Assembly (NCBI GenBank): GCA_023150615.1
Contig: JAKLKO010000021.1
Location: forward strand, 1-64,000
Reading direction: 5' to 3'
DNA: 64,000 nucleotides
Source: Phycisphaerae bacterium
GTDB taxonomy: Bacteria > Planctomycetota > Phycisphaerae > UBA1845 > UTPLA1
The notes under the pieces are model-generated. The model saw only the letters and a list, made by a program, of their open reading frames with translations, did no database searches and was not told the DNA's origin. A program made the position numbers and the translations under genes. This document shows positions 1 to 64,000 of the stretch, one piece after another. The first letter of the stretch is position 1; the number at the start of each line of letters is the position of its first letter.

Positions 1-1
1 A

Positions 2-1288
2 CAGCCGGCGGCCTACGGTGACCAGTGCGAGGCCTGCGGTCAGAACATCGACCCGCTCAAGCTCATCCACCCCGTCAGCGTCATCACCGGCACGACGCCC
101 GAGGTCCGCGAGACCACACACTGGTATCTCCAACTCGCGAAGTTCCAGGGCATGCTCGCCGACTGGTTCAGTCTTGTTTCGCTCGACTGGCGGCCGATCG
201 TCACCAATTTCGCCCTGGCGCGGATCAAGGATGGCCTGCCGGAGCGCGCCATGACCCGCGACCTGCGCTGGGGCGTGCCGGTCCCGCTCGATGATCCGGA
301 GGCGGCCGGCAAGGTGCTCTACGTCTGGTTCGATGCGCCGATCGGCTACGTCAGCTTCACCGCGGCGCTCTGCGCGCAGCGCCACGGCGACCCCGAGCGG
401 TACCGGGACTGGTGGCAGGACCCGGACTGCAAGATCCTGCACTTCATCGGCGAGGACAACATCGTCTTTCACGCGCTGATCTGGCCCGCGATGCTCCTCG
501 GCACGCAGTTCACCGCCGAGGAAGTCGCCTCGCGCGGCAGCAGGTTCACCGCGCCGAAAAGCGGCCGGCACTTTCAGCTCCCCAGCAACGTCGTCGCGAA
601 CGCCTTCGTGAACATCAAGTTTCCCGGAAAGGACGAGGAGAAGATCAGCAAGAGCCGCGGCACGGCCGTCTGGATCGAGGATTACCTGCAGCGCTTCGAT
701 CCCGACCCGCTGCGGTTCTACCTGACGGCGATCGCGCCTGAAAACCAGCGCACCACGTGGGACTTCGAGGCCTTCGTCGAGCGCAACAACAGCGAGCTGA
801 TCGCCACGCTCGGCAACTTCGTCAACCGCTGGCAGAAGATCGTCACCGATGACCACGGCCGCGTCGTGCCCGCCGCCGAGACGTCCGACGTCGACCGCGC
901 GCAACTCGAGGAGATCCGCGGCCTGGCGCAGACCGTGGGCGACCTGCTCGAGGCGTGCAGCTTCAAGGCGGCGCTGGGCCAGATCATGGACGGTTTTCGC
1001 TCCTGCAATCGCTACATCGACGCGCAGGCGCCGTGGAAGAGCCGCAAGACCGACACCGCCCGCTGCGCCGCGACGATCTTTGTCTGCATCCAATGCACGC
1101 GAACCCTCGGCACGCTGCTGACGCCGTTCCTGCCCTTCGCCGGGGAGAAGATCCGCCGCTCGCTCGGCTGCGAGCCGCACGAGTGGACCTGGGCCGCGGC
1201 GACAGCGGAACTTCCGGCCGGCCGCGCGCTCGGGCCGACGCCGGAGATCCTCTTCCGCCGCATCGAGTTGTCCGAGCTGCTCGCGTAG
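2..1288 (+). CDS. metG: Methionyl-tRNA synthetase, 3' part (5' end outside window)
   Basis: Charges tRNA-Met with methionine in the cytoplasm. The frame is open from base 2 with no start, so the N-terminal HIGH half lies upstream of the window; 428 residues are visible. Seen: one CxxC zinc knuckle (CEACG, bases 26-40), the class I core, the KISKS catalytic loop at 641-655, and the alpha-helical anticodon-binding domain in the last ~180 residues. The protein stops after this domain, so the C-terminal tRNA-binding/dimerisation domain found in E. coli MetRS is absent, as in many short MetRS forms. arfB follows 16 bases downstream on the same strand, so the two may be co-transcribed. Confidence 0.96.
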   Translation, partial: QPAAYGDQCEACGQNIDPLKLIHPVSVITGTTPEVRETTHWYLQLAKFQGMLADWFSLVSLDWRPIVTNFALARIKDGLPERAMTRDLRWGVPVPLDDPEAAGKVLYVWFDAPIGYVSFTAALCAQRHGDPERYRDWWQDPDCKILHFIGEDNIVFHALIWPAMLLGTQFTAEEVASRGSRFTAPKSGRHFQLPSNVVANAFVNIKFPGKDEEKISKSRGTAVWIEDYLQRFDPDPLRFYLTAIAPENQRTTWDFEAFVERNNSELIATLGNFVNRWQKIVTDDHGRVVPAAETSDVDRAQLEEIRGLAQTVGDLLEACSFKAALGQIMDGFRSCNRYIDAQAPWKSRKTDTARCAATIFVCIQCTRTLGTLLTPFLPFAGEKIRRSLGCEPHEWTWAAATAELPAGRALGPTPEILFRRIELSELLA

Positions 1289-1304
1289 CGGCGGGCGGGC
1301 CGTC

Positions 1305-1736
<432 letters not shown>

Positions 1737-1791
1737 GTTTATCGGACGTTGGGGCCGAAACCCACAGAATCTCGTGCCCCGGGGGGCCGAC

Positions 1792-1820
1792 TTCCCATCC
1801 AACCTCACGGCGGCTAGAAT
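1792..1820 (+). promoter_or_regulatory. Candidate sigma-70-type promoter in a 335-base gap
   Basis: TTCCCA (1792-1797), a 17-base spacer, then TAGAAT (1815-1820). It would start RNA near 1828 and give a leader of about 240 bases before the esterase gene at 2072. Nothing else recognisable is seen in 1737-2071. The match is modest and the long leader is unexplained. Confidence 0.35.
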
Positions 1821-2071
1821 GCCATGACGATTTAAGACCCGAAGCAGCCCCGGCGGTCGCACTCGCACGCGGTCGAAGGCCTGGGTGAGGCTCTGCTAGC
1901 ACGATTGAGGGTCCTCAAGAACGCTCCGGGGCCGGATACGTCGCGCGGGACGGGTCGGTCCCACCCCCTGAAGGCGGTATTGGTCGGCGGCGCGGATCGC
2001 CGATGTCGCCCATAAGGGTGTAGAAGTCTTCCAGATAGCACCCGATCGGTTCGGACTTTGAGGTCTGACGA

Positions 2072-4066
2072 ATGACGTTTCGGCGGATCGGCGAACTCGC
2101 CTGCCTAGCCATCATCCTGATGTTCACGAGCGGTTGTCCCGTGCCGCAGCAGCCGGGCAAGGGCAAGCAGAGCGTGATCTCGGAACCGCGGACCGGCGCG
2201 CAGTATTTCCTCTACCTGCCCGAGGCATACGTCAAGAACAACGGTCGGCACCCGAACTACCCGGACCGCCGCTGGCCGCTGGTGATGACCTTCCACGGCA
2301 TGAAGCCGTACGACACTTGGGACCGCCAGGCGCACGAGTGGGAGCACGAGGCCGACAATTACGGCTACATCGTCTGCGCACCGTGGCTTCAGACGTGCGA
2401 CTCGTTCATGGAGTACCCGCTGCGGCGCGAGCACTCCTACGTCCTCAACGACCGCGAGCGCGTCATCGCGATCATGGACCACGTCTTCCAGACCACGCGC
2501 GCCGATCCGAAGGCCGTGCTGTCGACGAGCTGGTCGTGCGGCGGCTACCTCGCGCACTACTTCCCGAACCGCTTCCCCGATCGCTTCCGTTGCATCGCCA
2601 CGCGGTTGTCAAACTTTTCGGCCGACCTGCTGCTTGAGTCCACCGTCCCGCGCTATCGCGACGTCCCCGTGGCGATCTACATCGGCGACGGCGACTTTCC
2701 GGCCTGCAAGTCCGAGTCGGAAGACGGCGTCGCGTGGTACAAGGCCCGTGGCTTCCCCGTCACGGGAAAGATGATCGACAACACCGGGCATCGTCGCATC
2801 CCGCACATGGCCGCCGCGTTCTTCGCCGAGCAGCTCGAGATCGAGCCGCTCAATCCGGCCGAGGCGGCCCGCGCGCTGGCGTTCGAACGCATGACGGATT
2901 ACACGCCGCCGTCCGCGAAGATCGCGGCCATGGCGCCGCGGACGCGGCCGATCGAGCCGGCTCGAACGGCGAGCGTCGCGCTGGCGGGCAATCAGCCGCG
3001 GCAGTTGACTGTCGAGCCGAGCGAGCCGCAATGGCCGCGCATGGCGCCGTCGCCGACACGTACGCCGGATCGCGGCGCGTCGCCGATCTCCGGCGCGCAG
3101 GTCGCACAGGTTGCGGGCAACTCGCCGCGGAGTCACTGGCTCGAGCCGCCGGCCGCGCCGTCGCCGGGTCCGACGAATCGCAAGACGTACGGGTCCGGGG
3201 CCCCGCCGCGCACGTCGCCGCCGGGTACGCCGGTGCAGGTCGCGTCGGTGCCGGCGTCGAAGTCCGAGCCGGTCCGTAGTTCGATCACGCCGCATCCCGC
3301 CGTCGCCACGGCGACGCCGACCACGCCGCCGCGGACGACGCACGGCCGGGTGCCCGACGCGTCGGCGGTCTTCGGCGCGATGAGCGACGAGAGCCGATGG
3401 AAGAAGCCCGAGCTGCCGCCCGAGCCGGGCGTGCGGACCGTTCGTAACGAGCCGGTCCGCCATGAGCCATCGCGGCCGCACGCGCTGCGGAACGACGCGA
3501 TGACCCAGACGCCGCCGCGAGCCGTGCCGACGAACTACCGTCCGCGCGAATCAGGCCCGATGGCGTACCCGAAGGAGAAGCTGGCGCGGTTGCAGATCGC
3601 CGACGCGACGCCGCGCCCGCGCGACGAATCGGCGTTCCTGCCGGTTGAGCCGCCCGCGCCGCGGAAGTCACCGCGCGCCCCGAGGATCGGGCAGAAGCGT
3701 CAGATGAACATCCGCCTCACGTCCGCGATCGGCACGGCACCGCTGTACGTCATGTTCAACGCGGACCTGCCTGCCGCCGTCACCGCCGGGGCGGACTTCA
3801 TGTGGCAGGACAACGGCGTGTGGATCCCGGAGGGTCACGGACCGCGCGTCGGAAAGATCTTTGATATCCCGGGCAAGCACCGCATCACGGTACTGATGAT
3901 CGCAGCGAACGGCGATGAATACCGCGGAGAAGCCGAGGTGGTCGTCGTCGGCCAGGGCCAGCCCCAAACGGCCAAGCTCCAGGCCAGTGGCGCCCCCACG
4001 AACAATACCGCCATCGGCCGCGATTCTGCGGCGCGAAGCACGGTCGCCCTCCGAAACGGCGGCTGA
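2072..4066 (+). CDS. Secreted lipoprotein esterase/hydrolase with Pro-rich linker and PKD-like C-terminal domain
   Basis: 664 residues in three parts. The N-terminus is a lipoprotein signal (hydrophobic LACLAIILMF, then TSGC with Cys22). Residues ~35-265 form an alpha/beta-hydrolase of the PHB-depolymerase/feruloyl-esterase kind: FHGM near residue 75, the nucleophile elbow SWSCG with Ser155, and a candidate catalytic His in NTGHRRIPH near residue 240. Residues ~290-550 are a low-complexity Pro/Arg/Ser linker. The last ~110 residues begin TSAIGTAPLYVMFNA and read like a PKD/Ig-type domain. GAGG lies 8 bases before the ATG. The substrate is unknown; a cell-surface esterase on plant or algal polymers is an inference. 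It converges on prs with 3 bases between stop codons. Confidence 0.8.
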   Translation: MTFRRIGELACLAIILMFTSGCPVPQQPGKGKQSVISEPRTGAQYFLYLPEAYVKNNGRHPNYPDRRWPLVMTFHGMKPYDTWDRQAHEWEHEADNYGYIVCAPWLQTCDSFMEYPLRREHSYVLNDRERVIAIMDHVFQTTRADPKAVLSTSWSCGGYLAHYFPNRFPDRFRCIATRLSNFSADLLLESTVPRYRDVPVAIYIGDGDFPACKSESEDGVAWYKARGFPVTGKMIDNTGHRRIPHMAAAFFAEQLEIEPLNPAEAARALAFERMTDYTPPSAKIAAMAPRTRPIEPARTASVALAGNQPRQLTVEPSEPQWPRMAPSPTRTPDRGASPISGAQVAQVAGNSPRSHWLEPPAAPSPGPTNRKTYGSGAPPRTSPPGTPVQVASVPASKSEPVRSSITPHPAVATATPTTPPRTTHGRVPDASAVFGAMSDESRWKKPELPPEPGVRTVRNEPVRHEPSRPHALRNDAMTQTPPRAVPTNYRPRESGPMAYPKEKLARLQIADATPRPRDESAFLPVEPPAPRKSPRAPRIGQKRQMNIRLTSAIGTAPLYVMFNADLPAAVTAGADFMWQDNGVWIPEGHGPRVGKIFDIPGKHRITVLMIAANGDEYRGEAEVVVVGQGQPQTAKLQASGAPTNNTAIGRDSAARSTVALRNGG

Positions 4067-4069
4067 TCT

Positions 4070-5023
4070 CTACACCTCAAACAACCGGCTGACGCTCGTC
4101 CGATCGTGGATGCTGCGGATCGCCTCCGCGAACAGCGGCGCAGCCGACACGACGCGAATCCGCGAACCCAGTGCGGCCGGCTCGTGCTCGAGCGTATCCG
4201 TGATCACCACCTCCCGCAGCGGCGAGGCCTCGATCGCCCGCGCCGCCCCCGGGCCGAGCACGCCGTGCGTGACGGCCGCATAGACCTCGGTCGCGCCCTC
4301 GGACAGCAGTCGTTCGGCCGTGGCGATGAGCGTCCCGCCGGTCGTCACGAAGTCATCGACGACGAGCGCGCGAGCGCCCGCGACCGAGCCGATGATCCGC
4401 TCGACGTGCGCCTTCTCATCGTGGCCGCGGCGAACCTTCTCGGCGATCGCGGTCTGCGCGCCGAGCGCTTTGGCGAAGAGCCGCGCCATCTGGCCGTAGC
4501 CCACGTCCGGCGCGACGACCGTCCACGGATCGCCCGGCGGGAGCCGGCGCACGGTCTCGACCAAAAGCGGCAGGCCGTAGAGGTGATCGACCGGGACGCG
4601 GAAGAAGCCCTGGATCTGCGGCGCGTGCAGGTCCATCGTGACGATGCGGTCGACGCCCGAGGCCTCGAGGCAATCGGCGCAGACGCGGGCGCGGATCGAG
4701 ACCCGCGGCTCGTCCTTCTTGTCGCCCTTGCCGTACGAAAAGAACGGGATCACCGCGGTGATGCTCCCGGCCGAGGCGCGCCGGAACGCGTCGACGAAAA
4801 AGAGCATCTCGACGAGCCGGTCGTTGACCGGCCGGCTGAAAGTCTGGATGACGTAAACGTCCTTGCCGCGGACGTTATCGAGCACGCGGACAAAGGTATT
4901 GCCGTCGGAAAACTGCCGCGTCTCGCATCGCCCGGGCGGCACGCCGAGCGCGCCGCAGATGGCCGCCGTCAGGCGCGGACTGCCCGAGCCGCCGAAGACC
5001 GCGAGGGGCATCGAATCGCGCAT
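4070..5023 (-). CDS. prs: Ribose-phosphate pyrophosphokinase (PRPP synthetase)
   Basis: Makes PRPP from ribose 5-phosphate and ATP for nucleotide, His and Trp synthesis. The 317-residue length is normal. Seen: N-terminal FGGSGSPRL, the conserved SYGKGDKKDEPR region, the metal-binding signature DLHAPQIQGFF, and the PRPP loop VVDDFVTTGGT. The loop differs from the usual DDxIDTxGT (Thr in place of Asp), and the preceding flexible-loop segment EKVRRGHDEKAHVE lacks the usual KRRP pattern, so this is a divergent member. MRDSMPL contains a second possible start four codons in. It lies 3 bases after the methyltransferase gene and should be co-transcribed with it. Confidence 0.92.
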   Translation of the reverse strand: MRDSMPLAVFGGSGSPRLTAAICGALGVPPGRCETRQFSDGNTFVRVLDNVRGKDVYVIQTFSRPVNDRLVEMLFFVDAFRRASAGSITAVIPFFSYGKGDKKDEPRVSIRARVCADCLEASGVDRIVTMDLHAPQIQGFFRVPVDHLYGLPLLVETVRRLPPGDPWTVVAPDVGYGQMARLFAKALGAQTAIAEKVRRGHDEKAHVERIIGSVAGARALVVDDFVTTGGTLIATAERLLSEGATEVYAAVTHGVLGPGAARAIEASPLREVVITDTLEHEPAALGSRIRVVSAAPLFAEAIRSIHDRTSVSRLFEV

Positions 5024-5026
5024 GCG

Positions 5027-5776
5027 TCAGCGGCCTCCCGCGCCGGCGGGAGCCGCCGGTCGCAGTACCATCATCAGCAGCATCGGCCAGCCGAGGTACT
5101 TCTGCGATCGCGGCGAGCGGGCCGCCAGCGCCGCGTCCACCGCATGCTCTGACATCGACTCGATCCGCAGATTCGCGCGCACGGCGGCCATCACGAAATC
5201 GCCGAGCTGGTGCGTCCGCGATTGCGGCCGCGTCTCGCGGCCGGTCTGCGGATCGACGAAGCGGGCCGTGATTCCGCGGAGCATCATCGCCGGGTGCATA
5301 AGCGAGATGACCGCGCGGCCGGCCGGACGCAGGACGCGGCCGATTTCGGCAAAGAGCGCTGACAGGTCATCGATGTGTTCGCCGACGAGGGCGCACAGCG
5401 CCAGGTCGAACGCGGCATCGCCGAACGGCAGCGGCGTATGCAGGTCGTGCGCGAGGAAGCGGACCGACTCCGCGCCGGGCTTTCGTGCGGCGCGGTCGAG
5501 CATCGCCCGCGAGAAGTCGATGGCCGTGACGCTTGCGCCGCGCGCGGCGAGTCGGATTGCGTGCCGACCGGTGCCGCAGCCGACGTCGAGCACGTCGCGG
5601 CCGCGGACATCGCCGAGGCAGGCATCGACGTGCGGAGTCTCGAGCAGGATGAGCGGGTTGTCCTCGTCGTCGTAGATGGCGGCCCAGCGGTCGTATCCGT
5701 CGCGCGCGGGTACAACGTCGTAATCGGCGGATGGCGACGCGCCGGGGTCGGGGTCGATCGTGTCGGACGGCCGCAT
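5027..5776 (-). CDS. Class I SAM-dependent methyltransferase
   Basis: 249 residues. The SAM-binding glycine loop is DVLDVGCGTGRHA at about residues 61-73, followed by the acidic strand-2 end AIDFSRAML and the motif III-like region FDLALCALVGEH. This is the UbiE/COQ5-like methyltransferase-11 fold, but nothing identifies the substrate. A WAAIYDDEDNP segment near residue 31 is typical of small-molecule methyltransferases of this group. The ATG at 5776 has no Shine-Dalgarno, and a TAGAAT hexamer ends 6 bases upstream, suggesting a leaderless message. It leads an operon with prs. Confidence 0.82.
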   Translation of the reverse strand: MRPSDTIDPDPGASPSADYDVVPARDGYDRWAAIYDDEDNPLILLETPHVDACLGDVRGRDVLDVGCGTGRHAIRLAARGASVTAIDFSRAMLDRAARKPGAESVRFLAHDLHTPLPFGDAAFDLALCALVGEHIDDLSALFAEIGRVLRPAGRAVISLMHPAMMLRGITARFVDPQTGRETRPQSRTHQLGDFVMAAVRANLRIESMSEHAVDAALAARSPRSQKYLGWPMLLMMVLRPAAPAGAGGR

Positions 5777-5782
5777 GGCGGC

Positions 5783-5788
5783 ATTCTA
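5783..5788 (-). promoter_or_regulatory. -10 element TAGAAT, putative leaderless start of the methyltransferase gene
   Basis: Read on the minus strand, TAGAAT is followed by six bases and then the ATG at 5776, so a normal start site would fall on the A of the start codon. No -35 match is seen. Confidence 0.5.
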
Positions 5789-5855
5789 TCGCGGCGGACC
5801 GGGCTTCGCGACGAGCCGGTCGGCCCGGGCCGCGGCGCATTCGTGCGGGAGTTCA

Positions 5856-5861
5856 TATAAT
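5856..5861 (+). promoter_or_regulatory. -10 element TATAAT, putative leaderless start of the TPR/peptidase gene
   Basis: A perfect TATAAT consensus, followed by seven bases and an ATG at 5869. An in-frame ATG at 5860 overlaps the hexamer itself and could not be in an RNA made from it. No clear -35 is present. Confidence 0.5.
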
Positions 5862-5868
5862 GCGTCGG

Positions 5869-8751
5869 ATGTTCCCGCCTGGGCTGCGCTTCGCGGAACG
5901 AGTCGGATCGGCGCGATCCTCGGCGCGAGTTCGCGCGCTCGTGGCGGCGGCGCCGATCGCATTGCTGGCGGTCGTCGGCGCGCGAGCGGAACCGGACGGC
6001 CTGGCGCGGCTTGACGAGGCCCGCGGCCTGATGCTCGAGGGGTACCGCGACCGGGCGATCGAGACCTGCCGGACACTGGTGAATGATCCGCAGTGGTGCG
6101 TCGCGGCGCATGTGCTCTGGGCGGACATTGATGCCCAATCCGGCCGGTCGCGCGACGCCCTGTCCCGGTTGCAGGGCATCGAGTCGCAAGGTCGCTCGTC
6201 GAGCGAGTGGCACGCGGCAATGGCGTCGCTGCTCGAGTCCATCGGTGAATACGAAGATGCGCTGACTCACGGCCGCGAGGCGCTGCGGATTGCGTCGGGG
6301 CACTGCCGCGCGCGGTACCAGTTGGGTGCCTTGCTCGAACGGCTCGGCCGCCGGGCGGAGGCGACTGAAACCTACGAGTGGTTCGAGCGGCGACTGCACG
6401 AATCGCTTCCGGAGCGGGCGGACGATCTCACGTACGCGGGGCGCGGTTTCTACCGCTACTCCGTGCTGACGCGGCACGAGGAGTTGGTCGAGCGCTGCCG
6501 ATACGTGCTGACCGAGGTGTTCCAGGAGGCCTTCGACTTCGTCGATACGCGGTATTACCCCGCGCGGCTCGCGGCGGCTGAACTGCTGCTGGAGAAACAC
6601 AACCTCGACGAGGCCCGCGAAGATTTCTCGCACGTGCTCAAGTCGAACGGCAAGGTGGCCGGGGCATACGTCGGACTGGCGCGCGTCGCGCTGGAGGCGT
6701 GGGAGTTCGACAAGGCCGAGCGCGCCGCGGAACAGGCGCTGGAGATCGACCCCGCCTGCGCGGCGGCGATGCTCGCGCTCGGCCGGACGCGGATGCTCGA
6801 GCGCCGCTACGCCCGCGCGGCGGAGCAGGCCGAGCGGATCCTCAAGGTCAACCCTCGGCACATCGAAGGCCTCGCGCTGCTGGCGGCAGCGCAGCTTCGC
6901 GGCGGCAACGCGTCGGCGTCGCGCGCGGCGCAGCGGCGCCTGGAGCGAATCGTGCCGCGCTCGGCCGTGCTGCACCACGAGCTGGGCGTGTGGTTGTCGG
7001 CCGCGCGGCAGTACGACGAGGCCGCGGCGCACTTTCTGAAGGCTATCGAATACGACCCGACCTGGTCCGAGCCGCGCACGGAACTCGGGCTGATGTACAT
7101 GCAGTCGGGCGACGAGGTTGCGGCCCGCGAGACGCTGGACGCGAGCTGGCATCTCGACGGGTTCAACCACGAGACCTACAACGTGCTCGGGCTGCTCGAC
7201 GAGCTTGAGAAGTTCGCGCGGCGCACGTCGGCGCATTTCGTGCTCAAGTACGACGCGTCCCAGGATCGCGTCATCGCGCCCTACCTGACGTCGCACCTGG
7301 AAGCGCTGCACGCCGACCTGACGCGCGCGTTCGACACGACGCTCGACCGGCCGACGATCATCGAGGTTTTCCCGAAGCACTCGCTCTTCTCCATCCGCAT
7401 CACCGGCCGGCCGTGGATTCACACCGTCGGCGCGTGCACCGGCCCGGTGATCGCGATCGACGCCCCGCGGAAGGCCGCGGCGATCACGCCGTTCAACTGG
7501 GCGCAGGTGCTGCGGCACGAATTCACGCACACCGTGACGCTCGCCGCGACGGGCAACCGCATCCCGCACTGGATGACGGAAGGCCTGGCGGTCTGGGCGG
7601 AAGATACGCCGCGGCCGTGGGAGTACTGCGAGCTGCTGGCCGACGCGATCCGTCGCGATGCGCTGTTCACGCTGGCGTCGATCGACTGGGGCTTCATGCG
7701 ACCGCGGCGGCCGACCGACCGCTCGCTCGCCTACGCGCAGAGCGAATGGATGATCGAGTACATCCGCGGTCGCTGGGGCGAGGCGTCGATCGCGGCGCTG
7801 CTGCGGGCGTTTCGTGATCACAAGACTCAGTCGCGGGCCTTCCGCGAGGTGCTCAAGATCACGCCGGCCGAGTTCTCCCGCGAATTCGCGGCGTGGGCGA
7901 GGAAGGATGCATCGGCGTGGGGCCTGCCGCTCGATCCGTTGCCCGACGAAACGCGTCTGCGGGCACGGTTGCTCGTCAATCCGCGCGATGCCGAGGCGCT
8001 CGCGCAGCGGGCCGAGCTGGCGTCGATCGGCGATTCGCCGCGCGAGGCGAAGCGGCTTGCGCGGCAGGCGCTCGAGGCGGATGCGAATCAGCCGCTGGCG
8101 CTGCGCGTGCTGGCCGAGACGCTCCTCGCGCAATGCGAGTCGATGCCGGTGAATGATGCCCGCGACGCCCTGCTCGAAGAGGCGGGCAAGCTCGCGCGGC
8201 GCCTGCTCGAAGCGCACGCGGACGACCCCGCGGGATTGCGCGTGCAAGCGATCGAGGCGCAGCATCGAAAGGCCTGGCCGGAGGCGATCGCGGCGTGGCA
8301 GTCCTATATCCGGCGACGACCGGGCGACCCGCAGGGCTATCGCCGCCTGGCCGGCGCCTATTTGTCGCTGGAGCGCCCGGCCGAGGCGCTGCCGATCCTG
8401 GAGAAGCTCCATTCCATCGCGCCGGACGAGCCGGAGGTGGCGCGTTGGATCGCGCGGGTCTATCGCGATCGCGGGGACTTTGAGACGGCCGGGACGTGGG
8501 CACGCCGCGCGCTCGACGTGGAGCTGTATGATGTGTCGCTCCACCGCGAGGCTGGCGAGATCTTCGAGCGTACCGAGTCGGCGGATCGCGCGGTGATGGA
8601 GTTTCAGGCGATGATCGAGCTGGAGCCGGACCATCCGGAGGGCTATGAGCGGCTCGCGGCGCTGCTGGCACGGCTGGGTCGGGCCGAAGAAGCACGGAAG
8701 GCGGAGGCAATGGCCGCCGAACGCGGCGGAAAGGTGCGGCATGAGCGGTGA
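5869..8751 (+). CDS. Exported TPR protein with gluzincin (peptidase MA-like) domain
   Basis: 960 residues. A signal peptide (VRALVAAAPIALLAVVGARA) is followed by an N-terminal array of TPR-like helical pairs (to about residue 440), a zinc-peptidase domain, and a second TPR array from about 700 to the end. The peptidase domain has HEFTH (His550, Glu551, His554 in this numbering) and a downstream Glu in WMTEGLAVW near residue 571, the HExxH...E layout of peptidase MA/M1-like gluzincins. The 5869 start fits the TATAAT spacing; 5860 is also possible. It is expected in the periplasm or at the cell surface. Its stop overlaps the MazG-like gene. The peptide substrate is unknown; TPRs suggest a scaffold or partner-binding role. 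Confidence 0.82.
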   Translation: MFPPGLRFAERVGSARSSARVRALVAAAPIALLAVVGARAEPDGLARLDEARGLMLEGYRDRAIETCRTLVNDPQWCVAAHVLWADIDAQSGRSRDALSRLQGIESQGRSSSEWHAAMASLLESIGEYEDALTHGREALRIASGHCRARYQLGALLERLGRRAEATETYEWFERRLHESLPERADDLTYAGRGFYRYSVLTRHEELVERCRYVLTEVFQEAFDFVDTRYYPARLAAAELLLEKHNLDEAREDFSHVLKSNGKVAGAYVGLARVALEAWEFDKAERAAEQALEIDPACAAAMLALGRTRMLERRYARAAEQAERILKVNPRHIEGLALLAAAQLRGGNASASRAAQRRLERIVPRSAVLHHELGVWLSAARQYDEAAAHFLKAIEYDPTWSEPRTELGLMYMQSGDEVAARETLDASWHLDGFNHETYNVLGLLDELEKFARRTSAHFVLKYDASQDRVIAPYLTSHLEALHADLTRAFDTTLDRPTIIEVFPKHSLFSIRITGRPWIHTVGACTGPVIAIDAPRKAAAITPFNWAQVLRHEFTHTVTLAATGNRIPHWMTEGLAVWAEDTPRPWEYCELLADAIRRDALFTLASIDWGFMRPRRPTDRSLAYAQSEWMIEYIRGRWGEASIAALLRAFRDHKTQSRAFREVLKITPAEFSREFAAWARKDASAWGLPLDPLPDETRLRARLLVNPRDAEALAQRAELASIGDSPREAKRLARQALEADANQPLALRVLAETLLAQCESMPVNDARDALLEEAGKLARRLLEAHADDPAGLRVQAIEAQHRKAWPEAIAAWQSYIRRRPGDPQGYRRLAGAYLSLERPAEALPILEKLHSIAPDEPEVARWIARVYRDRGDFETAGTWARRALDVELYDVSLHREAGEIFERTESADRAVMEFQAMIELEPDHPEGYERLAALLARLGRAEEARKAEAMAAERGGKVRHER

Positions 8752-9103
8752 CAGGCCGGCGGATCGGGCCGCCATCACGCGGGAGGCGCCGTCGGAGGAC
8801 GGTCGACGGGCGATGACCATCCGCGACGCGCAGGCTTTGATCGAGAAGATGTACTCGCACAAGGACCGTGCACGCGGCTCTGCGGGCACGTTTCTCTGGT
8901 TGATGGAGGAGGTGGGGGAGCTGGCGTCGTCGCTGGCATCGGGCGATCCGAAGGCCAAGGCGGGCGAGTTCGCCGACGTGTTCGCCTGGCTGCTCACGCT
9001 GGCAAACGTCGAGGGCATCGACCTCGATCGGGCGTTCGCCAAGTACGCCAGCGGCTGCCCGGGTTGCGGACAGATGGCCTGCACTTGCGGCGAAAAGCCG
9101 TAA
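8741..9103 (+). CDS. MazG-like nucleotide pyrophosphohydrolase
   Basis: Small (120 residues) all-alpha NTP pyrophosphatase-type protein. The metal-binding pattern is visible as EEVGELA followed by GEFADVFAW, the ExxE...ExxD arrangement of MazG folds. The C-terminus adds a CPGCGQMACTC cluster that could bind a metal and is not part of the MazG core. The ATG at 8741 overlaps the end of the TPR gene and suggests translational coupling; an internal ATG at 8813 (MTIRDAQ) would give a 96-residue form starting right at the conserved region. The likely role is hydrolysis of non-canonical or excess NTPs; the substrate is not predictable. Confidence 0.82.
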   Translation: MSGDRPADRAAITREAPSEDGRRAMTIRDAQALIEKMYSHKDRARGSAGTFLWLMEEVGELASSLASGDPKAKAGEFADVFAWLLTLANVEGIDLDRAFAKYASGCPGCGQMACTCGEKP

Positions 9104-9157
9104 CGCCATCCGGGCGCCACATGCGGACGATGCGTCAGTTCCCGCGGGGTGCGTGGT

Positions 9158-9186
9158 GCGACAGCGCGTCGGATCCGTTGTAGAAT
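9158..9186 (+). promoter_or_regulatory. Candidate sigma-70-type promoter of the ABC cluster
   Basis: GCGACA (9158-9163), a 17-base spacer and TAGAAT (9181-9186), 29 bases before the ATG at 9216. The predicted RNA start near 9193 would serve the four overlapping or closely spaced genes to 15611. Confidence 0.5.
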
Positions 9187-9215
9187 AACCCGGGGCGTCC
9201 GAGTCGGAATCAACC

Positions 9216-11675
9216 ATGCCGGCGTGTCGACCTCTGGCAGCCTGGCTGCTCGGGATCATCGTGATGTGGACGGGTTCGCCGGCCGCGGCGGACGTGTTGG
9301 GCCGCGTCGCGCGGATCGGTCCGTCCGGCGGCGGCGCGCAGCTCGTGCGCGAGGGTTGCTGGACCTACGTCGAGGTCGCGTTGAGCTATCAGGGCGGGGG
9401 CACGTTCTCCGGAATGCTCGAGGTGCAGGAGCCGGACCGCGACGGCGACATCGTGCGCTACCGCACGCGCGTCAACCTCGGTGTATCGTCGAATGAACGG
9501 ACGTTTCGCGTCTATTTCGTACCCGGCCCGCGCGGGGCGATGGACATGGTCCGCGTGCAACTGCTGGATGAGCAGGGCCGCCGGGTACCGATGCGAACGG
9601 AAACCGGCGAAGTCGCGGACGTGATCTACAGCGACCCATACGAGACGCTTTCGAACGAGGTCGGCCTCGTGCTCGATCTGTCGTCACCGGCGATCGGCGT
9701 GCTGGCCGATTCGCGCTCGCCGCCCGCGCCGGATTCCGGCTGGCGGGTTCAACCGCTCGATCCGAAGAGCCTGCCGGACCGCTGGCAGGGTCTGGAGATG
9801 GTCGACGTGATCGTCTGGGACGATCCCGATCCCGCGACGGTCTCGCCCGCGCAGATGGGCGCGATCGTGGATTGGGTCCGCTTCGGTGGCCGACTGGTGC
9901 TGTCGTCGTCGCAGCACTGGCGGGCGCTCAGCGAGTCGCCGCTGGGCGATCTGTTGCCGGTGCGGCTCACCGGCGTTGCGCCGGCCCGCGAGCTTCAGGA
10001 GTTCACCTCGCGCATCCTGCCCGATCCGCACCGCGACTTCGACGCGTACGTCGACCGCCATCCGATCGCGCGCTGTCGTATGGCGCCGCTTCCGGGCTCG
10101 ATACCCGTGCCGTCCGATCCGCGGAAGCTGCTCGGGCTCGATCCGCTGATCTATCGCCGGATCGTGTGGCGCGGCACGGTGACGTTCGTCGGGGCCGCGT
10201 TTCGTGATCTGCTCGCGCCGATCGCGCCGACGAAACCCTCGACGTCCGACGATGCGCAGAAACGGGAAGAGGAGCGACCGCCGGGCGACGCGGCCGAGCC
10301 GATCCTGGAGGGCGAGGCGCAGCGAAAGGCCGTCCGCGATGCCCTGATGAAGACCGTGCTGCAGATCGCGCCGCACGTGGAGAGCCGCCAGCACAGCTTC
10401 GCGGACATCGACCTGTTCGCCGAGGTTCGCCGGACGATCGGCTTCCAGGCGTCGAGCCTCGTCTATCTCTTCTCCGCGGTCGTCTTCGCGCTCGTTTACT
10501 CGTTCTCCGCGACGATCGGCTCGTACTGGTATCTGCGCCGCCGCAACCTGCTGCACCACGCCTGGTCCTCCTTCACGATCATCGCCGTCGTCGGCAGCAT
10601 CGTCGGGACGCTGGCGGTCGGAATCCTGCGCGGCGTTCGCACGCGACTGGAGCAGACCGCCGTCGTCGATGGCCAGGCGAATACCGCCGCGGCGGTCGCC
10701 TGGAGCCTGTTCGGCGTCCGCACGCCCGGCCACACGCGCCTCGACGTGCGGTTGCCCACGCTCGGCGGCGTCGACGAGTCGGCGATCGACGATGATTCGC
10801 TCGGCTTCGTCCGGCCGCTGCCGAAGGACGACTTGGCGCTCATCTCCGAGGGCGAGTTCGTCGCCTCCGAGTCCTATGAATGCCGTTCGGCGGGCATGGC
10901 GCTCTCCGGCCTGCCGGTGCGGGCCACGCTCAAGGAGCTGGAGGGGGTGTGGGAAGGCTCGATGGGCGGCCGGCTGGAAGCGCAGCTCACGATGGGATCG
11001 TTCCGCAATCCCGGCGGGGCGGGCCGCGTGGATCGGTTCCTGCCCGGCTCGATCATCCGCAACTCGCTCGGATTCACGCTCCGCAACTGCTTCCTCCTGG
11101 AGACGCCGGAGGAAACGGCGATCAAGTCCGGCCTGGTCCGGGCGTACACGCTCGGCGACATTCCGTCGAGCGGACCGGGCTCGGAGTTAACACACGAGGC
11201 GTTCGATCGGTTCTTTAAGAAGCCGGACCCGCGCGGAAGCGAGCTTCCGCCCGTCTGGCGGAGCACGGGCGAGCTGGAGACGCTCCAGCAGGTCATGGCC
11301 CGCTGGGCGGCGCCGGTCGTCTCGGTGTTCGCGACGGCGGGTGGGCAGAGTGCGGCCACGCTCGCGCCCGGCGAGCAGCGCACGGCGCAGGCGATGCTGC
11401 TGCTTTCGACGATGTCGCTGTATCTTCCCGAAGAGGCGCACCAGAATCGGGAGGTGACGCTGCGTCGGTGCCACGGTCGGCGGCTGGAGGGTCTCTACCG
11501 TCTGACGCGCACCACGGCCCTTCTGGTTGGCTTCGCCGACGCGCCACCGCCGGCGGTGCTGTCCGTGAACGGCTCGCCGCTGCGGCCGGATACGAGCCTG
11601 ACGATGTACCGCTTCGCGATTCCGGTGACGCGGACCGAGTCGGCCGCGGCCGCGGGCGCGGGAGATCGCGCGTGA
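9216..11675 (+). CDS. Exported membrane protein of an ABC export/gliding-type cluster
   Basis: 819 residues. An N-terminal signal (AAWLLGIIVMWTGSPAAADV) leads into a large extracytoplasmic part. Residues ~180-235 (DVIVWDDPDPATVSP, then FGGRLVLSSSQHW) resemble the glutamine-amidotransferase-like fold often found in membrane partners of ABC systems such as GldG. Two hydrophobic segments near residues 415-440 and 450-470 are followed by a second soluble domain of ~350 residues. No catalytic residues are recognisable. Its stop overlaps the GTG of the ABC ATPase by 4 bases, so the products are probably made together. The role as accessory subunit is inferred from context only. Confidence 0.65.
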   Translation: MPACRPLAAWLLGIIVMWTGSPAAADVLGRVARIGPSGGGAQLVREGCWTYVEVALSYQGGGTFSGMLEVQEPDRDGDIVRYRTRVNLGVSSNERTFRVYFVPGPRGAMDMVRVQLLDEQGRRVPMRTETGEVADVIYSDPYETLSNEVGLVLDLSSPAIGVLADSRSPPAPDSGWRVQPLDPKSLPDRWQGLEMVDVIVWDDPDPATVSPAQMGAIVDWVRFGGRLVLSSSQHWRALSESPLGDLLPVRLTGVAPARELQEFTSRILPDPHRDFDAYVDRHPIARCRMAPLPGSIPVPSDPRKLLGLDPLIYRRIVWRGTVTFVGAAFRDLLAPIAPTKPSTSDDAQKREEERPPGDAAEPILEGEAQRKAVRDALMKTVLQIAPHVESRQHSFADIDLFAEVRRTIGFQASSLVYLFSAVVFALVYSFSATIGSYWYLRRRNLLHHAWSSFTIIAVVGSIVGTLAVGILRGVRTRLEQTAVVDGQANTAAAVAWSLFGVRTPGHTRLDVRLPTLGGVDESAIDDDSLGFVRPLPKDDLALISEGEFVASESYECRSAGMALSGLPVRATLKELEGVWEGSMGGRLEAQLTMGSFRNPGGAGRVDRFLPGSIIRNSLGFTLRNCFLLETPEETAIKSGLVRAYTLGDIPSSGPGSELTHEAFDRFFKKPDPRGSELPPVWRSTGELETLQQVMARWAAPVVSVFATAGGQSAATLAPGEQRTAQAMLLLSTMSLYLPEEAHQNREVTLRRCHGRRLEGLYRLTRTTALLVGFADAPPPAVLSVNGSPLRPDTSLTMYRFAIPVTRTESAAAAGAGDRA

Positions 11676-12601
11676 TCATCCAGACGATCAACCTGACGAA
11701 GCGCTACGGCAAACTGGTCGCGCTGTCGAACCTGCACCTCAACATCGAGGAAGGCGAGTGCTTCGGCTACATCGGTCCGAACGGCGCGGGCAAGACGACG
11801 ACGATCCGCATCCTCGCGACGCTTCTGCAGCCGACGTGGGGCGAGGCGCGCGTCTGCGGTCTGACGGTCGGCTACGAGTCGCGGAAGATCCGTCCGCTGA
11901 TCGGCTACGTGCCCGACTACTTCGGCGCCTACGACGACATGGTCGTGCAGGAGTATCTCGAGTTCTTCGCCTCGGCCTACGACATCGTCGGCGCGCAGCG
12001 GAAGCGGGTCGTGGGTGACGTGCTGGAGTTGACCGACCTTGCGTACAAGCGCGACGCGCCCGTGAACTCGCTCTCGCGCGGCATGAAGCAGCGGCTCAGC
12101 GTCGCGCGCGTTCTGCTGCACGACCCGAAGGTCCTGCTGCTCGACGAGCCGGCCAGCGGCCTCGACCCGCGGGCGCGGATCGAGATGCGCGAGCTGCTGA
12201 AGGAACTCCGCCGCATGGGCAAGACCATCCTGATCAGCTCGCACATCCTGCCCGAACTGGCCGACCTGTGCACCAGCATCGGCGTCCTCGAGCGCGGCGA
12301 GCTTGTGTTCCAAGGCTCGATCGACGAGCTGATCCGTCGCGCGCGGCTCGGCACGCGCGTCGAGGTGCACGTCGGCGGCGCAGCGCAGAAGGCGGCCGAG
12401 CTCCTCGGCCGATTGCCGGGCGTTGAACATGTCGAGCCGAGCAACGGGCGCGTCGTCGTGGCGCTGTCGGGCGATACGCACGACTTTTCGTTCATCGCCA
12501 AGGCCGTGCTGGAGGCCGGTTTGCCGCTCCGCGAGCTGAAGGAAGAACAGGTGAACCTCGAAACGGCGTTCATGCGCCTGACGAAAGGAAACGTGCAGTG
12601 A
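11672..12601 (+). CDS. ABC transporter ATP-binding protein
   Basis: 309 residues, one complete nucleotide-binding domain of the ABC-2 (drug/gliding export) type. Walker A is GPNGAGKTTT near residue 35, the signature is LSRGMKQRL, Walker B is VLLLDEPASGLDP, and the switch His is in LISSHILPE. A C-terminal ~80-residue domain follows, as in GldA/CcmA-type ATPases. The GTG start at 11672 overlaps the previous stop (GTGA); a GGAGA lies about 8 bases upstream. It should drive the permease encoded at 13773. The GTG at 12598 of the next gene overlaps its stop in the same way. Confidence 0.93.
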   Translation: MIIQTINLTKRYGKLVALSNLHLNIEEGECFGYIGPNGAGKTTTIRILATLLQPTWGEARVCGLTVGYESRKIRPLIGYVPDYFGAYDDMVVQEYLEFFASAYDIVGAQRKRVVGDVLELTDLAYKRDAPVNSLSRGMKQRLSVARVLLHDPKVLLLDEPASGLDPRARIEMRELLKELRRMGKTILISSHILPELADLCTSIGVLERGELVFQGSIDELIRRARLGTRVEVHVGGAAQKAAELLGRLPGVEHVEPSNGRVVVALSGDTHDFSFIAKAVLEAGLPLRELKEEQVNLETAFMRLTKGNVQ

Positions 12602-13752
12602 GGACGTGGATTCCGATGCGGGCGCCGGGTCGCACCGGGTCGCCGCCGCTCGTGCGACGTGTTGCGGCATGGGGCGGCGTCGCGGCGCTGCTGCTGGCAC
12701 TCCGGCCGTTCGCGGCGATGGCGCAGGATGCGCCGTCGGGCGCGTCGCCGTCCGATCCGCCCGCGGCGAAGGCGTACGACGATGACTCGGTCGACGTCAC
12801 GAAGCCGACGGAGATCGGCCTGCGCTTCACGCCGGGCATGGCCCGCGGTATCGCCACGCACATGGCGCGGGAGATGCGGGGGCAGTACGGTCTGGACGAT
12901 GCGCAACAGGAAAAGTGCCGCGAAATCATCGCGCGAAACCTGATGCACTTCGCGCATCGCTCGCAGAGGGCCGGGCGCGAATCGTTCGAGCTGTTCATGG
13001 AGAACATGATCGCCAACGACGGCGCGTTCTCGAAGGGGGATGGCCAGCGCTGGGCGAAGCTCACGAAACCCGTCCTCAACGAGTTCAAGACCTTCATGAC
13101 GACGACCGTCGCGCAGATCGGCGACGAGATGACGCTCTCGCAGCGACTCAAGCTCACGGCCGAGATGGCGGCCGTGTCGGCCGGGATCATCGCCTTCGAG
13201 GAGCGGCTGAAGCGCTGGGAGAAGGGCGAGCTCGCGGACATGGCAAACCCGTTCGAGGAGCCGAAGAGGCGGCCGTCGCGTTTGGCCACGTCGGACGATC
13301 CGAACGAACCGCCCGACGTCCGTCGCGCGCGCGAGCGCGCGGATCGTCATGTGTCGCGCGAAACGGACGTCGAGTCGCGCTGGCCCGCGTACGTCGAGTC
13401 CGCGATCCAGTACTACGAGTTGACCGACGTGCAGGCGACGTCGGCGCGCAGCGTTCTCAAGGAGGCTCTGCAGCGCGCCCAGGCCGTCAAATCCGCCGAG
13501 TGGCGCCAGCGCATCCGCCGCAATCGAATGCTCGCGTACCTGCGGGACCGCGTGCCCCGCTCCGCCCGCGACGGCCCGTGGATGTGGCATCTCGACCGCG
13601 AATACGAGGAGTTGCTCGCGCCGCTGCAAGAGATCGGCCGCGAGCTGCGCGCGCGGGTCGACGACCTCGCCGAGACCGCGCAGCGCGAGCGCGCCGCGCA
13701 ATCCGCGCGCGAAGCGCTCAGCAGCACCGGAATCGACGTGCCGCCGGCCTGA
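12598..13752 (+). CDS. Exported helical protein of unknown function in the ABC cluster
   Basis: 384 residues with a Sec signal (GGVAALLLALRPFAAMAQD, cleavage after AMA likely). The mature part is highly charged, predicted mostly helical, without repeats or Cys pairs, and contains no domain I recognise. The middle (about residues 85-200) carries RGQYGLDDAQQEKCREI, reminiscent of the helical LTxxQ-type segments of periplasmic stress-sensor proteins, but the similarity is weak. It is locked between the ATPase (4-base overlap) and the permease (20 bases downstream), so it is likely an extracytoplasmic partner of that exporter. Confidence 0.6.
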   Translation: MRTWIPMRAPGRTGSPPLVRRVAAWGGVAALLLALRPFAAMAQDAPSGASPSDPPAAKAYDDDSVDVTKPTEIGLRFTPGMARGIATHMAREMRGQYGLDDAQQEKCREIIARNLMHFAHRSQRAGRESFELFMENMIANDGAFSKGDGQRWAKLTKPVLNEFKTFMTTTVAQIGDEMTLSQRLKLTAEMAAVSAGIIAFEERLKRWEKGELADMANPFEEPKRRPSRLATSDDPNEPPDVRRARERADRHVSRETDVESRWPAYVESAIQYYELTDVQATSARSVLKEALQRAQAVKSAEWRQRIRRNRMLAYLRDRVPRSARDGPWMWHLDREYEELLAPLQEIGRELRARVDDLAETAQRERAAQSAREALSSTGIDVPPA

Positions 13753-13772
13753 TCGATGCGCGGGGATTTCAA

Positions 13773-15611
13773 ATGAACGCGGTGCTCCACGACATCGGAC
13801 GCGGCCTGTGGCGGCTCGTGCCGGCCAACCCGATCGTCGTGCGCGTCGTCCACGCCAGCAGCCGCCGCACGCGCCACCTCTGGATCCGCTGCGCCTACCT
13901 CGCTGTGCTCACCGTTGTGGTCGTTATCGGCGTGCTGCTCAACCAGCCCGGCCGCGTCGCGTCGCTGTCGGCGCTGGCCAAGAGCGCCGCCGGCCTGTTC
14001 GAGGTCGTCTCGATCCTGCAACTGGCGATGGTCTGCGTGCTCGCGCCGATTTTCGCCGCCGGGGCGATTACGCAGGAAAAAGACTCCGAGACCTACAACA
14101 TCCTCCTCGCCACCCCGCTCTCCGATGCGCAGATCGTCTTCGGCTCGCTGCTCAGCCGACTCTACTTCATTCTCGTCCTGCTCATGGCCAGTGTCCCCCT
14201 CTTCTGCATCATGATGGTCTACGGCGGCGTCACCGGCTACGAGATCGGCCAGGCCATCGGCATCGCCGCCGCCGCCGCCACCGTCACCGCCTCCGTCGCC
14301 ATCGCCGTCAGCGTCATCCGCATCGGCACCGGCCGAACCATCTTCTCCTTCTATCTCGCCATCGCCCTCTACCTCATGGCCCTCTGGACGCTCTCCGACG
14401 TCCCATTCTTCATCGCCGAGGCGGCGCAGCCCTCGCCCGGCCAGTCGGCCCGCATGAGCTGGCTCGCGCCGTTTCACCCCTTCCTGTCGCTCTGGGTCGT
14501 ACTCGGACGCACGCCCGCGCCCGAGTTCGGTGCGGTCGCGGCCCGAGGCTTTCCGACCGCCTACCTGCTCGCCTATCCGCAGTTCTCCTTCATCGTCCTC
14601 TCGCTGCTTGTCTCGCTCGTCCTCGTCTGCGTCAGCGTCTTCTTCGTCCGGCGCGGAACGCGCGTCGGCGAACTGACCTGGCTCGGGCGCATCACCGGCC
14701 GCGAGCGCTTCCGCGAGACCACGGCCGCCGGTACGCGCAGGCCGCGGCACGTCTGGTCCAACCCCGTCGCCTGGCGCGAAGCCGTCACCAAGGCCGCCGC
14801 CGGCGCGGGCGGAACGGTCCGCATGGGCGTCGCCATCGGCAGTCTCGTCGCGGCGCTCTGGCTACTCATCGCCTACGCCCGCGGACTGGCCGTCGATGAT
14901 GCGCGGCTCTGGCTCGAAGGGCTGGTCGGCCTTGAACTCGGGCTGGCGATGTTCATCGCCACCGCGACGGCCGCGACGTCCATGACGCGCGAGAAGGAGG
15001 CCAACACGCTCGACCTGCTGCTGACCACGCCGATTCAGTCGCATCGCATCATCTGGGGCAAGCTCCTCGGCCTCGTCAGCTTCGCCGCGCCGATGATCGC
15101 CGTGCCGATCGCCACGCTCGGCCTGTTCATTGTCTACGACCTGCTCTCGGGCCGCCTGTCCGGCAAGCCCGGCGGCATCGTGCACCCCGAGATCGTCCTC
15201 ACCCTGCCCATGGTCTCGATCGCCTATCTCGCCTTCGCCTGCATGATCGGACTTCGCGCCTCGATCCAGCATCGCCGCACCGTCACCGCCGTGCTCACGT
15301 CCGTCGCGCTGGTCGTGTTCATCTTCGCCCTGCCGGCCAGTTGCAGCTTCGCCTCGCGGGCGACCGCGCCGTGGCTCACCGCGTCGCTGACGCCGCTCAG
15401 TCCGCTGCCGGCCGTCATGTTCGCGATCGCGCCCGAGCCGTTTCTCGCGACCGGAGCGCAGCCGCTCACGCCCGACGAAGTCGCGACCTATCGCTGGATC
15501 GCGGCCGGCAGCAGCCTCATCACGACGCTGCTTTACGGGCTGGTGGGCTGGTGGCTCTACCGGCAGATGGTGCACTCGTTCGACATGGTGATCCGCAAGC
15601 AGACGACGTAG
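13773..15611 (+). CDS. ABC-2 type transporter permease, two fused halves
   Basis: 612 residues with about 12 hydrophobic segments. The protein reads as two permease halves: the first has AITQEKDSETYNILLATP (about residues 100-117) and the second the matching MTREKEANTLDLLLTTP (about residues 407-423). This EKE-x-TxxxLLxTP motif sits in the cytoplasmic loop of ABC-2 permeases that contacts the ATPase. A single-gene duplication-fusion would let one polypeptide replace a homodimer. ATG at 13773 was chosen because it follows the previous stop by 20 bases and begins the conserved N-terminus; the frame stays open upstream only as a shadow. The cargo is unknown. Confidence 0.9.
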   Translation: MNAVLHDIGRGLWRLVPANPIVVRVVHASSRRTRHLWIRCAYLAVLTVVVVIGVLLNQPGRVASLSALAKSAAGLFEVVSILQLAMVCVLAPIFAAGAITQEKDSETYNILLATPLSDAQIVFGSLLSRLYFILVLLMASVPLFCIMMVYGGVTGYEIGQAIGIAAAAATVTASVAIAVSVIRIGTGRTIFSFYLAIALYLMALWTLSDVPFFIAEAAQPSPGQSARMSWLAPFHPFLSLWVVLGRTPAPEFGAVAARGFPTAYLLAYPQFSFIVLSLLVSLVLVCVSVFFVRRGTRVGELTWLGRITGRERFRETTAAGTRRPRHVWSNPVAWREAVTKAAAGAGGTVRMGVAIGSLVAALWLLIAYARGLAVDDARLWLEGLVGLELGLAMFIATATAATSMTREKEANTLDLLLTTPIQSHRIIWGKLLGLVSFAAPMIAVPIATLGLFIVYDLLSGRLSGKPGGIVHPEIVLTLPMVSIAYLAFACMIGLRASIQHRRTVTAVLTSVALVVFIFALPASCSFASRATAPWLTASLTPLSPLPAVMFAIAPEPFLATGAQPLTPDEVATYRWIAAGSSLITTLLYGLVGWWLYRQMVHSFDMVIRKQTT

Positions 15612-15633
15612 GGGCGATGGTGGGCGGCGCATC

Positions 15634-15710
15634 GGCCCGGGCGGGAACGACCGGGTGCGGCCCAGCGGACCGCGTCCCGCGCGCTGAGCCTCCCAGACTT
15701 CCGTTCTGGA
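15634..15710 (+). repeat. Imperfect copy of part of the surface-protein gene (partner at 16621-16700)
   Basis: About 75 bases match 16621-16700 at roughly 80% by eye with a 1-base indel. In the same frame this copy reads GPGGNDRVRPSG and then hits a stop, against GPGGNNWVRPAG in the gene at 16459. It looks like a decayed gene fragment. The 15612-15834 gap holds nothing else but the -10 at 15796. Confidence 0.6.
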
Positions 15711-15795
15711 CTGTCGCGGAGTCGCCGGGTGAATTGCACGGGCGCGTGGCGGTCGGCATTGCGATTGGGGGGCTGAGGTCGGACCGGCGGCGCGA

Positions 15796-15801
15796 TAGAA
15801 T
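15796..15801 (+). promoter_or_regulatory. -10 element TAGAAT upstream of tRNA-Ser
   Basis: TAGAAT 33 bases before the mature 5' end of the tRNA. No convincing -35 is present at 16-18 bases. Confidence 0.4.
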
Positions 15802-15834
15802 AGGCTCGACGATCGAGCGCAGGGATGCGCGTTG

Positions 15835-15921
15835 GGAGAGGTGGCCGAGCGGCTGAAGGCGACGGTTTTGAAAACCGTTGACGTCGAAAGGCGTCCGGGG
15901 GTTCGAATCCCTCCCTCTCCG
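15835..15921 (+). tRNA. tRNA-Ser (anticodon UGA)
   Basis: 87 nt cloverleaf. The acceptor stem GGAGAGG pairs with CCTCTCC; the anticodon loop TTTGAAA gives anticodon TGA, reading UCN serine codons. The long variable arm (GACG...CGTC around GAAA) is typical of tRNA-Ser. The T loop is TTCGAAT within a GGGGG/CCCTC stem that has one G-T pair. CCA is not encoded (GATC follows the discriminator G). Confidence 0.97.
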
Positions 15922-16458
15922 ATCGCCTGCGGCGAACGGAGCAGGTGAGCCGAAGAGAGTTGAGCAATAGAACGCGAGAATCGCCGGCGGGCGCTTGCGC
16001 CGTAGCGGCGATTCAAGCGCGTACCTGCGGTCGGGTGTTCTCCTTTCTACTACTCAACGGCCCAGCTGCGATAGAGCCGCCGAGCTGTCGAGCGGCGAGC
16101 GGGAGAGATGGAAGTCCGCCGCCGTTCGTTCATCGGCGCGCCGACAGCCAGCCGCGGCGCTGCGCCCCGTCCACCGCGATCGCTCCATCGCAATCGGCCC
16201 ATCGTCACCGCTCGCAGCCCGACTCCTCGATCGGTACAGCAGGCGGCGTCCCGGCCGCAATCGCGCCCGCATCCGCTCGGCGGCGCCACATCCCGCGACG
16301 TATCTGAATAGATACCTTTTCGGCCCGACGACGACGGCTAGCATGATCGGTGGTCTTCAGCGCGCGCCGAAATCGACGTGGAGGGGCCGCGCCGAATCAA
16401 CGCACGCGGGGGCTCTAGGCCGACGATCGCCGCGATCGTCGGTGAAAGGACGGATCCC
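15922..16458 (+). other. 537-base intergenic region with one perfect palindrome
   Basis: No convincing gene. The only clear structure is GTATCT-gaat-AGATAC at 16300-16315, followed by CCTTTT; it could be an operator or a weak hairpin terminator. AAGGA at 16445-16449 is the ribosome site of the next gene. Confidence 0.5.
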
Positions 16459-18795
16459 ATGATCGAGGAGCCAGAACCAGCCAGACGTGACCGTGCGCCG
16501 TTGTCCCGACACCGCGCTGCACCGCGCGGTCCTCTCGGACGTCTCGCGGCGCCAACCCTGTCGTGCATCTTCCTCGTCGCGTCCGTCGCGGACGCGGCGC
16601 CGCCGCAGCGGCCGCGGCTCGGCCCGGGCGGGAATAATTGGGTGCGGCCCGCCGGGGCCGCGTCCCGCGCGCTGAGCACCCAGGACCTCAGTTCCGGATT
16701 GACGCCGGCGGACCTGGTCACGGCGCTGCTGGGCACCGGCGTCACGGTTTCCAACGTGACGTTTACGGGCGCGAACGTCGCGGCCGGCACGTTCGCCGGC
16801 GGCACGGGCATCCTGAGCTTCGATAGTGGGATCATCCTGGGCAGCGGGAGCATCGCATTCGTGCCCGGCCCGAACACGCAGGACGACGTCTCCGGCGTGA
16901 ACGCCGGAATCGGCGATGCCGATCTGACCGCGCTGATTCCCGGTTACACGACGTTTGACGCGTGCGTTCTGGAGTTCGACTTCGTATGCACCGGGACGCA
17001 GGTCATCCAGTTTCAGTACGTGTTCACGTCCGAGGAATACAACGAGTGGGTGAATTCACCGTTCAACGATGTGTTCGGGTTCTTTCTGAACGGCGTCAAC
17101 ATCGCCCTGATTCCCGGCAGCGCGGGGACGCCGGTCAGCATCAACAACGTGCACTGCGAAAACCCGTACAACCCGCCGCTCGGCAGCTTCTGCAATCTCT
17201 TCATCAACAACGACTGCAGCGACATCCCGCCCGGAATGTTCCCGTGCGCCGGCGTCCGCGACATCCAGATGGATGGATTGATCGTGACCCTCACGGCGAC
17301 CGGCACGCTCAATCCGGGCGTGAATCACATCAAGCTGGCGATCGCCGATGCGGGCGACCAGGTCCTCGATTCAAACGTGTTCCTCCGGGGGCAGAGCTTC
17401 GTCTGCGGAGCGCCGACCGGGGCGTGCTGCGACACCGTCGCGAACACATGCATCGACAACGTCCCGCAGGCCAACTGCCAGGGAACGAACGAGGTGTGGA
17501 CCGTCGGGCTGGCGTGCGATCAACTGAATCCTCCCTGCACGGGAGGCCCGAACCCCGACGGGACGGATTGTACGAATCCGATCCCGATTACGACGCTGCC
17601 CTACTCCGATACCAATACGACGATCGACAAGGGGAATGAGTATGCCAACACCTGTCTCGGCGACTTCGACAACGGCCTTGACATACTCTACGCGCTCACG
17701 ATAACGGAAACGCAGTGCGTGGACATCACCGTGACGGGGGCAACGCCGGCAGACAACTGGATCGGCGTGGCATTGGACAGCACGTGCCCGCCGGGCACCG
17801 TGTGCATTGCACAGGGGACCAGCCAGGGCAACGTGGCAACCATCACCGGCCTGACGCTCGCGCCGGGCACGTACTATCTTATGATTGACCGGTGGCCCCT
17901 TGCGAGTAACAGCCTGAGTTTCACGCTGAGTATCACGGGGTGCGGCGGGGCGCCGACCGGCGCGTGCTGCAATACCCTGACCCAGGTCTGTACGGACAAC
18001 GTCCTCGAGGCCAACTGCCAGGGCCCCGGCGAGTCGTGGACCGTCGGAGTGGAGTGCGGACAGTTGATCCCACCATGTAGTCCGGAGATCGATACGAGCG
18101 GGATGGACTGTGAATTCCCGCTCTTCGTGACCTCGTTGCCGTTCGAAGACGTTAACACAACGGGGGATAAACAGGAGGACTGGGCCAGCAGTTGCCTCGG
18201 CGTCTACGACGACGGCGACGACATCTTCTACCAGATTACGTTGAAGAGCGAGCATTGTGTCGACATCACCGTCGCCGGGGCGACACCGATCGACCACTCC
18301 ATCGGGGTGGCGCTGGACGACACGTGCCCGCCGGATCTTTCGTGCATCGCCCAGGCAAGCACGCCGGGAACCGTGGCAACCATCACGAATCTGTTGTTGG
18401 CTCCCGGCACGTACTACCTCATGATCGATCGGCAACCCGATCCGGAGGGCTTTGCCATTCTGAACTTCCGGTTGACGATCGCGGATTGCCCGGCGCCGTC
18501 GGGCGCCTGTTGTCTGCACGATGGAGCCTGTGCGCAACTGACCGAGGCGGACTGCATGAGCGCCAACGGCCTTGCCTGGACCATCGACACGCCGTGTGCT
18601 CCGAATCTATGCCCGTACGCCAAGGGCGACACGAATTGCAGCCACTCCGTCGACGCGGCGGATATTCCGACGTTTATCGAGGCGTTGATCGGCGGATACA
18701 CCGGCTGCGACATCACCCTGGCCGACATGAACGACGACGGGAGCGAGGACGGACTGGATATCCAGGCGTTCGTCAACATGATCTTGCCGCCGTAA
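16459..18795 (+). CDS. Secreted choice-of-anchor L surface protein with Cys repeats and dockerin-like tail
   Basis: 778 residues. The start at 16459 has AAGGA 9 bases upstream. A long basic N-region precedes a signal peptide ending near VADAA. Residues ~75-310 match the choice-of-anchor L pattern (SGIILGSGS, FVFTSEEYNEWVN-like segment, NDVFGFFLNG). Three Cys-rich modules of the form TGACCxxxxxxC...C.G...W...C...PPC then alternate with two beta-rich domains of the pre-peptidase C type (APGTYYLMIDR in both). The tail (GDTNCSHSVDAADI, then DMNDDGSEDGLDIQAFV) is a dockerin-like paired calcium loop. It is likely anchored or assembled outside the cell; no enzymatic domain is seen. The modules look internally duplicated. 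Confidence 0.85.
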   Translation: MIEEPEPARRDRAPLSRHRAAPRGPLGRLAAPTLSCIFLVASVADAAPPQRPRLGPGGNNWVRPAGAASRALSTQDLSSGLTPADLVTALLGTGVTVSNVTFTGANVAAGTFAGGTGILSFDSGIILGSGSIAFVPGPNTQDDVSGVNAGIGDADLTALIPGYTTFDACVLEFDFVCTGTQVIQFQYVFTSEEYNEWVNSPFNDVFGFFLNGVNIALIPGSAGTPVSINNVHCENPYNPPLGSFCNLFINNDCSDIPPGMFPCAGVRDIQMDGLIVTLTATGTLNPGVNHIKLAIADAGDQVLDSNVFLRGQSFVCGAPTGACCDTVANTCIDNVPQANCQGTNEVWTVGLACDQLNPPCTGGPNPDGTDCTNPIPITTLPYSDTNTTIDKGNEYANTCLGDFDNGLDILYALTITETQCVDITVTGATPADNWIGVALDSTCPPGTVCIAQGTSQGNVATITGLTLAPGTYYLMIDRWPLASNSLSFTLSITGCGGAPTGACCNTLTQVCTDNVLEANCQGPGESWTVGVECGQLIPPCSPEIDTSGMDCEFPLFVTSLPFEDVNTTGDKQEDWASSCLGVYDDGDDIFYQITLKSEHCVDITVAGATPIDHSIGVALDDTCPPDLSCIAQASTPGTVATITNLLLAPGTYYLMIDRQPDPEGFAILNFRLTIADCPAPSGACCLHDGACAQLTEADCMSANGLAWTIDTPCAPNLCPYAKGDTNCSHSVDAADIPTFIEALIGGYTGCDITLADMNDDGSEDGLDIQAFVNMILPP

Positions 18796-18925
18796 CGCGC
18801 GTGCGGGCGCCCATCGTTGACAACGTTGGCGAACCGCGGCGCGCCGATCAGTTCGGAGGCCGGGCGCGGGCCGGCTGCATCGGCGCTGCTTCATGCCGCG
18901 TGCGATGCCAACGTCGCCGGCGGCG

Positions 18926-18954
18926 TTGTTCGATTCACCATCCGGGGGTAGAAT
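18926..18954 (+). promoter_or_regulatory. Candidate promoter of the LuxR-type gene
   Basis: TTGTTC (18926-18931), a 17-base spacer and TAGAAT (18949-18954). The RNA would begin near 18961, about 68 bases before the ATG at 19029. Confidence 0.4.
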
Positions 18955-19028
18955 GGCGGCTGCCCCGACGCTTGGGAGACGGCCGGAACGGACGTTCCGC
19001 CGCTTCTTTCCCTGATTGGCACGCCGCT

Positions 19029-19502
19029 ATGCGCCGATCCAGCGATGGGCTTGCCGCCTCAAAGACCTTTTCCATCCGCCTGAACCCGAGATTCTGCGCC
19101 CTGTTCCACGGCGTGTGCGTGGACTGTCCGAATCGCGCGGCGGCCGTCCAACACCGCCGCAACCGGCGGACGCGGGCCTTGCTTCTCCCGGCGATGGCAT
19201 CCGAGGCGATTGACGCGCTGTCCCGCTGCCGGAAGCTCACGCCACGCGAGCGCCAGGTGTTGACGCTCTGCTGCGGCGGACTGAAGAACGACGTCATCGC
19301 AACGGCCCTTCGCATTTCGAGATCCGCCGTCCGCCGCCACCTGCGCAATCTGCACAAGAAGACAAACACGGCGGACAAGGCCGAGCTGATCCTCAATCTG
19401 TGGCATTCGTGCCAGTCTGAGGCTATTCCGCGCGCACGGAATCGCGCACTCCCGCGCCGCGCGCGTCGTCCGGTCTCGCGGCGCGGCCGCCTCCACCGGT
19501 AG
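19029..19502 (+). CDS. Small LuxR-family DNA-binding regulator without receiver domain
   Basis: 157 residues. A LuxR/FixJ helix-turn-helix occupies about residues 70-130: LTPRERQVLTLCCGGLKNDV then ISRSAVRRHLRNLHKK and the typical TNTADKAELI end. There is no receiver or sensor domain upstream, only ~65 residues with a CVDC pair near residue 28 that might respond to metal or redox state. The C-terminal 25 residues are strongly basic (RRARRPVSRRGRLHR). ATG at 19029 gives the most compact product. It converges on the hemerythrin gene with 16 bases between stop codons. The target is unknown. Confidence 0.75.
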   Translation: MRRSSDGLAASKTFSIRLNPRFCALFHGVCVDCPNRAAAVQHRRNRRTRALLLPAMASEAIDALSRCRKLTPRERQVLTLCCGGLKNDVIATALRISRSAVRRHLRNLHKKTNTADKAELILNLWHSCQSEAIPRARNRALPRRARRPVSRRGRLHR

Positions 19503-19518
19503 ACGGCCCGGCCGGTCG

Positions 19519-20070
19519 TCACGGGGAGCGCTTCGTCAATTCGTCCGCGATCGCGCGGCAGCGCGCGTAGGTCTCCACGAACTCGGGCTGTTGTTCGACC
19601 TGTCGATAGTCCGCCGCCAGCGACGCGAGCTGCTCGCCCTGCACGAGCTGATCCGCGAGGTTGAACAGCACGCCGTCTTCCTTCTGGATGTGATTCCGCA
19701 GCAGATCGAGAAACCCGAAGCCGTGCCGCAGCACGGACTCCACCGCCGCCGCATCGCCGGCATCGGCCGACGCGAGTTGTTCGAGCATCGCCCGCACGTG
19801 CGCGCGGCCCTGCCGGTGCTCTTCGAGCATGACGAAGATGGGACCGTGGTCACAGGGCATCCCGCAGCGGTTCAGGCACGGGAAGAGCCGGTCCTCCTCC
19901 TTGCCGTGGTGGCAGCGGTCGGCGAACCCGCGGAAGAACTCGAGGAACGGCGCGAACACGGCCGTCGTCACGCGGCGCGCGTCGAGGGCCTGTCCGAGGG
20001 CGGCCTCGAAGGCGTCGAGCACTCGAAGGATGACCTGGTGTTCTTCGCGAAGCGTGTGTGTGGCATCCAT
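19519..20070 (-). CDS. Hemerythrin HHE-domain protein
   Basis: 183-residue four-helix-bundle protein with a non-haem di-iron site. The ligand pattern is visible: REEHQVI (helix 1), CHHGKEEDRLF (helix 2), EEHRQGR (helix 3) and NHIQKEDGVLF (helix 4), which is the HHE motif repeated in the cation-binding family. The ATG at 20070 is preceded by GGAG at an 8-base spacing, so it is preferred over in-frame starts further upstream. Likely roles are O2 or NO binding, or protection of iron centres. It is divergent from a sensor kinase gene starting 186 bases away, which may share its signal. Confidence 0.88.
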   Translation of the reverse strand: MDATHTLREEHQVILRVLDAFEAALGQALDARRVTTAVFAPFLEFFRGFADRCHHGKEEDRLFPCLNRCGMPCDHGPIFVMLEEHRQGRAHVRAMLEQLASADAGDAAAVESVLRHGFGFLDLLRNHIQKEDGVLFNLADQLVQGEQLASLAADYRQVEQQPEFVETYARCRAIADELTKRSP

Positions 20071-20221
20071 GGTTGATTCTCCGAGTACCTGCAGCATTCC
20101 GGTGCGCGGCAACCGGTCGGCTGCTCGCGATCGCCGCGGCGATGCGCAGAGGATAACCGCGAATGCGTCCGGTGTATCGGCGCTTTGGTTTTGCGAGCTG
20201 CCGTGCATCGGGCGTGCCTCG

Positions 20222-20250
20222 ATGACCCGCGCCGCAGGCGCCGCTATCAT
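20222..20250 (+). promoter_or_regulatory. Promoter giving a leaderless sensor-kinase message
   Basis: ATGACC (20222-20227), a 17-base spacer, TATCAT (20245-20250), then five bases to the ATG at 20256. There is no Shine-Dalgarno. Confidence 0.5.
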
Positions 20251-20255
20251 CACGC

Positions 20256-21989
20256 ATGATGCGCGCCGATCCGGAATTGTCGCCGTCCATCGCCGAGGGC
20301 CGCGCCACCGCGTTCTGGTCGCTGGCGCAGCGAATCGCGCATCTCGGCGTGCTCGGACTCGGACGGTGGGAATTCCTCAAGCAGCTCTCGGAGGAACTTT
20401 GCAGCTTTGCGTCGATGCGCGCGGTCGAACTCTGGATGACCGACGTCGAACTCGAGTACCACTGGCGGATGTCCGCAGACCCGCCGGCCGATCCGCGATG
20501 CGACTTGAAGCGGCTCGACGTTCCGGTCGGGGGCACCGCCGGAGATCCAACGCGCCTGGCCGGGCGAATCCGTGACCTGTTCGCGCGGCTGAAGGACCCG
20601 ACGCGCCTGGCCCCGGAAGATGACGTGTCGTTTTTCGCCTGCGACCGCGCGACGTGGAATCGGTTGTCGGTCGCAGCCGGGCTCGACGCAATCTTTCACA
20701 GTCTCGTCGATGCGCCGGCGGACTCGGCGTCGCTCGTGCTGGCGCTGCGGGACGACGGATCGTTCGTCGGCTTGCTCGTCTTGCACGCCGCCTCGCCGGA
20801 CGGAATACCGCGCAGCGACGTCCCGATGTACGAGCGGCTGTCCGAGACGGTCTGGCGCGCCGTGGTGAACCGCCGCGCCCAGTTCCGCCTCCGCGAGCGC
20901 ATCAAGGAGTTGACCTGCCTGCACGGCGTGGCGCGGATCTCGCAACAGGGCGGTCCGCTCGACGCAGCGCTTCAGGACATCGTCGAACTGCTCCCGCCCG
21001 CGATGCAGTTTCCGGAGATCGCGGTGGCCAGGCTGCGCTTCGACAACCGCTCGTTCGCGACACGACCGGACGCACGTGGGGTCCATTGCCTGGCCGTTCC
21101 GGTCGTGGTCGCGGGGCGCACGCGCGGCTCGCTCGACGTGTCGTATATGAGCGGTCACGCCGAGTTCGTGACCGGACCGTTCCTGCCCGAGGAGCGGGAG
21201 CTGCTGGCCAGCGTGGCGCATGAGATTGCCGCGCACGTCGAGCGCGCCGAGGCGGCCGATCGTCAGGCCGCGCTTTCGGAGCAGCTCCGTCATCGCGATC
21301 GGCTGGCGACGATCGGGCAATTGGCGGCGGGGGTGGCGCATGAGCTGAACGAGCCGCTGGGAAACATCCTGGGCTTCGCGCAGTTGCTACAGAAACACGC
21401 GGGACTTCCGGAGGCGGCGACGCGCGACGCGGAGCAGATCGTCAGCGCCGTGCTGCACGGGCGCGAGATCGTAAGAAAGCTGCTGCTCTTCGCGCGGCAG
21501 AGCGCGGCGTCCAACGTCCGGATCGATCTGGGGCAGCTCGTGGTCGACAGTCTCTATTTTCTCGAGGCGCGGTGCCGCAACGCCGGTATCGAGGTCCGCC
21601 TCGACCTGACGCCGGAGGAGGCCCCCGTGCTCGGCGATCGATCGGAACTCACGCAGGTCCTCGTCAATCTCGGCGTGAACGCGATCCAGGCGATGCAGCA
21701 CGGCGGCGTGTTGACGATTCGCACGCGCGTGGCCGACGACCGCGTGTTGCTCAGCGTTCACGATACGGGCGTCGGGATGGATGCCTGCACTCGTGAACGC
21801 CTGTTCACGCCGTTCTTCACGACCAAGGACGTCGGCGCGGGCACGGGTCTGGGCCTTTCGGTCGTGCACGGGATCGTCACGTCGCACGGTGGTACGATCC
21901 GCGTCGAAAGCGAACCGGGGAAGGGTTCGAGCTTTGTGATCGACTGGCCGGGGGCACCGCGATCGAACCCCGTGCGGGGCGAGCCGTGA
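20256..21989 (+). CDS. Cytoplasmic sensor histidine kinase (GAF-like sensor)
   Basis: 577 residues, no membrane segment. Residues ~1-335 contain two regions that look GAF-like, the second ending at ...ELLASVAHEIAAHVERAE. The HisKA H-box is LATIGQLAAGVAHELNEPLG with phosphorylatable His362. The ATPase domain has the N-box LVNLGVNAIQAM, G1 DTGVGMD, F-box LFTPFFTTK and G2 GTGLGLS. With the overlapping response regulator (GTGA at 21986) this forms an NtrB/NtrC-type two-component system. It is divergent from hemerythrin, so an oxygen or redox signal is plausible but unproven. Confidence 0.9.
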   Translation: MMRADPELSPSIAEGRATAFWSLAQRIAHLGVLGLGRWEFLKQLSEELCSFASMRAVELWMTDVELEYHWRMSADPPADPRCDLKRLDVPVGGTAGDPTRLAGRIRDLFARLKDPTRLAPEDDVSFFACDRATWNRLSVAAGLDAIFHSLVDAPADSASLVLALRDDGSFVGLLVLHAASPDGIPRSDVPMYERLSETVWRAVVNRRAQFRLRERIKELTCLHGVARISQQGGPLDAALQDIVELLPPAMQFPEIAVARLRFDNRSFATRPDARGVHCLAVPVVVAGRTRGSLDVSYMSGHAEFVTGPFLPEERELLASVAHEIAAHVERAEAADRQAALSEQLRHRDRLATIGQLAAGVAHELNEPLGNILGFAQLLQKHAGLPEAATRDAEQIVSAVLHGREIVRKLLLFARQSAASNVRIDLGQLVVDSLYFLEARCRNAGIEVRLDLTPEEAPVLGDRSELTQVLVNLGVNAIQAMQHGGVLTIRTRVADDRVLLSVHDTGVGMDACTRERLFTPFFTTKDVGAGTGLGLSVVHGIVTSHGGTIRVESEPGKGSSFVIDWPGAPRSNPVRGEP

Positions 21990-23347
21990 CGCACGCGACG
22001 AACGAAACGAAAGTCCTGGTCGTCGATGACTCGCCGGCGACGGTGGAGGTCATGCGTCGCTATCTCACGTCCGCCGGATTCGTCGTCCATACGGCCGCGA
22101 GCGTCGATGATGCGATCGGCGTGCTCGACCAGACGCCGGTGGATCTCGTCATCACCGACCTCAAGATGCCGCGTGCCAGCGGGCTCGACCTCGTGCACCA
22201 CGTCAACGAGAACTACCACGATACGCAGATCCTGATGGTGACCGGGTACCCGTCCATCGAGACCGCCGTCGAAGCGGTAAAGGGCGGGGCCGAGGACTAT
22301 CTCGCCAAGCCGTTCACCGAGGAGGAACTGCTTGCGGCGGTCGGTCGGGCGCTGGAGGGATTGCGCATCCGCCGCGCGGGCCAGCCGTCCGAAGGGGAGT
22401 TGGACAAGTCGCCGTCCGGAATCATCGGCGAGTCGGAGGCGATGCGCGCCGTGTTTCGTTTGATCCGCAAGGCCGCCGCGAGCACGGCCACGGTGCTGAT
22501 CAGCGGCGAGAGCGGAACGGGCAAGGAGCTGGTCGCGCGCGACATCCACTACCTCGGCCCGCGCGCCGCCGAGCCGTTTGTGCCCGTCAACTGCGGCGGC
22601 ATTCCCGAAACGCTGCTGGAAAGCGAGCTGTTCGGCCATGTGAAAGGCGCGTTCACCGGCGCCCTGGAGACCCGCGCGGGGTTCTTCCAGACCGCCGAGG
22701 GCGGGACGATCTTCCTCGACGAGATCAGCGAGACGACTCCGGCGATGCAGGTGAAACTGTTGCGGGCGCTCAATGACCGCGAGGTCTGCATGGTCGGCGC
22801 GACGCGGACGCAACGCGTGGACGTCCGCATCGCCGCCGCAACGAACAAGGACCTGGCGGGTCTCGTGCGAACCGGGCAGTTTCGCGAAGACCTCTATTTC
22901 CGTCTCAACGTCATTCCGATCCGCCTGCCCCCGCTCCGCGAACGCGGCGACGACATCCTCTTGCTCATCCGCCGCTTTGCGGCGCACTATGCGGCCCAAT
23001 CCGGCCGCGCCACGCCCGAATTCTCCGCACGCGCCCTCGCGTCGCTGCGCGGCTATCCCTGGCCCGGAAACGTCCGCGAGCTGCAAAACGTCGTTCAGCG
23101 CCTTGTTGTGATGAACGAAGGTGACACGATCGAGGTCGCCGACCTGCCCGACCTCATGCGCTTCTCGGCGTTGCGCAGCTCCGGCCTCGATCGAACGCTC
23201 GCGGACGTCGAGGCGGAACACATCCGCCGCGTGCTCGAGAGCGTCGGCGGTAACAAGACCCGGGCCGCCGGGATCCTCGGAATTGATCGCAAGACCCTCC
23301 GCGAGAAGCTCAAGCATCACGGCCTCGACGCCACCGGTCCGCGCTAG
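21986..23347 (+). CDS. Sigma-54-dependent response regulator (NtrC family)
   Basis: 453 residues. The receiver domain has phospho-acceptor Asp58 in VITDLKMP. The AAA+ domain has Walker A GESGTGKE (174-181) and the sigma-54 contact loop GAFTGA (221-226). A Fis-type helix-turn-helix is at the end (GNKTRAAGILGIDRKTLREKL). The GTG start overlaps the kinase stop by 4 bases, so the pair is co-translated. It should activate sigma-54 promoters (GG-N10-GC); I did not find a convincing one nearby. The downstream genes at 23525 and 24163 (gdh) are possible targets. Confidence 0.94.
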   Translation: MTHATNETKVLVVDDSPATVEVMRRYLTSAGFVVHTAASVDDAIGVLDQTPVDLVITDLKMPRASGLDLVHHVNENYHDTQILMVTGYPSIETAVEAVKGGAEDYLAKPFTEEELLAAVGRALEGLRIRRAGQPSEGELDKSPSGIIGESEAMRAVFRLIRKAAASTATVLISGESGTGKELVARDIHYLGPRAAEPFVPVNCGGIPETLLESELFGHVKGAFTGALETRAGFFQTAEGGTIFLDEISETTPAMQVKLLRALNDREVCMVGATRTQRVDVRIAAATNKDLAGLVRTGQFREDLYFRLNVIPIRLPPLRERGDDILLLIRRFAAHYAAQSGRATPEFSARALASLRGYPWPGNVRELQNVVQRLVVMNEGDTIEVADLPDLMRFSALRSSGLDRTLADVEAEHIRRVLESVGGNKTRAAGILGIDRKTLREKLKHHGLDATGPR

Positions 23348-23524
23348 TCCGGACCGGGGCGTTTCGCTCCACCGATACAAATCGCCTCATCCCGCCGGGC
23401 CTGCGACATCGCATTGCCGCTCGCAAACGCGGTTTCTTCGACGCTCAGCATGGCACGCGCATTGCCCTCAGGTTTGACGGCACGATCGGGCAGATCGACG
23501 CCGCGAGTTGAAACGAGGTGGAAC

Positions 23525-24088
23525 ATGAACACGACGAAATCCGGACGCAGAATGACCACGGTCCGAATGGGCCAGACCGGAATCGAGCCTGACCTCAAGC
23601 CGCGCGCACGGTCGGCGCCGGACGAACTCCCGCCGACGAATCCCGCGCGATGCGCCCTGGTGGAAAACGCCGAGTACGAGTGGACGACGCATCTGAACCT
23701 GCCCGGCCTGATCGTCTCTCCGCGCGCGATCGAGCCGCCGCCTGAGCCGGCCGGGCCCGTTCGCTTCGCCGTCGATGAGATGTACGAGACGGAGGACGGC
23801 GACGCGGCTTCCGCGTGCCAGTTGCCCGGGGCGCCTGGTGTCGCGCCCGGACCGCCGGCCACTTCGCTCACCGATTTCCCGGCTCGGAATGAACTGTCGG
23901 AGCTGGATGAGTACTCGGAATTGGCGGCGATGCAGATGCCCGGCCGGATCGCCGCCGTGCAGGTTGCGCCGGTTGAGGTGGATGATGCGCCGCGCGTCCG
24001 CGGGCTTTGCGCGACGTGCATTCACGAGGCGCACTGCGACTTTCCGCGGCCCGCCGGCGGTGTCTGGCGGTGCGAGGAATACGCCTGA
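23525..24088 (+). CDS. Unknown protein with C-terminal CxxC...C...CEEY motif
   Basis: 187 residues. The first ~155 residues are polar, rich in Pro, Glu and Ala, and probably disordered. The last 26 carry the ordered motif: GLCATCIHEAHC, then FPRPAGGVWRC and EEYA, giving C-x2-C-x5-C-x12-C, likely a small metal site. I recall the same short CxxC...VWxCEEY tail in small proteins of sulfate reducers and Planctomycetes but know no assigned function. ATG at 23525 follows GAGGTGG; an earlier in-frame ATG at 23414 exists without a ribosome site. It lies between the sigma-54 regulator and gdh. Confidence 0.55.
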   Translation: MNTTKSGRRMTTVRMGQTGIEPDLKPRARSAPDELPPTNPARCALVENAEYEWTTHLNLPGLIVSPRAIEPPPEPAGPVRFAVDEMYETEDGDAASACQLPGAPGVAPGPPATSLTDFPARNELSELDEYSELAAMQMPGRIAAVQVAPVEVDDAPRVRGLCATCIHEAHCDFPRPAGGVWRCEEYA

Positions 24089-24162
24089 CGTCGGACCGCC
24101 GACCTGGCAATCGATGAGGATCGAGACACACCGGCCACCGACGATCGGAAGGAGAACGGACC

Positions 24163-25512
24163 ATGTTGACGCGAGAGACCATCATCACTCGGAACGAATA
24201 CCTGGATGAACCGATCGTGCCGCCGCGCGACGCGTCGGATGCGATCGCGCCGGTCGCCGGTCACGGCCTGTTCGACAACGTGTTGCAGCAGTTCAACGCC
24301 GCGGCCGATCTGATCCGGCTCGACCGTAACGTGCGCAAGATCCTCGCGCGGACCAAGAACGAGATCGTCGTCAACTTCCCCGTGCGCATGGACAATGGCG
24401 ACGTCGAGGTCTTCACCGGCTACCGCGTGCAGCACAACGACACGCTCGGCCCGTTCAAGGGCGGACTGCGCTTCCATCCCGACGTCAATCTGGACGAAGT
24501 CCGCGCGCTGGCGGCATGGATGACGTGGAAGTGCGCCCTCGTCGGCGTTCCGTTCGGCGGCGCGAAGGGCGGCATCCAGATTGATCCGGCGCGATACTCG
24601 ATCGGCGAGCGCGAGCGAATCACCCGCCGCTTCGCCTTCGCGCTGGGCGACAACATCGGGCCCGAGTACGACATCCCCGCGCCGGACGTGAACACCAACG
24701 CCCAGATCATGGCGTGGTTCATGGACACCTACCTGTCCACCGTCCCGCCGCACCAGCGTCAGAACTGCATCCATGTCGTCACCGGAAAGCCGATTGAACT
24801 CGGCGGAAGCGCCGGCCGCGAGAAGGCGACGGGGCAGGGCGTTGCCGTCGCCGTGCAGTGCTGGTACGAGGACCACGGTCTGCCGCTGCGCGACGCGACG
24901 TTCATGGTGCAGGGCTTCGGCAACGTGGGCTCGTGGGCGGCGCGGCAGCTTGCGGCGCTCGGCGCGCGGCTGGTCGCGGTGGAGGACGTCACGGGCGCGG
25001 TCGCGAATCCGAGCGGCCTCGACATCGATGCGCTCCTGGCGTACGTCCGGACCCACGGCGGCGTCGCGCGCTTCCCCGGCGGCGCGTTCGCCGATCACAT
25101 CATGTTCATGAACACGCCCGCGGACATCTTCGTCCCCGCCGCGATGGAAAATCAGATCACGGCCGAAACCGCCCCGTGGCTCAAGGCCCGGCTCGTCGCC
25201 GAAGGCGCCAACGGACCGACCGATCCGGCCGGCGACGCGATCCTCCGCGCCCGGGGGATCGGCGTGCTGCCCGACATCCTCGCCAACGCCGGCGGCGTCA
25301 TCGTGAGCTACTTCGAGTGGCTCCAGAACAAGCGCCGCGAGTCGTGGGACCTCAAAGAGGTCGACGGCCAGCTCCGGCGCAAACTCATCGCGGCCTACGA
25401 GCAGGTCCGCGCGAAGGCGACCGAGCTGAAGACCGACTGGCGCACCGCGGCCTACGTCGTCGCGCTGTCGCGGCTCGAAAAGGTCTACCTCGAGCGTGGG
25501 ATCTTTCCCTAA
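24163..25512 (+). CDS. gdhA: Glutamate dehydrogenase (Glu/Leu/Phe/Val family)
   Basis: 449 residues. Interconverts glutamate and 2-oxoglutarate plus ammonia using NAD(P). Seen: the active-site lysine segment GPFKGGLRFHP, VPFGGAKGGI with the catalytic Lys, DIPAPDVNTN, the Rossmann fold FMVQGFGNVGSWAA, and VAEGANGPT. The conserved ILANAGGVIVSYFEW closes the family pattern. A strong GGAAGGAG lies 9 bases before the ATG. The next base after the Rossmann beta-2 is acidic (VAVEDVTG), which favours NAD over NADP but is not decisive. It follows the two-component system and the Cys-motif protein, suggesting regulated nitrogen assimilation or glutamate breakdown. Confidence 0.94.
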   Translation: MLTRETIITRNEYLDEPIVPPRDASDAIAPVAGHGLFDNVLQQFNAAADLIRLDRNVRKILARTKNEIVVNFPVRMDNGDVEVFTGYRVQHNDTLGPFKGGLRFHPDVNLDEVRALAAWMTWKCALVGVPFGGAKGGIQIDPARYSIGERERITRRFAFALGDNIGPEYDIPAPDVNTNAQIMAWFMDTYLSTVPPHQRQNCIHVVTGKPIELGGSAGREKATGQGVAVAVQCWYEDHGLPLRDATFMVQGFGNVGSWAARQLAALGARLVAVEDVTGAVANPSGLDIDALLAYVRTHGGVARFPGGAFADHIMFMNTPADIFVPAAMENQITAETAPWLKARLVAEGANGPTDPAGDAILRARGIGVLPDILANAGGVIVSYFEWLQNKRRESWDLKEVDGQLRRKLIAAYEQVRAKATELKTDWRTAAYVVALSRLEKVYLERGIFP

Positions 25513-25640
25513 GGCCGCCCGCGGGCGATTGCCTCCGCAACGTCGTCGTTGGTACCATTCCGCCCCGATGAGCCGGGACGAGTCTCGCGGCGCGGTCGCG
25601 ATCGACCGGCGAATGCTCAATTCGAGCGGAGAGAACGGAC

Positions 25641-26393
25641 ATGGCCAGCGGACACACGTCGCGCGCCTGGATGGGGCTGCTCATCGCGGCGGCCGTCGGC
25701 CTGACGGCCGGCATGCTGATCGGACCGGGTCGCACGTCGGCGCAGGGCGGCGGACACGATCATGGCGGCACGAAGCGGTCGGAGCACTGGACCGGCCCGG
25801 ACCGCATGCACCTCTACCTCTGCGCGTTCCACATCGCCAAGGAGAACCCGAAGTTCCAGGTCGAGGCGCATCACTACTGTTCGCCGCAGGGCGGCGACCT
25901 GCATCAGTGCGTGATCTACGATGCCTGCACCGGCACGCCCAAGCTGCTCGGCGTCGAGTACATCATCACCGACGCGGCCTACCAGTCGCTGCCCGCCGAG
26001 GAGAAGAAGTACTGGCATCCGCACGCCTACGAAATCCTGTCCGGCCAGCTCGTCGCGCCCGATGCGCCCAAGATGGGCGACGACATGTTCCCCGGCCTGA
26101 TCAACACGTGGGGCAAGACCTGGCACACGTGGCGCGATCCATCGACGACCTACCCGGTCGGCGAGCCGCTGCTGATGTGGTCGGCCAACGGCGACGGACA
26201 GATCGACCCCAAGCTGGTCGACAGGCGCGATGCGCACTTCGGCATCAAGTCCGCCGACATCCGCGAGCGGCGGAAATCTTACGGCTTCGAAGTCCCGCAA
26301 TTGCCGCCGCCGAAGTCGATGGCCGAGCTGGGGCGGCGCTGGACGATGTCCGGCCCGGACGTCCCGACCAAGAGCGCCGGTGCGATGAAATAG
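25641..26393 (+). CDS. Exported DUF1264 (oil-body-associated protein-like) protein
   Basis: 250 residues. An N-terminal signal or anchor (WMGLLIAAAVGLTAGMLIG) and a His/Gly stretch (GGGHDHGGTK) precede a DUF1264 core. Diagnostic segments are EAHHYCSPQGGDLHQCVIYD, LLGVEYIITD and EEKKYWHPHAYEI, the same order seen in plant oil-body-associated proteins. The conserved His and Cys could form a metal site, but no reaction is established. GGAGAG lies before the ATG. A rho-independent terminator 32 bases after the stop ends the transcript. A bacterial copy with an export signal differs from the cytosolic plant proteins. Confidence 0.82.
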   Translation: MASGHTSRAWMGLLIAAAVGLTAGMLIGPGRTSAQGGGHDHGGTKRSEHWTGPDRMHLYLCAFHIAKENPKFQVEAHHYCSPQGGDLHQCVIYDACTGTPKLLGVEYIITDAAYQSLPAEEKKYWHPHAYEILSGQLVAPDAPKMGDDMFPGLINTWGKTWHTWRDPSTTYPVGEPLLMWSANGDGQIDPKLVDRRDAHFGIKSADIRERRKSYGFEVPQLPPPKSMAELGRRWTMSGPDVPTKSAGAMK

Positions 26394-26424
26394 CGGCGCA
26401 TCCGGCGTCCATCCACGAAAAAGC

Positions 26425-26455
26425 AGCGGGTCTGCGCACGGGGCGCAGACCCGCT
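26425..26455. terminator. Bidirectional rho-independent terminator
   Basis: A perfect 13-bp stem (AGCGGGTCTGCGC/GCGCAGACCCGCT) with a 5-base loop. On the minus strand it is followed by GCTTTTT; on the plus strand by CTGTTT. It lies between convergent stop codons at 26393 and 26482. Confidence 0.88.
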
Positions 26456-26481
26456 CTGTTTGACGGCGTGCATCCGCCGAT

Positions 26482-26874
26482 CTAGCGGCGCCCGCACGCG
26501 CTCATCGGGCACGCCTTGCCGACCGGGCACGAGTTGCCGGCCGGAGCGGCCTTGCTGCAGCAATCCCCGCAGGCATCGCCGCAGCACTCGTCGCACGAGT
26601 CACCGCAGCAATCTTCGCACGAGTCGCCGCAGCACGCCTCGCAGGCGTTACCGCAGCAGTCCTCGCATGCTTCGCCGCAGCAATCGGCGCACTCGCCGTC
26701 GCAGCAGTCGGCGCACGTGCGGGCCTCGCCTTCACAGGCGCCGGCCTCGTCGGAACAACACGTGCCGCCGCGGTCCGCGGTCGAAACATCAGCCGCGGCC
26801 CACAGCGACGTTACGCCGAGCAAGGCCGCAACGGACAAACTTCCCAATAGAACCAGTGATCTTCGTCGATTCAT
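26482..26874 (-). CDS. Secreted Cys-rich protein with eight-residue tandem repeats
   Basis: 130 residues. A clean signal peptide ([20 protein letters not shown]) precedes a mature chain with about 30 Cys. At least five tandem units of pattern (A/S)C-(E/D/G)-x-CCG-(D/N) run from about residues 67 to 107, each acidic, with degenerate copies before them (CADCCDGE). The end reads [16 protein letters not shown]. No family is recognised; Cys density and acidity suggest metal binding or a disulfide-rich surface protein. AAGGAG sits 8 bases before the ATG, so expression should be efficient. The nearby gene at 27022 also encodes an exported Cys-rich protein. Confidence 0.8.
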
Positions 26875-27021
26875 GTGAATCGCTCCTTGTATTCGAGTAT
26901 TGAATTCTCGCGTACATTCTTCATCCCCGATCGCGAACGATCGGCGTGGATCCGCGCGTGCCGGTGGCGCGCGGGGCGTCGTCGGCGCGCGGAATGGGCG
27001 CCGCCGTTCGCCGCGCGCGGT

Positions 27022-27459
27022 TCAATTCAGCAGGACGCAGATCGCCAGGTGGCGCTTGACGTGTCGGCCCCAGCCGGGCGTGTCATACCCCTCGACCGGC
27101 AGGAGCGTCTCCGCGGGTTCAATCTCGAGTTCGATGCGATCGATCGGCAGCCAGTCGCCTGATGAAAGCGCCGGCCGCGGTGATGGTGGTGCAAGCGGCG
27201 TCAGTAGTGTGCAATCGACGCAGACGACGCAGCACGGCCGCGACTCGGGGACGGGCTTCGGTGCTTCGGGGGCGACCGGGCAGCATCCTCCGCAGCCGCC
27301 GCCATCATCCTCCGCGGGCTGCGGAATGGGGCAGCAATCCGATTCGAAGGCGGCTGGCTCGCGGCAGGGGGCGGCATTTGCGCAGGATTGCGCGCAGGCC
27401 GCGCAGGGCTGCATGGCCAACTGGCAGACCACGACCGCGATTGCCGCCGCTCGGATCAT
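27022..27459 (-). CDS. Exported Cys-rich protein of unknown function
   Basis: 145 residues from the ATG at 27459. A hydrophobic signal (IRAAAIAVVVCQLAMQPCAAC) is followed by a region with many Cys, some paired: CAQSCANAAPC, SDCCPIPQP, GGGCGGCCPV and RPCCVVCVDC. The C-terminal third lacks Cys and reads LPIDRIELEIEPAETLLPV, ending VKRHLAICVLLN. No known family. It is upstream of and on the same strand as the repeat protein at 26482, 147 bases away, so both may be exported in response to the same cue, perhaps metal or oxidative stress (inference). Confidence 0.65.
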   Translation of the reverse strand: MIRAAAIAVVVCQLAMQPCAACAQSCANAAPCREPAAFESDCCPIPQPAEDDGGGCGGCCPVAPEAPKPVPESRPCCVVCVDCTLLTPLAPPSPRPALSSGDWLPIDRIELEIEPAETLLPVEGYDTPGWGRHVKRHLAICVLLN

Positions 27460-27549
27460 GCGATTACCCGTATAGACGACCCGGCCCGCGGCCCGTCGCC
27501 GGTATTTTTCGAATATCGCCGCGCCGGCCACGGACCGGCCCCGTCGGGC

Positions 27550-28974
27550 CTACGGGTTTCCGGCCGATTTCCGCGTCAATAGCCGGCCCCAGCCGTTCTG
27601 CCCGCAGAACGTGTAGTCATCGACGATGACCTTGCCGCGGGAGAGCGTCGTCCGGGCGAAGCCGGCGAGGTCCCAGCCCTGGTACGGGCTCCAGTCGCAG
27701 TTGGTCTCGAGCTGCTCGCAATCGACGCGGAACTTGCGCTTCGGATGGATGATCGCGATGTCGGCGTCGGCGCCCTTGGCGATGACGCCTTTGGTCGGAT
27801 ACAGGCCCATGATCCGCGCGGGGTTCGTGCTGACGAGGTTGACGAACTCGCGCATGTCGAGGCGGTCCTTGCGCACGCCGTGGGTATAGACGATCGGCAG
27901 CAGCGTTTCGAGGCCCGGCAGACCCATCGGGATCTTCGTCCAGTCGCCGTTCCACATCGCCTTCTGTTCGCGCGTGAAGGTGCACGTGTCGGTCGAGACC
28001 GCGCACACGTCGCCGTCCGACAGGCCCTGCCACAGCCGCTTCTGGTCGGCCTTCTTCTTGATCTGCGGACAGCACGCGTACAGATGTCCGTCGGGCTTGG
28101 CGAAGAGCGAGTCGTCGAGCACGAGGTACTGCGCGCAGGTCTCGGCGAACACGTTGTCGAGTCCGCGCTTGTGCGCGCGGCGAATGATGTCCGTGCCCTC
28201 GGCGGTCGACATGTGCACGACGTAGAGCCTTCCGCCGGCCGCCTCGGCCCACGTCACGGCCCGCTGGATCGCCTCGGCCTCGATGAAGTTCGGCCGGGTG
28301 ATGGCGTGCAGCCGCGCGCCGAGCCGCTTCATCTCGTCCTCGTTGTGATGCCGTTCGATCAGCTCGTCGAGCACGCGGCTGGACTCCGCGTGGATGAGCA
28401 GCATGGCATCCAGCTCGCGGCATTTCTCCAGCGCGCCGAAGATCGCGGCATCGTCGGCCTGCCAGCCCTCGCGGGCGTAGATCATGAACTGCTTGAACGT
28501 CGGAAAGCCCGCGTCGACCATCTCCTGCATCTCGTGCTTGTGCCGGTCCCACTTCGTCACGGCGATGTGAAAGGTGTAGTCGACGCACGCCTTGCCGGCG
28601 GCCTTCTTCTTCCATTTCTCCAGCGCGTCGTGCAGCGAGTCATCGCCGTACGGGATGGCGAAGTCGATCACCGTCGTCACGCCGCCGCGGGCCGCGGCCT
28701 TCGTGCCCGAGTCGTAGTCGTCCGCCGAGACCGTGCCGCAGAACGGCAACTCGAGGTGCACGTGCACGTCAATCCCGCCGGGAATGACGTAGCAGCCATC
28801 GGCGTCGATGATCCGTGTGCCGTTCGGCCCGCCGGCGCGTTGCTCTGCGAGCGCCTTCTTCGCCAGCCCTTTGCCGACCTGGACGATCTTCTCGCCGCGT
28901 ATGGCGACGTCGGCTTTCTTCAGCTCGTCCGCGTTGACGACCGTCCCGTTGGCGATGATCGTGTCGTACATCAT
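27550..28974 (-). CDS. hydA: Dihydropyrimidinase / D-hydantoinase
   Basis: 474 residues, cyclic-amide amidohydrolase. Hydrolyses 5,6-dihydropyrimidines (or hydantoins) in reductive pyrimidine breakdown. Seen: metal ligands GGIDVHVHLELP, the carboxylated lysine region FKQFMIYA, LLIHAESS, VVHMSTAEG and the Asp ligand VSTDTCTF. The C-terminal NPARIMGLYPTKGVIAKGADAD is typical of the family. GGAGC lies before the first ATG (MMYDT). No dihydropyrimidine dehydrogenase or beta-ureidopropionase gene is adjacent, so the exact substrate is open. A promoter-like pair lies at 29044-29072. Confidence 0.92.
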   Translation of the reverse strand: MMYDTIIANGTVVNADELKKADVAIRGEKIVQVGKGLAKKALAEQRAGGPNGTRIIDADGCYVIPGGIDVHVHLELPFCGTVSADDYDSGTKAAARGGVTTVIDFAIPYGDDSLHDALEKWKKKAAGKACVDYTFHIAVTKWDRHKHEMQEMVDAGFPTFKQFMIYAREGWQADDAAIFGALEKCRELDAMLLIHAESSRVLDELIERHHNEDEMKRLGARLHAITRPNFIEAEAIQRAVTWAEAAGGRLYVVHMSTAEGTDIIRRAHKRGLDNVFAETCAQYLVLDDSLFAKPDGHLYACCPQIKKKADQKRLWQGLSDGDVCAVSTDTCTFTREQKAMWNGDWTKIPMGLPGLETLLPIVYTHGVRKDRLDMREFVNLVSTNPARIMGLYPTKGVIAKGADADIAIIHPKRKFRVDCEQLETNCDWSPYQGWDLAGFARTTLSRGKVIVDDYTFCGQNGWGRLLTRKSAGNP

Positions 28975-29043
28975 GGGGTTGCTCCCGCAGGCGATCGGAG
29001 GCGGTGTGCGTACCGTCCCCCGCTCGCGATTGAACCGCGTTCA

Positions 29044-29072
29044 TCATCCGTTTTCGCACCCATAGGGTCAAG
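29044..29072 (-). promoter_or_regulatory. Candidate promoter of the dihydropyrimidinase gene
   Basis: On the minus strand: TTGACC (29072-29067), a 17-base spacer, GATGAT (29049-29044). The RNA would start about 60 bases before the ATG at 28974. Confidence 0.45.
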
Positions 29073-29114
29073 GCGCGCCGCGAGTCCGCGAAGGCGTGCG
29101 ACGGGCCGGAGCGA

Positions 29115-29777
29115 TCACAACCGCGGGTCGACCGGCCGCGTGGATGCCGGGTGCGTCGAAGGCTGCGTCGCGGCCGGCGCGGTCGTCGCGCGCTTGACGG
29201 GTGCGGCGGGTGGCGGCGGCGTGAATCGTCCGGAGCTCTGGAACGCCTCGATGATCGGCGCGGCGTCCACGCGCCAGCGCCCTTCGGAATGCACGACGAT
29301 CACGCCGCGCTCCGCGAGCATCATCAGCTTGCGGTCCGGGCCCAGCTCGCCCGCCGCGACGACGCGCATCGTCTTCGGCCGGCCCGGCGGGCCGTACGGA
29401 TACAGGTCGCCTTCCCTGAACTCCTTCACCGGTTCATTCAGCACGCGCTGCAGCATCTCGCGCCGCGCCTCGTCCGGCATCCAGCCGGCGGCGAACAGCT
29501 GGCGGAATCGCTCGTGCGGCAGAATCGCCACCTGCATCAGCGTTTCATCGCCGGCGAGCCATGCGTACAGAAAGCGCCGGACCGCGCCCTCGGCCGTGTC
29601 GGGGAATTGCGGCGTGTTGTTCGTTGCCGGCGCGCGGGCCGTCGTCGGTGGGACGACGGGCGGAGCAGATGGTGCGCTCGGCGCGGACTTATCGCACGAA
29701 CCGAGCGGAAGCGCCACCATCGCCGCGGCGAAGGCGGATGGCGTGAATCGCGAGGGATTTGCGAAGCGCGTCAGCAC
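29115..29777 (-). CDS. Lipoprotein of unknown function
   Basis: 220 residues starting at a GTG (29777) that overlaps the end of the upstream peptidase gene (GTGCTGA). The N-terminus (FAAAMVALPLGSC) ends in a lipobox with Cys at about residue 27. A Pro/Ala/Ser linker follows, then a folded part from about residue 60 (TAEGAVRRFLYAWLAGDE) that reads like a small NTF2- or DUF4878-like alpha+beta module. The tail is Thr/Pro/Ala-rich (PAATQPSTHPASTRP). The product should sit on the outer face of a membrane. Nothing indicates a reaction. Confidence 0.65.
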   Translation of the reverse strand: MLTRFANPSRFTPSAFAAAMVALPLGSCDKSAPSAPSAPPVVPPTTARAPATNNTPQFPDTAEGAVRRFLYAWLAGDETLMQVAILPHERFRQLFAAGWMPDEARREMLQRVLNEPVKEFREGDLYPYGPPGRPKTMRVVAAGELGPDRKLMMLAERGVIVVHSEGRWRVDAAPIIEAFQSSGRFTPPPPAAPVKRATTAPAATQPSTHPASTRPVDPRL

Positions 29778-30901
29778 GCGATCTCGGTCAACTGCTTCGG
29801 TGAACGCGTGATGTTCTCGATGCCGTCCTTCGTGATGATCGCGACGTCCTCGATTCGCACGCCGCCCCAGCCTTCGTAGTACAGGCCCGGCTCGACCGTC
29901 ACGACCATGCCCGGCTCGAGCACCGTCGTGAACGAGGTCTTCAGCCGCGGCGGCTCGTGGATCGCCAGTCCGACGCCGTGCCCCGTGCCGTGGATGAACC
30001 GGTCCGCCATGCCCTTCCGCTCGAGGTAGCCGCGCGCGAGCGCGTCGCCGGCCTCCTCGGTCATCCCGGCCCGCAGTCCCTTCAGGCACGCCTCCTGCGC
30101 ACCGAGCACGGCCTCGTACACCTCGCGCTGGCGCGCGTCCGCGCGGCCCATGAAGACGACCCGCGTCATGTCCCCGTGATATCCCTCGACCACGCCGCCG
30201 AAGTCCATCAGGACCAGATCGCCCTTCTTGAGCTTGTGCGACGGGTCCGGGTGGTAGTGCGGCGCGGCCGCCGCCGGTCCAAACGCCACGATCGTGTCGA
30301 ACGCCAGCCCCTCGGAGTGCGTCCGCAAGTAGTGATTGATCTCGCCGGCCAGGTCGGCCTCGCTCATGCCGACGCGAAGCGTCTTTACGGCGTGCGCGTA
30401 CGCCTCATCCGTGACGCGGGCCGCGCGCCGCAGCAGATCGAGTTCTGCCGCGTCCTTGATGATCCGCTGGCGGACGAGCAGCTCATCGGCCGGCTTCCAT
30501 CGCACGTCCGGCAGCGCCTCCATCAGGCCGACCGCGTCGGCGTGCAGCAAGCTCGCCGCCTCGAAGCCCAGCGCCTTCCAGCTCGGCCGGCACAGCCGCT
30601 TGAGCTCCGCGGCAATGTTTGCGGCGCCGGCGGGCGCGGCGATGCGGCCGTGATCGAAGCCGGCCTTCCGCGCCGCGGACGGGTCGTAGCGGTCATCGCA
30701 GAGGAACGTCAGCCGGTCCGATTCGACGACGACAAAACCTTCCGGGTCGTTGAGCGGCTGGCAGAGGCTCCAGCTCCGGCATCGAAAGTCGCTGAGGTAG
30801 TAGACGTTGAGCGGCGCGGACACGAACATCGCGTCGAGTCCGGCGGCCTTCATCGACTCGCGGAGTCGCTGCACGCGGGTCTGCGTGGACATGGACGTCA
30901 T
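29771..30901 (-). CDS. Xaa-Pro aminopeptidase-type M24 metallopeptidase
   Basis: 376 residues. Removes N-terminal residues next to proline, or acts as a prolidase. An N-terminal creatinase-like domain (~1-130) is followed by the pita-bread domain. Five metal ligands are visible: VLMDFGG (Asp), GYHGDMTR (Asp), HGTGHGVGL (His), VVTVEPGLY (Glu) and VRIEDVA (Glu). No signal peptide, so cytoplasmic. It follows the tandem thioredoxin-fold gene by 42 bases and overlaps the lipoprotein gene. Which of PepP and PepQ it resembles cannot be told by eye. Confidence 0.9.
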   Translation of the reverse strand: MTSMSTQTRVQRLRESMKAAGLDAMFVSAPLNVYYLSDFRCRSWSLCQPLNDPEGFVVVESDRLTFLCDDRYDPSAARKAGFDHGRIAAPAGAANIAAELKRLCRPSWKALGFEAASLLHADAVGLMEALPDVRWKPADELLVRQRIIKDAAELDLLRRAARVTDEAYAHAVKTLRVGMSEADLAGEINHYLRTHSEGLAFDTIVAFGPAAAAPHYHPDPSHKLKKGDLVLMDFGGVVEGYHGDMTRVVFMGRADARQREVYEAVLGAQEACLKGLRAGMTEEAGDALARGYLERKGMADRFIHGTGHGVGLAIHEPPRLKTSFTTVLEPGMVVTVEPGLYYEGWGGVRIEDVAIITKDGIENITRSPKQLTEIAC

Positions 30902-30943
30902 CCTGTTTCGAAACGGTTCCGTGGGTTCGCGGAAGACTCGCCG

Positions 30944-32125
30944 TTACCGACCGCCGTTGCCGCGCCGCCAGGCGATCTCGCATCCGACCGGCGCCGTCTT
31001 GTTCGGCGTCGGCGCCAGGCCGCCGTACAGCGCCCGCAATGCGTTCCGCAGGTGCTCCTCGCGGACCTTGCTCGCGTCCTTGTTGTCGTCGATGGCGCCG
31101 ACGTAGCGGACCGATCCCGTGAAGTCCGCGAGGACCGCCGCGGGCACGGTCGTGACGCCGAACATCTTCGCCACGTCCTGCGTGCTGTCGACCAGCACCG
31201 GGAACGGATACGATTTCTGCGCCGCTCGGGCCTTGAGCTTCTCGAAGGCATCCTCCGAGCGCGCCTTCGGATCGTTCGAATTGATGATCACGAACTGCGG
31301 CCCGCCCTTGCCCGTGAAGTCCTTCGCCAGCGCGATCAGCCGATCCTCGTAGACCGCCGACTCCTCGCAGCCGAACGACATGAACACGAACACCACGTTG
31401 GGCCAGCGATAGTCCGGCTTGAACTGCCAGAACGAACCATCGGCGGCCATCAGTCCGAAGGGCCGCACGATGTCGCCGGGGTTCATCAGCGCGCTGCGCG
31501 GCGCTGCGCGGAAGTGCACCGACACGTCCAGCGCGCTGCCGTACGACTTCAGCCGCGTCGACTCGACCGGCTGGTTCTCGACGATCTTCGTCAGCGCGTC
31601 TCTCAGACCGCCCTTGCCGTCTGCCGGCGCGTCGTGACCGGCGACCAGCCCGCCGTGAAACAGCAGGCGCCGATTCGGGTCGACGACGAAGACCTCCGGC
31701 GTCCGCCGCACGCCGTAGGCGCGGGCCACTGCCTGATGGATGTCGAGCACGTAGGGGAACGGAAACCCGGCCGACTGCGCCCGCCTCTTCATGTCGTCAA
31801 AGGTCTCGCCCGGGTTCTCGATGTAGTTGCCGCAGTTGATCGCGATGAACGCCAGGCCCTTCGGCTCGAACTCGCGCGCCAGCTCCTTCAGCTTTCCGTC
31901 GGCCGAGCGGCAGATGCCGCAGCGGTTGCTGTAGAAGACGATGACCGAGCCTTTCTTGCCCGGACTGCGCTCCAGCGCGTGAAACGTGCCGTCCGTGCCC
32001 GGCAGCTCAAACGTCGGTACTTCCTGGCCGATCGGTATCTCGGCCGCGTGCAGGCCCGCACGCGATGCCAGTCCGATGGCGACCGCGACCAGTATCCGAA
32101 ACCCGCAAACGCGCGCAACGTGCAT
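30944..32125 (-). CDS. Exported protein with two thioredoxin-fold (AhpC/TSA-Redoxin) domains
   Basis: 393 residues. A signal peptide (FRILVAVAIGLASRAGLHA) precedes two similar ~160-residue domains. Domain 1 has an active CGIC motif in YSNRCGICRSAD near residue 70. Domain 2 keeps only one Cys at the equivalent place (MSFGCEESAVYE) and ends with KTAPVGCEIAW, a C-terminal signature common in planctomycete redoxins. Likely an extracytoplasmic thiol oxidoreductase or peroxiredoxin-like protein. ATG at 32125 is preferred because GGAG lies 7 bases upstream. The peptidase and lipoprotein genes follow on the same strand. Confidence 0.8.
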   Translation of the reverse strand: MHVARVCGFRILVAVAIGLASRAGLHAAEIPIGQEVPTFELPGTDGTFHALERSPGKKGSVIVFYSNRCGICRSADGKLKELAREFEPKGLAFIAINCGNYIENPGETFDDMKRRAQSAGFPFPYVLDIHQAVARAYGVRRTPEVFVVDPNRRLLFHGGLVAGHDAPADGKGGLRDALTKIVENQPVESTRLKSYGSALDVSVHFRAAPRSALMNPGDIVRPFGLMAADGSFWQFKPDYRWPNVVFVFMSFGCEESAVYEDRLIALAKDFTGKGGPQFVIINSNDPKARSEDAFEKLKARAAQKSYPFPVLVDSTQDVAKMFGVTTVPAAVLADFTGSVRYVGAIDDNKDASKVREEHLRNALRALYGGLAPTPNKTAPVGCEIAWRRGNGGR

Positions 32126-32269
32126 GATCTGTCTCCGATCGGCTCGCATGCCCCGTCCGGCTTCTACCGGGCACGCGGCAATCGGTCTCACTATAGGCCC
32201 GGCGGCACGATCCCGCCAGCGCGCGGCGTGAGCGCCTCTCGAATGCTCGGCGTGGATAGAACCGCCCGT

Positions 32270-32488
32270 TTACGGCTCGCGATTCGCGGCCGGCCGCGCC
32301 GTGTCCTCGTGCGCGATGCCGAGGATGAGCGCCGCGCCGACGGCGAGGATCGTGTGGATCACCTCCTCACGCACGTCAAAGCCGTAGGCGGCGGCGTACG
32401 ACGCGAGCACGGTCGCGAGCGCCACGCGGACCTTGCGGGATCCAAGCGGCGCGACGAGGGCGCGGAGAAACTGCGGGACGCGGCTCAT
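32270..32488 (-). CDS. Small two-segment protein, holin-like
   Basis: 72 residues. Two hydrophobic segments: VRVALATVLASYAAAYGF and VIHTILAVGAALILGIAHE, separated by a short polar DVREE turn, with Arg/Lys flanks. Size and layout resemble small phage holins (RKxxxAL...LT...LI.G.ED patterns) but this is only a resemblance. The ATG overlaps the stop of the ATPase-GNAT gene by 4 bases, so the two are expressed together. Confidence 0.5.
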   Translation of the reverse strand: MSRVPQFLRALVAPLGSRKVRVALATVLASYAAAYGFDVREEVIHTILAVGAALILGIAHEDTARPAANREP

Positions 32489-34011
32489 GGTTCAATCTCC
32501 TGATTCGGCCGGGCGGGTGTCGCCGGACTGTGCCGGCGAACTTCGTCTGCTTCATGCCGCGGCGCCCGCGGCGATCGAATCGAGTCGGCGTGCGGCCCGT
32601 GATCGACCGTTCGTCCGTCGAAGCGGTTGTCCGGCGTCCGCCGGCGGCGCGGGAACTCGCCCTCGCGGTCCCAGAGGTAGTACACCGGCGGCTCGCCGAG
32701 CAATTGCCGGAACGCCCGCGCCAACTCCGCCGCTTGCGCGCGGCGCAACCGACGTCGACCGCTCCCGCTCGTGGCCCGCATCCAGTCGGCGATCGTCGCT
32801 TCGACCAGTCGCCGTACGCGCGGGCTGCGCCGGATTTGCTCCGGCAATCCATCGCTGATCGGGTCGATCCCGGCCTTCCGCAGGCGTTGCAGCAGTTGCC
32901 ATCGTCCTCGTGGAATCGCCGCGCGGCCGATGCGGTGCATCCCCGCGCGCTCCAGGACCGGATTGATCGAGCCCATCGCCGCGAGGCACTCGACGAAGCG
33001 CGTCCCGGCCAGCGGCAGAATCCGCCGCACGAACCAGTGCCCCAGCCCGCAGCCGCGCGCGTCGGGATGAATCACGAGCCGACGCAGGATACGCATCTCG
33101 CGGTTGAGCCGCCGCGGATTGCAGCAGAATCGCCGCCCCGTGGCCGCGTTCCGCACGGCCGATTCGATCGGCGGCATTGCGAACACCGCGATGCCGAGCG
33201 GCTGCTCGTCGCGGCCGTCGCGCAGCACAAAGACGCGATCGACGAAGCCCAGTCCGTCGCCCTGCCGGTAGTGCATCGCCGCGAAGCGGGCGTATTCGGC
33301 GACCGATCCCGGCTCGACGCGGACGCGCCGCCGCAGGCTGACGGGCCGCGGACGCGGCGTCCGCTCGATGATCCGACCGGCGTGCCCGTCGAGGCGAATG
33401 AGCAGGTCGGGTTGGAGGTCGGCGAGGACGTCGTCGTGCGCCGTGGCGACGACGAGCGTCAGCCCGGCACGCGAGACAAGCCGCCGCAGGTTGTAGGCGA
33501 TCGCACGAGCCGCCCGGCGATGCAGCAAGGCGCTGAACTCATCGCACAGCAGAACGGGCGGCGCGGGACGATTGATCGCCGCGCCGATCGCCCGCGCCAG
33601 CGCCGCGCGGAACCGCTCGCCGTCCGACAGGCAGCGCGCGCGTCGGACCCACAACCGCGGCTCGCCGAGTCCGCAACCCGTCAGGATCGCCAGCGCGCTT
33701 CGCAGCGGCCGGCGCGGCGCGACGAGGTCGACAACCGCGCGATCCGACGGGAGCGCGCCCGGCCGCACATGGATGCAACGCGGGTACCGCGCCGCGAGCG
33801 CCCCGAGCAGCGCCGTCTTTCCCGCGCCCGACGGCCCGACGACCGCGATGATCCGCCGCGGGTCGAGCCGCACCGTCAGGTCGCGCACGAGTTCCAGCGG
33901 CGCCTCGCGCCCGTCGAGGCCGAATTCGCTGCGGACCTGTCGCAGGCGCGGCGTCGGGCGCGGCGGGACGGGCCGGCGGACGATCGTCAGTCGTTCGAGG
34001 GCGGTGTGCAT
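32485..34011 (-). CDS. Soluble ABC ATPase fused to a GNAT acetyltransferase domain
   Basis: 508 residues. Residues ~1-215 form one ABC-type ATPase: Walker A GPSGAGKT (59-66), signature CLSDGERFRAAL, Walker B PVLLCDEFSA and the switch His in VVATAHDDV. Residues ~235-375 look like a GNAT domain with acetyl-CoA loop VIHPDARGCGLGHWFVRRI and the strand FVECLAAMGSINPV. The last ~110 residues are Arg-rich. No membrane segment and no permease nearby, so this is not an ordinary transporter. Start 34011 is chosen for GGAG at 7 bases; 34041 is also in frame. I have seen similar ATPase-GNAT fusions in phage-like contexts, but function is unknown. It is followed by the holin-like gene. Confidence 0.72.
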   Translation of the reverse strand: MHTALERLTIVRRPVPPRPTPRLRQVRSEFGLDGREAPLELVRDLTVRLDPRRIIAVVGPSGAGKTALLGALAARYPRCIHVRPGALPSDRAVVDLVAPRRPLRSALAILTGCGLGEPRLWVRRARCLSDGERFRAALARAIGAAINRPAPPVLLCDEFSALLHRRAARAIAYNLRRLVSRAGLTLVVATAHDDVLADLQPDLLIRLDGHAGRIIERTPRPRPVSLRRRVRVEPGSVAEYARFAAMHYRQGDGLGFVDRVFVLRDGRDEQPLGIAVFAMPPIESAVRNAATGRRFCCNPRRLNREMRILRRLVIHPDARGCGLGHWFVRRILPLAGTRFVECLAAMGSINPVLERAGMHRIGRAAIPRGRWQLLQRLRKAGIDPISDGLPEQIRRSPRVRRLVEATIADWMRATSGSGRRRLRRAQAAELARAFRQLLGEPPVYYLWDREGEFPRRRRTPDNRFDGRTVDHGPHADSIRSPRAPRHEADEVRRHSPATPARPNQEIEP

Positions 34012-34067
34012 GGCGATGCTCCAGAGATGCCGGTACGCCAATACCGAACACTATCCGAACATCGACC

Positions 34068-34096
34068 AGCATAGCGACCGTATTGCGCAAAGTCAA
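34068..34096 (-). promoter_or_regulatory. Strong promoter with operator-like dyad, for the ATPase-GNAT gene
   Basis: On the minus strand: TTGACT (34096-34091), a 17-base spacer, TATGCT (34073-34068). GTATTG at 34080-34085 and CAATAC at 34094-34099 form an inverted repeat straddling the -35, with another CAATAC at 34040-34045. The region is clearly A+T-richer than its surroundings. Confidence 0.65.
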
Positions 34097-34152
34097 TACA
34101 GAGCAATAAGCAAAGCTAACCTGCTTAGAATGAGTGAGTTAGGATTAGCGCG

Positions 34153-36135
34153 TCAGATCATCACCCGCCGGTTGTAGATCCACCACTCGACCACGAGCAC
34201 CAACAGGCACAGCCCGACCGCGTATGGCCAGAGCGCCTGGTTGATCCGCTCAAGACCCGAGACCTCTGCCACCTCCTGCGAGCCGATGGACAGCCGCTCG
34301 GCCGGCGCGACGCGGCTCTCAACGCGATCGAGCAGGTTGACGCCGTACTGCGCCGTGAAACGCTGCGGATCATCGAACCGAACGCGATAGACCCCCACCT
34401 CGTGCGTCCGCCCGTACGTCAGAACGATCTGCTCCCCGACGCGGACCCGATCGGACCGGCCATCCGGCCGCAGGATCGTCGCCTCGCTCGCCTCGCGCGG
34501 CACCGGACAAGTGAGCGTCTCCCCCGGCCGCAGCATCCGCGCCAGGTCTCCGCCACCGGCCGGCAGCGTCCGCAGGACGTTTTGCATGAATACGACGAAC
34601 GGCAGCCGGATCGGAAAGTTGCTATCGAGCAGGTCAAACGCGAGCAGCAGCGATTGTCGCCCCGGTTCAGCGAGCAATGCCACGATCGGCGACGTCTCGC
34701 CCTCGACGAGGCGCGTCGACTGCCGCGGCAGGTTCAACGTGCGCCACTTCGCGATGTGCACGCCGTCGAGCAGGACGTAACGCATCAGCGGATGTGTCTC
34801 GTCCCAATAGACGACGTTTTCCTGATCCGTCTCGCCCGACGCCGAAACGCCCTCGATCTTCGGCACGCCGCCGAAAAACACGTAGTTTCCCGACGGCAGA
34901 CGCGCCGTGTCGTGCCGGTCCAGCAGCACCAGGTCGAACTTCGACCGACCGCCGTCCGTCAGCTTCGACTCCGGCGCCGACTCATACTCGGCTGGCGTCA
35001 TCCACGTCAGCGATGTCCCCGCCACGCCGCGCACGGCCCGCTCGAGGAACCACCGTACCGGGTCGCGATCGCTCACGCCGAGGACGCTCAGCGGTCGAGG
35101 CGGTGCAATCGGCACGTACGCGACGTTGTCGGCCGCGAGCGCATCGTCCCGGACGATCCGCAGCTCGATCAATCCGGCCGCCTCGTGCGTCAGTTCGAAG
35201 GCCAGGCTCTGCGACGCCGGCGTCGACGTCGGCTGCGCGGCCTGCGTCGCCGCGGGCTTTTCAGGCGCGGCCGCATCGAGCGTGATCTCCTTCACCGACA
35301 GCGTCCGCCCGTCCAGCTTCAGCTCCACGTCGCTCGTGACCGCCGCCGGCCCGAAGTTCTCCATCCGCGCGAAGACCGAAAGCTGTCCTGGATTTTCGTA
35401 ATTCCGGCGCACGTCGATCGCGACGATGCCGACGTTGTCGGCCGCGCGCCCGGCCGGGTAGAACCGCAATTGCCCGCGCTGCACGACCTGCTCCTCGGCG
35501 TCGGCGAGCCGGCCGTCGGAGAACAGCTCGATGTTCGCCGTCGGCGCGGCGGCCAGCGGCGTCGTCGCGCCGGGCACATCGACGATCTTGCTGCTGTAAG
35601 CGACGGCCAGTTGCAGGGCCTCGCCGATCCGCGAGGGCGAGTCGGTCGCCTCGATCGCGTCGAGCTGCCGCAGGAGCTGCCGCCGGTCCGACGTGAACGG
35701 GCAGACGACGCTGGCCCGCCCGGCGAAGGTGATGATCATTGCGCGATCGCTGTCGGCCATGTTGCGGACAAACGTCCCGGCCTGCCGGCGGACGTCGTCG
35801 AGGCGCGTGCCGTCGGCCTCGCGGCTCTTCATCGACGCCGATTGATCGACGAGCAGCACGAGCGTGCGGTCGCGCCGCGCAAAGAAGCGCGAGACCGGCT
35901 CGCCGAGCGCGAACGCGGCGCTGCACAGCACGATGAGTTGCAGAAACAGCAGCAGGTTCCGCCGCAGCCGCTGGAACGGCGCGTTGACCTGAAGGTCCTG
36001 CACCGCCCGCCGCCACAACAGCGTCGATGAGATGATCCGCTCCTGCCGTCGGAGCTTGAGGAAGTAGAGCAGCAGCAGCGCCGGAATCGACAGCGCCGCG
36101 GCGAGGATCAGGGTTGGCAGCGACAGAAACGTCAT
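34153..36135 (-). CDS. BatA-type membrane protein with von Willebrand A domain
   Basis: 660 residues. The N-terminal BatA segment has two membrane helices (TLILAAALSIPALLLLYFL and LLLFLQLIVLCSAAFALG) with the usual LKLRRQ-x-SSTLLW between them. The vWA domain begins LVLLVDQSASMKS, a variant MIDAS (DxSxS retained). A beta-rich extracytoplasmic part follows, and a final helix (YAVGLCLLVLVVEWWIY) anchors the C-terminus. It belongs to the DUF58/BatA systems that usually act with a MoxR AAA+ chaperone; no MoxR gene is in the window. Its ATG overlaps the upstream zinc-ribbon gene (ATGA), so it is the last gene of the operon. Confidence 0.88.
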   Translation of the reverse strand: MTFLSLPTLILAAALSIPALLLLYFLKLRRQERIISSTLLWRRAVQDLQVNAPFQRLRRNLLLFLQLIVLCSAAFALGEPVSRFFARRDRTLVLLVDQSASMKSREADGTRLDDVRRQAGTFVRNMADSDRAMIITFAGRASVVCPFTSDRRQLLRQLDAIEATDSPSRIGEALQLAVAYSSKIVDVPGATTPLAAAPTANIELFSDGRLADAEEQVVQRGQLRFYPAGRAADNVGIVAIDVRRNYENPGQLSVFARMENFGPAAVTSDVELKLDGRTLSVKEITLDAAAPEKPAATQAAQPTSTPASQSLAFELTHEAAGLIELRIVRDDALAADNVAYVPIAPPRPLSVLGVSDRDPVRWFLERAVRGVAGTSLTWMTPAEYESAPESKLTDGGRSKFDLVLLDRHDTARLPSGNYVFFGGVPKIEGVSASGETDQENVVYWDETHPLMRYVLLDGVHIAKWRTLNLPRQSTRLVEGETSPIVALLAEPGRQSLLLAFDLLDSNFPIRLPFVVFMQNVLRTLPAGGGDLARMLRPGETLTCPVPREASEATILRPDGRSDRVRVGEQIVLTYGRTHEVGVYRVRFDDPQRFTAQYGVNLLDRVESRVAPAERLSIGSQEVAEVSGLERINQALWPYAVGLCLLVLVVEWWIYNRRVMI

Positions 36136-36731
36136 GCGCGGCCCGTGCCGGTCGGGGGATTCGCCGCGTTCGCCGCGGAGCCGACGCGAAGCTCATCCAG
36201 TGTATACGCCCGGCCGCACTCCGGGCAGCGCCCGCTCGTGTTGCCGACCAGGCTGTACATGCACCCCGGGCAGAGCGTTCCATCCTGAAAGACGATCTGC
36301 GCCGACCAGCGCTGAAGCGCCCAGCCGATCGGCAAGGACGCGAGGCCGAACGCCACCATGGCCGCTTCGGCAGCCAGCGCCGCGAGCGTAACTGCGGAAG
36401 ACTCCTCAGGTCCGCCGGTGAACAATGGAATGAGGATGGTCCACGGCGTCAGGCTGGCACCCAACCCAAAGAACAGTCCGGCGATGAATCGCCGCTTCTT
36501 CCTAACGAGTTGCGGGCGGTGGCAACTCAACATGAATGCGCAGCCAAACAGCTCGAGCAAGAACAATACAGTCAAGACCAGCGGGATGTTGGCAAGCGGC
36601 AGGCATGTGTCCAAGAGGGTGCCCGTGAATAGCGCCACGAAGGTCGAGCAAATCCCGCCGAGGTATGACATGAGGCACACGCCCGGCATGTCGCGCATCC
36701 GGTCGGGGTGAACGACGCGAACGCGCCTCAT
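36132..36731 (-). CDS. Membrane protein with C-terminal zinc ribbon (paralogue 2)
   Basis: 199 residues, four hydrophobic segments (for example PLVLTVLFLLELFGCAFML), then the tail FQDGTLCPGCMYSLVGNT followed by GRCPECGRAYTLDEL. The CPGC...CPECG pair is a rubredoxin-like zinc ribbon typical of planctomycete membrane proteins. It is a tandem copy of the gene at 36728: the two share 53 identical bases over the ribbon. Start 36731 overlaps the upstream stop (ATGA). Role unknown; its place between the DUF58 and BatA genes suggests it assists that membrane complex. Confidence 0.75.
   Translation of the reverse strand: MRRVRVVHPDRMRDMPGVCLMSYLGGICSTFVALFTGTLLDTCLPLANIPLVLTVLFLLELFGCAFMLSCHRPQLVRKKRRFIAGLFFGLGASLTPWTILIPLFTGGPEESSAVTLAALAAEAAMVAFGLASLPIGWALQRWSAQIVFQDGTLCPGCMYSLVGNTSGRCPECGRAYTLDELRVGSAANAANPPTGTGRA
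36206..36258. repeat. 53-bp exact direct repeat, copy A
   Basis: Identical to 36835-36887. Both copies encode the zinc-ribbon segment of adjacent paralogues; recombination would remove 629 bases and fuse the two genes. Confidence 0.9.
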
Positions 36732-37360
36732 GGGCCGGTCCCCTCCGCGGCCGCAGTCCCCGCGTCGACCGGAACCGCCTTCGCCGTTCGTCGCCGGAAC
36801 TCCGCTTCCGTCGTGCCCAGCTCCTGAAAGCTGAACGCCCGGCCGCACTCCGGGCAGCGCCCGCTCGTGTTGCCGACCAGGCTGTACGCGCAGCCGGGAC
36901 AGAGCGTCCCATCCTGCATCACTAGTTCGGCTCCGACGCGGCGCATATAGCGTCCGAACAGCACTCCGAGCATTCCGCCGCCCAGCATGAGGCCCGCGCA
37001 CACCGCCTGCCACAATCCGACGTCTCGCCAGTCGATCGGCTCGTCCGTCAGCATCCCAAGCGTCAGAAGAGGATAGAGCGAGGCACCCGCGATGTAGGCG
37101 CATCCGGCGGCGAAGCATCGCCACTTGGTCATGAAGTGTTTCTTCCGCCGGACCGCCAGCGCAAGCGGGGCGACGTATCCGGCCAGCGCGAGCGGCGGCA
37201 GGATCGCGTTCCCGACGGCCGGCCCCCAGGGTCCGTCCTCGGCGTGCGTGATCAGTACGATCGCCAGCGTCGTCGCCGCCGTGCCATAGGCGAGCGCCGC
37301 AAGCACGAGCCGCGCGGGCTCGCACGGTTCATGGGCGCGAACCACTTCCACGATCCGCAT
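36728..37360 (-). CDS. Membrane protein with C-terminal zinc ribbon (paralogue 1)
   Basis: 210 residues, four hydrophobic segments (LVLAALAYGTAATTLAIVLI, AILPPLALAGYVAPLALAV and two more) and the tail MQDGTLCPGCAYSLVGNT then GRCPECGRAFSFQEL. Same architecture as its neighbour but with divergent membrane segments, so the duplication is not recent apart from the ribbon. It lies 36 bases after the DUF58 gene on the minus strand. No enzymatic motif. Confidence 0.75.
   Translation of the reverse strand: MRIVEVVRAHEPCEPARLVLAALAYGTAATTLAIVLITHAEDGPWGPAVGNAILPPLALAGYVAPLALAVRRKKHFMTKWRCFAAGCAYIAGASLYPLLTLGMLTDEPIDWRDVGLWQAVCAGLMLGGGMLGVLFGRYMRRVGAELVMQDGTLCPGCAYSLVGNTSGRCPECGRAFSFQELGTTEAEFRRRTAKAVPVDAGTAAAEGTGP
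36835..36887. repeat. 53-bp exact direct repeat, copy B
   Basis: Partner of 36206-36258. The flanking coding sequence has diverged strongly, so the identity is local. Confidence 0.9.
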
Positions 37361-37396
37361 GCATGTGTGCCCCGATCATGCCCGCCCGCCCGTACT

Positions 37397-38332
37397 CTAT
37401 CGCAGCAGCCCGCGGCGGCGCAAGTAGTTCACGATCAACTGGTCGAACGGCACCTGCGTCGTCGCGAACAGGTAGTTCATCCCGCGCTGCACGCAGAAGC
37501 CCCGCACGAACTTGCAGTACGCCTCGAGGTTCGCCTTGTAGCGGTTCAGCAGCGGCCGCGAGATCGTCACCTCCGCCACCTCCGAATCCTCGCAATCGAC
37601 CAGCTTCAGATCGCCCGTCAGGTCCGGATCGACCTCCTGCGGCGCGAGGATCTGCAGCACGTACGCATCGACCCGCCGGCCGAGCACGTAGCGCAGCCCC
37701 TCCTCAAAGCCGCGCTTGTCGAAGAAATCGCTGACGATCAGCACAATGCCCTTCTGCGTGTGGCGGATGGCGAACTGCCGCGCCGCGCTCGAAAAATCGC
37801 CCGCGCCCTCGACCGGCAGGTCGGTCAGGTACTTCACCACGCGCTGCATCATCCGCCGCCCGCGCAGCCCCGTCAGCGGCGCGAGCAGCCGGTCGTTGAA
37901 CGCGTAGAGGTTGACTCGGTCGTAGTTGACCAGCCCAATGTAGGCCACCGCCGCCGCGATCCGCTTGGCGTAAACGGCCTTCGACGGCCGGCCGTAGTCC
38001 ATGCTGCGGCTGACATCGATCAGGACGGTGACGTTGAGGTCTTCCTCTTCGAGAAAGAGCCGCAGGAAGAGCTGATCGAGCCGCGCGTAGATGTTCCAGT
38101 CGAGGAAGCGCAGGTCATCGCCGACGACGTAGTTGCGATAGTCGGCGAACTCGACGGATTCGCCCTTGCGCGTGCTGCGTCGCTCGCCCTTGGTCTTTCC
38201 GGCGAAGATCTTCCGCGAGACGATCTCGAGCTGCTCGAGCCGGTGCATGAACTGCGGATCGAGCAGCACGTCGTCGGCCGGCTCGCGGGCGGCCGGGGTC
38301 GAACTCGGCGGGCGTGTCGGCGTCGGCGGCAT
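37397..38332 (-). CDS. DUF58-family protein (vWA-like)
   Basis: 311 residues, soluble. The DUF58 signature is clear: GERRSTRKGESVEFADYRNY then VGDDLRFLDWNIYARLDQL, followed by the vWA-like strand VTVLIDVSRSMDYG (MIDAS-type DxSxS) and IVLIVSDFFDK. Start 38332 is preceded by GAGG; earlier in-frame codons read through non-conserved sequence. DUF58 proteins are usual partners of MoxR ATPases and BatA proteins; here the operon continues through two zinc-ribbon proteins to BatA. The likely role is assembly or metal loading of an envelope complex (family-level inference). Confidence 0.88.
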   Translation of the reverse strand: MPPTPTRPPSSTPAAREPADDVLLDPQFMHRLEQLEIVSRKIFAGKTKGERRSTRKGESVEFADYRNYVVGDDLRFLDWNIYARLDQLFLRLFLEEEDLNVTVLIDVSRSMDYGRPSKAVYAKRIAAAVAYIGLVNYDRVNLYAFNDRLLAPLTGLRGRRMMQRVVKYLTDLPVEGAGDFSSAARQFAIRHTQKGIVLIVSDFFDKRGFEEGLRYVLGRRVDAYVLQILAPQEVDPDLTGDLKLVDCEDSEVAEVTISRPLLNRYKANLEAYCKFVRGFCVQRGMNYLFATTQVPFDQLIVNYLRRRGLLR

Positions 38333-38693
38333 CTCGGACCTCGCGTGCCTCCGACCGGGCAATCTATCACGCGAAAGCGGGCCGGCCCACGGGTCGCACG
38401 CGGACGGACGCCGAAGTTGCGGTCCGAGCACCTTCAGCAGGCCGACCTTGGCGATGACCTCCACGTTGGCGGCACCGTCCAATCCGGAGACCACGCATCG
38501 AAGACGTGGTTCGTCTGGACCTTCCACCCACGTGCTCGTATGGCCTCTGGGCTATGTCGATGCAACCGCCGAACTCGCGACAGCATGCCGCACCGCACGT
38601 ACGCGGGCTGCGGGTTCACGAATCGGCCGGACGACAAACGGATTCGGGGCCCCTGGAACGGGGGATCCGGCAAGTCCACGATGCGGCCGGCGA
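38333..38693 (-). other. 361-base gap between glmS and the DUF58 operon
   Basis: No gene is supported. Two short minus-strand frames exist but neither has a ribosome site or a known motif. An imperfect inverted repeat near 38638-38668 (CGGAT...ATCCG around a GGGG/CCCC core) could be a weak glmS terminator; it has no T-run. Confidence 0.4.
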
Positions 38694-40520
38694 CTATTCC
38701 ACCGTCACCGACTTCGCCAGGTTCCGCGGCTTGTCGACGTTGCAGCCCCGAAGCACGGCCGCATGGTACGCCAGCAGTTGCAGCGGCACGACTGACAGAA
38801 GCGGTTGAAGCGGCTCGGGCGTGTCCGGCACGTAGAACACCCGCTCGGCGTAGTCGCGGATCTGCGCATCGCCCTCCGTCGCGACCGCGATCACGCGCCC
38901 GCCGCGGGCCCGGACCTCCTCGATGTTCGAAATCACCTTCTCGTACTGGCTGTTCCGCGTCGCGATGAACACGACCGGCATCCCCTCGTTGATCAGCGCG
39001 ATCGGCCCGTGCTTCATCTCCGCCGCCGGCATGCCCTCGGCGTGAATATACGAAATCTCCTTCAACTTCAGCGCACCCTCCAGCGCCGTCGGATAGTTGT
39101 AGCCGCGGCCGAGGTACAGCCAGTTCTCGGCCGACTTGAACTCGTTGGCCACCTCGCGGATCTGGTCGCTTTGCGCCGTGATCCGACGCACCTTCTCCGG
39201 AATCGCCGACAGCTCGCGCAGATACTCCATCGTCTCGGTCTGCGACAGCAGCTTCCGCCGGCCGAGGAACAGCGCCATCATCGTCAGCACCGTCACCTGC
39301 CCGACGTACGCCTTCGTGCTCGCCACGCCGATCTCCGGCCCGACGTGCAGATAGACCCCCGCGTCGGTCTCCCGTGCGATCGTCGACCCGACCACGTTCA
39401 CGATGCCGAGAACCAGCGCGCCCTTCTCCTTCGCCTCGCGCGCCGCCGCCAGCGTGTCCGCCGTCTCGCCAGACTGGCTGACCACGATGACGACCGTCCC
39501 CTCGTCCAGTACCGGGTTGCGATAGCGGAACTCGCTGGCGTACTCGACCTCGGTCGGCACGCGGGCCAGGTCCTCGAACAGATACTCGCCCACCAGCGCC
39601 GCGTGCCACGCCGTGCCGCAGCCCGTGATGATCAGCCGCCGCGCGTGCACCAGCTCACGCGCAAACCGTGCGATCCCGCCGAGCACCACGCGCCCTTCGT
39701 TCATGTCCAGCCGTCCGCGCAGGCAGTTCGTCAGCGCATCCGGCTGCTCGAAGATTTCCTTCGACATGAAGTGTTCGTGGCCGGCGAGCTCGATTTCCTC
39801 GAGCGTGAACTCCAGCTCGCTGACCGACTTGGCGACGGGGACGTTGTCGAACGTCGTCGTGCGGAAACCGTCGCTCCAGACCGTCACCATCTCGCCGTCG
39901 TTCAAATGAAATACTTGCGTCGTATGCTGGATGATCGCCGCCGCGTCGGACGCGACGATGAACTCTCCGTCGCCGACGCCGACGATCAGCGGACTGCCCT
40001 TGCGCGCCGCGACGATCTTGTCCGGCTCCTCCGACGACATGACCGCGATGCCGAACGTCCCGCGGACGTCGGCCAGCGCTTTGCGAACCGCCTCCTCGAT
40101 GTTGCCCTTGTAGAAGTGCCCGATGAGCTGCGCGAGGACCTCGGTGTCCGTTTCCGAACGGAACGTGACGCCCTTCTGTTCCAGGTATTTTTTCAGCGAG
40201 CGGTAGTTCTCGATGATGCCGTTGTGCACCACTGCGATCCGGCCGCTTCCGTCCAGGTGCGGATGCGCGTTGACCATGTTCGGCGCGCCGTGCGTCGCCC
40301 AGCGCGTGTGCGCCAGTCCGCACGTCCCGGCCGCCGTTTCGTCATCGAGCAGGCTCTCCAGCGCGCTGATGCGACCGGGCGACTTGCGGACGACCAGCCC
40401 GTTGCGGTGGAAGACGACGACGCCGGCGGAGTCGTAGCCGCGGTACTCGAGCCGCTTCAGGCCCTCGATCAGGATCGGCTGGGCCTTCCGATAACCGACG
40501 TACGCGACGATGCCACACAT
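38694..40520 (-). CDS. glmS: Glutamine-fructose-6-phosphate aminotransferase (isomerizing)
   Basis: 608 residues, usual length. Makes glucosamine 6-phosphate, the first step of UDP-GlcNAc and envelope polysaccharide synthesis. The glutaminase domain starts MCGIVAYVGY, with Cys2 as nucleophile, followed by RLEYRGYDSAG and HTRWATHGAP. Two SIS isomerase domains follow (ITGCGTAWHAAL, VSQSGETADT, STKAYVGQ), and the protein ends NLAKSVTVE, the near-invariant GlmS terminus. The start at 40520 has AGGAG 7 bases upstream. The ~60-base leader is too short for a glmS ribozyme. Confidence 0.97.
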   Translation of the reverse strand: MCGIVAYVGYRKAQPILIEGLKRLEYRGYDSAGVVVFHRNGLVVRKSPGRISALESLLDDETAAGTCGLAHTRWATHGAPNMVNAHPHLDGSGRIAVVHNGIIENYRSLKKYLEQKGVTFRSETDTEVLAQLIGHFYKGNIEEAVRKALADVRGTFGIAVMSSEEPDKIVAARKGSPLIVGVGDGEFIVASDAAAIIQHTTQVFHLNDGEMVTVWSDGFRTTTFDNVPVAKSVSELEFTLEEIELAGHEHFMSKEIFEQPDALTNCLRGRLDMNEGRVVLGGIARFARELVHARRLIITGCGTAWHAALVGEYLFEDLARVPTEVEYASEFRYRNPVLDEGTVVIVVSQSGETADTLAAAREAKEKGALVLGIVNVVGSTIARETDAGVYLHVGPEIGVASTKAYVGQVTVLTMMALFLGRRKLLSQTETMEYLRELSAIPEKVRRITAQSDQIREVANEFKSAENWLYLGRGYNYPTALEGALKLKEISYIHAEGMPAAEMKHGPIALINEGMPVVFIATRNSQYEKVISNIEEVRARGGRVIAVATEGDAQIRDYAERVFYVPDTPEPLQPLLSVVPLQLLAYHAAVLRGCNVDKPRNLAKSVTVE

Positions 40521-40576
40521 GCGCTCGCTCCTGTACACCCCGGCGGGGGGATCGTAGGACAAGTTCGGGCGACTGA

Positions 40577-40606
40577 TTCTATCGACCGGCGGCGGGCAAT
40601 GGAAAA
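40577..40606 (-). promoter_or_regulatory. Candidate glmS promoter
   Basis: On the minus strand: TTTCCA (40606-40601), an 18-base spacer, TAGAAT (40582-40577), about 57 bases before the ATG. Confidence 0.45.
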
Positions 40607-40756
40607 CGTCAAATCCCGTTCAAGACAGCAGTTCCCGCCGGATGGTACGCCCGCCGACCGCCCGGAGTTCGGCCCCGGTCCGCTTGACCGCGCCCCGCAC
40701 GCCCGTTATCTAACCCCCGGCGTAGTCGCCGGTTCGGGCCGGGAGTCCGACCGCTC

Positions 40757-41401
40757 ATGCCGGGAGGGTCACGCGCCGTGGAAGCATCGCAATCCAATCC
40801 CGCCACGCCGATCACGTGGTCGCGTTCGTACGCTGAGCTGTTCGCAGGTCGCTGGCACGGCGCGCGGCGCTGGGCCGTCGAGGCCTCGCTCATCATCGGC
40901 GGTAGTGCGCTGCTGGCGCTCTCGGCGCAGATCGCGCTGCCCATCGGACCGGTCCCGGTCACGCTCCAGACGCTCGCCGTCTTGATCATCGGCGCGACGT
41001 TCGGCGCGCGGCGCGCGGTTGCGTGCGTCCTGCTCTATCTGTGCGAAGGCGCGCTCGGACTGCCGGTCTTCGCCGCCGGCGGCGCGGGCGTCGCGCGATT
41101 GCTCGGTCCGACGGCCGGATACCTGTGGGCGTTTCCCGTCGCCGCGGCGCTCGTCGGCTTCCTCGTGCAGCGCGGCTGGGATCGTCGCAGGGGCACGGCG
41201 CTGGCAGCGCTGCTCGCGGCCGACCTGATCATCCTCGGTTGTGGCGTCGCGTGGTTGTCGCCAACGCTCGGTTGGAGCGCGGCGCTCAAGGCCGGGTTCC
41301 TTCCCTTCGTCTGGTGGAACGGGATGAAGCTGCTGCTGGCCGCCGCCACCCTCCCCGCGGCGCGCCGGCTGGTCGATGAACTCGTCGCATCGGGCGGCTA
41401 A
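40757..41401 (+). CDS. bioY: Biotin transporter BioY (ECF substrate-binding component)
   Basis: 214 residues, about six hydrophobic segments. The BioY signature is clear: QIALPIGPVPVTLQTLAVL, then GATFGARRAVACVLLYL, EGALGLPVFAAGG and GPTAGYLWAFP. It binds biotin in the membrane and may work alone or with a shared ECF ATPase module, neither of which is adjacent. The N-terminus is ~35 residues longer than usual and polar, so a downstream start is possible. Its last 4 bases overlap the end of the convergent methyltransferase gene. Confidence 0.93.
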   Translation: MPGGSRAVEASQSNPATPITWSRSYAELFAGRWHGARRWAVEASLIIGGSALLALSAQIALPIGPVPVTLQTLAVLIIGATFGARRAVACVLLYLCEGALGLPVFAAGGAGVARLLGPTAGYLWAFPVAAALVGFLVQRGWDRRRGTALAALLAADLIILGCGVAWLSPTLGWSAALKAGFLPFVWWNGMKLLLAAATLPAARRLVDELVASGG

Positions 41402-42522
41402 TCACGGTGCGCGACGGCGTGCTCGTTCGCGCGCCGCAGCCGTTCCGGCAATCCGGCGAACCACGACTCGGCCAGCTTCCGATCCTGCGCGAACGCCTCT
41501 TTGCGGTGCTGTCGCGCTCGGTACGGCCGATCGTTCTTGATCTTCGGCAAGTCGTTCTTTCCTTGAAGCGCGCGAAGTTGCGCGGCGATTTCGTCGGTCG
41601 TGAACTCCCGTTCAGCGCGGGCCCGCATCGCGTGCCGGATGCACTCCATCGCCGCCGCGTTCGCGACCAGCGATTCGACCGGCGTCTCGGTCTCGCGGTA
41701 GAGCTGCCGCAGGCACTCGCGCTCCCGCTCGCACCACCCGTCGGAGTCCCGACGGTTCCGACGCTCCGCCGTCCGCATCGCCGACTTCAGTCGATCGCGG
41801 GCCGCGACCGCGTACTTCCCGCTGGACTCGATCCCGATCCCGATGCGTCCCCACTTCACGGCCGTTGCAGGCGTCGTCCCGCTGCCGGCGAACGGATCGA
41901 GCACGACGTCGCCGGGGTCGGAACTGGCGCGGACGATCCGCGTGAGCAGGGCCTCGGGCATCTGGCACCCGTGCCAGCCCTGCCGCTCCTTGAACGTCCC
42001 GCAGACGCGCGGAAACTCGTTCCACACATCGTCGGGCAGGCGGCCGGCCGGGTTGGCCCGACGGTCGCCGTACTCGGTATGCCGCGCGCTCGGAAAGCGC
42101 AGCACGTCGTCATGAAAGACGTAGCGCTTCGGATCGCGCACGAAGTAGAGGATGTGCGTGTGCGCGCGGACGAACTTGTCGCGCGTGTTCTGCCCGAAGT
42201 GATAATGCCAGATGATCCAGTTCCGCAGCGTCAGGCCCAGCTCGCGTCCGATGACCCGCAGCTCTGCCGCGTACTCGTCGCCGATGGCGATGTAGAACGA
42301 ACCGTCGGGCGAAAGCACGCGCGTGACGCTCTCCATCCAGCGCCGGCTCCAATCGACGTAGTCGCGATACGTGCGCGCGTCGTCGTAGTGGTCGTACTTG
42401 TAGCCGATGTTGAACGGTGGATCGGCGAACGCGAGCCGCGCCACGCCCGCCGGAGCCGTCGCGAGCAGCCTGAGGCAATCGCCGTGCAGGATCTCGCTCC
42501 GGGACCAGGTCGCCTCTTTCAT
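41398..42522 (-). CDS. Beta-class DNA (N4-cytosine/N6-adenine) methyltransferase, orphan
   Basis: 374 residues. Motif IV is DPPFNIGYKYDHY near residue 34, preceding motif I VLDPFAGSGTT near residue 210, the order of beta-class enzymes. A second block, GIESSGKYAVAARDRL, fits motif X/III. The C-terminal ~130 residues are charged and may carry the target-recognition part, ending QLRALQGKND and basic. No restriction endonuclease gene is adjacent, so it may be a solitary epigenetic or protective methylase. The ATG has no Shine-Dalgarno; TATCAT ends 6 bases upstream. The DPPF form suggests N4C or N6A; not resolvable by eye. Confidence 0.9.
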   Translation of the reverse strand: MKEATWSRSEILHGDCLRLLATAPAGVARLAFADPPFNIGYKYDHYDDARTYRDYVDWSRRWMESVTRVLSPDGSFYIAIGDEYAAELRVIGRELGLTLRNWIIWHYHFGQNTRDKFVRAHTHILYFVRDPKRYVFHDDVLRFPSARHTEYGDRRANPAGRLPDDVWNEFPRVCGTFKERQGWHGCQMPEALLTRIVRASSDPGDVVLDPFAGSGTTPATAVKWGRIGIGIESSGKYAVAARDRLKSAMRTAERRNRRDSDGWCERERECLRQLYRETETPVESLVANAAAMECIRHAMRARAEREFTTDEIAAQLRALQGKNDLPKIKNDRPYRARQHRKEAFAQDRKLAESWFAGLPERLRRANEHAVAHRD

Positions 42523-42528
42523 GTCCGC

Positions 42529-42534
42529 ATGATA
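42529..42534 (-). promoter_or_regulatory. -10 element TATCAT, putative leaderless start of the DNA methylase
   Basis: On the minus strand, TATCAT, six bases, then the ATG at 42522. No -35 match. Confidence 0.45.
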
Positions 42535-42690
42535 ACCGCTCGGCGGGTTCTCGGGCCTTGCAACGGCGCGACGTCCGCACGCAGCCTGTGAAATGTCCGC
42601 CGCGCGCCGTTCGCGGACGCGCTGCAGATTCCTAAGTTACGTCGAGTTCCGGGACCGCCGATAGGCGCCGCGCACGGAGACTCCGCGCAA

Positions 42691-44616
42691 ATGCCCGAGC
42701 GCTGCGCCATCTACGACCTGCTTCGCCGAAGCCCGCTGAGCGCCGCGGACGATGCGCTGGCCGACGCGCTGCCGCTGTTGGACGAACCCTATCGGACGCG
42801 CGCCGCCGACGTGCTGCTCGCGCGGGCGTCGCAGACCGGTCTGCTGGCGCTCGTCTCGTCGTTCGACCAGTTCAGGGAAGCAACCCGGGACGAAATCGTC
42901 CGTCAGAACTCGAAGTTCTTCGCGGCGCTGCGCGTCGCTGTCCGCAGCGCCCGCCTCGAAACGCGCGAGAACGCCGTCACGATCATTCACCGCGCGGAAA
43001 ACCAGCGCCTGGCCTACCTCCTGTCGGCCGCGGTCAACGACGCCTCCGCGCGGATTCGCCAGGCCGCGGCGACCGCGCTGCACGCCCTCGCCGAAGCGTA
43101 CTACCGCACTGAGGAGGAGACGCTGTCGCTGCTGCGCGACGCGGCGACGGACGATGCCGAGGCCGCGTTGGTCGGCCTGCGCGTGATGCAGATCGTGCAC
43201 GAGGAGCGAAAGTACCTCGTCCAGACGCTGACCGAGGCCCTCACCAACTACGGTGAGCATCATCACTTCGAAGTCGTCGAAGCCGCCATGATGTTCCCGC
43301 TCGAACTGAAGTCCAAGTTGTTCGAGCAGGCCGGCCAGCGGCGCGGAATGTTCACGCACGCGATGAACGAAGTCTTCGCACGCTCGGACAGCCCCCGGCT
43401 CGCGACGTTCGCCTATCTCGCGCTGACCCGGCCCGAAACGCGAAATACGGCGCTGAAGCGCATCGCCTCGCGCGAGGACCCCGCGTTCTTCGCGGCCATG
43501 ATCGACCGCTCATGGCTGCTGAAAGACGCCGCGCTGGCCCGCGGCTGGGCGCACGTCCGGCAGCTCGCGTGGCTCGTCGACGGGGCGGAGGCGATCCAGG
43601 ACCTTCCGGAAGCGACGCAGCGCCGCGCGCCCGCGTGGCTCATGGCCTCGGGGCTTCCGGCCGACCTGAAGCAGGAGGTCCTGACGCAATTGCTGTCGGC
43701 CCCGTGCCGCGAGACCGTGCGGGCGACCGTCTGGGCGCTGGTCGGTGCATCGGGGCAGGTGTCGAGCCTGGCGCTGGAGCGCGCTGCGCGGCACGAAGAC
43801 CCGGAGGTGCGTCGCATCGCCGCCCGCGCGCTGCAGCGCCGCCGCACGCTGCACGGCGCCATCCGGCGACGGCACGCGTCGGAGCGCGGCGGCGCGCCGA
43901 CCCGTCCGGAGCAGCAGTTCGACGATGTCTGGGAGTGCTTCGAGCAGCTCGACGCGGCCGACGCGGCGCTGCTTGGACAGCGCCTGCGCGCCGGACCGCG
44001 GAGTTTCCTGTCGCGCACGACGGCCATGCTGCTGTCGAAGAATTCGGATCAGCGCGGCCGGGCGCTGCGGATGATCAGCAGCCTGCGGATCGTCGACCTG
44101 TTCATCGGCGAGCTCGCGCAGTTGTCGACCGACGAGGATGGTTACGTCCGCTCGATGGTCATGACGGCGCTCGCTCAGGTCGCCACGGGCGGATCGCGCC
44201 GCATCCTCGAACGGGCGATGTTCGACTCGGATCCGCGCGTCATCGCAAACGCGATCGACGCGCTGGCGCGGCTCCGCGACGGCTTCCGCCCGAAGGTGAT
44301 TACGCCGTTCCTCGATCACGGCGACAACCGCGTCCGCGCGAACGCCATCCGCGCGCTGCTCATGCACCGCGTGCCCAACGCCGCCGAGTCGCTGCATCGT
44401 ATGCTCAACGATCCGCGGCGAGCGCATCGCGTCAGCGCCCTGTGGCTCGTCGATCGGCTCGGCATCCCGCAACTCGCGGCGCGCGCCGAGGAGATGAGCC
44501 GGTCCGACGCCGATTCGTCCGTGCGACGGCTGGCGAGCCAGGTCGCGCGGAAGCTCGCGTCGAAGGCGCCGAATTCGCCGGGCGAACGCGCCGCGTCGAA
44601 GGAGGCCGCGTCATGA
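42691..44616 (+). CDS. HEAT-repeat protein of unknown function
   Basis: 641 residues, soluble, built mostly of helical pairs that look like HEAT/PBS-lyase repeats: for example NDASARIRQAAATALHALA, HEDPEVRRIAARALQRR, FDSDPRVIANAIDALARL and DHGDNRVRANAIRALL. No catalytic domain or signal peptide. Such proteins are usually scaffolds. GGAGA lies before the ATG. Its stop overlaps the start of the single-membrane-segment protein at 44613 (ATGA), which may recruit it to the membrane. Confidence 0.8.
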   Translation: MPERCAIYDLLRRSPLSAADDALADALPLLDEPYRTRAADVLLARASQTGLLALVSSFDQFREATRDEIVRQNSKFFAALRVAVRSARLETRENAVTIIHRAENQRLAYLLSAAVNDASARIRQAAATALHALAEAYYRTEEETLSLLRDAATDDAEAALVGLRVMQIVHEERKYLVQTLTEALTNYGEHHHFEVVEAAMMFPLELKSKLFEQAGQRRGMFTHAMNEVFARSDSPRLATFAYLALTRPETRNTALKRIASREDPAFFAAMIDRSWLLKDAALARGWAHVRQLAWLVDGAEAIQDLPEATQRRAPAWLMASGLPADLKQEVLTQLLSAPCRETVRATVWALVGASGQVSSLALERAARHEDPEVRRIAARALQRRRTLHGAIRRRHASERGGAPTRPEQQFDDVWECFEQLDAADAALLGQRLRAGPRSFLSRTTAMLLSKNSDQRGRALRMISSLRIVDLFIGELAQLSTDEDGYVRSMVMTALAQVATGGSRRILERAMFDSDPRVIANAIDALARLRDGFRPKVITPFLDHGDNRVRANAIRALLMHRVPNAAESLHRMLNDPRRAHRVSALWLVDRLGIPQLAARAEEMSRSDADSSVRRLASQVARKLASKAPNSPGERAASKEAAS

Positions 44617-45071
44617 ACCCGACGACTTTCCTGCTCGCGCAGCGGCGCGAAGCGCCGATCGAAGAACTGGCCCGCGCGTTCCGCGAGGCGGCCGGCTCGG
44701 GCAGCGACATTCTTGAGAGCGTGGCGCTGCTGGCGCTGGTCTTCGCGGTCATCATTGCGTGCCTGTACCTCGCAGGCGTACTTCAGCAGCGCCGCGCTGC
44801 GCCGGTCGGACGTCAGCCGGGGCGCCTGTTCCGCGCAACGCTGCGGGAGCTGGATCTTGCCTGGTCCGATCGCATCGTGCTGATGTTCGTCGCGCGCTCC
44901 GCCGGGTTGCGGCATCCGACCGTGATGCTGCTCAGTCCGGTGCTGCTGGAGCGCTACGTCCGCGCGTGGTCGAAGCGCGTCTCAATCCCCGGCGTGCGGG
45001 TCGCCGCGTGGCGGCGAATGTCGAACGTCTCGGTGCGTGTGTTCGGCGAGGCCCTGCCGGCGCTCCGCTAG
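44613..45071 (+). CDS. Single-pass membrane protein of unknown function
   Basis: 152 residues. One clear transmembrane helix (SVALLALVFAVIIACLYLAGVL, residues ~36-57) separates a short N-terminal part from a basic ~90-residue cytoplasmic domain (LFRATLRELDLAWSDRIVL, then MFVARSAGLRHPTVMLLSP). The C-terminal domain resembles the small PilZ-less stretch seen in some planctomycete proteins but no family is certain. GGAGG precedes the ATG, which overlaps the HEAT-repeat stop. The pair is likely a membrane-tethered scaffold. Confidence 0.65.
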   Translation: MNPTTFLLAQRREAPIEELARAFREAAGSGSDILESVALLALVFAVIIACLYLAGVLQQRRAAPVGRQPGRLFRATLRELDLAWSDRIVLMFVARSAGLRHPTVMLLSPVLLERYVRAWSKRVSIPGVRVAAWRRMSNVSVRVFGEALPALR

Positions 45072-45362
45072 GCCCCGGACCGCGAACCGCCGCAAACGCA
45101 CAAAAAGCCGTCGCAAGCCCGGGATTCCGGCCTCCGGATGCCGGCCCGCTGAACGGTCAACTCATTTATTCACAAGCGGTTCCACGGCCCGGCGTGTCCG
45201 TTCGGCGCACCCCGGCGCGGTTTGTGCATCGGCACGAGACGCGGGTATCATGAGCGGCGACTCGGCGGAGAACGGCGCGGTCCGCCGGTCCGTCTCGCGC
45301 CATGCCCCGGGGGCGAGCGGTCGTTGCGGCGACGCGCGGCATTCGCCGAACGTGAGGAATGC

Positions 45363-46523
45363 ATGAAGCTCGTGGTACCGAAGGAGATTCGCGACGGCGA
45401 GACGCGCGTGGCGCTCGCGCCCGAATCATGCAAGAAAATGGTCAAGGCCGGCGTCCAGGTCGCGATCCAGCGCGGCGCGGGAGTATCGGCTTACTTCTCC
45501 GATGAGCAATTCATCGAGGCCGGTGCGACGGTCGAGGACGACCTCGCTGCGCTCTACGGCGCGGCCGATTTCGTGATGAAGGTCCAGCCGCCGGCCGAGC
45601 ATCCGGCGCAGGGTCGGCACGAGGTCGATCTGCTCCGCGAGGGATGCACGCTGCTCACGACGCTGTATCCGACGCGAAACGTCGACGTCGTCCGCCGATT
45701 GGTCGATCGCAGAGTCACGACCTTCGCCACCGACTGCATTCCGCGCACCACGCGTGCGCAGGCGATGGACACGCTTTCCAGCATGGCCAACATCGCCGGC
45801 TACAAGGGCGTGCTGCTCGCGGCCTTGGAGCTGCCGAAGTACTTCCCGATGTTCATGACCGCGGCGGGAACGGTCTTTCCGGCGAAGGTCTTCGTGATCG
45901 GCGCGGGCGTCGCCGGACTTCAGGCGATCGCCACGGCGCGCCGCCTCGGGGCGACGGTCTTCGCCACCGACGTCCGCCCGGAGGTCAAGGAACAGATCGA
46001 AAGCGTCGGCGGCAAGTACGTCGGCATCGAGCTGAAGCAGGATGCGCGGGCCGGCGGCGGCTACGCGGCCGAACTGTCCGAGGACGACAAGAAGCGCCAG
46101 CGCGAGTTGCTCGTCGAGCAGTGCGGCATGGTGGACGCGATCATCACGACGGCGCTCATCGGCGGCGTCTTCGCGCCGAAGCTGATCACCGCCGACATGG
46201 TCGCGAGGATGCGGCCCGGTACGGTCATCGTCGATCTCGCGGCCGACGGCGGCGGAAACTGCGAACTCTCGCGTCCCGGACAGACGGCCGTCGAGCACGG
46301 CGTCAAGATCGTTGCGCCGCTGAATCTGCCCGCCACGATGCCGCATCATGCGAGCCTGCTCTACTCGCGAAACCTGACGAACTTCCTGCTCGCCTTCTGG
46401 AAGGACAATGCGTTTGCCCTGGACCTGACCGACGACATTCTCAAGGGCGCGGTCGTCACGCACGACGGCCAGGTGCTCCACGAACCCACTCGCAAGGCGC
46501 TCGACGGCGCCGGCGCTCGCTGA
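45363..46523 (+). CDS. pntAA: NAD(P) transhydrogenase alpha subunit, soluble part
   Basis: 386 residues. The NAD(H)-binding domain I of proton-translocating transhydrogenase. Seen: MKLVVPKEIRDGETRVAL, SMANIAGYKGVL, the Rossmann loop VIGAGVAGLQAIATA with acidic Asp after beta-2 (FATDVRP), and PGTVIVDLAADGGGN. Here the alpha subunit is split into two genes, as in Rhodospirillum. GAGGA lies before the ATG at 45363. With pntAB and pntB it moves hydride between NADH and NADP+, coupled to proton entry. Confidence 0.96.
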   Translation: MKLVVPKEIRDGETRVALAPESCKKMVKAGVQVAIQRGAGVSAYFSDEQFIEAGATVEDDLAALYGAADFVMKVQPPAEHPAQGRHEVDLLREGCTLLTTLYPTRNVDVVRRLVDRRVTTFATDCIPRTTRAQAMDTLSSMANIAGYKGVLLAALELPKYFPMFMTAAGTVFPAKVFVIGAGVAGLQAIATARRLGATVFATDVRPEVKEQIESVGGKYVGIELKQDARAGGGYAAELSEDDKKRQRELLVEQCGMVDAIITTALIGGVFAPKLITADMVARMRPGTVIVDLAADGGGNCELSRPGQTAVEHGVKIVAPLNLPATMPHHASLLYSRNLTNFLLAFWKDNAFALDLTDDILKGAVVTHDGQVLHEPTRKALDGAGAR

Positions 46524-46548
46524 CCGCGGGCGAGGAGGTATTCGCGCA

Positions 46549-46892
46549 ATGGCTCTGGCAAACGGCTCCGCGACGGGCCTCATCCTGGCGGCCGAGGGCG
46601 GCCTCGACTACATGTCGATGCTCTTCGTCTTCATGCTCTCGACCTTCATCGGCGTGGGAGTGATCCGCCGCGTCTCGCGGCTCCTGCACACGCCGCTGAT
46701 GTCGCTTACGAACGCGATCTCGGCGATCGCGGTCGTCGGTTCGCTCATCCTCGCCGGCGGCGAGCACTATCCCACCGGCATCCGCGTCATGGGCGCAATT
46801 GCCCTGTTCGCCTCGATGACGAACATCGTCAGCGGCTTCCTCATCACCGACCGCATGCTCAAGATGTTCAAGACGCGCGACGGGGGTAAGTC

Positions 46893-46896
<4 letters not shown>
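46549..46896 (+). CDS. pntAB: NAD(P) transhydrogenase alpha subunit, membrane part
   Basis: 115 residues with three or four membrane helices (MSMLFVFMLSTFIGVGVI, NAISAIAVVGSLILAGG, VMGAIALFASMTNIVSGF). This is the membrane portion of the alpha subunit encoded separately. It lies 25 bases after pntAA with GGAGG upstream, and its stop overlaps pntB by 4 bases (ATGA). Confidence 0.94.
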
Positions 46897-48302
<1,406 letters not shown>

Positions 48303-48308
48303 GTCGCG

Positions 48309-49802
48309 CTATACGCGGATCGTCTTCCACCGCCCCGACCTCAGGCGCCACGTCATCAGGATTGCGCGCAGGATCAGGTCGGCGAACATGCCGAACCAGA
48401 CCCCCAGCACGCCCATCCGCAGCACCATGCCGCCCCAGTACGCGATCGGCACGCGCAACAGGAACATCCCGAGCACCGTAAACGTCATCGGCACCAGCGT
48501 GTCACCCGCGCCGCGCAGCGCCCCGAGATACACGATCAGCGTCGCGACGAACGGCTGCACGAACGCCAGCGCCTGAAGCGCCGGCACGCCGCACTCCACC
48601 ACACGCGGATCGTTCGACAGGAACCGGAAGCACGCCGCCGCGCCGAAATAGAAAATGCAGCCCGATCCGAGCAGCAGAAGCACCGCCTGCCGCCGGGCCT
48701 CGCGGGCGCACTCCAGCGCCCGCCGCGCGTTCGACGCGCCGAGGTTCTGCCCGACCAGCGTCGACGCCGCGATGCTCCACGCCCACGCCGGCAGGTATGA
48801 CAGCGATTCGATGCGAATGCCCACGATGTGCGCCGCGTACAGCACGTCGCCGGAGTACTGGTACGGCGCGCGCGTCAGGATCGACATGAACGCGAAATGC
48901 CCCAGCCACATGAAACCGCCGTCGAGCGCGGCCGGCAGGCCGATGCGCAGGATCCGCGCCGACAGGTCGAACCGCAGTCGCAGCTCCGGCCGCGACAGCA
49001 CGAGGTGCCCGCGCCCGCGCAACAGGATCATCGCCGTCAGCACCCCGCCGACGAGGCGGGCCGTCGCCGTGCCGGCCGCGATGCCCGCCGTCCCGAAACC
49101 GCCGAACGGCCCCACGCCGAACGTGAGGACCCACGAGGCGAGCGCGTTGACGATGTTGACGGTGCCGATCAGCTTGAGCGGCGTCCGCGTGTCACCCGCG
49201 CCGCGCAGGCACGCCGCGCCGATGAACGTCAGCGACTCGGGCACGTACGACAGCGCCTCAACGCGGATGAAACGCACCGCAACCGGCGCCGTCTCGGGGC
49301 TGAGGCCCAGCAGCCCCACGATCGGCGGCGCAGCGTACATCGTCAGCGCCGTCGCGATCAGCCCCAGCCCCAGCGACAGCAGCACCGCCTGGTTGCACGC
49401 CGCGTTCGCTTCGGCGAAACGCCGCTCGCCGAAGTGACGCGCCACGATCGCCGTCGCCCCGATCCCGATCAGACTGAAGAGCATGCTCACCAGCCAGCCG
49501 ACGTACGCGCCGAAGCCGACCGCCGCCGTGGCCTGCGCGTCGATGTGCCCGGCCAGGAACGTGTCGTTCCACGCCACCATCGCCGAGAGCACCTGTTCTC
49601 CGAAGACCGGCAGGGCGAGCCAGAAGACGACCGGGCGGATGTTGCCGGCGAGCAGATCGTGGCGCGGACGAACGGCCGCGGACGCGGCCGCGCCCGCCGA
49701 GGCACGATCGTGTGATGCGCGCGCCGCCTCGGGCGCTGCCGATTCCAGCGCGCCCGAGGCGGCCTGCGATTCGACGCCGTCGCGATGATGCACGCCGATC
49801 AA
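48309..49802 (-). CDS. MATE-family multidrug/cation efflux transporter
   Basis: 497 residues, about twelve hydrophobic segments. The MATE pattern is visible: LALPVFGEQVLSAMVAWNDTFLAGHIDAQ near the N-terminal helix 1-2, with the second half repeating GLPAALDGGFMW. An N-terminal ~45-residue Ala-rich extension precedes the first helix; the ATG at 49802 overlaps the DUF167 stop by 4 bases, which supports it. Exports cationic drugs or metabolites using Na+ or H+. Converges on pntB with 6 bases between stops. Confidence 0.9.
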   Translation of the reverse strand: MIGVHHRDGVESQAASGALESAAPEAARASHDRASAGAAASAAVRPRHDLLAGNIRPVVFWLALPVFGEQVLSAMVAWNDTFLAGHIDAQATAAVGFGAYVGWLVSMLFSLIGIGATAIVARHFGERRFAEANAACNQAVLLSLGLGLIATALTMYAAPPIVGLLGLSPETAPVAVRFIRVEALSYVPESLTFIGAACLRGAGDTRTPLKLIGTVNIVNALASWVLTFGVGPFGGFGTAGIAAGTATARLVGGVLTAMILLRGRGHLVLSRPELRLRFDLSARILRIGLPAALDGGFMWLGHFAFMSILTRAPYQYSGDVLYAAHIVGIRIESLSYLPAWAWSIAASTLVGQNLGASNARRALECAREARRQAVLLLLGSGCIFYFGAAACFRFLSNDPRVVECGVPALQALAFVQPFVATLIVYLGALRGAGDTLVPMTFTVLGMFLLRVPIAYWGGMVLRMGVLGVWFGMFADLILRAILMTWRLRSGRWKTIRV

Positions 49803-50101
49803 CCTCCCGCCGGCAGTCGCGCCCGGGCCGCTGCGAGCGTGATCCCCGCGACGCGCACGATCTTGCGCGCCTGCGTCTGTCCACGAACGATGACCATGTG
49901 TCGTCGCGCCACGCCGAGTTGCTCGCAGAGTAGGTCGAGAACCGCGTCGTTGGCCCGACCGCGCTCCGGGACCGCCGCAATCTGCACCTTCAGCGCACCG
50001 CCCAGCGCTCCGACGATCCGGCTGCGCGAGGCGCCCGGCACGACCTTGAGCGTCAATTCGATGCCGTCTTCGATCGCACGGATGAACGGAGCCTCGGGCA
50101 T
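49799..50101 (-). CDS. DUF167/YggU-family protein
   Basis: 100 residues. The family signature is GIELTLKVVPGASRSRIVG near residue 12, then ALKVQIAAVPERGRANDAV and the C-terminal RGQTQARKIVRVAGI. YggU proteins are small conserved proteins often next to proC-type genes; function not established. GGGGAAG lies before the ATG. It sits 34 bases after proC and overlaps the MATE gene, so the three form an operon. Confidence 0.9.
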   Translation of the reverse strand: MPEAPFIRAIEDGIELTLKVVPGASRSRIVGALGGALKVQIAAVPERGRANDAVLDLLCEQLGVARRHMVIVRGQTQARKIVRVAGITLAAARARLPAGG

Positions 50102-50135
50102 GCGATGCTTCCCCGTGCGTTCGGTGCGCGGCGCC

Positions 50136-50963
50136 TCACGACGCGCCGGCCGCGCGGCTCCGCCCCAGTTCCTGACCGCGCCGGAATGCGGCGAGCACGG
50201 CCTGCTTCACGCTGATCGCCACGTGCCCGATTGTCAGCACCTCCATCGCCGCCTCGGTCGTCCCGCCCGGCGATGTGACCGCCTCGCGGAGCTCGCGCGG
50301 CGACGCGCCCTTGTCCAGCAGCATCGCCCCCGCTCCCATGCACGCGTACGCCGCCAGCGTCTGCGCATCCACCGGCGCCAGACCCGCCCCGATGCCCGCG
50401 TCGATCATCGTCTCGACAAAGTAGTAGAAGTACGCCGGACCGGACCCGGCCACGGCCGTCACCGCGTCCATCAGCCGCTCATCGCTCAACTCGACCGTCG
50501 TCCCGCCCGCGTTGAACAGGTGGCGGACGCTCTCGATGTCCTCCTGCGATGCGTGCGCGCCCCGGCAGATGCCCGTCACCCCGTATCCCAGTCCGAACGG
50601 CAGGTTCGGCATGCACCGCACGACCCGCGCACGGATCGTCGGAAACGCCGCCGCGACGGTCTCGGTCGTCATGCCGGCCATCACCGAGATGAGCAGATGA
50701 TCGGCCGTGACGACGTCGGCGATGCTGCGGGCCATCTCGGCGAAGCGCTGCGGAGTCACCGCAATGAGCAGCCGCCGCGCGCCGGTGGCGACCTCCCGAT
50801 TGTCCGCCGCGATCTTGATGCCCGACGGCATTGCCCCGGCCTTCCGTGACGGCGCGGCGATGATGCGGTCCTGTGAGTAGTAGCCGGTCTGCGTCAGTCG
50901 CTTCACGATCACGGCGGCGATGTGACCGGTTCCGATGACACCGAGCGCATAGGAAGTCGGCAT
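50136..50963 (-). CDS. proC: Pyrroline-5-carboxylate reductase
   Basis: 275 residues. Last step of proline synthesis: P5C to proline with NAD(P)H. Seen: the Rossmann start ALGVIGTGHIAAVIV (Gly-rich loop has His where Asn/Met is more usual), RCMPNLPFGLGYGV, the active-site region VAGSGPAYFYYFVE and the carboxy-terminal SPGGTTEAAMEVL. GGAG lies 9 bases before the ATG. YggU follows downstream, a frequent arrangement. pruA, the catabolic counterpart, is 3 kb upstream. Confidence 0.94.
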   Translation of the reverse strand: MPTSYALGVIGTGHIAAVIVKRLTQTGYYSQDRIIAAPSRKAGAMPSGIKIAADNREVATGARRLLIAVTPQRFAEMARSIADVVTADHLLISVMAGMTTETVAAAFPTIRARVVRCMPNLPFGLGYGVTGICRGAHASQEDIESVRHLFNAGGTTVELSDERLMDAVTAVAGSGPAYFYYFVETMIDAGIGAGLAPVDAQTLAAYACMGAGAMLLDKGASPRELREAVTSPGGTTEAAMEVLTIGHVAISVKQAVLAAFRRGQELGRSRAAGAS

Positions 50964-50992
50964 GGCGTTCGCTCCGGGGCGGCGATAGGACG

Positions 50993-51021
50993 AGCATAAT
51001 CGAATTGGGCACGCGGGAGAA
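50993..51021 (-). promoter_or_regulatory. Candidate proC promoter
   Basis: On the minus strand: TTCTCC (51021-51016), a 17-base spacer, TATGCT (50998-50993), 30 bases before the ATG at 50963. Confidence 0.4.
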
Positions 51022-51039
51022 TCGCGGCGACCGCGCCGC

Positions 51040-52296
51040 TCATTCGCGCGACCCCTCGTGCGTCGACGATCGCACGATCGCGAGGATCGCCGCCTGGAGC
51101 GACACGGGGAGCGTCGGCCAGGCGCGGATCACCTCGACGAGATCATGGTCCGCGTCCTCCGTTTCGTCCGGAATGGTGTATCCGCCCTCCGACCGCGCGC
51201 GCTCGATCTGCGCCCGGCGCCGACGCGTCCGCTCGATGCGGCGTTCGAGCCGGCCGATCGAGCGCAGCAGCGCTTCGCACGTCTGGTAGCGTTCGTCGGG
51301 GTCCGGCTGGAGGCAGCGCGCGATCAGCCGGTCGACCGCCCGCGTCGTACGCGGCACCAGCTCAGCGACTGGCTTGTACACCCCGTGCGGCAGTCGCCCC
51401 GTCAGCATCTGGTAGAAGATCACTCCGACCGCGAACAAATCGCTCCGCGCGTCGCAGCGACTCGGGTTTTCGATCTGCTCCGGACTCATGTACCCGGCCG
51501 TGCCGAGCCGGCCGTGGGTGCGGGTGTTGGCGTCGTCGGGCGTGTCGTGCGCCGGAACCTCGGCCGCCAGTCCGAAGTCGGCGATGCGCACGACGGCGTT
51601 GCGGTCGAGCAGGATGTTGCCCGGCTTGAGGTCGCGGTGATAGATGCCCTGCTTGTGCGCCGCCGACAGGCCCGTCACGATCTGCCGCAGGATGACCAGC
51701 GCCGTCCCGAGCCGCACGCGATGCTTGCGCAGCACTCGCTCAAGGCTCAACCCGTCGACATACTCCATGACGTAGTAGTGCCGGCCGTCGGCCACTCCGG
51801 CGTCGATGATGTCGACGATGTTCGGGTGCGTCAGGCGCGTCAGGAGCTGGATCTCGCGCGTGAACCGCGCGATGACGTCCTTCTCGCGCTCGAGTCGCGG
51901 CGACAGCAGCTTGATCGCCACCGGTCGCTGCAGCGACGTCTGCAGCGCCGCGTAGACCACGCCCATCCCGCCTTCGCCCAGCACGCGCAAAATCTGGTAT
52001 CCCGGAATGTGCGGAAAGTACTCCGGCGCGGTCGACGCCCGCGGCGGACTCGGTCGGCTGGCCGCGTCGTGAATGAAGTGATACGCCTCGACCGCCGCGC
52101 GGATCTCCGCCGCGGCCTGCGGCGCTTCGGCCATGAGGACCTCGACCGGGACGGGCTCGCCCGCCAGCAGCGACTCGCGGTAGCGCGACAGCGCCCGCGC
52201 GGCGGCCTCGTCGTTCGCGCTGCGCGGCTCGTCTTCGTGCGCGAGATAGACGCGCTCGAAGGCGTTGTTCGCGGCTGAATCATCGGCCGTCGGCAT
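51040..52296 (-). CDS. Serine/threonine protein kinase
   Basis: 418 residues, soluble. An ~95-residue N-terminal segment (ARALSRYRESLLAGEP...) precedes a Hanks-type kinase: glycine loop GEGGMGVVYAA, VAIKLL (Lys), catalytic YHRDLKPGNILL, ADFGLA and GTAGYMSPEQ. The C-terminus is charged. No membrane helix or sensor domain. It starts 21 bases after the ECF sigma gene on the same strand, a pairing common in Planctomycetes where the kinase replaces an anti-sigma factor. Targets are unknown. Confidence 0.92.
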   Translation of the reverse strand: MPTADDSAANNAFERVYLAHEDEPRSANDEAAARALSRYRESLLAGEPVPVEVLMAEAPQAAAEIRAAVEAYHFIHDAASRPSPPRASTAPEYFPHIPGYQILRVLGEGGMGVVYAALQTSLQRPVAIKLLSPRLEREKDVIARFTREIQLLTRLTHPNIVDIIDAGVADGRHYYVMEYVDGLSLERVLRKHRVRLGTALVILRQIVTGLSAAHKQGIYHRDLKPGNILLDRNAVVRIADFGLAAEVPAHDTPDDANTRTHGRLGTAGYMSPEQIENPSRCDARSDLFAVGVIFYQMLTGRLPHGVYKPVAELVPRTTRAVDRLIARCLQPDPDERYQTCEALLRSIGRLERRIERTRRRRAQIERARSEGGYTIPDETEDADHDLVEVIRAWPTLPVSLQAAILAIVRSSTHEGSRE

Positions 52297-52317
52297 GGTT
52301 CGCTCGCGGCGAGGCCG

Positions 52318-52935
52318 TCAATAGCGCGAGGCGCTGAGTCCGCGCTCGGTCAGCAGCGTCGAAAGTCGAACCAGCGCGCGGTGGTACAGCACGTCGACCG
52401 CACCGGGCGAACGGCGAAGCCGCTCGGCGATGGCCGCCGCGGGCTGGCCCTCGAAATCGCGCAGCAGGATCACTTCCTTGTAGTCACGCGGCAGGGCCTC
52501 GAGCACTTCGGCGAGGATGCCCGCGCTTTCGAGGCGTCCGACGAAGCTGCTCGGCGTGCCGCCCGGCGACTTCGGAAAATGCGACGCCGATTCGACGTGC
52601 CGCTCGAGCACGACGTCGCGCTTCTGCGTGCCGGCGTTCCGTTCGAACGCCCGCTTCAGCTCGCGCAGCGCGATGTGCACGATCCAGCGCCGAAAGACCT
52701 CCGGCGTCACGTCCGGAATCCGCCGGAAACGCTGGAACGCCCGGACGTACGTCTCCTGCATGATGTCCTCGACATCGACCCGCGCCCGCAGCACGCGCGG
52801 AAGCCGCGCCCGCAGCAGCACCTCCAGTCGACCCGCCTGCGACCCGAACAGGCGATCGAACGCCTCGCGGTCCTGGTCGACCAGCGCGCGCTGAAGCAGT
52901 TCGGCGAGTTCGGAATCGGGCGTCTGCCAGCTCAT
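52318..52935 (-). CDS. ECF-family RNA polymerase sigma factor
   Basis: 205 residues. Region 2 reads ARVDVEDIMQETYVRAFQRF, and region 4 LPRDYKEVILLRDFEGQPAA followed by the helix-turn-helix IAERLRRSPGAVDVLYHRAL. The long linker between them (about 50 residues, DVVLERHVESASHFPKSPG) is typical of planctomycete ECF sigma factors coupled to kinases. No anti-sigma gene follows; the kinase at 51040 does. Confidence 0.92.
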   Translation of the reverse strand: MSWQTPDSELAELLQRALVDQDREAFDRLFGSQAGRLEVLLRARLPRVLRARVDVEDIMQETYVRAFQRFRRIPDVTPEVFRRWIVHIALRELKRAFERNAGTQKRDVVLERHVESASHFPKSPGGTPSSFVGRLESAGILAEVLEALPRDYKEVILLRDFEGQPAAAIAERLRRSPGAVDVLYHRALVRLSTLLTERGLSASRY

Positions 52936-52993
52936 TTATCAGACCTGCCCCGCCCGGCGGTCGCGCGACGTGCGGCGACCGCTGCGTACGTCA

Positions 52994-53023
52994 ATCATAC
53001 GCCGATCGCGCGCCCGGTTCCAA
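52994..53023 (-). promoter_or_regulatory. Candidate promoter of the sigma/kinase operon
   Basis: On the minus strand: TTGGAA (53023-53018), an 18-base spacer, TATGAT (52999-52994), about 60 bases before the sigma gene. Confidence 0.45.
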
Positions 53024-53067
53024 GCCGATTCGATCGCCCGACGCCCCCGATTCACGACGCCCGCGCG

Positions 53068-54621
53068 TCACAACCGCTCGCAGATGCTCTTGCCCTGCAT
53101 GAACAACGGCAAATAGTCCCGCCCCCCGGCCTTGCTGTTCGTCCCCGACATGTTGAACCCCCCGAACGGCTGCACGTCCACCAGCGCGCCCGTGCATTTG
53201 CGATTCAGGTACAGGTTCCCCACGTGAAACTCCTGCCGCGCACGCTCCAGTCGACCGCGGTCGTTCGAGAACAGCGCCCCGGTCAGCCCGTACACCGTCC
53301 CGTTCGCAATCGCCAGGCCCTCGTCGAAGTCCCGCGCCCGAATCACCGCCAGCAACGGACCGAAGATCTCCTCCTGCGCAATCCGCGCATCCGGCCGTAC
53401 CTCCGCGATGATCGTCGGCGGTATGAAATAGCCCCCATCCGGCACCTTCCCGTCCGCCAGCACCGCGCGACCCTCGCGCTTTCCGATCGCGATGTACTCG
53501 CTGATCTTTCGCTGCGCCGACTCGTCGATCACCGCCCCCATGTCGTAATAGCTCGGTCCGGCCGGGTTGCCGATCGTCAACCCGCGGGCCAGCTCCACCA
53601 CCCGCGAGAGCACGCGGTCATATTGCCGATCATGCAGGATCAGCCGCGAGCACGCCGAGCACTTCTGCCCCTGAAAGCCGAACGCCGACGCCACGATCGA
53701 CTGCGCCGCGAATTCCACGTCCTCGTACGTCTCGTCCACGAGGATCGCGTCCTTGCCGCCCATCTCCAGCACGGTCCGCTTAAGCCAGATCTGCCCAGGC
53801 TGCACCCGCGCCGCCTTCTCGAAGATGCCCAGTCCCACGTCGCGCGATCCCGTGAACGCGATGAACCGCGTCTTCGGATGCAGCACCAGCGCGTCCCCGA
53901 CCTCGCCGCCCGAGCCGGGACAGAAATTCAGCACGCCCGGCGGAAGCCCGACCTCGTTCATCAGCTCGACGAACTTCGCCGCGATCACCGGCGACGCCGA
54001 CGCCGGCTTGAGCACCACCGTGTTCCCCGTCACGATCGCCGCCGTCGTCATCCCCACGCAGATCGCCAGCGGAAAATTCCACGGCGGAATCACGACCCCC
54101 ACGCCCAGCGGAACGTAGCGATACTCATTCTCCTCGCCCGGATACGGCGTCACCGGCTGACCATGCGACAACCGCACCATCTCGCGCGCGTAGAACTCCA
54201 TGAAGTCCACCGCCTCGCACGCATCCGCATACGCCTCCGGCCAGGTCTTGCTCTCCTCGAAGCACATCCACGCCGAAAACTCGAGCAGCCGCCGCCGCAG
54301 CAGCGCCGCCGCCCGAACGAGATACCGCGCCCGCGCCTCGGCCGGCACCCGCGACCAGCACGGGAACATCTCCGCCGCCGCGACGATCGCCTGTTCCGCA
54401 TGCGCCGGCGTCGCCTTCGCGACCAGTCCGACCGTCTCAGACGACTTCGCCGGGTTGATCGACCGGATCGTCGCGCCGGTCTCGATTCGCTTGTCGCCGA
54501 TCTGAAGCGGATAGGTCCGCCCGAGCTTGGCGCGGACCGACTCGATCGCCTCGAGCATCTGCTGCCGCGGTCCGGGCGACGTGAAATCCACGTACGGTTC
54601 GTTCGAGAACGGGGTGAACAT
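53068..54621 (-). CDS. pruA: 1-pyrroline-5-carboxylate dehydrogenase
   Basis: 517 residues, single-domain P5CDH of the RocA/PruA type without a proline dehydrogenase domain. Oxidises P5C/glutamate semialdehyde to glutamate with NAD. Seen: VVIPPWNFPLAI (cofactor strand), VLKPASASPVIA, FTGSRDVGLGIFE, catalytic Glu in VLEMGGKDAI and catalytic Cys in FGFQGQKCSACSR, then EEIFGPLLAV and PFGGFNMSGTNSK. No proline dehydrogenase gene is nearby, so P5C may come from arginine or elsewhere. A dyad overlies the putative promoter. Confidence 0.95.
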   Translation of the reverse strand: MFTPFSNEPYVDFTSPGPRQQMLEAIESVRAKLGRTYPLQIGDKRIETGATIRSINPAKSSETVGLVAKATPAHAEQAIVAAAEMFPCWSRVPAEARARYLVRAAALLRRRLLEFSAWMCFEESKTWPEAYADACEAVDFMEFYAREMVRLSHGQPVTPYPGEENEYRYVPLGVGVVIPPWNFPLAICVGMTTAAIVTGNTVVLKPASASPVIAAKFVELMNEVGLPPGVLNFCPGSGGEVGDALVLHPKTRFIAFTGSRDVGLGIFEKAARVQPGQIWLKRTVLEMGGKDAILVDETYEDVEFAAQSIVASAFGFQGQKCSACSRLILHDRQYDRVLSRVVELARGLTIGNPAGPSYYDMGAVIDESAQRKISEYIAIGKREGRAVLADGKVPDGGYFIPPTIIAEVRPDARIAQEEIFGPLLAVIRARDFDEGLAIANGTVYGLTGALFSNDRGRLERARQEFHVGNLYLNRKCTGALVDVQPFGGFNMSGTNSKAGGRDYLPLFMQGKSICERL

Positions 54622-54662
54622 GCAGAATCGCTCCGTCTAACGGGGCAACGGACGTACGTCGT

Positions 54663-54691
54663 ATTGTATCGGCCAGGATTGGCCGCTTCAT
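54663..54691 (-). promoter_or_regulatory. pruA promoter with palindrome in the spacer
   Basis: On the minus strand: ATGAAG (54691-54686), a 17-base spacer, TACAAT (54668-54663). The spacer contains CGGCCA-atcc-TGGCCG (54685-54670), a perfect inverted repeat that could be an operator. Confidence 0.45.
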
Positions 54692-54765
54692 CGCCCCCCG
54701 GCGGGCCGATTCGCGCCGCGAATGCTGCGCGGTCCGGCGTGTGCCGCATCCGGACGCGCCGCGCG

Positions 54766-55944
54766 TCAGCGGTGCTTCGAGGACCACTCCAGCAGCCGCC
54801 GACCGGCCGCCTGGATCGTCTCATCCTTCTTGCAGAACGCAAAGCGGATCTGGTGATGCCCGAGCGTCGGCGGATCGTAGAAGCTGCTGCCCGGAACGGT
54901 CGCGACCCCCGCCTCCTTCACCAGCCGCAGCGCGAATTCCGTATCGTCCTCGTCCTCGCGCGCAAACGGCGAGATGTCCGCGAGGATGTAATAGCTCCCC
55001 TCCGGCTGCGTGCACGGAAAGCCCGTCTCCTGCAGCGCCGTGTGAAGCAGCTCCCGCCGCCGCGCATAGTCCCGCGCGAGCTGCTCGTAATACGCCGCCG
55101 GCATCCGAAGCGCCGCCGCTCCGGCCTCCTGGAACGGATGCGGCGCGCCGACCGTCAGAAAATCGTGCACCTTGCGGATCGCCCCGGTGATCTCCGGCGA
55201 CGCCACCGCCCAGGCCACGCGCCAGCCTGTCACGCTGTACGTCTTCGACAGCCCGCTGATCGTGATCGTCCGCGACGCCATCCCCGGCAGCGTCGCGATG
55301 CTCACGTGCTCCCGCCCGTCGTACAGGATGTGCTCGTAGATCTCGTCCGTGATCGCCAGCGCATCGTACCGCCGGCACAACTCCGCGATCAGCGTCATGT
55401 CGTCGCGCGTGAAGACCTTCCCCGCCGGGTTGTGCGGCGTGTTGACGATGATCGCACGCGTCCGCTCGTTGAACGCGTCCGCCAGTTCGTCCGGGTCCAG
55501 CTCGAACCCGCCCTCCGGCGTCGGCCGCAGATGCACGTACCGCGGCCGCGCCCCGCACAGGATCGCGTCCGCCCCGTAGTTCTCGTAGAACGGCGAAAAG
55601 ACGATCACCTCGTCGCCCGGGTTCACCGTCGCCAGCAGCGCCGCGATCATCGCCTCCGTCGTCCCGCACGTGACCGTCACCTGCGTGTTCGGATCGATCT
55701 CGATGCGGTTGAACTCGCGCAGCTTCTCGGCCAGCGCCGCAACCAGGTTTGGTGTACCCCACGTCCGCGCGTACTGGTTGTGCCCGTCGCGGATCGCGCG
55801 GATGGCCGCGTCGGCGATCTCCGGCGGCGTGCCGAAGTCCGGAAAGCCCTGCGCCAGGTTGATGCCCTGGTGTTGCAGGCAGATCTGCGTCATCTTGCGG
55901 ATGACCGATTCCTCGAATCGCCGCGCCTTGTCCGAGATCGCCAT
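54766..55944 (-). CDS. Class I/II aminotransferase (PLP-dependent)
   Basis: 392 residues. Seen: INLAQGFPDFGTPPEI (N-terminal substrate arm), VTCGTTEAMIAA (PLP phosphate), NTPHNPAGKVF (Asn), ITDEIYEHILYD (Asp/Tyr) and the PLP lysine in SGLSKTYSVTGWRV. Closest in pattern to the KAT/MetAT type (aspartate/kynurenine/methionine) aminotransferases; donor and acceptor not predictable. The ATG at 55944 has no Shine-Dalgarno and lies 6 bases after TATAGT. Confidence 0.92.
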   Translation of the reverse strand: MAISDKARRFEESVIRKMTQICLQHQGINLAQGFPDFGTPPEIADAAIRAIRDGHNQYARTWGTPNLVAALAEKLREFNRIEIDPNTQVTVTCGTTEAMIAALLATVNPGDEVIVFSPFYENYGADAILCGARPRYVHLRPTPEGGFELDPDELADAFNERTRAIIVNTPHNPAGKVFTRDDMTLIAELCRRYDALAITDEIYEHILYDGREHVSIATLPGMASRTITISGLSKTYSVTGWRVAWAVASPEITGAIRKVHDFLTVGAPHPFQEAGAAALRMPAAYYEQLARDYARRRELLHTALQETGFPCTQPEGSYYILADISPFAREDEDDTEFALRLVKEAGVATVPGSSFYDPPTLGHHQIRFAFCKKDETIQAAGRRLLEWSSKHR

Positions 55945-55950
55945 GCGACC

Positions 55951-55956
55951 ACTATA
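55951..55956 (-). promoter_or_regulatory. -10 element TATAGT, putative leaderless start of the aminotransferase
   Basis: On the minus strand, TATAGT, six bases, then ATG at 55944. No Shine-Dalgarno and no -35 match. Confidence 0.45.
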
Positions 55957-56059
55957 CCGCTCCGCCCTCCCCCGCGCCCTTCACGCTCGCCGTTCCCGCG
56001 GCCACGTTCGTCATTTCCGCGCACCCCCCCGCCCGCCAACCCCGCGGAGATCTTCGATC

Positions 56060-56086
56060 GTCATTCCGGCGAAAGCAGAAATCCAG
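56060..56086 (+). repeat. Degenerate copy of the dispersed GTCATTCC...GAAA...GAATCCAG element
   Basis: 27 bases match the widespread palindromic repeat that normally forms a hairpin around GAAA; here the stem has mismatches. Only one copy was noticed. It lies at the left border of the lower-G+C HD/YwgA segment. Confidence 0.45.
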
Positions 56087-56168
56087 TACGCCCCGCCTCA
56101 GAAGTCGCGCACGCCGTTTCGAGGAGAATCGCCTTTCCCGCCGTTAAGTCCGTACCGGAAGCCGTGGG

Positions 56169-56197
56169 TTGACGCCACTCAATCCCCATGCTATATT
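56169..56197 (+). promoter_or_regulatory. Strong sigma-70-type promoter of the HD/YwgA pair
   Basis: TTGACG (56169-56174), a 17-base spacer, TATATT (56192-56197): 5/6 at both boxes. RNA start near 56204, 36 bases before the GTG. Confidence 0.72.
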
Positions 56198-56239
56198 AGG
56201 TTTTAGTTAGGTAGACAAGGCTCTTCGAGTGGCGCTGTC

Positions 56240-57634
56240 GTGAGCAACGGAATCCGAGTACGCGATCCGGTTCACAACTTCATCGTTCTTCGTGCCGATG
56301 AAGTGAAGTTGGTTGACACGCCGATTTTCCAGCGCCTGCGAGGCATCCGCCAGCTCGCTATGGCAAACCTGGTCTACCCAGGCGCCTTGCATACCCGCTT
56401 CGACCACAGTCTCGGAGTTTGCCACGTTGCGGGCCTGTTGGCCGAGCAGCTTCGTCTTTCCAATGACGAAGTCGAGTTGGTACGACTCGCCGCCCTGCTT
56501 CACGACCTCGGACATGGTCCGTTCAGCCATGTTTCAGAGCACATGCTTGATTGGTACGCCGACAGCGCGAAGCTTGGCGCGGACCAGAAGACCGAAAAGA
56601 TCCACGAGCGCATCACCGCCCATCTGATCGAAAACGACGCCGACATTCAACGAATCATCGGGCGCGACAAGTGCGAGAAAATCACCAGGCTGCTCGATGA
56701 TGGCTTCGGACAACCTGCCCTTCGCGCGATCGTCTCGGGGCCATTGGATGCCGACAAGCAGGACTACCTGCTACGCGACAGCCACTTTTGCGGGGTCGCA
56801 TATGGGCTCTTCGACATTCACCAGTTTCATCGGTCCTTGGTTCTCGAAGGACCACCGGACGAAAAGGAACTGATGATCGACCCTGACGGCGTCCATGCGG
56901 TTGAGCAATATGTGCTTGCAAAATACTACCTGACCACCAACGTTTACCGCCATCGGGTTCGCCTGATCACTGACCAGATGATCATCCGAGCGATCCGCCT
57001 GGGAATTGACGTAGATGGGGTCGAAAACCTCAAGAGACTCTTTTCATTCGATGGGTCCGCAACGTTCTATGAGAATTACCCCAAATGGGATGATTCTGCT
57101 TTTCTGGCTGAGTTCGCGAGCAACCAATCGCGCGGACCGCTGAGTTGCGAGCTTTTGCAACGGCTCCAGCGACGACGCCTTTTGAAACGCGTGTTTTCAT
57201 GTCCGCTGCAGGAATTCAAGAACACGGAGACCCGGACCCTTCTCACCAAGATCGGCGAACGGGAAAACGACGCGAGACGCGCCAAACTCGAGGCAGAGAT
57301 CGCTGCAGTCTTGCCACGACAGGGCGATCAGGCGGTCGAGCCTCGGTTCGTCATCGTACACCCCTACACGATCCGCTCCGTTCGGGTTTCATCCCGCAAT
57401 GACGGCGCAGGAATGATGGTTGCACGTGGGCCCACTCCTCGTCCGTTCGAGCAGGATTCGGCCCTGTTCGCTTCGATCGATGAGGGTTACAACGAGGGCT
57501 ATGTCGAGGTATACGCGCCCATTTTCTGGGATTCAGAAACAGACAAGCGCCGCATTCGCCGGGAACTTGAAAAGCCGATTCGTGATATCTTGGAAGCCTT
57601 GCACGAGGAAAAGAAAGAAGGGAAGCCGTCATGA
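56240..57634 (+). CDS. HD-superfamily nucleotide phosphohydrolase (YwfO/SAMHD1-like)
   Basis: 464 residues. The HD pattern is HTRFDHSLGV with His51, ALLHDLGHGPFSHV with His88 and Asp89, and a distal Asp in LDADKQDYLLRDS near residue 175. RVRDPVHNFIVL and FQRLRGIRQLAMANLVYPGA at the N-terminus are typical of the YwfO/SAMHD1-like dNTP triphosphohydrolase group, including the allosteric-type helices. The C-terminal ~150 residues are less conserved. GTG start at 56240; no better start fits. G+C is clearly lower than in neighbours (31 of 60 bases in 56881-56940). Overlaps the YwgA-like gene by 4 bases. Probable role: hydrolysis of dNTPs or a related nucleotide. Confidence 0.85.
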   Translation: MSNGIRVRDPVHNFIVLRADEVKLVDTPIFQRLRGIRQLAMANLVYPGALHTRFDHSLGVCHVAGLLAEQLRLSNDEVELVRLAALLHDLGHGPFSHVSEHMLDWYADSAKLGADQKTEKIHERITAHLIENDADIQRIIGRDKCEKITRLLDDGFGQPALRAIVSGPLDADKQDYLLRDSHFCGVAYGLFDIHQFHRSLVLEGPPDEKELMIDPDGVHAVEQYVLAKYYLTTNVYRHRVRLITDQMIIRAIRLGIDVDGVENLKRLFSFDGSATFYENYPKWDDSAFLAEFASNQSRGPLSCELLQRLQRRRLLKRVFSCPLQEFKNTETRTLLTKIGERENDARRAKLEAEIAAVLPRQGDQAVEPRFVIVHPYTIRSVRVSSRNDGAGMMVARGPTPRPFEQDSALFASIDEGYNEGYVEVYAPIFWDSETDKRRIRRELEKPIRDILEALHEEKKEGKPS

Positions 57635-58197
57635 AACCGATTGACTTCGTCCATCTGACGCTGCTCGCGTTGGGCGGCAAGATCAGCGGAAAAACCAATC
57701 TCCAGAAAAAGGTGTACTTTCTCGGCCTACTGACCGGCAAACTGGAAGAACTCGGCTATCGGCCGCATTACTACGGTCCTTATTCCGAGAGTGTCGCAAC
57801 CGCCGTCGAAGACCTCAAGACCGTCGGCTTTGTTGATCAAAACGTCACGTCCACATTCGGCATCGACGACATGGGATTCGAGCGCCGTCGCTACGACTAT
57901 ACGCTGACGCCGGACGGTCTCCAACTGGCCAAAGCGAAGAAGAACGAACTCCCCGAGGATTGGAACAAGCTGGAAGAGGCCGTACGCGTCCTGAACAGGG
58001 CCGGCGAACGCGATTACATGAAGCTCTCGATCGCCGCAAAGACCTACTTCCTTCTGGGGCAGGAGAAGAAAGCCACCACACAAGACGAACTGGCTAGGCT
58101 GGCTCCACGCTTCGGCTGGCGCGTGTCACGCGAAGAGATAGTGCAAGCAGCCGAATATCTCAAGGCACTAGGCCTGATTGTGACAGAACGCAATTGA
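57631..58197 (+). CDS. YwgA-like protein
   Basis: 188 residues, soluble. The start reads GGKISGKTNLQKKVYFLGLL, then GYRPHYYGPYSESVATAVED and FVDQNV, the pattern of YwgA proteins and of the N-terminal helical fold shared with Panacea/SocA-like antitoxin domains. The C-terminal half is winged-helix-like (SIAAKTYFLL, then SREEIVQAAEYLKALGLI). No catalytic residues recognised. ATG overlaps the HD stop (ATGA), so the two are coupled. In Bacillus, ywgA lies next to ywfO, encoding the same HD family; that pairing across phyla argues for a functional complex (from memory, unverified). It shares the low G+C of the HD gene. Confidence 0.8.
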   Translation: MKPIDFVHLTLLALGGKISGKTNLQKKVYFLGLLTGKLEELGYRPHYYGPYSESVATAVEDLKTVGFVDQNVTSTFGIDDMGFERRRYDYTLTPDGLQLAKAKKNELPEDWNKLEEAVRVLNRAGERDYMKLSIAAKTYFLLGQEKKATTQDELARLAPRFGWRVSREEIVQAAEYLKALGLIVTERN

Positions 58198-58526
58198 CAC
58201 GAATGGCACGTCCGAGCTACAGCGATTCAGGTTTACATGCCATCGAATCGAACCCGCGATCATCGGCAGGCACCGGGCTTTCTCACGATTGCGCGTATCC
58301 GAGTTTTCGGGCACGGCGCTCTTTCAGCACCGCGTTTCGTCGGGCCTTCGTGTCCCGAACGCCTAGCGCGATCGGCGATCGCACCTGGCACGGAATGGCT
58401 CGCGGCGCGGGGAGGAACGCCCTCGCCCGCGCCGCGGCCGAACGAACCCCTGCCGAAATGCCTCTACCGCTTGATCGACTCCGTCATCGCGCCCGTCTCC
58501 AATCGCCGTTCGCCGATCCGCAATCG
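58198..58526. other. 329-base gap, no gene supported
   Basis: Contains short open frames on the plus strand but none with a ribosome site or conserved motif. The last ~30 bases (58498-58560 overall) hold repeated CAATC/CGATCCGCAATC-like words. No terminator with a T-run was found for the convergent genes. Confidence 0.5.
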
Positions 58527-60656
58527 TCACTGGCCAATCCGCAATCTCCCGCTCGCCGCCCGACTCCTCCCCTTCCCAAGTGGAAGCCGGGTGGTCTCTT
58601 CGGTCATCCCTTCAAGACTCGCCTTCGACCCCACGCTCGCGCGAATCCGCCTGTACGCCTCCGGCGGATCCGCAACCCGCCGGAACACCATCCCCGCCGC
58701 CGCATCCTGCGATGAAGTCGCTTCCGCCCCCGCCTTCCTCACCGCCATCACCATCCGAAACCGATCCGCGCCCTCGAAGATCGTCTCGATGTGGTACCGC
58801 GTCGTCCGCCCGGACGCGCTCGATACGATCCAATCCCACTCCACGCGATCGGACGCAACCCGCCGCGCCTCGCCCGTCGATAGCCCGCCGCGCTGATCGA
58901 CCGATGTGAACCGCGTCCGGCCGGTCGAAGGATCGCGCCAGATCAGCGTCCCTTCCGCGTACACCAGCCCGCGCTCGTCGCCCTGATAGTTCCGCGCATA
59001 GATCGACCGCCCATCCGGGCCGTACTCGTACACGTTCTTGATCAGGTGCTTGCGGCCCTCCTTGCCCGCGACCTCGGTGATCCACTCGCCGCCGATCAAC
59101 GTCGACATCACCGCCAGCGCATCGCCCGAACGCTCCGCAGCGCTCGTCGTCGCGGCCGCGTCCGCCTCGGCCGATGCATCCGGTGCGGCGTCCGCGTCGC
59201 CCTTCGCGAACATCCGCCGAAGCCGATCGAGCGTCCCGCGGTTGCCCTTGTCGAAAAACTCCCGCGCCGCATCCCATTCGGCCCCCGTCCCCCACCCGCA
59301 CGAGCTGAGCGTCACGCGCGTCCGCCGCTCGTCGATCGGATCGAGCCGCACGACGCCCCAGGATTGCTCGGCGATCTTTGCCTGCGGCGCGTTGGCCGGC
59401 GCGGAGACCTTTGCCGCCAGCATCCGCATCGGCTCGTACGCCAGGATGTGCTGCGTGATCCAACCTGCGTCATCCGGGCGGGCCGTCGCGTTGTAGTTGC
59501 TGCGAATCGTCCCGCCGATCCGCAGATCGACCTCGACCTGCGGCGCGACCCACGATTGCAGACCCTCCTTCGTCGTGAAGACGGCCCACACGTCCGCGAG
59601 CGGCGCACTCAGCTCGGCCTCCCAGCGCAGGGTCTCGCCCGCGCCCGTCGGATCGGCGAAGTACTTGCGCAGCTCCTCGAGCACCATCGCGTTGCCCTTG
59701 CGGAAGAACTCGTACGCCGCGTCCCACTCCTCGCCCTCTTGCCAGCCGAGCGCCGAGACGTGCACGCGCGTCTGCCGCTCCGAGATCGGATCGAATCGGA
59801 TCACGGCCCACGTCTTGTCGGAGTTCCGCACCGTCGGGAACTGCGGCGGCGCGCTCGTTCGGTACGCGAGCATCCGCTGCGGCTCGTACGCGAGGATCTC
59901 CAGCGCCGCGGTCGTCGGCGCTTCCTCACCCGGCCTGGCCCTTCGCGGGAAGCGAATCGCGCCGCCGACCCGCAGGTCGATCTCCGCGTTCGGCGCGAGC
60001 CAGCGTCGGATGCCGCGCGTCGTCGTCCACGCATCCCACACGTCCGCCACCGGCGCATCGACGACGATCTGGTGGTCAAGGGTCCGCTCCGCCGGCGGCC
60101 TTGGCGTGAAGCGCTTGACAAGTTGTTCCAGGCTCCAGGCGTTGCCCTTCTTGAAATGTGCGTAGGCCACGTCCCACTTCTCGCCCTCGCCGAAGCCGTA
60201 CATCGTCTCCACGACGCGCGTGTGCGACGCGTCGATCGGCTCGAACCGCGTCACCGTCCATGTCGACTCGGCGATCTTCGCGAACGGCGCCGTCTCCGGC
60301 GCGGTGAAGCGCATGGCGAACATCCGCTCCGGCTCGTACGCGAGGATGTGCTGGATGATCGTGCCCGGATCGCCGATCTTCGCCTCCGGGTTGTAATTCG
60401 TCTTGATCGTCCCGCCGACGCGAAAGTCCAGCTCCGCCACCGGGACCATCCACGACTCGACGCCGGCTCGCGTGGAGAAGGCGTCCCACACCTCCGCGAC
60501 CGGCGCGGGAACGACGACCTCTGTCTCGATCGTCCGCCCAGTGCCCGGTTCGCGCTTCGATGCGCCGGCCGGCCCGTCCGCCCGCAACGCCGCGCTCATG
60601 AGACCAACCATCAGTCCGATCGCCGCCAGTCCGCCGCTCCGCACGATTCGTGTCAT
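58527..60656 (-). CDS. Exported protein with three SRPBCC (AHSA1-like) domains and a C-terminal lipocalin-like domain
   Basis: 709 residues. A signal peptide (GGLAAIGLMVGLMSAALRA) precedes three tandem AHSA1-type domains, each with the pattern APVxxVWDA(F/W)T/ST...G(V/I/L)xxW(M/L/V)(V/A)P and a Glu/Asp-(L/V)DxRxGG strand: around residues 50-100, 198-245 and 350-395. Each ends in a helix with EGE(E/K)WD or TGAEWD. An Ala-rich linker leads to a ~140-residue beta-rich C-terminal domain (GEWITEVAGKEGRKHL, RYHIETIFEGADRFRMVM) resembling calycin/lipocalin-type folds. Start 60656 has GGGAGAAGGG upstream; 60695 would overlap the DUF1761 stop (ATGA). Each SRPBCC cavity may bind a hydrophobic ligand. 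Last gene of a TetR-headed operon. Confidence 0.75.
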   Translation of the reverse strand: MTRIVRSGGLAAIGLMVGLMSAALRADGPAGASKREPGTGRTIETEVVVPAPVAEVWDAFSTRAGVESWMVPVAELDFRVGGTIKTNYNPEAKIGDPGTIIQHILAYEPERMFAMRFTAPETAPFAKIAESTWTVTRFEPIDASHTRVVETMYGFGEGEKWDVAYAHFKKGNAWSLEQLVKRFTPRPPAERTLDHQIVVDAPVADVWDAWTTTRGIRRWLAPNAEIDLRVGGAIRFPRRARPGEEAPTTAALEILAYEPQRMLAYRTSAPPQFPTVRNSDKTWAVIRFDPISERQTRVHVSALGWQEGEEWDAAYEFFRKGNAMVLEELRKYFADPTGAGETLRWEAELSAPLADVWAVFTTKEGLQSWVAPQVEVDLRIGGTIRSNYNATARPDDAGWITQHILAYEPMRMLAAKVSAPANAPQAKIAEQSWGVVRLDPIDERRTRVTLSSCGWGTGAEWDAAREFFDKGNRGTLDRLRRMFAKGDADAAPDASAEADAAATTSAAERSGDALAVMSTLIGGEWITEVAGKEGRKHLIKNVYEYGPDGRSIYARNYQGDERGLVYAEGTLIWRDPSTGRTRFTSVDQRGGLSTGEARRVASDRVEWDWIVSSASGRTTRYHIETIFEGADRFRMVMAVRKAGAEATSSQDAAAGMVFRRVADPPEAYRRIRASVGSKASLEGMTEETTRLPLGKGRSRAASGRLRIGQ

Positions 60657-60691
60657 CGCACCCTTCTCCCTTCGCATGCCGTGTGGGTTCG

Positions 60692-61120
60692 TCATTGCCA
60701 GCCCCCCAGGATCGCGCCGATCCCGACGAGGTAGATCAACTGAAAGCTCGAGTCGATCGCGAGCACGCCGATCGGCCGGTCGCCCGAGAGGTGGTCCGTC
60801 ATCCGAATCGCGGCGGCCGGCCCGATCCAGAGCAGCAGTCCGGCCAGCGCGCCGCGCGCGGCGCTCGTCACGCCGGCGGCCTGAAAGAGCAGCGCGATCG
60901 CGAGGCTGAGCACGAGGTAGCTCGCCAGCATTCCGCCGAAGAACAGCGGCGGCGGGCGGCGCTTCTGAAGTTCCGCGACCTGTGCATCGGTGATCCCCTG
61001 CAGCTCGCGCCATCGCTTTCCGAACAGCGCCGTGTACCACAACCCGCCGAGAAAGAAGGTCGCGCCGGCCGCCACGATCGCGGCGATCCAGTTCACGCCC
61101 GCGATGTCGATGGAGTTCAT
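60692..61120 (-). CDS. DUF1761 membrane protein
   Basis: 142 residues, four hydrophobic segments (GVNWIAAIVAAGATFFLGGLWY, LFFGGMLASYLVLSLAIALL, GALAGLLLWIGPAAA and IDSSFQLIYLVGIGAILGG). The GGLWY-x-LFGK-xW start is typical of DUF1761. No enzymatic site. The ATG overlaps the TetR stop and its own stop overlaps an in-frame ATG of the SRPBCC gene, so the three genes form an operon. Confidence 0.85.
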   Translation of the reverse strand: MNSIDIAGVNWIAAIVAAGATFFLGGLWYTALFGKRWRELQGITDAQVAELQKRRPPPLFFGGMLASYLVLSLAIALLFQAAGVTSAARGALAGLLLWIGPAAAIRMTDHLSGDRPIGVLAIDSSFQLIYLVGIGAILGGWQ

Positions 61121-61809
61121 GGTTCGGTCTCCTCGCGGTTCGTTCGTTCGGATTCCTGCGCATCGGCGGGGCGCAGCGCGCCGTCGATCGGCCGCGCAGC
61201 GCGCTCGGTCAAACGCGCGATGTAGTCGCGAAGCATCGCGACGGCCGCGTCGTAGGCGTCGAGCGATCGGCTCGCCCGCGCGAGCATCACCGAGCCTTCC
61301 ATCACCGTGAGGATGAAGGTCGCGAGCTTGTCGCGGTCCACGTCGCCCGGCAAGCGCGGCCCCGCGTCGATCAGGCACCGCCGCACGGCCAGCCGCCAGT
61401 TCTCGAAGTTCCGCGCGATCAGCTCGCGGACCGGCTCCGACTTCTCGCTCATCTCCAGCGCGAGGTTGCCGATCGGGCAGCCCTGCCGGCACTCCGTCAT
61501 CGTCAGCAACACGCGGTAGCCGAGCAGGATGGCGAAGATGCGCTCGAGAGGATCGGCCGTCGCTTCGAACGCCGGCCGGAGGACTTCCGGTTCGAGCAGC
61601 TCGATGTAGTTCTCGAGGACAGCGAGGAGCAGCTCTTCCTTGGTCTTGAAGTAGTAGTAGAGGCTGCCGGCGTTGACCTTCGCCCGTTCGAGGATCTCCG
61701 CGACCGCGGTCGCCTCGTAGCCGTGGAGCCAGAACAGCTCGCGGGCGGCGTCGACGAGTCGCTTCCGCGAGGAGGGTTTGGGCTTCGCAGTTTTTGCAGT
61801 CGCTGTCAT
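61117..61809 (-). CDS. TetR/AcrR-family transcriptional regulator
   Basis: 230 residues. The helix-turn-helix is LVDAARELFWLHGYEATAV then ILERAKVNAGSLYYYFKTKEELLL, the TetR signature. The ligand domain has CRQGCPIGNLALEM, a motif of a subgroup of thiol- or quinone-responsive TetR proteins. A palindrome at 61812-61827 immediately before the ATG is a likely self-operator. It heads the operon with DUF1761 and the triple-SRPBCC protein, so it probably represses them until a ligand appears. Confidence 0.93.
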   Translation of the reverse strand: MTATAKTAKPKPSSRKRLVDAARELFWLHGYEATAVAEILERAKVNAGSLYYYFKTKEELLLAVLENYIELLEPEVLRPAFEATADPLERIFAILLGYRVLLTMTECRQGCPIGNLALEMSEKSEPVRELIARNFENWRLAVRRCLIDAGPRLPGDVDRDKLATFILTVMEGSVMLARASRSLDAYDAAVAMLRDYIARLTERAARPIDGALRPADAQESERTNREETEP

Positions 61810-61811
61810 TA

Positions 61812-61827
61812 AGTTGAACGCTCAACT
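61812..61827. promoter_or_regulatory. Palindromic operator AGTTGAACGCTCAACT
   Basis: A near-perfect 16-bp inverted repeat (AGTTGA/TCAACT around ACGC) three bases before the TetR start codon and just downstream of the -10, the usual place for TetR autoregulation. Confidence 0.75.
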
Positions 61828-61830
61828 AAT

Positions 61831-61859
61831 ACATTACCACGATGACATCGCCCCGTCAA
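61831..61859 (-). promoter_or_regulatory. Promoter of the TetR operon
   Basis: On the minus strand: TTGACG (61859-61854), a 17-base spacer, TAATGT (61836-61831) with an upstream TGG that can act as an extended -10. The start site would fall on the operator. Confidence 0.5.
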
Positions 61860-61915
61860 CGCCGAATCCGTTTTCGATATAAAGCTCTGTATTTTATTGC
61901 GTTACGATTCTGATG

Positions 61916-62398
61916 CTACGCCGCGGATTCGGAGTTCTGTTCGGCAAGATGGGGCACGTACGCGATTCGACCTCCCGGGCCGCGGCGGACAAACCGGGGT
62001 AGCGCGATGATCAGATCGCGAAGCGCGGGTCGGCGAAGAGAACGGATCGCGTCGGATTGTGAAAACCAGCGGCGGCGGCGGAAGACCTGCTCGGGGTAGT
62101 CGTCGTGGATGTCGACCACGCGGAGCAGGTAGACGTGGACGAGCAGTCGGTGTTCGTATTTCTCGTAAACGTATGCGCCGACGGGTGACTGCGAGAGTTC
62201 CCCAGCGACGCCGGCCTCCTCGTAGGCCTCGGCCAGCGCCGCGTCGGCCGCAGTCTGGTCGGGTTCAACGAGGCCCTTGGGAATGTTCCATTTTCGCCGG
62301 CTGGCGCGGCGTATGAGCAGGACGTCGAACTCGCCGCGCTGGTCGAGTCGGAACGGGATCGCGCCGGCCTGGAGGATCGGATTCGTGACCTTTCCCAT
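61916..62398 (-). CDS. Nudix hydrolase
   Basis: 160 residues. The Nudix box reads GLVEPDQTAADAALAEAYEEAGV: the EAYEEAGV metal site is intact, but the first conserved Glu is Gln and the Arg of the REU triplet is Ala. KWNIPKGLVEPDQ upstream is the pattern of the diadenosine polyphosphate / inositol polyphosphate subgroup. ATG at 62398 has no Shine-Dalgarno and lies 5 bases after TAGAAT. Likely removes a nucleoside diphosphate from an adduct; the substrate is open. Divergent from mutS. Confidence 0.88.
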   Translation of the reverse strand: MGKVTNPILQAGAIPFRLDQRGEFDVLLIRRASRRKWNIPKGLVEPDQTAADAALAEAYEEAGVAGELSQSPVGAYVYEKYEHRLLVHVYLLRVVDIHDDYPEQVFRRRRWFSQSDAIRSLRRPALRDLIIALPRFVRRGPGGRIAYVPHLAEQNSESAA

Positions 62399-62403
62399 CG
62401 CCC

Positions 62404-62409
62404 ATTCTA
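62404..62409 (-). promoter_or_regulatory. -10 element TAGAAT, putative leaderless start of the Nudix gene
   Basis: On the minus strand, TAGAAT, five bases, then ATG at 62398. No Shine-Dalgarno. Confidence 0.45.
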
Positions 62410-62510
62410 TCGACCAAACTCTAAAAGGGCGATGATCTGAAGCCTGATCGTCGGCCGATCGCGGCGCGGTCGGGCTTGTGCGGCTCGGGGGGTTTCTCTA
62501 CGGTACCGAC

Positions 62511-64000
62511 GTGGCGAAAGAGGCGAGCTCCAGTCCCGATGTGCCGGCGTCGAGGGCGGCGGGCGAGACCGATCTCGCGAAGACGCCGGCGATGCGGCAG
62601 TACCTCGAGCAGAAAGCGTCGGTGCGCGACGCGATCCTCCTGTTTCGCATGGGGGACTTCTACGAGACCTTCTACGACGACGCGAAGACGATCGCGCGGG
62701 TGCTCGGGCTGACGCTGACGGCCCGGAATCGCAACGACCCCAATCCCATCCCGCTGGCAGGCGTCCCGCATCACGCCGTCGACAGCTACGTGGCGAAGCT
62801 CGTCCGCGCCGGGTTCAAGGTGGCGATCAGCGAGCAGGTCGAGGATCCGAAGACGGCCAAGAGCGTCGTGCGACGCGAGGTCGTGCGGATCATCACGCCC
62901 GGAACGCTGACGGACGAGTCGCTCCTCGAACAGCACAGCGCGAATTGGCTCGCGGCCGTGTGCGTCGATGCCCCACCGCGGACGCGACGCGGCGACGGGT
63001 CCGCCGCGGGCGACGATGCCCCGGGCGGGGCGCGTCGCGGGCAGTCGCACGAGCGCGTCGGCCTGGCGTGCGTCGAGCTGTCGAGCGGGCGGTTCTTCGC
63101 GCAGATGCTCACGGCGTCGGAACTGCTCGACGAGCTGGCGCGGGTGCGGCCGGCGGAGGTCCTGATGGCCGAGGCGCCGATCGACCGGCCCGACCGGCTG
63201 GCCGAGGCGATCCGCGAGATGTCCGGCGCCGTGGTGACGACGCGCGGGGCGCACGCGTTCGAGGCGGTTTCGGCGGAGCGGACGCTCTGCCGGCAGTTCG
63301 GCGTCGCACGGATGGACGGCTTCGGGTTTGAGCGGTTCGACGCGTCGCTGCGCGCGGCCGGCGCGATGGTCGACTACCTGCTGGAGACTCAGAAGGGCGC
63401 GCTGTCGCACGTGGTGCGGATCGAGGCGCGGGTGCGCGACGAGTTCCTCGTGATCGATCCGGCGACGCTGCGCTCGCTGGAGATCGAGCGGACGATCCGC
63501 GATGGGTCGCGGCACGGGTCGCTCGTGGCGGCGGTCGATCGCACGGTCAACCCGATGGGCGCGCGGCGGCTGCGCGACTGGCTGTGCTTCCCGCTGCGCG
63601 ACGCGAGCGCGATCGGCCGGCGGCAGGCGGCCATCGGCGACCTGCTCTCCGAACGGGCGCGGCTCGCGCGCGTTCGAACGATCCTGCGAGAGATCGGCGA
63701 CCTGGAGCGGATCGCGGGGCGAGTCGGCGTGCGACGGGCCGGTCCGCGCGATCTGGCGGGCCTGGCGAAGTCGTTCGAGCGCTTCGCGGCGCTGGACGCG
63801 GAGATCGGCGAGGCGCGCGCGGCATCGACGTCGGACGCCGCGGACCTGCTGAGCGGATTGCGCTCGCGGCTGACGGGATTCGAGCCGCTGGCCGACACGC
63901 TCCGCGGCGCGCTGCGCGACGATGCGCCGCCGACGACGCGGGACGGCGGGTTCATCGCGGCGGGCTTCGACGCCGAGCTGGATCGCCTGCGGGCGATCGG
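62511..64000 (+). CDS. mutS: DNA mismatch repair protein MutS, 5' part (continues past window)
   Basis: About 496 residues visible. Recognises mispairs and recruits MutL. The mismatch-binding domain has FRMGDFYETFYDDAK with the Phe-x-Glu wedge (FYE), then LTLTARNRND, GVPHHAVDSYV and SEQVEDP; the connector has TPGTL. The core domain begins near VDRTVNPMGARRLRDWL. The ATPase domain lies beyond base 64000. GTG at 62511 gives MAKEASSS before the conserved start; ATG at 62592 (MRQYLEQK) and GTG at 62478 are alternatives. An insert of ~25 residues (RTRRGDGSAAGDDAPGG) sits in the connector domain. Confidence 0.95.
   Translation, partial: MAKEASSSPDVPASRAAGETDLAKTPAMRQYLEQKASVRDAILLFRMGDFYETFYDDAKTIARVLGLTLTARNRNDPNPIPLAGVPHHAVDSYVAKLVRAGFKVAISEQVEDPKTAKSVVRREVVRIITPGTLTDESLLEQHSANWLAAVCVDAPPRTRRGDGSAAGDDAPGGARRGQSHERVGLACVELSSGRFFAQMLTASELLDELARVRPAEVLMAEAPIDRPDRLAEAIREMSGAVVTTRGAHAFEAVSAERTLCRQFGVARMDGFGFERFDASLRAAGAMVDYLLETQKGALSHVVRIEARVRDEFLVIDPATLRSLEIERTIRDGSRHGSLVAAVDRTVNPMGARRLRDWLCFPLRDASAIGRRQAAIGDLLSERARLARVRTILREIGDLERIAGRVGVRRAGPRDLAGLAKSFERFAALDAEIGEARAASTSDAADLLSGLRSRLTGFEPLADTLRGALRDDAPPTTRDGGFIAAGFDAELDRLRAI

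Follow-up and report, generated by a model that had tools for sequence, protein, structure and literature searches.

Several described systems bear on the two-gene locus analyzed here. Clover is a two-gene unit linked to phage defense that combines an HD-domain dNTPase with a partner; its dGTPase, CloA, is toxic without the second gene and is restrained by a nucleotide signal, p3diT, made by the nucleotidyltransferase CloB (PMC12265719). In DarTG, the antitoxin DarG restrains DarT partly through direct binding (PMC12170906). Among the triphosphohydrolases of the SAMHD1/EF1143 type, EF1143 is a dNTP-pool enzyme (PMC8177086). An earlier note on a stretch of Phycisphaerae DNA (64,000 nucleotides of contig JAKLKO010000021.1, hereafter the window) had proposed that an HD phosphohydrolase gene and a YwgA-like gene form a horizontally moved defense unit with a toxin-antitoxin-like logic. 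We put the chances at roughly even (about 0.5) that the pair is a mobile anti-phage module in which a dNTP-depleting effector of the SAMHD1/EF1143 type is held in check by an inhibitor resembling the C-terminal domain of DarG (DarG-C).

The features of the locus are collected in Table 1. Both open reading frames are present as the earlier note described, and the stop codon of gene 1 and the start codon of gene 2 share the sequence ATGA (57631-57634), which is consistent with the type II toxin-antitoxin layout of two closely spaced genes in one operon. The low G+C content is also as reported, including the exact count of 31 among the 60 positions of 56881-56940. Overall GC is 0.563 for gene 1 and 0.556 for gene 2 versus 0.684-0.685 for the flanks, GC3 is 0.66 and 0.68 versus 0.78-0.91 in eight flanking genes, and a window-wide comparison places the start of the lowest-GC stretch of 1,958 bases at 56134. 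The proposed promoter is likewise found upstream, in a region that carries 2 promoter-like sites, compared with an expectation of 0.7.

Table 1. Positions of the two genes and of their candidate functional features within the window
Feature	Position	Strand	Remarks
Sigma-70-like promoter, TTGACG-N17-TATATT, 5′ of the pair	56169-56197	+	Candidate, by consensus match only (10/12 positions)
Gene 1, HD phosphohydrolase	56240-57634	+	GTG start, 464 aa
Codons 26-34 with D26, Q31 and R34	56315-56341	+	Correspond to SAMHD1 allosteric site 1 (D137, Q142, R145) by spacing and alignment
HD motif codons, His88-Asp89	56501-56506	+	Correspond to SAMHD1 H206/D207 by alignment and spacing
Gene 2, YwgA-like, stand-alone DarG-C type	57631-58197	+	ATG start, 188 aa
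HYYGPYSE signature codons, gene 2 residues 46-53	57766-57789	+	Identical in 10/10 rows of alignment A3

The pair stands alone as a cassette amid metabolic, non-defense neighbors in the window genome. Genes for a P5C reductase, a protein kinase, a sigma factor, an aldehyde dehydrogenase and an aminotransferase lie on one flank, and genes for an AHSA1-type protein, a DUF1761 protein, a TetR regulator and a NUDIX protein lie on the other. A search for attachment-site repeats flanking the pair yielded none that were convincing, and no clean empty site was found in the same family because the aminotransferase orthologues (about 70-73% identical) have other surroundings. A REP-like palindrome, GTCATTCCGGCGAAAGCAGAAATCCAG, is located shortly 5′ of the pair at 56060-56086, and six dispersed copies with at most 3 mismatches occur in the genome.

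The identification of gene 1 as a SAMHD1-like enzyme is supported. The protein matches the Pfam families HD (4e-13) and HD_assoc_2 (2e-13), and the nearest solved structures by sequence are 2hek, EF1143 (2o6i), fungal SAMHD1 (9mr6), 2q14 and human SAMHD1. Its predicted model (pLDDT 89) aligns with SAMHD1 chains over nearly the full length (Foldseek E about 2e-19, TM about 0.65-0.71) and contains the whole catalytic-core fold of a SAMHD1/EF1143-type dNTPase. Judged by alignment with SAMHD1 and by spacing, the metal ligands H56, H88, D89 and D172 are present, and R53, H92, H97 and H122, which include the catalytic histidines, are likewise kept. His88 and Asp89, correctly recognized before as the HD motif, are unchanged in all 37 paired and 29 orphan relatives, the latter being HD proteins without a partner gene. 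All metal, catalytic and allosteric residues other than D26 are identical throughout the 37 paired relatives and almost always identical in the 29 orphans; within allosteric site 1, Q31 and R34 are unchanged among paired relatives and D26 varies.

Thus, by sequence and predicted structure, the HD protein is an enzyme of the SAMHD1/EF1143 type, with which it shares metal ligands, catalytic histidines, allosteric site 1 and the whole fold, and we infer that it probably hydrolyzes dNTPs. It differs from SAMHD1 in being only about 23-25% identical, in lacking a SAM domain and in being paired with a DarG-C-type protein. The anti-phage dGTPases of the Dgt type (NF041026, PADLOC dGTPase) share the same HD core, with an alignment of about 90 residues, but the HD protein has no match to them outside this core. 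It scores 24.7 bits against NF041026, for which the cut-off is 400, and 35.3 bits against TIGR01353, for which the cut-off is 152.

The view of the two genes as a conserved unit gains support from searches for their homologues, which are adjacent far more often than expected by chance. The HD and partner genes are neighbors in seven phyla and in either order. When species genomes were searched with the partner only, 9 of 12 cross-phylum loci had an adjacent HD gene (in Armatimonadota, Acidobacteriota, Chloroflexota, Bacillota, Pseudomonadota and Thermodesulfobacteriota). The pair is not mainly a Firmicutes feature. In the 61 related genomes, an HD gene adjoins every one of the six partner matches other than the window's own, and each of the 11 strongest other HD matches has a partner-like open reading frame beside it. 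In a set of 294 genomes from the phylum, an HD gene adjoins each of the seven stand-alone partners with the best scores apart from the window's own, a count that leaves out L048, whose frame is broken, and a second copy in G316; most of the partner matches with lower scores belong to DarG or to other architectures. For HD matches other than the window's own in these 294 genomes, 7 of the best 12 are paired and none of the next 17.

The arrangement is also compact. The genes overlap or lie no more than 25 bases apart in 35 of 36 scored pairs, with some overlap lengths inflated by the choice of start codon, and the partner is downstream in 32 and upstream in 4. That the two genes stay together although their order can be swapped points to a functional link. 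There are also orphan HD relatives whose active site is the same, and so the partner is not always needed. All of the HD matches examined in plasmid and phage records (L100-L104) are orphans as well. L100, from the Klebsiella phage record ST11-VIM1phi8.3, and L101, from a Klebsiella plasmid, encode nearly identical orphan HD proteins of 510 aa. The L101 gene adjoins type VI secretion genes, a chromosomal-like context which suggests that the L100 phage record may include host flank.

A tree of 69 HD proteins, built by a quick method and with long branches that leave some deep joins unsure, agrees with the proposal that the pair is mobile. The HD protein of the window falls in a clade of 8, all paired, that spans four phyla and two viral contigs. 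Its members come from Armatimonadota, Acidobacteriota, Chloroflexota, the two viral contigs and one genome of another family of the window's phylum, in which the HD protein is 63% and the partner 54% identical to those of the window. The pairs of genomes from the window's own family (G003, G007 and G009) belong to other, distant clades. Each of the two largest orphan clades comes from one single family. The labels paired and orphan change 8 times on the tree versus 23 times in shuffles, and because at least 6 changes are needed, the partner has been gained or lost several times. The pair moves horizontally and is not vertically inherited. Two of the three outcomes that would have counted against the earlier note, rare adjacency and vertical inheritance, are thus at odds with the data.

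Phages are among its carriers. In IMG/VR, with viral status as called there and with alignment A3 as the query because A1 was too divergent, 10 of 26 HD loci have a partner, corresponding to 9 distinct viral contigs, and in all nine of these the GC of the pair is below that of the rest of the locus. On the 35-kb contig L110, the pair directly follows a phage integrase gene and a CI-like repressor gene is nearby. Terminase genes are present on L112 and L125. In L109, L111 and L129, the pair adjoins very long genes that appear tail-like by eye, for two of which PHROGs gave only a family of unknown function. No clear phage gene was seen in the part of the contig that was read for L116, L124 and L131.

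The suggested link to defense is strengthened by neighborhoods in other hosts, for which genes were called with a custom script. Restriction, helicase or AbiE genes are clear defense neighbors in 5 of the 21 paired host loci that have a called HD gene. In L141, from the window's own family, the pair is situated between genes for a restriction subunit and a likely specificity subunit (assigned by position, with no Pfam match) on one side and an N6-methylase/HsdM gene on the other; a type I restriction operon can thus enclose the pair. In L011 the distance from a PLD_Helicase gene (1237 bits) to the start of the downstream pair is about 65 bases, and in L152 an HmaA-like helicase gene (620 bits) precedes the pair by 140 bases. 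In L150 and L151, it is beside an HKD+Snf2 helicase, and L151 additionally carries AbiEi, AbiEii, an Eco57I-type methylase and an integrase. Among the 25 families listed for the nearest 95 neighbors of 17 orphan loci, a set not matched to the paired loci in taxonomy, such helicases are absent, although matches to PD-T4-6 kinases and others are present. Separately, orphan HD genes in Sinorhizobium pSymA (L102:1948-9413) and on a Desulfosarcina plasmid (L103:7848-16203) lie no more than a few kb from CBASS-type gene sets.

These distributions also bear on the possibility that the pair serves dNTP homeostasis without a role in defense, with the enzyme trimming nucleotide pools and the partner tuning it, perhaps as in the pairs of Bacilli. 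The known function of EF1143, the occurrence of pairs in Bacillus and Clostridia chromosomes, and the metabolic genes that surround the window's pair would all be at home in such an arrangement. However, by partner matches only 7 of the 61 related genomes carry the pair, and this patchiness, together with the foreign composition, the carriage by phages and the siting inside defense operons, makes a housekeeping function of this kind unlikely.

For gene 2, none of the family libraries used gives the name YwgA, and the best models are those of DarG, with weak matches in NCBIfam (2e-5) and PADLOC (5e-7). The predicted model (pLDDT 87) has as its top structure match the DarG chain of the Mycobacterium tuberculosis DarTG complex (7yk3), and realignment yields a Z of 14.4 across 169 aa. 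When 18 partner proteins were combined into a profile and compared by hhalign with DarG C-terminal domains, the probability was 98.8% over 153 columns, and the G, P and S of the HYYGPYSE signature are unchanged in all 18 partner rows. Against NF048014, gene 2 scores 24.1 bits where the cut-off is 250. Neither the N-terminal macrodomain of DarG nor an adjacent DarT is present; gene 2 begins with the C-terminal-type domain, and the HD gene is upstream. Its profile and modelled fold thus identify gene 2 as a stand-alone DarG C-terminal domain, the part that in DarG binds and blocks DarT.

The N-terminal part of the partner, residues 1 to about 115, also matches winged-helix proteins of the PadR, MarR and archaeal-virus types at Z 8 to 10 (best Z 10.2, mostly over these residues only), and gene 2 is basic, with a pI of 8.6. 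The partner might accordingly be a transcription factor that only autoregulates the operon, leaving the HD protein as a self-sufficient, allosterically gated dNTPase. We find this somewhat less probable still than a role in homeostasis, because the DarG match is both better and longer, and because the position of a regulator within an operon is usually free, unlike the tight link to an HD gene seen here across phyla and in both gene orders.

An inhibitory partner of the DarG-C type might not act exactly as DarG does. Deep et al. reportedly found in 2023 that the DarG C-terminal domain acts on DarT through mimicry of single-stranded DNA. The idea that the partner is an acidic DNA mimic finds no support in the family, in which net charges range from -14 to +7, and the basic pI of gene 2 argues against simple DNA mimicry; its inhibitory surface may therefore differ from that of DarG. 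The effector gene of the pair usually comes first, just as DarT precedes DarG in L047. The pair differs from DarTG in having no macrodomain and no DarT and in that the neighbor is a predicted nucleotide hydrolase.

The earlier note had reached its toxin-antitoxin-like logic through a resemblance to Panacea/SocA. The logic gains support by way of DarG (7yk3), and the resemblance is not clearly upheld: gene 2 gives no match to Panacea (PF13274) at E up to 1, DarG-C is far closer, and we rejected membership in Panacea. Against a thin set of three Panacea proteins, the partner profile reached a probability of 1.2, with the QK-Y and GP motifs in register. A relative, L059, matches PF13274 at 6.6e-5, just short of the cut-off, and thereby forms a bridge between the DarG-C group and Panacea. 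At L059:701-1896 and L057:380-1782, a YwgA-like gene is followed by one for a predicted membrane protein.

Like Panacea/SocA, a small antitoxin-like domain found beside different effectors, the DarG-C/YwgA-like domain recurs in several settings. Protein A of the candidate defense system PDC-M19 begins with a domain related to gene 2, but there it is part of a DUF488 fusion whose partner is PDC-M19B rather than an HD enzyme. Fusions of a YwgA-like domain to DUF488 with a PDC-M19B gene following them were seen in L054, L064 and L068, and the L068 unit adjoins a type I methylase gene. A small YwgA-like open reading frame lies directly 5′ of a proteasome-like (Ntn-hydrolase) gene in two genomes of the phylum that are unrelated to each other (L058:1483-2703 and L066:496-1716), which is possibly another two-gene unit with the same domain. 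The domain turns up in DarG and PDC-M19A, as a neighbor of proteasome-like hydrolases, and also in a type I specificity model, and so would seem to be one with many partners. The PDC-M19A fusion, which has no known antitoxin role, and a stable adjacency that is compatible with any partnership would also allow the partner to be an activator or phage sensor by which the HD enzyme is turned on, but this is the least probable of the readings considered, since the DarG-C-type domain with a solved complex inhibits (7yk3; PMC12170906) and the second gene of Clover restrains its enzyme (PMC12265719).

Tentatively, and at somewhat less than even odds, the DarG-C/YwgA-like domain could be a second promiscuous antitoxin-type domain besides Panacea, one that is used with DarT, SAMHD1-type dNTPases, DUF488/PDC-M19 and proteasome-like hydrolases. 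If so, the HD pair would represent a SAMHD1-type immune system that a protein restrains and that bacteria and phages have in common.

A regulated anti-phage module is probably what best accounts for a pair that travels as a unit, is carried by phages, can be sited in a restriction operon, and joins a SAMHD1 relative to an antitoxin-like partner. In such a module, the HD enzyme would remove triphosphate from dNTPs under the gating of a (d)GTP-type allosteric site, and the partner would be made from the same transcript, bind the enzyme directly and keep it quiet, as the DarG C-terminus does with DarT. We infer that perturbation by a phage, either as rising dNTPs or as loss or capture of the inhibitor, would serve as the trigger, and that the freed enzyme would drain the dNTPs that the phage needs and so protect the cell. 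Perhaps phage-borne copies are cargo that shields the lysogen from rival phages. The second protein sets this arrangement apart from Clover, in which CloB is a nucleotidyltransferase and CloA is of the Dgt/dGTPase branch; no nucleotidyltransferase family was found in gene 2 in Pfam, NCBIfam or PADLOC, and its predicted fold is that of DarG-C. Taken whole, neither protein qualifies for a PADLOC or NCBIfam system, and the pair belongs to none of DarTG, Clover and the catalogued dGTPase systems. Our literature search, whose scope largely excluded subscription papers, found no description of the pair, including in work on YwgA and YwfO, and the pair does not seem to have been described before.

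The draining of dNTPs is an antiviral strategy common to animals and bacteria, one that raises the question of how cells restrain the enzymes involved. Clover answers it with an inhibitory nucleotide, whereas the pair described here would do so with an inhibitory protein of the DarG-C type acting on bacterial enzymes that resemble human SAMHD1 over almost their full length. Many unnamed YwgA-like neighbors of defense genes thereby gain a testable role.
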